Notes under the pieces: model-generated
The model's input: the letters and a program-made list of their open reading frames with translations, nothing else
Database searches by the model: none
What the model was told of the DNA's origin: nothing
Position numbers and translations under genes: made by a program
Shown: in pieces, positions 1 to 21,436 of the stretch
How the letters are laid out: each line of letters starts with the position of its first letter
Position numbering within the stretch: position 1 is the stretch's first letter
IMG/VR virus record: IMGVR_UViG_3300006752_000287
Location: 1-21,436 of that record
DNA length: 21,436 bases
Strand: one strand, 5' to 3'
DNA from: a virus

Positions 1-45
1 AACCCTGCAATGGGCCGCGATGTGCCATTGCCTAAGAGCAAGTAA
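1..45 (+). CDS. C-terminal end of an upstream protein (partial)
   Basis: The first reading frame is open from the window edge and reads NPAMGRDVPLPKSK before TAA at 43-45. The stop overlaps the next ATG by one base (TAATG), the same coupling used at many junctions in this window, which is the main reason to believe it is a real gene end. Only 14 residues are visible, so no function can be given. The short basic tail resembles the small Lys-rich proteins that follow. Confidence 0.6.
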   Translation, partial: NPAMGRDVPLPKSK

Positions 46-287
46 TGGGCGAGCTGAAGAAATGGCGAGATGAGAAGTGGGTGCGCATTGGCACTGACGG
101 CTCCATCAAGGGTGCTTGCGGGACGAGCAAGAACAAGAAGAATCCCGACAGGTGCTTGCCATTGTCTAAGGCTCAGAGCATGAGTAAAGCTGAACGTGCC
201 GCTACAGCTAAGAAGAAAAAAAAGTACGGCAGGAAAAAACAATTTGTATCTAACACACCCGCAGGACGGGTAACATCAAAATCATGA
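45..287 (+). CDS. Small basic protein, DUF5872/DUF6321-like
   Basis: An 80-residue, strongly basic protein. The N-terminal half (about residues 4-45) has the pattern KKWRDEKWVRIG, then DGSIKGACGTSK, then NPDRCLPLSKA. This order of W, V/I, a GxCG.S motif and a CxP motif is what I recall for the DUF5872/DUF6321-type proteins of phages and giant viruses, whose biochemical role is unknown. The rest is a Lys run and a polar tail. The paired Cys could bind metal, but that is inference. ATG overlaps the upstream TAA, and the stop overlaps the next ATG (ATGA), so translation is coupled. The family assignment is from memory and has not been searched. Confidence 0.75.
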   Translation: MGELKKWRDEKWVRIGTDGSIKGACGTSKNKKNPDRCLPLSKAQSMSKAERAATAKKKKKYGRKKQFVSNTPAGRVTSKS

Positions 288-505
288 AGCAAGGTTACAA
301 CGCAAGACTCGACGAGTCTATTGGTGGAAGGCACAAGGGTGCTCACAAGCAATCAATGAAGTCTCGCAGAGACGAGTCTAAGGCTATGTCCAAGAAGGAC
401 TACGGCCACTCATACGGTGCTGACAAGGGCATGTCTTATCGCCACTCTCACCCTGAATGTGTTCATTACGTAGGCAAGCACTTGTCAGGCTTGATTAAGA
501 AGTAA
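284..505 (+). CDS. Small conserved-looking phage protein, unknown role
   Basis: A 73-residue hydrophilic protein rich in Lys, Arg, His and Ser. It starts MKQGYNARLDESIGGRHKG and contains a second RRDES segment, so the R-x-DES motif appears twice (about residues 8-12 and 28-32). It has no predicted membrane segment and no catalytic motif I recognise. ATGA overlap with the previous gene and TAATG overlap with the next place it in the middle of a tightly coupled run of tiny genes. The composition suggests nucleic-acid or capsid-interior binding, but this is only inference. Confidence 0.7.
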   Translation: MKQGYNARLDESIGGRHKGAHKQSMKSRRDESKAMSKKDYGHSYGADKGMSYRHSHPECVHYVGKHLSGLIKK

Positions 506-693
506 TGGCAAAGAAGGGATTTCCTATGGTCAAGAAAGGTGACCAAGGGAAGTTTACATCATGGGCAAAGCGGAACGGGTTCAAAGATGCCTGTTCCGCA
601 GCCTCTGCTGTTATGAAGAATACTGACAAGTACAGCAAGTCAGTTGTGAAGATGGCGAACTACGCCAACAACTTCGGCTGTAAAAGAAAGTAA
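505..693 (+). CDS. Small Lys-rich protein, unknown role
   Basis: A 62-residue basic protein beginning MAKKGFPMVKKGDQGKFTSW. Central residues suggest a short helix (FKDACSAASAVMKN), followed by KYSKSVVKMANYANNFGCK. Two Cys (about 29 and 59) are retained in a very short chain. I recall similar proteins from uncultured marine phages, but with no known function. Start and stop both sit in TAATG overlaps, which supports both ends of the gene. Confidence 0.7.
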   Translation: MAKKGFPMVKKGDQGKFTSWAKRNGFKDACSAASAVMKNTDKYSKSVVKMANYANNFGCKRK

Positions 694-983
694 TGGCTGA
701 CAAGAGCAAGATGAAATGCAACCGTGTCGTCCCCTCGGACAGGCCCGGTAAGAAAAAGATGGTCAAAGCCTGCAGTGGTGGGAGAGAAAAGCTCTTGCAC
801 TTCGGGGCTAAGGGCTACGGCCATAACTATTCATCTGCTGCACGCAAGTCTTTTCGCGCACGCCACAAGTGTGGGCAAGCTAAAGACAAACTCACACCCC
901 GGTATTGGGCCTGCAAAAACCTTTGGGCAGGCAAAGGAGGAAGCACTAAGTCCTCCCCTAAATCACGCAGAGGTAAATACTAA
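693..983 (+). CDS. Small Cys- and Lys-rich protein, unknown role
   Basis: A 96-residue basic protein. The core (about residues 28-80) reads KLLHFGAKGY, then ARKSFRARHKCG, then PRYWACKNLW. This FG...RKSFRARHxC...ARYWxCKxW pattern recurs, as far as I remember, in a family of uncharacterised phage and viral proteins. Cys at about 9, 27, 60 and 73 and His residues could form a small zinc site, but no standard finger spacing is present. A second frame at 724-1008 overlaps it but lacks coupling and is judged a shadow. The tail is Ser/Lys/Arg-rich. Confidence 0.75.
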   Translation: MADKSKMKCNRVVPSDRPGKKKMVKACSGGREKLLHFGAKGYGHNYSSAARKSFRARHKCGQAKDKLTPRYWACKNLWAGKGGSTKSSPKSRRGKY

Positions 984-988
984 TAATT

Positions 989-1147
989 ATGGTAGATTTC
1001 ATTATTGAGAATTGGGCTGCATTGCTCATTGGCTTGGCCGCGTTTGCAAAAATCGTGGTCAACTTGACCCCCACCGAGAAGGACAATATCGTCTTCGGTT
1101 GGATTGACACCCTCATCAACTCCATCATCCCGGACAGAAAAAAATAA
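989..1147 (+). CDS. 52-residue single-pass membrane protein
   Basis: This gene is shorter than usual calling limits. ATG at 989-991 follows the upstream stop by 5 nt, and TAA is at 1145-1147. The product begins MVDFIIENWAALLIGLAAFA; residues 4-26 form one hydrophobic segment. A polar part (LTPTEKDN) follows, then a second amphipathic stretch (FGWIDTLINSIIPD) and a basic RKK end. The small size, one membrane helix and charged tail fit a minor holin-like or envelope-acting phage peptide, but no role is shown. It fills what would otherwise be a gap in a gapless region, which supports it. Confidence 0.72.
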   Translation: MVDFIIENWAALLIGLAAFAKIVVNLTPTEKDNIVFGWIDTLINSIIPDRKK

Positions 1148-1151
1148 TCCT

Positions 1152-1159
1152 TACCTTTG
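1152..1159 (+). promoter_or_regulatory. Bacteroidota-type -7 promoter element TACCTTTG
   Basis: TACCTTTG matches the known Bacteroidota -7 consensus TAnnTTTG and follows an A/T-rich stretch. No clear -33 TTG is visible. Only 4 nt separate the box from the ATG at 1164, so transcription would start at or next to the start codon. The 12-mer CCTTACCTTTGC (1149-1160) occurs again at 9043-9054. Confidence 0.6.
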
Positions 1160-1163
1160 CTAT

Positions 1164-1328
1164 ATGAACAACAAGTCCAAAGGTCTCGGTGATTCAATCG
1201 AAAAGTTCACCAAGGCAACAGGAATTAAGAAGGCGGTAGAGACAGTTGCAAAAGCAACAGGAACTGACTGCGGTTGTGGCAAACGAAGGGACACCCTTAA
1301 CAGGACTTTCCCATACGATAGAGACTAA
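1164..1328 (+). CDS. Small protein with CGCGKR motif, unknown role
   Basis: A 54-residue protein. I chose ATG 1164 rather than an in-frame ATG 20 codons upstream (1104), because the longer form would overlap the 989-1147 gene for most of its extra length and a promoter box lies just before 1164. The chain has an amphipathic helical part (IEKFTKATGIKKAVETVAKA) and then DCGCGKRRDTLNRTFPYDRD. The CGCG(K)R..LN..FPY ending is a pattern I remember from small proteins of Bacteroidota phages with no assigned role. The CxC pair may bind metal or form a disulfide (inference). Confidence 0.72.
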   Translation: MNNKSKGLGDSIEKFTKATGIKKAVETVAKATGTDCGCGKRRDTLNRTFPYDRD

Positions 1329-1330
1329 CG

Positions 1331-1858
1331 ATGGGATACCAAAAACTACAGGTTGGCCGGATAACGGCAATGGACGATAAGAAGTCAGACTTCTCTGATA
1401 CGGTCAATCTTAACGACCCCATCTTAGACGCTTCAGGGAATCCAAAAACGTACACTGTCACAGGTTTTTCATTAGTTGACGGCACTAATAGCCTAGTGAC
1501 TGTTAGTGGGGCAACATTTATTTCTGACGGTGTTCAGCCCGGTGATGTAATATATAGGACTGATGCCCCCACAGCGGGAGGTCGTGTTTTGGCTATAAAT
1601 AGCGAAACACAGATTTACGTAGAGGGTATCGCAGCCATAACCACACAGACGGTCGAAATACTCAATGGTTCAAGTGAGTCTGCAGTCCTGTACGTGGGAA
1701 CGCATCCCGGTTCAGGAGCTGTAAGGCTTAAGGTTAGGACATCGGGTGGTGATGATATCACCTTTGAAAACATACCTGAAGGCAGCTTCTTGCCTGTGCA
1801 AGTAAAAAGAGTATTTCTTAACTCAACAACCGTAAGCGACATCCTCGCACTCTTCTAA
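1331..1858 (+). CDS. Virion surface/spike-base-like protein, paralog 1 of 3
   Basis: A 175-residue protein and first of three tandem paralogs. The N-terminus (1-29) carries MGYQKLQVGR...DTVNLND, shared by the set. Residues 55-112 form a module with FISDGVQPGDVIY followed by a V..I.S.T.I pattern. Residues 116-175 form a C-terminal domain with AVLYVGT, GGDDITF, a PVQVKRV strand and a final ILALF. That C-terminal pattern resembles the gene-transfer-agent 'spike base' family (RCAP_Rcc01079 type), whose members end in a similar LPVRV...GTTA..IVALW; this comparison is from memory. A role in a fibre, spike or capsid surface is therefore inferred. It starts 2 nt after the previous stop. The GV-PGD module recurs in the 18134-19105 product. 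Confidence 0.75.
   Translation: MGYQKLQVGRITAMDDKKSDFSDTVNLNDPILDASGNPKTYTVTGFSLVDGTNSLVTVSGATFISDGVQPGDVIYRTDAPTAGGRVLAINSETQIYVEGIAAITTQTVEILNGSSESAVLYVGTHPGSGAVRLKVRTSGGDDITFENIPEGSFLPVQVKRVFLNSTTVSDILALF
1517..1534 (+). repeat. 18-base identity with 18548-18565
   Basis: TTTATTTCTGACGGTGTT occurs in the GV-PGD module of the 1331 gene and again in the module of the 18134 gene, in the same codon frame (FISDGV). It marks the DNA-level trace of a shared protein module 17 kb apart. Confidence 0.8.
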
Positions 1859-1869
1859 AACAAAACCTA

Positions 1870-2388
1870 ATGGGATATCAAAAACTACAGGTTGGAAGAG
1901 CAACCGACATGGAAAGACTGCTAAACGACCTTGAGGATACAGTCAACCTTAATGACGAGTTGACTGCATTTAATACCGCAGCGGGCAGTGGAACGCCTAC
2001 TAATGTCATTATTGCACCCGCAAATACTTTCATTGATACCAACGGGAACAATCTTGTTAATCAAGGAGACTTGTATGTAAACCTTAGTTCTTCTGCTCCC
2101 AACTACAAAAGCAGCTACATTGCTTCTGTTGACAGTGATACGAAAATTACTTTGGTCAAAAATCTAGGTGTAGGTTCCGGAGCTTCAAGCAAAATTCTTG
2201 CACGCTCAGAAGAACCTGCAGTCCTGTACGTGGGTACAGCGGCAGCGGGAGCAACACTGAAGGTTCGTAGCGCAGGTGGCGATGACGCTACCTTCGTAAA
2301 CATTCAGCAAGGTTCATTTATTCCTGTACAGGTCAAGAGGGTTTACAACACAGGCACAACTGCCACCAACATTGTAGCCCTGTTCTGA
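1870..2388 (+). CDS. Virion surface/spike-base-like protein, paralog 2 of 3
   Basis: A 172-residue protein with the same architecture as its upstream neighbour: MGYQKLQVGRATDMERLLND at the N-terminus, a variable middle (about 45-112, with GDLYV and a SVDSDTKITLV strand pair), and a conserved C-terminal domain (115-172) with AVLYVGT, SAGGDDATF, IPVQVKRV and IVALF. DNA identity survives in patches: CTGCAGTCCTGTACGTGGG occurs here (2216-2234) and in paralog 1 (1680-1698). The middle of this copy has diverged far more than the ends. It probably assembles with the other two on the virion surface (inference). The A-rich gap ACAAAACCTA precedes the ATG. Confidence 0.75.
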   Translation: MGYQKLQVGRATDMERLLNDLEDTVNLNDELTAFNTAAGSGTPTNVIIAPANTFIDTNGNNLVNQGDLYVNLSSSAPNYKSSYIASVDSDTKITLVKNLGVGSGASSKILARSEEPAVLYVGTAAAGATLKVRSAGGDDATFVNIQQGSFIPVQVKRVYNTGTTATNIVALF

Positions 2389-2389
2389 T

Positions 2390-2878
2390 ATGTACCAAAA
2401 GCTACAGACAGGAAGGGCCACTGCCATGACGCAACTGTTGTCAGACAATGAGGACACAGTAAACCTGAATGACGAAATTGATGCCGCCGTTGCGGGTGTA
2501 GGTACAACGGGCACTAAGCTCGTTGTTCCGAGTCGTGACTTTGTTGCGCTTGGTGTGAAGCAAGGGGATTTGGTAATAAATGCAAGTTCTACCCCTAACT
2601 GCAGCAGGGTTATTGATGTGGAGGGAGATTCTGTTACGGTAGCCAACAATATCAGTATGGCTTCAGGAACCGTCTATAGAATCCTTCAAGGAAGCACCGA
2701 GCCTGCAACACTGTATGTTGGTACAGTAGGCGCGGCTTCTACGCTAAAAGTTAGAACAGCGGGTGGCGATGATGTTGTCCTTGACAACCTTGTGCAAGGC
2801 ACTACCATTCCACTTCAAGTTGTTAGAGTGTATAACACGGGCACGAATGGCGTGCTCAATATCGTAGCATTGTTCTGA
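2390..2878 (+). CDS. Virion surface/spike-base-like protein, paralog 3 of 3
   Basis: A 162-residue protein, the third copy. It begins MYQKLQTGRATAMTQLLSDN, keeps DTVNLNDE at about 25-32, has a middle GVKQGDLVI...VDVEGDSVTV module, and ends with ATLYVGT, TAGGDDVVL, IPLQVVRVY and IVALF. Its upstream and downstream junctions carry the same 12-mer TGTTCTGATATG (2381-2392 and 2871-2882), in which the stop TGA and the next ATG are one base apart, so duplication may have included the junction. Function is inferred from the paralogs: a spike, fibre-base or decoration protein. Confidence 0.75.
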   Translation: MYQKLQTGRATAMTQLLSDNEDTVNLNDEIDAAVAGVGTTGTKLVVPSRDFVALGVKQGDLVINASSTPNCSRVIDVEGDSVTVANNISMASGTVYRILQGSTEPATLYVGTVGAASTLKVRTAGGDDVVLDNLVQGTTIPLQVVRVYNTGTNGVLNIVALF

Positions 2879-2879
2879 T

Positions 2880-3692
2880 ATGGCAACGGCAATCAAAATA
2901 GCAAACGTTGTCACAGGAGGAGCGGGCAACTCTATCGGAGGGGCGCAGCGCGGAGGCGCACCGTCACCACCTCCACCGCCTTTTACCTTTAAGGTAGACA
3001 CACGCAATGCGGGAGCGACAAGCAACACGCAATACAAGCTCCCCACAAACGCTAGTGGCACGTACAACTTCGTGGTTGATTGGGGCGATGGCAGCACGGA
3101 CACCATTACAGCATACAGACAATCTGAGGTAACGCATACGTACTCTACGGGTGGAGTATATACCATTACGATTACAGGGGACTTTACAACTATCAACCCC
3201 TTTCTTTCGGGAGACCCTCAAAAGATAACTGAGATTGTAAAGTGGGGAGGCACAAACCTCACCATCAACAACACCTTTGCTCTTAGGGGTTGTACGAATA
3301 TGATTTGCACCGCAACCGATTCCCCTACACTTACGGGTGATATTACAGGATGCTTTTATCAGTCGAACGCCATCACAAGCGGACTTGCGAATTGGGACTT
3401 CTCTAACGTAACGGCAGCTCAGTTCCTTTTGCTTTCCGTGCCCAATTGGAACGAAGACATCAGCAGTTGGGATGTATCAAACTGCACCACATTTAACGCT
3501 GCGTTCTCAGGAACGTCTATGAGCCAAGCCAACTATGATGCCCTATTGATTGCATGGTCTGCTCAAAGCGTTCAGAGCAATGTAGCATTTACCACGCCCG
3601 CTCAATACACGGCAGGAGGTGCGGCAGAGACCGCCCGCAACACCTTGGTTAACACATACAATTGGACAATTTCTGATGGCGGGGCGAACTAA
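2880..3692 (+). CDS. Adhesin-like protein with PKD and BspA/DUF285-type domains
   Basis: A 270-residue protein. Residues 1-30 are Gly/Ala-rich and end in a proline run (PSPPPPPF), a likely flexible linker. Residues 36-100 look like a PKD-type Ig domain, with VDWGDGSTDTI at about 66-76 and HTYSTGGVYTITITG at 86-100. Residues about 115-205 resemble the BspA/DUF285 leucine-rich-repeat family, with NWDFSNVT and the degenerate DISSWDVSNCTTF unit. The C-terminal MSQANYDALLIAW...YNWTISDGG is also typical of proteins of that kind. PKD and DUF285 domains are common in Bacteroidota surface adhesins, so a receptor-binding or glycan-binding phage fibre is a sensible inference. No enzyme motif is visible. 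Confidence 0.75.
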   Translation: MATAIKIANVVTGGAGNSIGGAQRGGAPSPPPPPFTFKVDTRNAGATSNTQYKLPTNASGTYNFVVDWGDGSTDTITAYRQSEVTHTYSTGGVYTITITGDFTTINPFLSGDPQKITEIVKWGGTNLTINNTFALRGCTNMICTATDSPTLTGDITGCFYQSNAITSGLANWDFSNVTAAQFLLLSVPNWNEDISSWDVSNCTTFNAAFSGTSMSQANYDALLIAWSAQSVQSNVAFTTPAQYTAGGAAETARNTLVNTYNWTISDGGAN

Positions 3693-3918
3693 AGATATCG
3701 ACGGTGAGTTCTGCTACCCTAAAGCAGACACTTGGGTTATTTGCTTTGCAAACGACCAAAAACTTATGCCTCAATCATGGGTTGAGGTTTCGCAGACGCA
3801 ATGCCTCGGCACGCCTTGGACGGTCATTGAATACTATACAAATCCGGAAGAGTGGGTAGACAGGCTTGCGGAGTTTGAGATTTACCCTCTACCCTCTGAT
3901 GCATTGGAAGATGAGTAG
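3676..3918 (+). CDS. Small acidic protein, unknown role
   Basis: An 80-residue protein starting MAGRTKDIDGEFCYPKADTW. I chose ATG 3676 over an in-frame ATG at 3619 because the shorter form overlaps the adhesin gene by only 17 bases, like other junctions here. It contains several Trp and aromatic residues and a strongly acidic C-terminus (DALEDE), with no membrane segment. The first of the lysis genes begins inside its last 8 bases. Unknown; it could be an adhesin chaperone or fibre accessory by position only. Confidence 0.65.
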   Translation: MAGRTKDIDGEFCYPKADTWVICFANDQKLMPQSWVEVSQTQCLGTPWTVIEYYTNPEEWVDRLAEFEIYPLPSDALEDE

Positions 3919-4126
3919 TGAGATGATTAGCTTGTACGAGGGGGTGCTGCTGCTTGCAGGACTTATCGGTGTGTACATCAGAATGAACAACGAGGTGGCA
4001 AAGCTAAAGAACCGAGTATACACCCTTGAGCAGAGCAAGAGTGAGGTAACGAAGTTGCTAAAAGAATTAAGCGCAGACATCCAAGAAATCAAGCTGCTAC
4101 TTGCTCGTAAGCAAATTGATTCGTGA
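3911..4126 (+). CDS. Membrane-anchored coiled-coil protein of lysis cassette
   Basis: A 71-residue protein. ATG 3911 was preferred to an in-frame ATG at 3866 because it gives the short overlap normal in this genome. Residues 6-24 (ISLYEGVLLLAGLIGVYIR) are one N-terminal membrane helix; residues 25-66 are a heptad-rich helix (VAKLKNRVYTLEQSKSEVTK and onward). This N-in, single-anchor, coiled-coil layout is shared by i-spanin (Rz-like) and XhlA-like proteins. Its stop overlaps the amidase GTG (GTGA). Role in envelope disruption is inferred from topology and position; no outer-membrane partner (o-spanin) was seen. Confidence 0.7.
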   Translation: MSSEMISLYEGVLLLAGLIGVYIRMNNEVAKLKNRVYTLEQSKSEVTKLLKELSADIQEIKLLLARKQIDS

Positions 4127-4566
4127 GAGACATAGATAAGATAATTGTTCATTGTTCAGCAACACGCGAGGGTCAGCACATAGAAATGGAAACCATCAGG
4201 GGATGGCACACTTCGTCCCCTCGCAATTGGTCAGACATAGGCTACCACTACGTGATTTATCTCGATGGAACAATTGTCCCCGGCAGACCCGAAGACCGTC
4301 CCGGTGCGCATACCCTAGGAGAAAACATGAACAGCATAGGGATATGCTATGTCGGTGGAGTAGAAGGGGATGGGAGAACGTCAAAGGATACCCGAACAAC
4401 TGAACAAAAAGCATCTCTTGCGGCACTCCTGCTAGAGCTAAAGGCTGTGTACTGCGACTCTGTAGTTCACGGTCATCGAGACTTCTCAGATAAGGCTTGT
4501 CCTAGTTTTGATGCTACTGAGGAGTATGCATGGATAAGCTCTTATTACGATGAAGAAGAAGTTTAG
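4123..4566 (+). CDS. N-acetylmuramoyl-L-alanine amidase (endolysin, Amidase_2)
   Basis: A 147-residue zinc amidase that cuts the bond between MurNAc and the L-Ala of the peptide stem in peptidoglycan, as T7 lysozyme does. Zinc ligands expected for the family are present: His10 (IIVHCSATREG), His118 (VVHGHRDF) and Cys126 (KACPSFD). Tyr41 in DIGYHYVIYLDGT and Lys124 occupy the usual catalytic positions. The length is close to T7 lysozyme (151). The start is GTG 4123: an in-frame TGA at 4117-4119 rules out anything longer, and the first in-frame ATG (codon 22) would remove His10. There is no signal peptide, so it should need a holin for release. It lies between the membrane protein and the holin. 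Confidence 0.93.
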   Translation: MRDIDKIIVHCSATREGQHIEMETIRGWHTSSPRNWSDIGYHYVIYLDGTIVPGRPEDRPGAHTLGENMNSIGICYVGGVEGDGRTSKDTRTTEQKASLAALLLELKAVYCDSVVHGHRDFSDKACPSFDATEEYAWISSYYDEEEV

Positions 4567-4993
4567 AGAAACGAAGGTCGGCAAGTTCTTAGCCGACAAA
4601 GCCCCCGACATCTTGAATGTAGCGGGAGAGCTACTGCCCGACGCGGGACTGTTAGGTGCGGTAGGCAAGATGATTGATGATTCGAAGCTCACCCCTGAAG
4701 ACAAGGCGCAGGCTCATGCTCAGTTGGTCGAGCTGTACAACCTTGAGGTTGAGGACAGGAAGAGTGCGCGTCTGCTATACTCATCTGATAGTACCATACA
4801 GAAGGTGTTGGCTACGGTCTTCACCGTCGCATATTTTGCGTTGAGCTTTGTCATGTTCAAATACTTCGTGGAGGAGGATATTGACCTTGGCGAGTTCGAG
4901 ATTAGTTTTATCTCCACCATTTTCGGTGCTATGAGTGCCAAGGTGAACACGGTCGTTGACTTTTTCTTTGGCGGTTCAGCTAAAAAGGACTAA
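4550..4993 (+). CDS. Holin, 3TM/GTA-holin-like
   Basis: A 147-residue membrane protein. The N-terminal part (1-45) is amphipathic, with ILNVAGELLPDAGLLGAVGK. A charged linker follows (LTPEDKAQAHAQLVELYN...EVEDRKSARLL). Then come two hydrophobic helices at about 84-106 and 115-137, and the C-terminus is DFFFGGSAKKD. An amphipathic first segment, an acidic 'L.LEVEDR.SAR' linker, two membrane helices and an FFFGS-K tail are what I remember of the 3TM holin superfamily (PF11351-like). It would make membrane lesions that let the amidase reach the wall. ATG overlaps the amidase gene by 17 bases, supporting joint expression. Confidence 0.82.
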   Translation: MKKKFRETKVGKFLADKAPDILNVAGELLPDAGLLGAVGKMIDDSKLTPEDKAQAHAQLVELYNLEVEDRKSARLLYSSDSTIQKVLATVFTVAYFALSFVMFKYFVEEDIDLGEFEISFISTIFGAMSAKVNTVVDFFFGGSAKKD

Positions 4994-5004
4994 GTCAAAA
5001 ACAG

Positions 5005-5025
5005 TATCTTTGTACAAAATCTAAT
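5005..5025 (+). promoter_or_regulatory. Promoter TATCTTTG with AAATCTAAT leader
   Basis: TATCTTTG (5005-5012) is a full match to the Bacteroidota -7 element and lies in the 41-base gap after the holin gene. Four bases on is AAATCTAAT (5017-5025), close to the expected transcript start. The same box-plus-AAATCTAAT layout precedes the scaffold gene and, with one mismatch in the box, the 14250 gene. It probably starts the transcript for the packaging and head genes. Confidence 0.65.
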
Positions 5026-5034
5026 CCTACTATA

Positions 5035-5280
5035 ATGGAAAACCTTACTGCTGAAGAACTGAATACGGTTCAGACCTTTGTTACTGAGTTCAACACCCTC
5101 AAGATGAAGATTGGTGATGCTGAACTCGCAAAGACTGCTTTGCTTGCCAATGTTGACAAGCTCAAGTCGGACTACAACGACTACGAGAACGTCCTCATGG
5201 AGAAGTACGGCAAGGACGCTACCGTAAACGTTCAGACGGGCGAGATTACACGAAACACAGAACAACTAGAAGATGTCTAA
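5035..5280 (+). CDS. Small coiled-coil protein, unknown role
   Basis: An 81-residue protein, almost wholly helical: MENLTAEELNTVQTFVTEFN at the start, heptad-like leucines through about residue 55, then GKDATVNVQTGEITR, a short beta-type tail. I recall similar 'EKYGKDxxxNxQTGEV' proteins from phages of Bacteroidota, none with a known role. It is the first gene after the 5005 promoter and shares an 8-base overlap with the next gene (ATGTCTAA). A structural or assembly-chaperone role is possible, by position only. Confidence 0.72.
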   Translation: MENLTAEELNTVQTFVTEFNTLKMKIGDAELAKTALLANVDKLKSDYNDYENVLMEKYGKDATVNVQTGEITRNTEQLEDV

Positions 5281-5809
5281 AATTAGCACTTACTCTACGG
5301 TAACACCTGCTGCAGGAGATAAAGTCATTGGTACAGATGTAGCGGGCACTCCCACTGATGCAACTAAGAACTTCCTTGTAGAAGATATTGCTGCTCTTGC
5401 GGGTTCGCAGGGATTAGTGACTCTGTCTCAGGTTCTTGACGCAGGAAATACTGCTACTAATAATATCACCCTTACAGGCAACATTACTACCACGGGTCTT
5501 GTCGCTCCGGGAACTGTTTTGTTGGGTACTGCAGCAGGCGCAAGTGTAATTTGTAACTCTGTCATTGCTGCGCAAGGAGGGATTACTGTTTCTCAGGGAC
5601 AAACAGCACAAGTTGCAGGTACTCTACAACTTACCCCTACGTCTGTACTTGACGCACTCTCAGGCTCAGAGCTTAAGGCTGTGCTTCCTAGCCACGCTGA
5701 CAACGCAGCAGCCACGTCAGCGGGATTGGCTGCCGGAAGAATTTATAGAACTACCGGAACGGGTGCAGCCCCTCTTGACGCACCGGGAATCGTAATGGTG
5801 GTGGTGTGA
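5273..5809 (+). CDS. Fibre-like structural protein
   Basis: A 178-residue, Ala/Gly/Thr-rich protein with no Trp. The N-terminus contains PAAGDKVIGTDVAG...DATKNFLVEDIAAL (about 12-43), a pattern common in phage fibre proteins. The middle is a low-complexity beta-type region (NNITLTGNITTTGLVAPGTV). The C-terminus has LPSHADNAAATSAGLAAGRI, then IYRTTGTG...APGIVMVVV. That last segment is a recurrent end-module of phage structural proteins as I recall it. It is probably a short fibre or virion surface protein; the composition is like the 1331-2878 paralogs, although no clear sequence relation is visible. Confidence 0.7.
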   Translation: MSKISTYSTVTPAAGDKVIGTDVAGTPTDATKNFLVEDIAALAGSQGLVTLSQVLDAGNTATNNITLTGNITTTGLVAPGTVLLGTAAGASVICNSVIAAQGGITVSQGQTAQVAGTLQLTPTSVLDALSGSELKAVLPSHADNAAATSAGLAAGRIYRTTGTGAAPLDAPGIVMVVV

Positions 5810-5810
5810 T

Positions 5811-6029
5811 ATGGACATCCGAAAGATTTCCATCGGCCCCGACTACAAGTCGGGTGCTATGCATTACCTCGTAGGGCAGAAGGTTCTAAACGGAGACTAC
5901 TGCATTCACCTTATTCAGTGCGTGGACGACGAGTACCGCATTTGGATTGAGCGTGATGACGAAGTAATGCTGTGGAAGTCTTTTACTCCATCTATGCCCC
6001 TTAGCGTGGAGTACAACATCAACTTTTAA
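5811..6029 (+). CDS. Small conserved phage protein, unknown role
   Basis: A 72-residue protein starting MDIRKISIGPDYKSGAMHYL and ending PLSVEYNINF. Alternating hydrophobic residues suggest a small all-beta fold: VLNGDYCIHLIQ, YRIWIERD, VMLWKSF. I recall near-identical layouts in uncultured marine phages next to the packaging genes, without a function. It starts one base after the previous stop and its own stop is in a TAATG overlap with the next gene. Confidence 0.72.
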   Translation: MDIRKISIGPDYKSGAMHYLVGQKVLNGDYCIHLIQCVDDEYRIWIERDDEVMLWKSFTPSMPLSVEYNINF

Positions 6030-6595
6030 TGCAATCCCCATTCAACTTCATCGTCAAACCACATAAGGGCACGAGATACAACAACACTGCAGATTGGGAG
6101 GGGGTAGAGTTTACTACCAACACATCAGAGGAGGAGGCGAAGTTTTCTAATCGCAAGGCTATTGTAGTCTCAGTACCATTAGGTTATGACGGGCCAATCA
6201 AGGTAGGATATACCCTGCTTGTCCACCACAACGTATTCAAGTTCTACAACGACATGAAAGGTCGTCGTCAGAGCGGGCGTAGCTTCTTTAGGGAAGACCT
6301 ATTCTTTGTCGATACCGAGCAGTTCTTCATGTACCATGACGGCAACAAGTGGCACGCTCACGACAGGTACTGCTTTGTTTCTCCTATCCCGGCTGAGGAG
6401 TGCTTCATCGAGAAGCCTACCCACGAGCCGCTCATGGGACGTATGGAATATCCAAATGACTATCTTGTAAGCAAGGGAGTCAACGCGGGTACTATCGTTT
6501 CGTTCACGCCCGACAGCGAGTACGAGTTCGATGTAGACGGTGAGACCATGTACAGGGTATACGACCATCAGATAACCATGCGCCATGAACACTAA
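6029..6595 (+). CDS. GroES/Cpn10-like barrel protein (putative)
   Basis: A 188-residue protein. Residues 5-12 (FNFIVKPH), 42-71 (the stretch KAIVVSVP, then IKVGYTLLVHHNVF) and 86-104 (FFREDLFFV, then EQFFMY) follow the strand order of the GroES fold: a 'VKP' opening strand, a 'GxVVxVG...vkvGDxVlf' turn and a 'eyliv...DIla' ending. GroES caps GroEL; phage versions (T4 gp31 type) are needed for capsid-protein folding. A second half (about 115-188) has YCFVSPI, a V..GTIVSFTPDSEYEF part and a 'yRvyd.QIt' end, and may be a degenerate second barrel. The match is my reading of motif order, not a search. The protein lies two genes before the terminase. Confidence 0.5.
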   Translation: MQSPFNFIVKPHKGTRYNNTADWEGVEFTTNTSEEEAKFSNRKAIVVSVPLGYDGPIKVGYTLLVHHNVFKFYNDMKGRRQSGRSFFREDLFFVDTEQFFMYHDGNKWHAHDRYCFVSPIPAEECFIEKPTHEPLMGRMEYPNDYLVSKGVNAGTIVSFTPDSEYEFDVDGETMYRVYDHQITMRHEH

Positions 6596-6869
6596 GGATG
6601 TAAAGCTCAAGATTATTGAGGCGGGTCATCGTGCCGTGGAGCAGCTTATCAAGGTTGCCAAGGAGCAAATCATCAAGCACGACCCTGAAGACGACCTGTC
6701 AGCCGACAGGCTCAAGAACGCGGCAGCTACTAAGAAGCTATGCATCATGGATGCATTCGAAATCTTGAATAGAATCGAGACCGAGAGAGAAGCTATCGAG
6801 ACATTAGAAACAGGCTCTACCAAGAAGGTAGATACAAAGCAAGGATTTGCAGAACGAAGGTCTAAATAA
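6585..6869 (+). CDS. Putative small terminase subunit
   Basis: A 94-residue, all-helical, charged protein beginning MNTKDVKLKIIEAGHRAVEQ. Residues 35-75 form further helices (DDLSADRLKNAAATKKLCIM and the EILNRIETEREA segment). The small size, helical content and position directly before the large terminase gene, overlapping it by 23 bases, fit a small terminase (TerS) or a terminase-associated factor. TerS normally binds packaging sites and regulates the motor. No classic helix-turn-helix could be assigned by eye, so the name rests mainly on context. Its ATG overlaps the previous gene by 11 bases. Confidence 0.6.
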   Translation: MNTKDVKLKIIEAGHRAVEQLIKVAKEQIIKHDPEDDLSADRLKNAAATKKLCIMDAFEILNRIETEREAIETLETGSTKKVDTKQGFAERRSK

Positions 6870-9096
6870 AAGCCTACACCGTGTCGTTCACGACTACATA
6901 CCCAAGCATGTGCTTTCTACTAAGAACAAAGCCAAGACTTGGAAGTACGGCTATGACCCTAAGTATGACCTTGTAATCATATCTAAGGACGGAACTCTCG
7001 GTGAGGTATACGAGATTCAGAACCTAAAGATTGGCCTGCCCAAGTCTCCCAAAGCGTGTCCTCAAAGACACACCAAGAGAAGTGAGCAGTATTGGGAGAG
7101 AGAAGAAATCCCTGCTCACCTGAATAAAATCCAATCCATCTTCCAATGGAATGAGATGACCTCTGACTTCAAGTCGAGGTACGTTGACTATATCGAGCGT
7201 GAGTTCGACAGGAGGGATGATGGCTATTGGTTCATGAATGACGGCAAGCCCACCTACCTCACGGGGGCGCACTATATGTACCTGCAATGGACGAGCATCG
7301 ACGTAGGCTATCCTGACTTCCGTGAGGCCAACAGACTGCTCTATATCTTTTGGGAGGCGTGCAAGGCCGACCGCAGGAGCTTCGGTATGGTGTACCTAAA
7401 GATTCGTCGTTCAGGGTTCTCATTCATGTCATCGTCAGAGTGTGTCAACACCGCGACGCTTGCCAAGGACTCTCGTGTAGGCATCCTGTCGAAGACGGGT
7501 ACTGATGCCAAGAAGATGTTTACCGACAAGGTCGTGCCCATCAACAGCCGTCTGCCGTTCTTCTTTAAGCCCATCATGGACGGTATGGACAAGCCTAAGA
7601 CAGAGCTTGCCTACCGTGTGCCTGCGGCTAAGATTACCAAGAAGAACATGTTCAACGTCGAGGACGATGAGATTCAAGGTCTCGACACCACGATTGATTG
7701 GAAGAACACTGACGACAACTCTTACGACGGTGAGAAGCTACAGCTCCTCGTCCATGACGAGAGCGGTAAGTGGCTCAAGCCCAACAGAATCCTCAACAAT
7801 TGGCGCGTCACCAAGACGTGCTTGCGCTTGGGTAGTAAGATTATCGGTAAGTGCATGATGGGGTCAACCTCCAATGCCCTGTCTAAGGGTGGCGGCAACT
7901 TCAAGGACTTGTACCGCGACTCTGATGTATTAAAGAGAAACAAGAACGGACAGACTAAGAGCGGGATGTACTCCCTGTTCATTCCTATGGAGTGGAACAT
8001 GGAGGGGTTCATCGACCTCTACGGTATGCCCGTCTTCAGAACTCCTGAGAAAGCTGTTGCAGGCATTGACGGAGAAGACATCCATCAGGGAGCAGTAAAC
8101 TATTGGGAGGCTGAGGTGGAGTCGTTGAAGTCAGATGCTGATGCGCTTAACGAATACTACAGGCAGTTTCCCCGCACAGAGTCGCACGCCTTCAGGGATG
8201 AAAGCAAGCAGTCTATCTTCAACCTTACGCGCATCTATCAGCAGATAGATTACAACGACAGCTTGATTATCAATCAGCACGTTACGCAGGGCAGCTTCCG
8301 TTGGAAGGACGGCATCAAGGACAGCAAGGTCATTTTCTATCCTGACAAGTCAGGACGCTTCAGGTTGTCGTGGGTTCCTAAAAACGAGATGCAGAACAGG
8401 GTGTTTGAGCGTAACGGCATCAAGCATCCCGGCAACGACCACCTCGGTGCGTTGGGTTGCGACTCGTATGACATCTCAGGCGTAGTGGGTGGTGGCGGCT
8501 CTAACGGTGCGCTGCATGGCTTGACCAAGTACAATATGGACGACGCTCCGAGCAACGAGTTTTTCTTGGAGTATATCGCAAGACCTCAGACGGCAGAGAT
8601 GTTTTTTGAGGACGTACTCATGGCCTGTGTATTCTACGGTATGCCTATCCTTGTAGAGAATAACAAGCCGCGCCTGCTGTACCATTTCAAAAACCGTGGA
8701 TACAGAGGGTTCTGCTTGAACCGACCCGACAAAACCTACAACAAGTTGTCTAAGACAGAGCGCGAACTAGGGGGCATACCCAACTCCTCGGAGGATGTTA
8801 AGCAGGCCCACGCCTCTGCCATTGAGTCATACATTGAAAAGTATGTAGGAATAGATATGGATGGCTCGTTCCGTGATGAGGACGAGATGGGTTCTATGCT
8901 TTTCACTCGCACCCTCGAAGATTGGGCGAAGTTTGATATTAGCAACAGAACCAAGTTTGATGCAAGTATTAGTTCGGGATTGGCTATCATGGCGTGTCAA
9001 AAGCACCTGTATCAGCCCGAAAAGAAGACAAATAAATTAAGCCTTACCTTTGCGAGGTATAATAACAAGGGGGCTTACAGTGAACTGATTCGATGA
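6847..9096 (+). CDS. terL: Terminase large subunit (packaging ATPase/nuclease)
   Basis: A 749-residue motor protein that drives DNA into the prohead and cuts it. It has an unusually long N-terminal region (about 1-180). The Walker A-like loop is KIRRSGFSFMSS (185-196). Walker B is LQLLVHDES (298-306) with D304-E305. The coupling motif is GKCMMGSTSN (334-343). The C-terminal RNase H-like nuclease has D539 in GALGCDSYDIS, E604 in ILVENNK and probably D705 in TKFDASISS. The start is TTG 6847: an in-frame TAG at 6829-6831 bounds the frame, the first in-frame ATG lies far downstream, and the GLNKSLHRVVHDYIP start matches homologs as I recall them. The Walker A lacks the usual Gly-Lys-Ser order. 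The stop overlaps the portal ATG. Confidence 0.93.
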   Translation: MQNEGLNKSLHRVVHDYIPKHVLSTKNKAKTWKYGYDPKYDLVIISKDGTLGEVYEIQNLKIGLPKSPKACPQRHTKRSEQYWEREEIPAHLNKIQSIFQWNEMTSDFKSRYVDYIEREFDRRDDGYWFMNDGKPTYLTGAHYMYLQWTSIDVGYPDFREANRLLYIFWEACKADRRSFGMVYLKIRRSGFSFMSSSECVNTATLAKDSRVGILSKTGTDAKKMFTDKVVPINSRLPFFFKPIMDGMDKPKTELAYRVPAAKITKKNMFNVEDDEIQGLDTTIDWKNTDDNSYDGEKLQLLVHDESGKWLKPNRILNNWRVTKTCLRLGSKIIGKCMMGSTSNALSKGGGNFKDLYRDSDVLKRNKNGQTKSGMYSLFIPMEWNMEGFIDLYGMPVFRTPEKAVAGIDGEDIHQGAVNYWEAEVESLKSDADALNEYYRQFPRTESHAFRDESKQSIFNLTRIYQQIDYNDSLIINQHVTQGSFRWKDGIKDSKVIFYPDKSGRFRLSWVPKNEMQNRVFERNGIKHPGNDHLGALGCDSYDISGVVGGGGSNGALHGLTKYNMDDAPSNEFFLEYIARPQTAEMFFEDVLMACVFYGMPILVENNKPRLLYHFKNRGYRGFCLNRPDKTYNKLSKTERELGGIPNSSEDVKQAHASAIESYIEKYVGIDMDGSFRDEDEMGSMLFTRTLEDWAKFDISNRTKFDASISSGLAIMACQKHLYQPEKKTNKLSLTFARYNNKGAYSELIR
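9045..9052 (+). promoter_or_regulatory. Possible internal promoter TACCTTTG before portal gene
   Basis: TACCTTTG within the last codons of the terminase gene matches TAnnTTTG. The 12-mer CCTTACCTTTGC around it (9043-9054) is identical to the one at 1149-1160, and both are preceded by A/T-rich sequence. It lies 40 bases before the portal ATG. As it is inside a coding region, chance is a real alternative. Confidence 0.38.
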
Positions 9097-11528
9097 AGGA
9101 TGTTAAGATAAACATATCATCTACAGGGTTTCCGAGTCAATTCGTGTCCGACGCTGAAAAGGACTCCGCAGAGTTCGGTCTTCAGATTGGTCAGGCCATT
9201 CAGTATGAATGGTTTAAGAAGGACGGCAGCCAATGTAGATTCTACGACCAATGGAGAGCACTTCATCGTTTGCGTCTTTACGCACGAGGTGAGCAGTCCA
9301 TTGCCAAGTACAAGCAGGAACTAGCCATTGATGGTGATTTATCATACATCAATCTTGATTGGACACCCGTTCCAATCCTTCCCAAGTTTGTAGACATTGT
9401 AGTCAACGGAATGTCGGACAGACTTTTTTCTGTCAAGGCATACGCACAGGATGCCCTTTCACAGGCCAAGCGCAGCAAGTATCAAGACCTTATCGAAGGT
9501 CAGATGGTTGCCAAGCCTGTATTGGAAAAGATTCAAGCCGCTACGGGAGCTAACCCTTTTGTCACAGAACCTGATGAGCTTCCTGAAAGCGATGAGGAGC
9601 TGTCACTCTATATGCAGCTTAACTACAAGCCTGCTATTGAGATTGCAGAGGAGGAGGCCATCAATACCATCTTGGAGGAGAACCACTACGGTGACCTTCG
9701 CAAGAGGTTTGACTACGACCTCACGGTATGCGGTATTGCTGTAGCAAAGCACGAGTTCCTTAAGGGCAGCGGTGTGGAGGTGTCTTACGTAGACCCGGCC
9801 AACATCGTATACAGCTACACTGAAGACCCACACTTCAAGGATTGTTTCTATTGGGGTGAGGTCAAGACGGTACACATCAACGAGCTTCTTAAGATTGACC
9901 CCACGCTTACGCGGGAAGACCTTGAGAAAATCTCTAAGTACGGTCAGCAGTGGTACGACTACTTCAATGTAGCGCAGTATTACGACAACGATATCTTCTA
10001 TAGGGATACAGTTACGTTGCTGTACTTCAACTACAAGTCCACCAACGACATCGTCTACAAGCGCAAGGTTGCCGACAACGGCAACGTGAAGATGATTCAG
10101 AAGGACGATAGCTTCAACCCACCATCTGATATGATGGATGAGGGCAACTTCGAGAAGGTGTCCAAGAAGATTGACGTGTGGTATGACGGGGTGATGGTGA
10201 TGGGAACGAATATGATTCTCAAGTGGGAGATGGCTAAGAACATGGTGAGACCTAAGTCCGCTAGTCAGCACGCTATCCCTAACTACGTAGCCGTAGCACC
10301 TCGCATGTATAAGGGTGTCATTGAGTCGTTGGTGAGAAGGATGATTCCTTTCGCTGACCTCATTCAGATGACACACCTCAAGCTGCAGCAAGTTATTGCC
10401 CGCACAGTTCCTGATGGTGTATACATTGATGCTGATGGCCTGAACGAGGTTGACCTCGGAACGGGCAATGCATACAACCCTGAAGATGCTTTGCGTCTGT
10501 ACTTCCAAACGGGTTCTGTCATTGGTAGGAGCTACACGCAGGACGGAGAGTTCAACAACGCTCGTGTTCCTATTCAGCAGCTTACCTCCAACTCAGGAGC
10601 ATCTAAGACGCAGATGTTGATTGCCAACTACAATCACTATCTCGATATGATTCGCGCTGTCACGGGACTCAACGAAGCTCGCGATGGTAGTACGCCCGAC
10701 CCCAACTCTTTGGTTGGTGTACAGAAGTTGGCTGCGCTCAACTCGAACACAGCTACAAGGCATATCCTTGACGGAAGCCTGTACATCTACAAGACCCTTG
10801 CTGAGGGATTGTCGTATCGTATCTCAGACATCTTGGAGTACGCGGACTTTACTGATGAGTTTGTAAATCAAATCGGTAAGTACAACGTCAGCATCCTCGG
10901 TGAGATTTCCGACCTGTACATCTACGACTTCGGTGTGTTTATTGAGGTGTCTCCCGACGAAGAGCAGAAGGCTCAGTTGGAGCAGAACATTCAGATGGCC
11001 CTGTCTAAGGGTGACATCTACCTCGAAGATGCCATCGACATCCGTGAGATGAAGAACATCAAGCTCGCCAACCAACTGTTGAAGCTGAAGCGTAAGCAGA
11101 AGCAAGACCGTGAGGAGCAGCAGATGTTGCAGAGCAAGGCTATGGACACTGAAAGGCAGATGAAGTCTCAGCAGTTTGCTGCGCAGGCCGCTATGCAGAA
11201 GCTGCAGGCCGAGACGCAATCGAAGATGCAGATTAAGCAGGCTGAGATTTCGTTCGAGATTGAGAAGATGAAGAACGAGGCGGAACTCAAGAAAGCACTT
11301 ATGGCTGAAGAGTTTGCTTACAACCAACAGCTTCGTGGCATGTCTGAAAACGCACTACAAAGCAGAGAGACCCAAAGGGAAGAAGCTAAGGCGCAACGTA
11401 TTAGTCAGCAGAACACTGAACAGAGTAAGCTGATTAACCAAAGGAAGAATAATCTTCCACCACAAAATTTCGAATCTAACGAAGACAGTCTTGACGGCTT
11501 TGATATGGCAGAGTTCTCGCCACGATAA
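9093..11528 (+). CDS. Portal protein
   Basis: An 811-residue protein, the dodecameric ring at one capsid vertex through which DNA passes. Support comes from its position right after terL, its large size, and portal-like segments: an N-terminal RLYARGEQSIAKYKQEL (61-77), YINLDWTPVPILPKFVDIVV (85-104), YVDPANIVYSYTEDP (232-246), and a later stretch with ASKTQMLIANYN and VTGLNEARDG typical of the stem/wing region. Residues from about 664 to 785 are a long Gln/Lys/Glu-rich coiled coil, followed by SLDGFDMAEFSPR. Portals with such a C-terminal extension and ~800 residues occur in crAss-like and related phages of Bacteroidota. ATG overlaps the terminase stop (ATGA). Confidence 0.9.
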   Translation: MKDVKINISSTGFPSQFVSDAEKDSAEFGLQIGQAIQYEWFKKDGSQCRFYDQWRALHRLRLYARGEQSIAKYKQELAIDGDLSYINLDWTPVPILPKFVDIVVNGMSDRLFSVKAYAQDALSQAKRSKYQDLIEGQMVAKPVLEKIQAATGANPFVTEPDELPESDEELSLYMQLNYKPAIEIAEEEAINTILEENHYGDLRKRFDYDLTVCGIAVAKHEFLKGSGVEVSYVDPANIVYSYTEDPHFKDCFYWGEVKTVHINELLKIDPTLTREDLEKISKYGQQWYDYFNVAQYYDNDIFYRDTVTLLYFNYKSTNDIVYKRKVADNGNVKMIQKDDSFNPPSDMMDEGNFEKVSKKIDVWYDGVMVMGTNMILKWEMAKNMVRPKSASQHAIPNYVAVAPRMYKGVIESLVRRMIPFADLIQMTHLKLQQVIARTVPDGVYIDADGLNEVDLGTGNAYNPEDALRLYFQTGSVIGRSYTQDGEFNNARVPIQQLTSNSGASKTQMLIANYNHYLDMIRAVTGLNEARDGSTPDPNSLVGVQKLAALNSNTATRHILDGSLYIYKTLAEGLSYRISDILEYADFTDEFVNQIGKYNVSILGEISDLYIYDFGVFIEVSPDEEQKAQLEQNIQMALSKGDIYLEDAIDIREMKNIKLANQLLKLKRKQKQDREEQQMLQSKAMDTERQMKSQQFAAQAAMQKLQAETQSKMQIKQAEISFEIEKMKNEAELKKALMAEEFAYNQQLRGMSENALQSRETQREEAKAQRISQQNTEQSKLINQRKNNLPPQNFESNEDSLDGFDMAEFSPR

Positions 11529-11545
11529 GTCTAATTTATTGTCAT

Positions 11546-11565
11546 TACTTTTGTAAAAATCTAAT
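11546..11565 (+). promoter_or_regulatory. Promoter TACTTTTG with AAATCTAAT leader
   Basis: TACTTTTG (11546-11553) matches TAnnTTTG, and AAATCTAAT (11557-11565) follows after 3 bases, 2 bases before the scaffold ATG. The layout copies that at 5005-5025. It would give a separate, probably strong, transcript for scaffold and major capsid protein. No convincing -33 element was found. Confidence 0.6.
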
Positions 11566-11567
11566 CT

Positions 11568-12686
11568 ATGGAATTTAAGGTACGCGAGGTGACGGGTAAA
11601 GAAAAGTCACAACAAGAAATCGAGCAGGCACTCCTTGACAAGCATGAGCAAGAGGTGAATGCCACAGAGGTGCAGGAGGTAAAGTCGGAAGCGGCTGAGT
11701 CGCCTGTACAAGAAGAAGCACCTGCGCAGGAGGAAGCTCCCGCTCAGGAATCTAAGTCAGAGCTTTCTGACGACGACGTTCTTTCATATATTAAAAACAG
11801 ATACGACAAGCAGATTGACTCTGTAGACCAACTCTTTGCCGAGCGCGAGGAGTCTGAGGAGCTACCTGAAGATGTCGCTTCGTATCTGAAGTACAAGAAG
11901 GAAACAGGAAGAGGGTTTAACGACTTCGTAAAACTGAACAAGGATTACGATGAGGTAGCCCCCGACCAAGTCCTTCGTGAGTATTTGGTTGCCACCGAGA
12001 AGGGATTAGATGCAGAAGACATCGACACCCTGATGGAGGCTTATTCTTTTGACGAGGAGTTGGATGACGAGTCCACGATTAAGAAGACCAAGCTCAACAG
12101 AAAAAAAGCTATTGCTAAGGCCAAAGATTACTTTGAGTCAGAAAAGGAAAAATATGGAACGCCCCTTGAGTCGAGTGGGAGTTCTCTTTCCAATGAAGAC
12201 AAGGAGAAGTTGGAGGCGTATAACCAATATATCCAAGAGTCAACCTCTTTTGAGGAGTCGATGAAGAAGAGGCAAGAAGTCTTTCTTCAGCAGACCAACG
12301 AAGTTTTCGGAAATGAGTTCAAGGGCTTTGAGTTCATGCTTGACGAAAATAAGAAGGTCACCTTCTCACCGGGAGATGCTTCTGAATTGAAGAAGGCACA
12401 GTCTGACGCTACTAACTTCCTTAAGAAGTATGTGGACGACAACGGTGTCATTCAAGATGCAGCAGGCTACCACAGAGCGTTGGCTATCGCTATGAATCCC
12501 GAAAAGTTTGCTCGGTTCTTTTACGAGCAGGGCAAATCTATTCAGGCCGACAGTACGATGCGCAAGATGAAGAATACTGACATGTCTATGCGCAGCGCAC
12601 CTGAAGTCACGAGTAAGGGAGGAATGCAAATAAAGTCCTTGAACAATGACTCAGGTCGAGGGCTAAAAATTAGGAGTCGCAAATAA
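11568..12686 (+). CDS. Capsid scaffolding protein
   Basis: A 372-residue, very acidic and mostly helical protein directly before the major capsid gene, as expected of a scaffold that guides prohead assembly and then leaves. Residues 35-65 contain a Glu/Ala/Pro/Gln repeat (EEAPAQEEAPAQE). Residues 65-250 are charged helices (DDDVLSYIKNRYDKQIDSVD and onward). The C-terminal third includes FARFFYEQG and ends in a basic GLKIRSRK. A basic C-terminal end is the usual capsid-binding part of scaffolds such as that of P22. No protease motif was seen, so self-cleavage is not suggested. Assignment rests on context and composition rather than sequence match. Confidence 0.8.
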   Translation: MEFKVREVTGKEKSQQEIEQALLDKHEQEVNATEVQEVKSEAAESPVQEEAPAQEEAPAQESKSELSDDDVLSYIKNRYDKQIDSVDQLFAEREESEELPEDVASYLKYKKETGRGFNDFVKLNKDYDEVAPDQVLREYLVATEKGLDAEDIDTLMEAYSFDEELDDESTIKKTKLNRKKAIAKAKDYFESEKEKYGTPLESSGSSLSNEDKEKLEAYNQYIQESTSFEESMKKRQEVFLQQTNEVFGNEFKGFEFMLDENKKVTFSPGDASELKKAQSDATNFLKKYVDDNGVIQDAAGYHRALAIAMNPEKFARFFYEQGKSIQADSTMRKMKNTDMSMRSAPEVTSKGGMQIKSLNNDSGRGLKIRSRK

Positions 12687-12701
12687 AACATTAAGAAAAA
12701 A
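12687..12701 (+). promoter_or_regulatory. A-rich leader of the major capsid gene
   Basis: The 15 bases between the scaffold stop and the capsid ATG are AACATTAAGAAAAAA. There is no Shine-Dalgarno sequence; a run of A just before ATG is the feature known to favour translation in Bacteroidota. It suits the most highly expressed phage protein and fixes ATG 12702 as the start. Confidence 0.6.
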
Positions 12702-14168
12702 ATGGCACTATCCGCTACACCGGGATTTGACCTCCAACCGAGTGCTCAACAGATTCCCGTCGAAAGTAATTACATCAAGGACTTCAACTTCTTGAATCAG
12801 TATCTCCCCGACACCTACGAAAAGGAGTTCGAGAGATACGGCAACAGAACCATCTCTTCCTTCCTCCGTATGGTGGGTGCTGAGATGCCTTCTAACTCTG
12901 ACCTCGTCAAGTGGGCAGAGCAGGGCAGACTGCACACCAAGTACACTCAGGTCGGAACAGCAGCCACTGCAGGTACTGATGCTGTGACTTTTCAGGTAAA
13001 TGACAACATCGCTCCCGGTGGAACTACTGCTTCTGCTACGGGTGGTATCGCGTTGAGAAACAATCAAACAATTATGATTGTCTTCAACAACGGTGCAGGC
13101 TCTAACAAGGCTATCGTTAGTGGAGTAAACACTACTGCAGGCACGTTTGTCGCCAACATCTACGAAGGTGGAGGTCTTGTGGCAAACGGAGCAGGCGCAG
13201 GTGAGTCTGACTGTACCATCTTCATCTACGGTTCTGAGTTCAACAAAGGAACTGCAGGTATGAGCGGCTCTCTCGAAGCTGACGACTTCATCTTCCAAAA
13301 CAAGCCTGTCATCTTGAAGGACACCTACACGGTGAACGGTTCTGATATGGCTCAGATTGGATGGGTTGAGGTGACTACTGAGAACGGAGCTACAGGATAC
13401 CTGTGGTACTTGAAGTCTGAGCATGAGACTCGCTTGCGTTTTGACGACTACCTCGAAACTGCTATGATTGAGGCTGTTCCTGCTGAACTTCTCTCAGGTG
13501 CAGGTGCTTACTTGCAAGATGTGACTGTCGCTAATGTACAGGCAGGTCTCAACGGTTCTGAAGGTATCTTCTACACTGTGAACCAAAGAGGTAACGTGTA
13601 CGCAGGTGGTAACCCCACTGTGCTTGCAGACTTCGACACTGTGATTCAGCGTCTCGACAAGCAGGGTTCTATCGAGGAGAACGTTCTCTTCATCAACCGT
13701 CAGTTCTCGTTCGACATCGACGATATGTTGGCTGCTCAAAACTCCTACGGAGCGGGTGGTACTTCATTCGGTCTGTTCGACAACGACGAAGAGATGGCCT
13801 TGAACCTTGGCTTCTCAGGATTCCGCAGAGGTTACGACTTCTACAAGACTGATTGGAAATACCTGAACGACCCAACCATGCGCGGTGGTCTGTCTACTGT
13901 GGCAGGCAGCGGTGCTGTGAACGGTCTTCTCGTTCCTGCAGGTTCTACTACCGTGTACGACCAAATCCTTGGTAAGAACGCGAAGCGTCCATTCTTGCAC
14001 GTTCGTTACAGAGCGTCTGAGACTGAAGACCGTCGCTACAAGACTTGGATTACAGGTTCTGCCGGAGGAGCTATGTACAGCGACATCGACCAAATGCAGG
14101 TTAACTACCTCTCTGAAAGATGTGTCTGCACCCTCGGTGCAAACAACTTCGTAATCTTCAATGCGTAA
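12702..14168 (+). CDS. Major capsid protein
   Basis: A 488-residue protein, expected to adopt the HK97 fold and form the capsid shell. It follows the scaffold gene after an A-rich leader and is followed by a strong hairpin, as for a very highly expressed product. N-terminal residues 22-82 (SNYIKDFNFLNQYLPDTYEK, then RTISSFLRMVGAEMP) would contain the N-arm and spine helix. Residues about 85-180 are Gly/Thr/Asn-rich beta sequence, probably an inserted surface domain. KGTAGMSGSLE...GSDMAQIGWVEVTTENG (182-229) and HETRLRFDDYLETAMIEAVP (241-260) are the best-conserved parts as I recall homologs. The size is close to that of crAss-like capsid proteins. No protease gene is adjacent. Confidence 0.88.
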   Translation: MALSATPGFDLQPSAQQIPVESNYIKDFNFLNQYLPDTYEKEFERYGNRTISSFLRMVGAEMPSNSDLVKWAEQGRLHTKYTQVGTAATAGTDAVTFQVNDNIAPGGTTASATGGIALRNNQTIMIVFNNGAGSNKAIVSGVNTTAGTFVANIYEGGGLVANGAGAGESDCTIFIYGSEFNKGTAGMSGSLEADDFIFQNKPVILKDTYTVNGSDMAQIGWVEVTTENGATGYLWYLKSEHETRLRFDDYLETAMIEAVPAELLSGAGAYLQDVTVANVQAGLNGSEGIFYTVNQRGNVYAGGNPTVLADFDTVIQRLDKQGSIEENVLFINRQFSFDIDDMLAAQNSYGAGGTSFGLFDNDEEMALNLGFSGFRRGYDFYKTDWKYLNDPTMRGGLSTVAGSGAVNGLLVPAGSTTVYDQILGKNAKRPFLHVRYRASETEDRRYKTWITGSAGGAMYSDIDQMQVNYLSERCVCTLGANNFVIFNA

Positions 14169-14181
14169 GATTGCCTAAGCC

Positions 14182-14224
14182 GTAAAGGGGAGGCGTGTCC
14201 TTGAGGACACGCTTCCCACTTTAC
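14182..14224 (+). terminator. Strong hairpin after the major capsid gene
   Basis: Bases 14182-14200 pair with 14205-14224 around a TTGA loop. The stem has 19 pairs, including one G-U, with a single bulged A (14218). The core is GAGGCGTGTCC / GGACACGCTTC. The trailing sequence is TTTTCT, a weak U-tract, so it may be a partial terminator, a 3'-end stabiliser of the capsid mRNA, or both. Confidence 0.8.
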
Positions 14225-14240
14225 TTTTCTCAAATCTAAT
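14222..14240 (+). promoter_or_regulatory. Promoter-like TACTTTTC with AAATCTAAT leader
   Basis: TACTTTTC (14222-14229) differs from TAnnTTTG only at its last base and overlaps the foot of the hairpin. AAATCTAAT (14232-14240) follows after 2 bases, and the next ATG is 9 bases further, exactly as far as from AAATCTAAT to ATG at 5035. The mismatch lowers confidence that it is an active promoter; the leader motif itself is clear. Confidence 0.45.
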
Positions 14241-14249
14241 TTTTATCTA

Positions 14250-14999
14250 ATGAAGAAGACTGAACAGTACGTCGATAAGTCGTACAAGCTGACGCGGGAG
14301 GTAGCACCGCTTTCGTACATGCTGCCGACCCGCAACACACGTCGTATGCCGCTCTTGCACTTCGATGAAGAGACGGGCACGAACAGAGCGTTGCGCTATG
14401 CGCGTAACCAAAAATCCCCTTACGAGGAGGAGCAAGATGGCAACGCCATCGTTGAACCCATCATCTTTGAGGACGGCTTCCTTTATGTGGAGCGAAGCAA
14501 TCAGGTGCTTCAGCACTTCCTTAGTGTCCATCCTCTTTTCGGAAAGTCTTTCGCAGAGGTGAACAAGGAGAAGGACGCAGAAGCAGAGGTGGAGTTCTTG
14601 GCCCTCGAAGCTGATGCCCTTGCCGAGGCGCGTAGCCTGTCCTTGGAAGAAATGGAAAACGTTGTCCGCGTGGCCTACGGTCGAAGCACCGAACGTATGT
14701 CGTCTGCCGAGCTGAAGCGCGATGTCTTGGTGTTGGCTAAGAACGACCCTGAGACATTCCTAAACCTTATCCAAGACCCTGAGCTGAGGTTCTCCTCAAA
14801 CGTTCAGAAGTTCTTCGATGCAGGTTTCTTGAGCACTCGTCGCCAAGGCACGGAGGTGTGGTTTAGCACAGCGACCAACAAGAAGAAGATGCTTAGTGTC
14901 CCATTTGGGCTTGAGCCAACGCAAGCGGCTGCATCGTTCCTTAAGAGCGATGACGGAATTGAAGCGTTGAAGATGCTAGAGGCTCTACTTGAGGAGTAA
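14250..14999 (+). CDS. Conserved protein, probable virion or assembly factor
   Basis: A 249-residue acidic protein. Conserved-looking parts are APLSYMLPTRNTRRMPLLHF (19-38), NRALRYARNQKSPYEEEQDG (45-64), and a middle acidic helix EKDAEAEVEFLALEADALAE. A C-terminal part follows with FFDAGFLSTRRQG and a VWFSTATNKKKMLSVPFG turn. I remember similar proteins next to capsid genes in phages of Bacteroidota and in large marine phages, with no proven function. A winged-helix-like reading of the last 100 residues (helices, then a beta wing with KKKML) is possible but speculative. It stands alone between a hairpin and a terminator, so it may be expressed separately. Confidence 0.75.
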   Translation: MKKTEQYVDKSYKLTREVAPLSYMLPTRNTRRMPLLHFDEETGTNRALRYARNQKSPYEEEQDGNAIVEPIIFEDGFLYVERSNQVLQHFLSVHPLFGKSFAEVNKEKDAEAEVEFLALEADALAEARSLSLEEMENVVRVAYGRSTERMSSAELKRDVLVLAKNDPETFLNLIQDPELRFSSNVQKFFDAGFLSTRRQGTEVWFSTATNKKKMLSVPFGLEPTQAAASFLKSDDGIEALKMLEALLEE

Positions 15000-15020
15000 G
15001 CACTATTACCCGACAGGGGA

Positions 15021-15051
15021 AGAGAGGAGCAGAAATGCTCCTCTTTTTTTT
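15021..15051 (+). terminator. Rho-independent terminator
   Basis: AGAGGAGC (15023-15030) pairs perfectly with GCTCCTCT (15037-15044) around the loop AGAAAT, followed by a run of T to 15051. It ends the transcript of the 14250 gene. Only 4 bases separate it from the next promoter box. A near-copy lies at 17723-17751. Confidence 0.9.
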
Positions 15052-15055
15052 GCCC

Positions 15056-15063
15056 TATCTTTG
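15056..15063 (+). promoter_or_regulatory. Promoter element TATCTTTG for the paralog array
   Basis: A full TAnnTTTG match right after a terminator, so a new transcript must begin here for the genes downstream. Expected start is about 15067, leaving a leader of about 32 bases rich in T and A (GATATTTTTTTACTC) before ATG 15099. The sequence TATCTTTGTAG is identical to that at 17755-17765. Confidence 0.75.
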
Positions 15064-15098
15064 TAGGGATATTTTTTTACTCACGCAGAAATTTTTAC

Positions 15099-15473
15099 AT
15101 GCAGAAGTATATCAGAATTACGGGCCTCAACTCAGGCTCTTCTCAGTTCTTGGGGACGGGAATTTTTGGATGCACCGACATTGTTGGCATCTGCAGAGCG
15201 GGTGTCAATGCAGCTACTAATTCAGCCTTTGGAACTACAAGCACTGCTAATCAAACAAAAGTTGTTTACAAGGACGCAAACAGCAATGAGGCTGTTTCGG
15301 TAATCAATCACGCTTCTTCCTCGACCACGGCAGAGTCTGTGGCTATGGCTAACTACATCAAGGACTTAATTGTTCAGGCGTGGGAAGAGCCATACACAAA
15401 GCCATTTGTTACGATTAGCAAGTTTGATGCCCCACTAGAAATCACTAACATAAGCAAATCAGGACTTTCATAA
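15099..15473 (+). CDS. Array paralog 1 (small beta-rich virion-like protein)
   Basis: A 124-residue protein and first of nine tandem relatives. Family features: an N-terminal strand MQKYIRITGLNSG; a middle with DIVGICRAG and a KVVYKDA strand; a SVINHA segment, where other members have I(T/Q)..HA; a helix AESVAMANYIKDLIVQAW; and an end strand KPFVTISKFDAPLEITNIS. It is the longest member of the array, with an insert of about 15 residues after the IC strand. No signal peptide, membrane helix or catalytic motif. Abundance of short strands and position between capsid and tail genes suggest a virion decoration or fibre part (inference). It is the first gene after the 15056 promoter. Confidence 0.75.
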   Translation: MQKYIRITGLNSGSSQFLGTGIFGCTDIVGICRAGVNAATNSAFGTTSTANQTKVVYKDANSNEAVSVINHASSSTTAESVAMANYIKDLIVQAWEEPYTKPFVTISKFDAPLEITNISKSGLS

Positions 15474-15763
15474 TGGAAAAGTATTTACAATTCACGGACA
15501 GTGCGGGTCAGGAACACTTAGTTAGCCTGACTGACGTTGCTCAGGTCGATACGCGGACACCTGAAATCAATGACATCAAGTATTTCAACTATGAGATAAA
15601 TGGTGACGTAACCATCACTCATACTGCAGAAGACCCGACAACGGACAGGCAGTTTCAGAGATACTTTTTAGAGCAGATGAGGACAGCTCTCGCGTCTAAT
15701 TGGAACAAGCCCGTTCTTGTGTGCGAGCCTCCTGTAGCTATTGCCATTCAAGCAGTATTCTAA
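15473..15763 (+). CDS. Array paralog 2, 'GQ-H' subtype
   Basis: A 96-residue relative. It opens MEKYLQFTDSAGQEHLVSLT, where other members of this subtype have the pattern GQ(K)H.I.LT. A strand GDVTITHTAEDP is followed by a helix QFQRYFLEQMRTALASNWNK and the end KPVLVCEPPVAIAIQAVF. The 'M..(I/L).(S/T)(N/D)W' helix end and a following EPP(V/P).A segment unite it with the 16434 and 16742 products. Its ATG overlaps the stop of array paralog 1 (TAATG). Function unknown; see the array entry. Confidence 0.75.
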   Translation: MEKYLQFTDSAGQEHLVSLTDVAQVDTRTPEINDIKYFNYEINGDVTITHTAEDPTTDRQFQRYFLEQMRTALASNWNKPVLVCEPPVAIAIQAVF

Positions 15764-15768
15764 TTACC

Positions 15769-16110
15769 ATGAACAAGTACATTAAGATTACAGGTGTTCA
15801 AAATTCAGGGGGAACTATTCAGCGTGGAACCTTGCTTGTTCCGTGTCAAAACATTCTAAGTATATCGAAGGAAGACCCGCTCGCAGGGGATTATGACTCT
15901 ATCAAGATTAGGATGTTTGATTCAACTCTTAATTCTGATACGATTACTGTCCTTCATAAGGATACAACGGATGAGGCCGAGCATATCGCAGTAATCAATT
16001 TCCTGACGGAGAAAATTACTGAGGCACAGCAGCTTCCCTACGAAAAGCCCATGCTTGAGATTCCTGCTGACGGATTTCCTCTCGCTATTGAAAACGTTAC
16101 AATCGCATAA
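15769..16110 (+). CDS. Array paralog 3, 'PC-N' subtype
   Basis: A 113-residue relative. I chose ATG 15769 (ATTACC leader) because an upstream in-frame ATG at 15700 would overlap the previous gene by 64 bases and would destroy the family-type start MNKYIKITGVQNSG. Key parts: LLVPCQNILSISKED, a DSIKIRMFDS strand, DTITVLHKDTTDE, a helix HIAVINFLTEKITEAQQ, and the end EKPMLEIPADGFPLAIENVTIA. It matches the 16113 product most closely in its VPC.N and NVTIA motifs. No recognised domain. Confidence 0.75.
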   Translation: MNKYIKITGVQNSGGTIQRGTLLVPCQNILSISKEDPLAGDYDSIKIRMFDSTLNSDTITVLHKDTTDEAEHIAVINFLTEKITEAQQLPYEKPMLEIPADGFPLAIENVTIA

Positions 16111-16112
16111 TT

Positions 16113-16427
16113 ATGGGAAAGTTTATTTTAGTTACAGGTCTTGGAGCGTCTCCTGACAATCAGCTTATCCCGTGCGACAATGTTTTTATGGTGCTTAAAC
16201 AGGGAAGCCCCTTCAATGCCGTAAGGATTGATTACTTTGAATCTGACGGTTTGGGGGACAGACTTACAATCACGCACGCTACGGGTACAGCGGCAGAAAA
16301 TGTTACCATGTGCAACTTTATTGCCAACCTTATCCTAAAGGCAAAGCAGCAAAAGCATGGTAAGCCGTATCTCGAAATTGATGCGGCTGACTTCCCGTCT
16401 GCTGTAACGAACGTAACCATAGCTTAA
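16113..16427 (+). CDS. Array paralog 4, 'PC-N' subtype
   Basis: A 104-residue relative: MGKFILVTGLGASPDNQLIP, then CDNVFMVLKQG, a strand AVRIDYFESDG, DRLTITHATGTAAENV, a helix TMCNFIANLILKAKQQKHGK and the end KPYLEIDAADFPSAVTNVTIA. The order strand - PCDN - strand - THA - helix - KP.LEI - NVTIA is the clearest statement of the family pattern in this array. It begins 2 bases after the previous stop. No catalytic or membrane features; a repeated virion subunit is the simplest guess. Confidence 0.75.
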   Translation: MGKFILVTGLGASPDNQLIPCDNVFMVLKQGSPFNAVRIDYFESDGLGDRLTITHATGTAAENVTMCNFIANLILKAKQQKHGKPYLEIDAADFPSAVTNVTIA

Positions 16428-16433
16428 GAAAAT

Positions 16434-16730
16434 ATGGACAAGTATCTTATCATTACAGACAATTCAGGGCAGAAGCACAGCATCGACCTTACAAGGATTG
16501 GAGCGTTTGCATTTACCACAACAACGCTTTCCGTCAGGTATACCACTACGGTGGGCGAGGATGCGGTAGCAATTCAAGTCAATCACGCCACAGCTCCCAC
16601 ATCCTATGCCTTCAAGGATTGGTTTATTGGAGAGATGGAGCGCATCATGTCAAGCAATTGGAGAGAGGTGGCTGATGAGCCTACACCTCCTTACGCTGTG
16701 AGCACATTGTCCAAGCTCGTTGTTACGTAA
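16434..16730 (+). CDS. Array paralog 5, 'GQ-H' subtype
   Basis: A 98-residue relative that begins MDKYLIITDNSGQKHSIDLT, very like the next protein (SDGQKHNIELTRI). It goes on with TLSVRYTTTVGEDAVAIQVNHA, a helix YAFKDWFIGEMERIMSSNW and REVADEPTPPYAVSTL. The segments MERI(M/L)....W and V(A/S)DEPTPPYAV are shared almost exactly with the 16742 product, so these two are the most recent duplicates in the array. It has an A-rich 6-base leader, GAAAAT, before the ATG region. Function unknown. Confidence 0.75.
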   Translation: MDKYLIITDNSGQKHSIDLTRIGAFAFTTTTLSVRYTTTVGEDAVAIQVNHATAPTSYAFKDWFIGEMERIMSSNWREVADEPTPPYAVSTLSKLVVT

Positions 16731-16741
16731 AAAAAGAAGCA

Positions 16742-17038
16742 ATGGAAAAGTATATGACCATCACCTCATCTGACGGGCAGAAGCACAACATCGAACTTAC
16801 AAGGATTTTTCTTGTTCAAACGAACAGCACGGGTACTCCGGGGACACAGCTAATCATTGATTATCTAGGTGTTAAAGGAGGCGGTACCCCTCGCATAACA
16901 ATCACTCACGAAGCTGTAAGCCCAATCTATGAGTTCAAGGTTTGGTTTGTGGACGAGATGGAGCGTATCCTAGCGACAGATTGGAAGACAGTATCTGATG
17001 AACCCACTCCGCCCTACGCGGTAACAACGATTGCATAA
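16742..17038 (+). CDS. Array paralog 6, 'GQ-H' subtype with TTIA end
   Basis: A 98-residue relative: MEKYMTITSSDGQKHNIELT, then RIFLVQTNS, QLIIDYLGVKGGG, RITITHEAVSPIYEFK, a helix VWFVDEMERILATDWKTV and SDEPTPPYAVTTIA. The body belongs with the 16434 product, yet the last residues (VTTIA) recall the NVTIA end of the other subtype, so exchange between the subtypes may have happened. The leader AAAAAAAGAAGCA before ATG is A-rich, as is usual in Bacteroidota. Function unknown. Confidence 0.75.
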   Translation: MEKYMTITSSDGQKHNIELTRIFLVQTNSTGTPGTQLIIDYLGVKGGGTPRITITHEAVSPIYEFKVWFVDEMERILATDWKTVSDEPTPPYAVTTIA

Positions 17039-17039
17039 G

Positions 17040-17423
17040 ATGAGCGATTACAAATACATCAAGTTCACTGACCTGACTCCTATTCAGGGTCAAACTGAAA
17101 GAATCTTTCCGTTGTTTGGATTGAAGCGCGTGCTATACAACAACTCCACTCCATTCACCAACTTGAAGATTGAACTCGTTTTGGCAAACCAAAATGAGGA
17201 TACTGTGCAGATTGAAGTTCGGGGTGTAGACGGCAACCAATTCACGGATACGGGAACTCCCGGAACAAATGATGAGGCCGCTTACATTGCGTTCTGTAAC
17301 GAGGTTCTCGATTACTACTTTAGTTTGACATCGACAAGTAAGGTACTTACCACGGTAAAGGCGGGTGAGAATGGAGATATTGCTCCCACCCTTGGTCGAA
17401 TCACGCAAGTCTCAATCGCATAA
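17040..17423 (+). CDS. Array paralog 7, longer divergent member
   Basis: A 127-residue relative. ATG 17040 was chosen over 17031 because it gives the family start MSDYKYIKFTDLTPIQG and lies one base after the preceding stop. It continues with RIFPLFGLKRVLYN, LKIELVLANQNEDTVQIEV, a 15-residue insert (GVDGNQFTDTG), a helix EAAYIAFCNEVLDYYFSL and an end LGRITQVSIA. The V(T/S)IA ending and the KYI.(I/F)T start keep it in the family despite weak similarity in between. Function unknown. Confidence 0.72.
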   Translation: MSDYKYIKFTDLTPIQGQTERIFPLFGLKRVLYNNSTPFTNLKIELVLANQNEDTVQIEVRGVDGNQFTDTGTPGTNDEAAYIAFCNEVLDYYFSLTSTSKVLTTVKAGENGDIAPTLGRITQVSIA

Positions 17424-17425
17424 CT

Positions 17426-17701
17426 ATGTTTACAAACGAAAAATACATGTACTTCACTAGCCCCACCACGGGCAAGAGGTTCTACTTCAGGGTTAGCAAT
17501 ACCATCAACATTAGACAAAATACTGCTACTGAGGTTATTGTTTATTCTACCACAGCGGAGCAGGGTAACGTGCGTCTTGTTTCTACCAACAACACTGCAG
17601 CCTCAAAGTTGGTTGACCAAATGATTCCGTTTTTATCGACTCCATACACTGAGACCTTAAGAGAGGTTGTCTTCGATGGATTTGAGCTGACATTGGGCTA
17701 A
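17426..17701 (+). CDS. Array paralog 8, divergent short member
   Basis: A 91-residue relative and the last gene before the second terminator: MFTNEKYMYFTSPTTGKRFY, then a RVSNTINIRQN strand, EVIVYSTTAEQGNVRLVSTN, a helix AASKLVDQMIPFLS and REVVFDGFELTLG. EKYMYFTSPTTGK.F matches the KY...T...G..h start of the array, and the strand-helix-strand order is kept, though the 'THA' and NVTIA signatures have been lost. Starts 2 bases after the previous stop. Function unknown. Confidence 0.7.
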   Translation: MFTNEKYMYFTSPTTGKRFYFRVSNTINIRQNTATEVIVYSTTAEQGNVRLVSTNNTAASKLVDQMIPFLSTPYTETLREVVFDGFELTLG

Positions 17702-17722
17702 CACCTGTATCCTACTACAGAA

Positions 17723-17751
17723 AGAGAGGGGCAATAGCCCCTCTTTTTTTT
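17723..17751 (+). terminator. Rho-independent terminator
   Basis: AGAGGGGC (17725-17732) pairs perfectly with GCCCCTCT (17737-17744) around the loop AATA, followed by T through 17751. It closes the transcript of the eight-gene array block. Stem, T-run and the promoter just downstream copy the arrangement at 15021-15066. Confidence 0.92.
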
Positions 17752-17754
17752 GGC

Positions 17755-17762
17755 TATCTTTG
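17755..17762 (+). promoter_or_regulatory. Promoter element TATCTTTG, likely leaderless start
   Basis: A full TAnnTTTG match 3 bases after the terminator T-run. Only TAGC lies between the box and ATG 17767, the same 4-base spacing seen at 1152-1164. With the usual start a few bases after the box, the mRNA would begin at or next to the ATG. Confidence 0.75.
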
Positions 17763-17766
17763 TAGC

Positions 17767-18090
17767 ATGAACGGGCTTCTTAGAATACAGAGTACATCTT
17801 CATCTGACCTGTACATACCTGTGGACTCTATCAAGAGCGTTTCGCGAACGGCAGCCGCACAGATAACCATTGTCACAGACCCTGTCTCTCCTGATAGAAC
17901 AGGCAGCTACAACGCTCCGTCGTATCAGCTTACCGAAGGTGGCACAGGGGCAGGCGAGTTCGATGAAACCAATGTGCAGGCGATTATTGATGCGTGGAGT
18001 TCTGTTCTTCGAGGACAGCAAGCTGTAGCTACGGTAAACTTTAGCTTCCCCGTCGATAGGTTTAGCAAGGCTATGGTTGCTTGGCCTTAA
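17767..18090 (+). CDS. Array paralog 9, outside the terminator pair
   Basis: A 107-residue protein: MNGLLRIQSTSSSDLYIPVD, then SIKSVSRTAAAQITIVTDP, a Gly/Tyr-rich loop (GSYNAPSYQLTEGGTGAGEF), a helix TNVQAIIDAWSSVLRGQ and VATVNFSFPVDRF. YIPVDSIKSV aligns with LIPCDNVFMV of the 16113 product, and the strand-loop-helix-strand order is that of the array, so I treat it as a distant ninth member. It has its own terminator/promoter cassette upstream, with a probable leaderless start. Role unknown; separate control suggests a different dose from the other eight. Confidence 0.68.
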   Translation: MNGLLRIQSTSSSDLYIPVDSIKSVSRTAAAQITIVTDPVSPDRTGSYNAPSYQLTEGGTGAGEFDETNVQAIIDAWSSVLRGQQAVATVNFSFPVDRFSKAMVAWP

Positions 18091-18111
18091 GCCCTCTGCT
18101 TTTTAATTCCG

Positions 18112-18119
18112 TATCTTTG
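18112..18119 (+). promoter_or_regulatory. Promoter element TATCTTTG for connector/tail genes
   Basis: A full TAnnTTTG match in the 43-base gap before ATG 18134; the expected start is about 18123. The inverted repeat TTGCCT/AGGCAA (18117-18122 and 18129-18134) overlaps the box end and the A of the start codon and could be a small operator, although 6-bp repeats also occur by chance. Confidence 0.7.
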
Positions 18120-18133
18120 CCTAAAACAAGGCA

Positions 18134-19105
18134 ATGATTAACTCAGTCAGACAATCTGTGCTGTCTGTGCTAAACAAGAATAACTACGGTTATCTCTCCC
18201 CTGCTGACTTCAACCTATTTGCAAAGCAGGCACAGCTAGATATCTTCGAGAGTTATTTTTATCAGTACAACAATCAGATAAACAAGGAGAATGCTCGTCA
18301 GTCAGGTACGGGCATTGCTAACTTGTCGAAGAGTATTGAGGAGTCAATGGACTTGTTTTCTGTGACTCGTGGCCTCAACCTTGATGCCACCACAGCGGGT
18401 CAGTACCTGATGCCATCGGCAGCCACGACAGGTAGCGACTACTACCTTGTCAACAAGGTACTTGTGTATAAGGGTATTGTAACCTCAGGTCAACAAGGAG
18501 GTGCGCCTTCCGGTGCAACTACATTTTTTGGAGATGTTACCGCTACTTTTATTTCTGACGGTGTTATTCCGGGAGACATTATCGCTCTCGAAACATCAAC
18601 ACAGGGTGTTCAATATCGCACTATTGCAGTCGTGCCTACAGAGATTGATTTGACACTTTCATCTTCTTTTGAATCTGCTTCACCTATAGCTTACAGTATA
18701 TTCAGAGCAGGGACTCAACAGAACGAGGCGGAGAAGGTGACGCATAGCAAGATTACTATGCTCAACAACTCCATCTACACCGCTCCTACGCTTGAGTACC
18801 CTGCGTATACCTCGGAGGAGACCTCTATGCAGGTGTTCCCAAGCACCAACATGACAGCGGGTAGGGTAGTGGCACAATACTTTAGATATCCTAAAGACCC
18901 GAATTGGACTTATTTCACCCTTACGGGAGGTGAGCCTGTGTTCAACCAAACAGCGGTTGACTTCCAAGATTTTGAAGTGCCGCTTGATGATGAGAACAAC
19001 CTCACCATGAAGATTCTGCAGTACGCAGGCATTACGATTAGAGAGCCTGAAGTCTTTGGCTTTGCTACGGGTGAAGAAACCAAGGAGCAACAACAAGAAG
19101 GATAA
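18134..19105 (+). CDS. Head-tail connector or tail structural protein
   Basis: A 323-residue protein. The N-terminal part (1-80) is helical, with NKNNYGYLSPADFNLFAKQA then QLDIFESYFYQYN. Residues 102-120 (DYYLVNKVLVYKG) and 195-323 make up the rest of the core, including EKVTHSKITMLNNSIYTAP, VVAQYFRYPKDPNWTY and GGEPVFNQTAVDFQDFEVPL. Between them, about 131-191, lies a module with ATFISDGVIPGDII, also present in the 1331 product, which looks inserted. The C-terminus is Glu/Gln-rich. I recall homologs in phages of Bacteroidota at the same position; an adaptor or ring role is inferred from the order portal, capsid, this gene, tail genes. No enzymatic motif. Confidence 0.72.
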   Translation: MINSVRQSVLSVLNKNNYGYLSPADFNLFAKQAQLDIFESYFYQYNNQINKENARQSGTGIANLSKSIEESMDLFSVTRGLNLDATTAGQYLMPSAATTGSDYYLVNKVLVYKGIVTSGQQGGAPSGATTFFGDVTATFISDGVIPGDIIALETSTQGVQYRTIAVVPTEIDLTLSSSFESASPIAYSIFRAGTQQNEAEKVTHSKITMLNNSIYTAPTLEYPAYTSEETSMQVFPSTNMTAGRVVAQYFRYPKDPNWTYFTLTGGEPVFNQTAVDFQDFEVPLDDENNLTMKILQYAGITIREPEVFGFATGEETKEQQQEG

Positions 19106-20034
19106 TGGGGTACATCAGTCAGTTTCAGTATTACGAGAACGGAGGAGCAAATCCTGAAGGAGCCAATTGGGGTTCCTATCAGTACGTGTCCCTGTACGAC
19201 ATCGTCAACAACTTCATGTTGATGTACGCGGGCAACCACAGCCTCGTCAACAACGAGGACAGGTTTAAGGTTTTGTTTCACGCCAAGCGTGCCATTCAGG
19301 AGCTTAACTACGATGCCTTCAAGGAGGTCAAGGTTCTTCAGCTCACCATTACTGACCAATACAGATTCATCCTGCCATCTGACTTTGTCAATTGGGTTCG
19401 TATTTCCATGTACAAGAATGGATACCTCTATCCACTGACTGAAAACATTCAGGTCAACTACGCCAAGTCGTACCTGCAGGACAACAACGAGCGCATCCTC
19501 TTTGATGTGGGTGGCAATGCTATATCTCCTGAGTTTTCAGATATTGACTTCCAACGTATCACGGGAGGCAAGAAGAGCATCTACCTCAACACAGGCCATC
19601 CTTTCGATGGCTTCGAGGGATACTTCGTCGGAGGTCATTGGTACTTCACAACGCCATTTGGTGGTGCGTGGTATGCGCTCAACACGGAGACGGCCAACGC
19701 CAATCCAACCTTTGCCATTGACAGAGCGTCGGGTGTAATCAACTTCAGCTCCAACATCGGAACGGGAGCCTCTGTTGTCCTTGAGTACGTGTCAGACGGC
19801 ATGGAGAATGGTGACGACAGCAAGGTTCACGTCAACAAGCTCTTTGAGGACTTTGTCTACGCATACATTGAGTATGCCATCTTAAACAGTAAGTTGGGTG
19901 TGCAGGAGTACGTGGTCAACAGGGCACGCAAAAGAAAGTCTGCTCTGTTGCGCAATGCTAAAATCAGAATCAGTAATATCCATCCCGGAAGATTGTTGAT
20001 GAACCTCCGTGGAATGGATAAGTGGATTAAGTAA
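19105..20034 (+). CDS. Tail/connector structural protein
   Basis: A 309-residue protein. The first 120 residues are helical then beta, with VSLYDIVNNFMLMYAG, RFKVLFHAKRAIQELNYDAF and FILPSDFVNWVRISMYKNGY. The middle is beta-rich and aromatic (GHWYFTTPFGGAWYAL, then VINFSSNIGTGASVVLEYVS). The C-terminus is helical and basic, with YIEYAILNSKLG, then RARKRKSALLRNAKIRIS. A helical, two-ended layout with 'hA+raiqeLnyd...lPsDfv...' is seen in head-tail joining or tail-tube-like proteins of podoviruses of Bacteroidota; a P22 gp4-like role is one option but I cannot show it. TAATG overlaps at both ends couple it to its neighbours. Confidence 0.72.
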   Translation: MGYISQFQYYENGGANPEGANWGSYQYVSLYDIVNNFMLMYAGNHSLVNNEDRFKVLFHAKRAIQELNYDAFKEVKVLQLTITDQYRFILPSDFVNWVRISMYKNGYLYPLTENIQVNYAKSYLQDNNERILFDVGGNAISPEFSDIDFQRITGGKKSIYLNTGHPFDGFEGYFVGGHWYFTTPFGGAWYALNTETANANPTFAIDRASGVINFSSNIGTGASVVLEYVSDGMENGDDSKVHVNKLFEDFVYAYIEYAILNSKLGVQEYVVNRARKRKSALLRNAKIRISNIHPGRLLMNLRGMDKWIK

Positions 20035-21436
20035 TGGCAAAGGACTTAAGGACGTTTACCAAGGGTAAGATGAACAAGGAACTTGACGAACGTCTTGTTC
20101 CCGATGGCGAGTACACTGATGCATTGAATATCCGAGTCGGCTCTACCGAGGAGGATGAGATGGGTGTCATCGAGACTACGCTTGGCAACACACAGCTTAC
20201 CACCCTTCAAGTCCAAGACACACCCCTGAGCGCATCAGCTCGTTGTATCGGTGCGCTTGAGGACGGCTCAACAGAGACCCTCTATTGGTTTGTCCATGAC
20301 CCTGCGTTTACAGCGTCAAGCAACACGGGCAAGCTCGACCTTATTGTCTCGTTCAATACGAGCACTCAGGTTACCACATACCATGTCATCAGCATGGATG
20401 ACGGTGGTGGTGTCAAGACAACTCTGAACTTCAGCCCTGCGTATCTCATTACGGGTGTCAGCCTGATTGATGACCTCCTGTTCTTTACGGACGACTTCAA
20501 CCCGCCAAGGCGCATCAATGTTACGCGCACTTACGGTGAGCCAACGAGTGGTGATGTAGATACAGTTACTGATGATGAGCTTCTTGTCATCAAGAAAGCA
20601 CCCGTCAACTCTCCCTCTACTACTTCGAGCTTCAACAGCAACATCTCCTCTACGTTTATGGAGGAGAGGTTTATCTGCTTTGCTTACAGGTGGAGATATG
20701 ACGACAACGAATACTCGGCTACGTCGCAGTTTTCTACGCCTGTCTTTACGCCCAAGGCTTTTGACTTTACGCCTAAGAGCTACCTCAACGAGGGCTTCAT
20801 CAACAAGCACAACAACGCTACCATTACCTACAATACAGGTAGCAGTCTCGTTAAGGGAATTGACATCTTGTTTAAGGAGGCCAACGACAGCACCATTAAG
20901 GTTATCGAGAAGCTCGACAAGGCGAAGCTCGGCCTTCCTGACAACAACGACCTGACGTTCAACTTCAGCGACAGCAAAATCTTTACGATTCTGCCAAGCT
21001 CTGAGATTCTCAGGTTGTACGACAACGTACCCCTGTTGGCTCAGGCCCAAACGCTTATGGGCAACAGGCTTATGTACGGCAACTATCTTGAGGGCTATGA
21101 CCTTGTAGATAGCAGCGGCAATCCTACACGGCTTAACTACATCTGCACGCTGAAGGAGAACACGCTGTCTCAAGAAAACCTGTCTCCCTCCAATATCAAT
21201 GGAGCCGCAGTTACATACACCCTTCCACAAAGCGTATCGGGTGGTGTGGCCCAAACGGTGACGGATGGCAGGCAGCAGATTGACCTCGCTCCTTTCTGTG
21301 TTGACGGTCAGGGCAACAGCAGGCTTACGGCAGGCAGCGTCATGGAGTTTGAGTTTCAGATTTACGTAGATTCAAGCTCTACGCAAGAGGTGGGAACGGG
21401 GTCGTTCCCTTCGCAAGTGCCTCCGGGGACAAGTTC
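20034..21436 (+). CDS. Phage stabilisation/tail nozzle protein (partial, 3' end missing)
   Basis: The frame opens at ATG 20034, in a TAATG overlap, and has no stop before the window end, leaving 467 residues. It starts MAKDLRTFTKGKMNKELDER, followed by YTDALNIRVGSTEEDEMGVIE. The repeated blade-like pattern then includes TLYWFVHDP, LLFFTDDFNPPRRINVTR, RFICFAYRWRYDDNEYSATS and QAQTLMGNRLMYGNYLEGYD. This mixture of 'ALN.R....E.G.IE...GN' and '..N.PPR.iN' is the signature I remember for tail stabilisation or nozzle proteins (P22 gp10 / crAss-like tail protein type), often beta-propeller-like. It should form the lower tail below the connector. The full length cannot be judged. Confidence 0.78.
   Translation, partial: MAKDLRTFTKGKMNKELDERLVPDGEYTDALNIRVGSTEEDEMGVIETTLGNTQLTTLQVQDTPLSASARCIGALEDGSTETLYWFVHDPAFTASSNTGKLDLIVSFNTSTQVTTYHVISMDDGGGVKTTLNFSPAYLITGVSLIDDLLFFTDDFNPPRRINVTRTYGEPTSGDVDTVTDDELLVIKKAPVNSPSTTSSFNSNISSTFMEERFICFAYRWRYDDNEYSATSQFSTPVFTPKAFDFTPKSYLNEGFINKHNNATITYNTGSSLVKGIDILFKEANDSTIKVIEKLDKAKLGLPDNNDLTFNFSDSKIFTILPSSEILRLYDNVPLLAQAQTLMGNRLMYGNYLEGYDLVDSSGNPTRLNYICTLKENTLSQENLSPSNINGAAVTYTLPQSVSGGVAQTVTDGRQQIDLAPFCVDGQGNSRLTAGSVMEFEFQIYVDSSSTQEVGTGSFPSQVPPGTS

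Follow-up and report, generated by a model that had tools for sequence, protein, structure and literature searches.

The closest described counterparts of the locus analyzed here come from T-even phages, from capsid decoration proteins, and from crAss001. The internal proteins of T-even phages are small, non-essential and highly diverse, are encoded several per phage, and inhibit particular type IV restriction enzymes (PMC12373910, PMC3012670). Capsid decoration proteins are small beta-rich accessories, often dispensable, with genes in the head region (PMC7602432). In crAss001, the capsid auxiliary protein gp36 and the head fibres gp21 and gp29 are accessory proteins of the outer capsid (PMC10172136).

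The window, 21,436 nucleotides of the IMG/VR virus record IMGVR_UViG_3300006752_000287, carries nine intact, diverged paralogous open reading frames of 91-127 aa on the + strand at 15099-18090. With a probability of about 0.93, this array fills a dedicated cassette-exchange slot, and no slot with more genes was found. The slot occurs in a common group of tailed phages, where considerably more than a hundred contigs have it, and no known family covers its proteins. Cultured relatives of the group infect marine Bacteroidota, which are probably the hosts of the group as a whole.

A family of nine paralogs between capsid and tail genes

The slot, its borders and its control elements are arranged as follows.

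12702-14168, +: major capsid protein (MCP), presumed by gene order (phrog_13704 virion structural protein)
14250-14999, +: g249, the gene after MCP and conserved left border, by conservation and gene order
15019-15051, +: terminator-like hairpin and T run, after g249 and before the slot (-19.8 kcal/mol, z -4.5)
15056-15063, +: TATCTTTG, Bacteroidota-type -7 promoter element before W1 (motif)
15099-15473, +: W1, slot gene 1, A-type, 124 aa (profile HMM, tree)
15473-15763, +: W2, slot gene 2, B-type, 96 aa (profile HMM, tree)
15769-16110, +: W3, slot gene 3, A-type, 113 aa, start at 15769 (profile HMM, tree)
16113-16427, +: W4, slot gene 4, A-type, 104 aa (profile HMM, tree, AlphaFold2)
16434-16730, +: W5, slot gene 5, B-type, 98 aa (profile HMM, tree)
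16742-17038, +: W6, slot gene 6, B-type, 98 aa (profile HMM, tree)
17040-17423, +: W7, slot gene 7, 127 aa, the most diverged member (profile HMM, tree, hhalign)
17426-17701, +: W8, slot gene 8, 91 aa (profile HMM, tree)
17719-17751, +: terminator-like hairpin and T run after W8 (-21.5 kcal/mol, z -5.4)
17755-17762, +: TATCTTTG promoter element before W9 (motif)
17767-18090, +: W9, slot gene 9, 107 aa, a separate transcription unit (profile HMM, tree, hhalign)
18112-18119, +: TATCTTTG promoter element before g323 (motif)
18134-19105, +: g323, conserved right border, virion structural protein (phrog_14543), by conservation and PHROG

MCP and g249 lie upstream of the array, g323 and g309 downstream, which agrees with the position between capsid and tail genes given in the original prediction. 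Both borders gave weak profile matches to crAss001, resting partly on gene order: g249 to gp33 (E 1.8e-4, probability 48%) and g323 to the ring protein gp34 (E 4e-4, probability 35%). For MCP and g309 no crAss001 counterpart was detected, and among solved structures there was no trusted match for MCP and its neighbours.

Judged by sequence profiles, the nine paralogs are one family, of which the seventh is the weakest member. In leave-one-position-out profile HMMs, compared with 2,000 shuffled decoys (best decoy 9-12 bits), all nine positions beat the decoys, with 50-73 bits for positions 1-6, 25-52 for positions 8 and 9, and 16-21 for position 7. By hhalign, position 7 matched the family with E 2.8e-7 and position 9 with E 1.8e-7, and the similarity extends over the whole protein length. 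The tree separates an A-type (1, 3 and 4) from a B-type (2, 5 and 6), followed by 7, 8 and 9. Nine consecutive paralogs of 91-127 residues and interleaved subtypes had both been predicted, and both are borne out by the intact reading frames, the profile HMM and the tree. The further claim that all nine share the opening KY(I/L).(I/F)T was slightly too strong, as K(Y/F) is found near the N-terminus of eight, and the ninth opens with MNGLLRI. A domain otherwise found in g323 and in proteins matching a tail-fibre PHROG occurs twice in a single slot protein, that of L084 (280 aa).

That the proteins have no described function, as first suggested, holds for the libraries searched. Matches in Pfam, PHROGs and NCBIfam were scattered and weak, with none common to the members and none above a curated cut-off or with a clear E-value. 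There was no significant relative among PDB sequences, and no hit at E 1 when two single-copy members were compared by tblastn with named phages. One family member searched against GTDB genome contigs found no relative, the array region contained no Rfam family or tRNA, and no paper on the slot family was found in the literature. As single-sequence queries, the slot proteins of the window retrieved almost exclusively the same phage; the family was revealed by anchoring on MCP.

The AlphaFold2 model of W4 (pLDDT 87.7) consists of five strands, a helix and two strands, with the N-terminus predicted to form a core strand. For W7, a model built from its eight orthologs reached a pLDDT of 36.6, too low to define a fold, and the check for differing folds named in the original prediction covered W4. 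Foldseek searches of the W4 fold against BFVD returned uncharacterised viral proteins only (E down to 3e-7, TM 0.75-0.78). These proteins, among them A0A516LYE6, A0A516LU06 and A0A516LU00, are unnamed and without a given function, and some of the matches lie within longer proteins of 174-546 aa. Because they have the same predicted fold, they are probable members of the slot family. A PH-like fold is not claimed for the slot protein, the best Z of 5.5 being below the stated noise level of the tool.

Copy number and allele exchange among relatives

Using MCP as anchor, we compared about 190 related IMG/VR loci. The original prediction had proposed counting the array in related phages, and the count gave 0, 1, 2, 3, 5 or 9 copies, with the nine of the present virus as the largest set found. 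Phages with zero copies are common, and the family was found in none of the five named relatives tested. In the window and in all loci that include flanks, the family is placed between g249 and g323 (80 of 80 loci, 88 of 88 copies), and near-complete contigs have no copy outside the slot. Relatives with g249 95-99% similar carry 0, 1, 2 or 5 copies between the same flanking genes. On the other hand, seven distinct nine-gene contigs show the same gene order and largely positional orthology. The copy series of 0, 1, 2, 5 and 9 can be read as a tandem expansion with position-wise specialisation.

Sister phages with near-identical capsid genes contain different alleles, different blocks, unrelated subfamilies or no gene at all in the slot. 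Positions are exchanged singly or as sharp-edged blocks, and the edges fall at the slot genes themselves. For example, L171 and L179 have positions 2 and 4-8 in common and differ in position 9. Swaps were also seen where the MCPs of two phages are identical throughout the compared parts, and slot content differs with unchanged MCP in L034 versus L103 and in L021 versus L027. Therefore, no specific fit to the capsid allele is seen; a test of whether slot alleles go together with particular MCP surface alleles found no such link. Assembly chimerism is an unlikely source of the swapped blocks, because random chimeras would not yield blocks common to independent contigs, and independent contigs do carry the same ones.

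The control elements stay in place. The Bacteroidota promoter-like and terminator-like sites of the slot are conserved even where other coding sequences have come in: relatives with slot genes at only 52-57% still show 96-99% identity over positions 15000-15098, and the promoter element before g323 was found in all 55 loci tested. The array is not a single transcription unit, because a terminator and a promoter-like site precede the ninth gene. In L185-L188, the W9 type is the sole slot-gene type present.

The fixed place, the variable copy number and the swaps among sisters together point to a locus at which dispensable accessory proteins are exchanged as cassettes. The feature is now defined by its fixed slot, copy-number series, allele swapping and separate promoters, none of which the original prediction contained.

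Possible functions of the slot proteins

Our best guess from the sequences, held at slightly less than even odds, is that the slot products are putative variable components of the virion surface. Tandem duplication would have produced the copies, as the existing states of 1, 2, 5 and 9 genes suggest, and the positional orthology indicates that these may then have gained separate roles. In mixed infections, homologous recombination via the conserved flanks could reshuffle the copies. With less certainty, the products might be late-expressed, dispensable, exposed virion components, such as small decorations or fibre/adhesin subunits. Reshuffling would then alter the outer surface facing the hosts, and nine genes would yield a mosaic surface with partly exchangeable subunits.

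A surface role is favoured by the location of the slot inside the virion morphogenesis module. Slot proteins are acidic (median pI 4.7), lysine-poor and threonine-rich, as are MCP and g323. The doubled domain of the L084 protein, known otherwise from g323 and from matches to a tail-fibre PHROG, points the same way. Many decoration proteins are dispensable, as the slot proteins are (PMC7602432). Furthermore, MCP variability peaks at residues 81-200 and at about 261-290, and the former lie where crAss001 MCP has its exposed I-domain (PMC10172136), a correspondence of position only, since the sequences do not align. Against a surface role speak the shifts of slot content independently of MCP, the lack of similarity to gp36 of crAss001, and the fact that a single slot protein provides the domain link. 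It also counts against this role that phage slots of swappable small genes can carry counter-defence genes.

A more specific version, a combinatorial virion surface, is tentative. It would consist of nine paralogous subunits in fixed order, with an interchangeable allele pool per position shuffled by recombination between the conserved promoter/terminator edges. If true, sister phages with near-identical capsids would differ in their outer coat, and the surface would vary by recombination rather than through phase variation or a diversity-generating retroelement. The original prediction had considered a reservoir of alternative host-binding subunits; the exchange of alleles between sister phages fits a variable host-interaction locus, with host binding as a putative role.

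The main rival, by analogy with the T-even internal proteins and rather less probable than a surface role, is a counter-defence slot, whose products would be packaged in the head, injected, and inhibit host defence. The variety of host defences would then drive allele swapping and copy number. The slot is likewise dispensable, allelically diverse, multiple and independent of the capsid allele. However, internal proteins are alike only in a processed N-terminal signal, whereas slot proteins are similar over their whole length and probably share one fold, the N-terminus being a core strand in the W4 model, and their median pI of 4.7 contrasts with the basic proteins expected within DNA. PADLOC, a library of defence proteins and not of their inhibitors, gave no match of note. 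Accessory proteins outside the virion, serving intracellular counter-defence, superinfection exclusion or host take-over, would also be late and have their own promoters, and their location would be kept only because flanking homology permits exchange. The promoters and terminators of the slot, its dispensability and swapping, and the missing tie to the MCP allele agree with this, but the strict location within the virion module in all loci, the virion-like protein composition and the L084 domain in common with virion proteins do not, and we regard it as unlikely.

The predicted hetero-oligomeric surface with one place per paralog is partly supported, as the conserved order and largely positional orthology of the seven nine-gene contigs fit distinct roles. 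Two further explanations are far less probable. An obligatory collar, neck or capsomer ring with fixed places would draw on the same order and orthology but is very unlikely, because close relatives lack any copy; near relatives with the same flanking genes carry 0, 1, 2 or 5 copies, the five named relatives have none, and positions swap singly or in blocks. Least probable is neutral drift, in which a family with little or no function would duplicate and recombine where flanking homology allows. The wide copy-number range and the common zero-copy phages would suit drift, but slot genes are under purifying selection where dS is measurable (dN/dS ~0.1-0.5), every complete nine-gene array read out has intact reading frames at 9/9 positions, and the promoters are conserved. 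Sister phages differing sharply in the slot offer natural experiments, in which variation of surface subunits can be set against counter-defence variation by paralog exchange.

Comparison with known systems

Hoc, Soc, gpD, Dec and pb10 resemble the slot products as small beta-rich accessories of the head gene region that are often dispensable. They differ in being usually one or two per phage and not arranged in swapped arrays. For the slot products a virion location is putative, and solved decoration proteins gave neither a PDB sequence match nor a significant fold match. crAss001, a distantly related phage of Bacteroidota, encodes gp36 downstream of MCP, like the slot, yet gp36 has 333 aa with PH-like and FliD-like domains. 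Homology of the slot family to gp36 was rejected (hhalign probability 0.3 percent). Like the slot, the T-even ip loci stay at fixed places, and each phage carries several of their products, which are small, non-essential, highly diverse and able to replace one another (PMC12373910, PMC3012670). Their products have only an N-terminal capsid-targeting signal in common and are otherwise dissimilar. In the slot, by comparison, no separate signal is seen, and a single acidic family, related over whole proteins, occupies up to nine places in fixed order.

An ordered gene family in one slot of the virion module

The window takes in all 21,436 bases of an IMG/VR record and is a fragment of one phage genome, with PHROG matches for terminase, portal, the presumed major capsid protein (MCP, a label resting on gene order and phrog_13704) and two virion genes downstream. 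By portal and MCP, the closest named phage is the uncultured podovirus MW202828 (75% and 65%, respectively), and other close ones are Maribacter phage Panino, the Flavobacterium elemo phages and Cellulophaga phages, e.g., phi38:1 and phi18:3. Because the nearest named phages infect Maribacter, Flavobacterium and Cellulophaga, a marine or aquatic bacterium in the Bacteroidota is the probable host. The genes of interest are:

12702..14168, presumed MCP
14250..14999, g249, upstream neighbor of the slot
15099-18090 (+), nine slot genes, W1-W9
18134..19105, g323 (323 aa, ring-like virion gene), downstream neighbor of the slot

The nine ORFs are present as the original prediction described them. The common N-terminal motif assigned to them holds for eight, with K(Y/F) near the start, and fails for the ninth, which opens MNGLLRI. 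PHROGs and Pfam gave no significant match to any of the nine proteins, nor did PHROGs, Pfam, NCBIfam and PDB sequences to 50 family members searched as a group. Leave-one-position-out HMMs, together with hhalign, unite all nine as one family. In a tree of 76 proteins, comparing positions across six arrays, positions 1, 2, 7, 8, and 9 each form a single well supported group, positions 3 and 4 do so with weak support, and positions 5 and 6 are mixed up in the window alone. Together, the nine positional groups require 9 changes (minimum possible 8; shuffles 39.5); the family alignment has few columns, which makes the finer branching untrustworthy. The predicted fold of W4, of good confidence, is compact, with five strands, a helix and two strands. 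It matched solely uncharacterised proteins of uncultured viruses, with no convincing match among solved structures. Prediction for W7 gave no usable model.

Related loci were collected from IMG/VR by MCP (80) and by the family members themselves (about 110 or more new contigs). Family members were confined between g249 and g323 homologs in 80/80 loci of one position-blind scan, a few contigs being cut on one side, and for 88/88 copies in two further scans. Among the 65 slot-spanning contigs of the MCP-anchored set, window included, copy number was 0 (21), 1 (28), 2 (10), 3 (1), 5 (1), or 9 (4); counting also contigs found by slot genes, seven carry complete nine-gene arrays. Intermediate states exist: the W9 type only (L185-L188), one other gene plus W9 (L018, L190), five genes in the order A, B, 7, 8, 9 (L184), and the window's A B A A B B 7 8 9, where A is W1, W3, and W4, and B is W2, W5, and W6. 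These states and orders would fit an array that grew as A and B members duplicated. In the five-gene array of L016/L182, the second slot gene (L182 5032-5229) is apparently truncated at its start relative to the intact L184 copy, and looks like a pseudogene or an assembly error.

The array is absent from MW202828, the elemo phages and phi38:1, in which the ~249-aa gene after MCP directly adjoins the next virion gene, and the family profile had no match in these genomes or in those of Panino and phi18:3. Unrelated small ORFs occupy the site in the more distant phi18:3 (L005 11398-13180, minus strand) and Panino (L002 20000-21103), so the site seems to accept other accessory genes as well.

Slot edges and exchange between relatives

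The motif TATCTTTG, a Bacteroidota -7 promoter element, occurs four times in the window (5005, 15056, 17755, and 18112), always intergenic and forward, a count reached by 0/100 shuffles. The looser TANNTTTG is not enriched over the window as a whole. Across loci, it falls in the 90 bases upstream of the first slot gene in 87/95 and of g323 in 55/55, compared with 0/86 for MCP, 6/96 for g309 (a virion gene downstream of g323), 1/44 for later slot genes and 19/107 for g249. A strong terminator-like hairpin lies in front of each of W1 and W9. From the motif placement and these hairpins, the slot is probably its own transcription unit.

Against its nearest relatives (L174, L176, and L178), the window has 91-96% amino-acid identity in MCP and g249 (dS ~0.2), and 37-72% in the slot genes (dS 1.2 to saturation); the intergenic terminator-promoter stretches of the slot region are 91-99% identical. 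Compared with L058 (MCP 77%), eight of nine slot genes share 29-60% and W9 63%, with most non-slot genes at 71-97% and a few others below 70%, including one fibre-like gene at 1870. The exchange is clearest in pairs more closely related still. In L176 and L178, identity of 98-100% on the two flanks gives way to 57-88% over a segment that opens near the start of position 3 and closes at the position 8 stop. L176 and L179 are identical in MCP, g249, g323, and positions 1-6 and 9, with positions 7 and 8 at 75-77%. Over the parts compared, MCP is the same in L034 and L103, and g249 is 97.6% similar, yet their slot proteins show no detectable similarity; DNA similarity ends ~15 bases inside the gene start and returns about six bases before the gene end. 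L021 and L027 differ in having or lacking one gene, cut at its edges. Overall, 386 pairs, not independent of one another, have g249 identity of 88% or more; in 93 of them, copy number differs or one or more slot proteins fall below 60% identity. Since both dS and dN are raised in slot genes while dN/dS stays at ~0.1-0.5, the alleles being exchanged are old and functional; these values do not indicate rapid positive selection.

Other genes in the window

A second, smaller tandem set at 1331-2878 consists of three consecutive paralogs (175, 172, and 162 aa) opening YQKLQ.GR, with matches to phrog_12296 (tail fiber protein) and one relative in MW202828. They share 72, 56, and 86% identity with L058, which makes the middle one also unusually diverged. 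Residues 105-190 of g323 (18134-19105) form a variable, beta-rich inserted domain; as it recurs in the YQKLQ proteins and twice within the L084 slot protein, it is, by its distribution, a putative mobile virion domain. The MCP has two sharply bounded variable patches (12940-13570), the remainder being conserved. Of the small upstream genes at 45-983, two (45-287 and 693-983) encode very basic proteins (pI ~10.5), 91-97% identical in L058, with weak DUF5872 and DUF5754 matches. The phage protein at 2880-3692, matching PKD and DUF285 (BspA-like) domains, is a possible surface or adhesion module.

Possible functions and known systems

We tentatively favor a surface role for the slot proteins (probability roughly 0.45). 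The slot sits within the morphogenesis module, its proteins are acidic, lysine-poor and threonine-rich, resembling MCP and g323, and the MCP residues that vary most are 81-200 and ~261-290. In crAss001, a distantly related phage of Bacteroidota, the MCP has an exposed I-domain at residues 79-180 (PMC10172136), matching in position our variable residues 81-200, though at the sequence level there is no alignment between the two MCPs. The L084 slot protein (11017-11859) carries two copies of a domain otherwise seen in g323 and among proteins with a tail fiber PHROG match. Against a surface role, the content of the slot does not follow which MCP allele is present.

It is less probable that these are injected counter-defence proteins. 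The best-known loci behaving like the slot are the T-even internal protein (ip) loci, whose products enter the cell by injection and inhibit restriction enzymes (PMC12373910, PMC3012670). The slot proteins lack the defining feature of ip products, a common signal on otherwise dissimilar proteins; despite this, they may operate in an ip-like manner. Accessory functions outside the virion appear more doubtful still.

Polymorphic accessory loci are a known kind, and so are decoration proteins. The literature searched holds no description of up to nine ordered paralogs block-exchanged inside a virion module, and what appears new is thus an ordered family of this size, whose blocks are swapped between conserved promoter/terminator edges.
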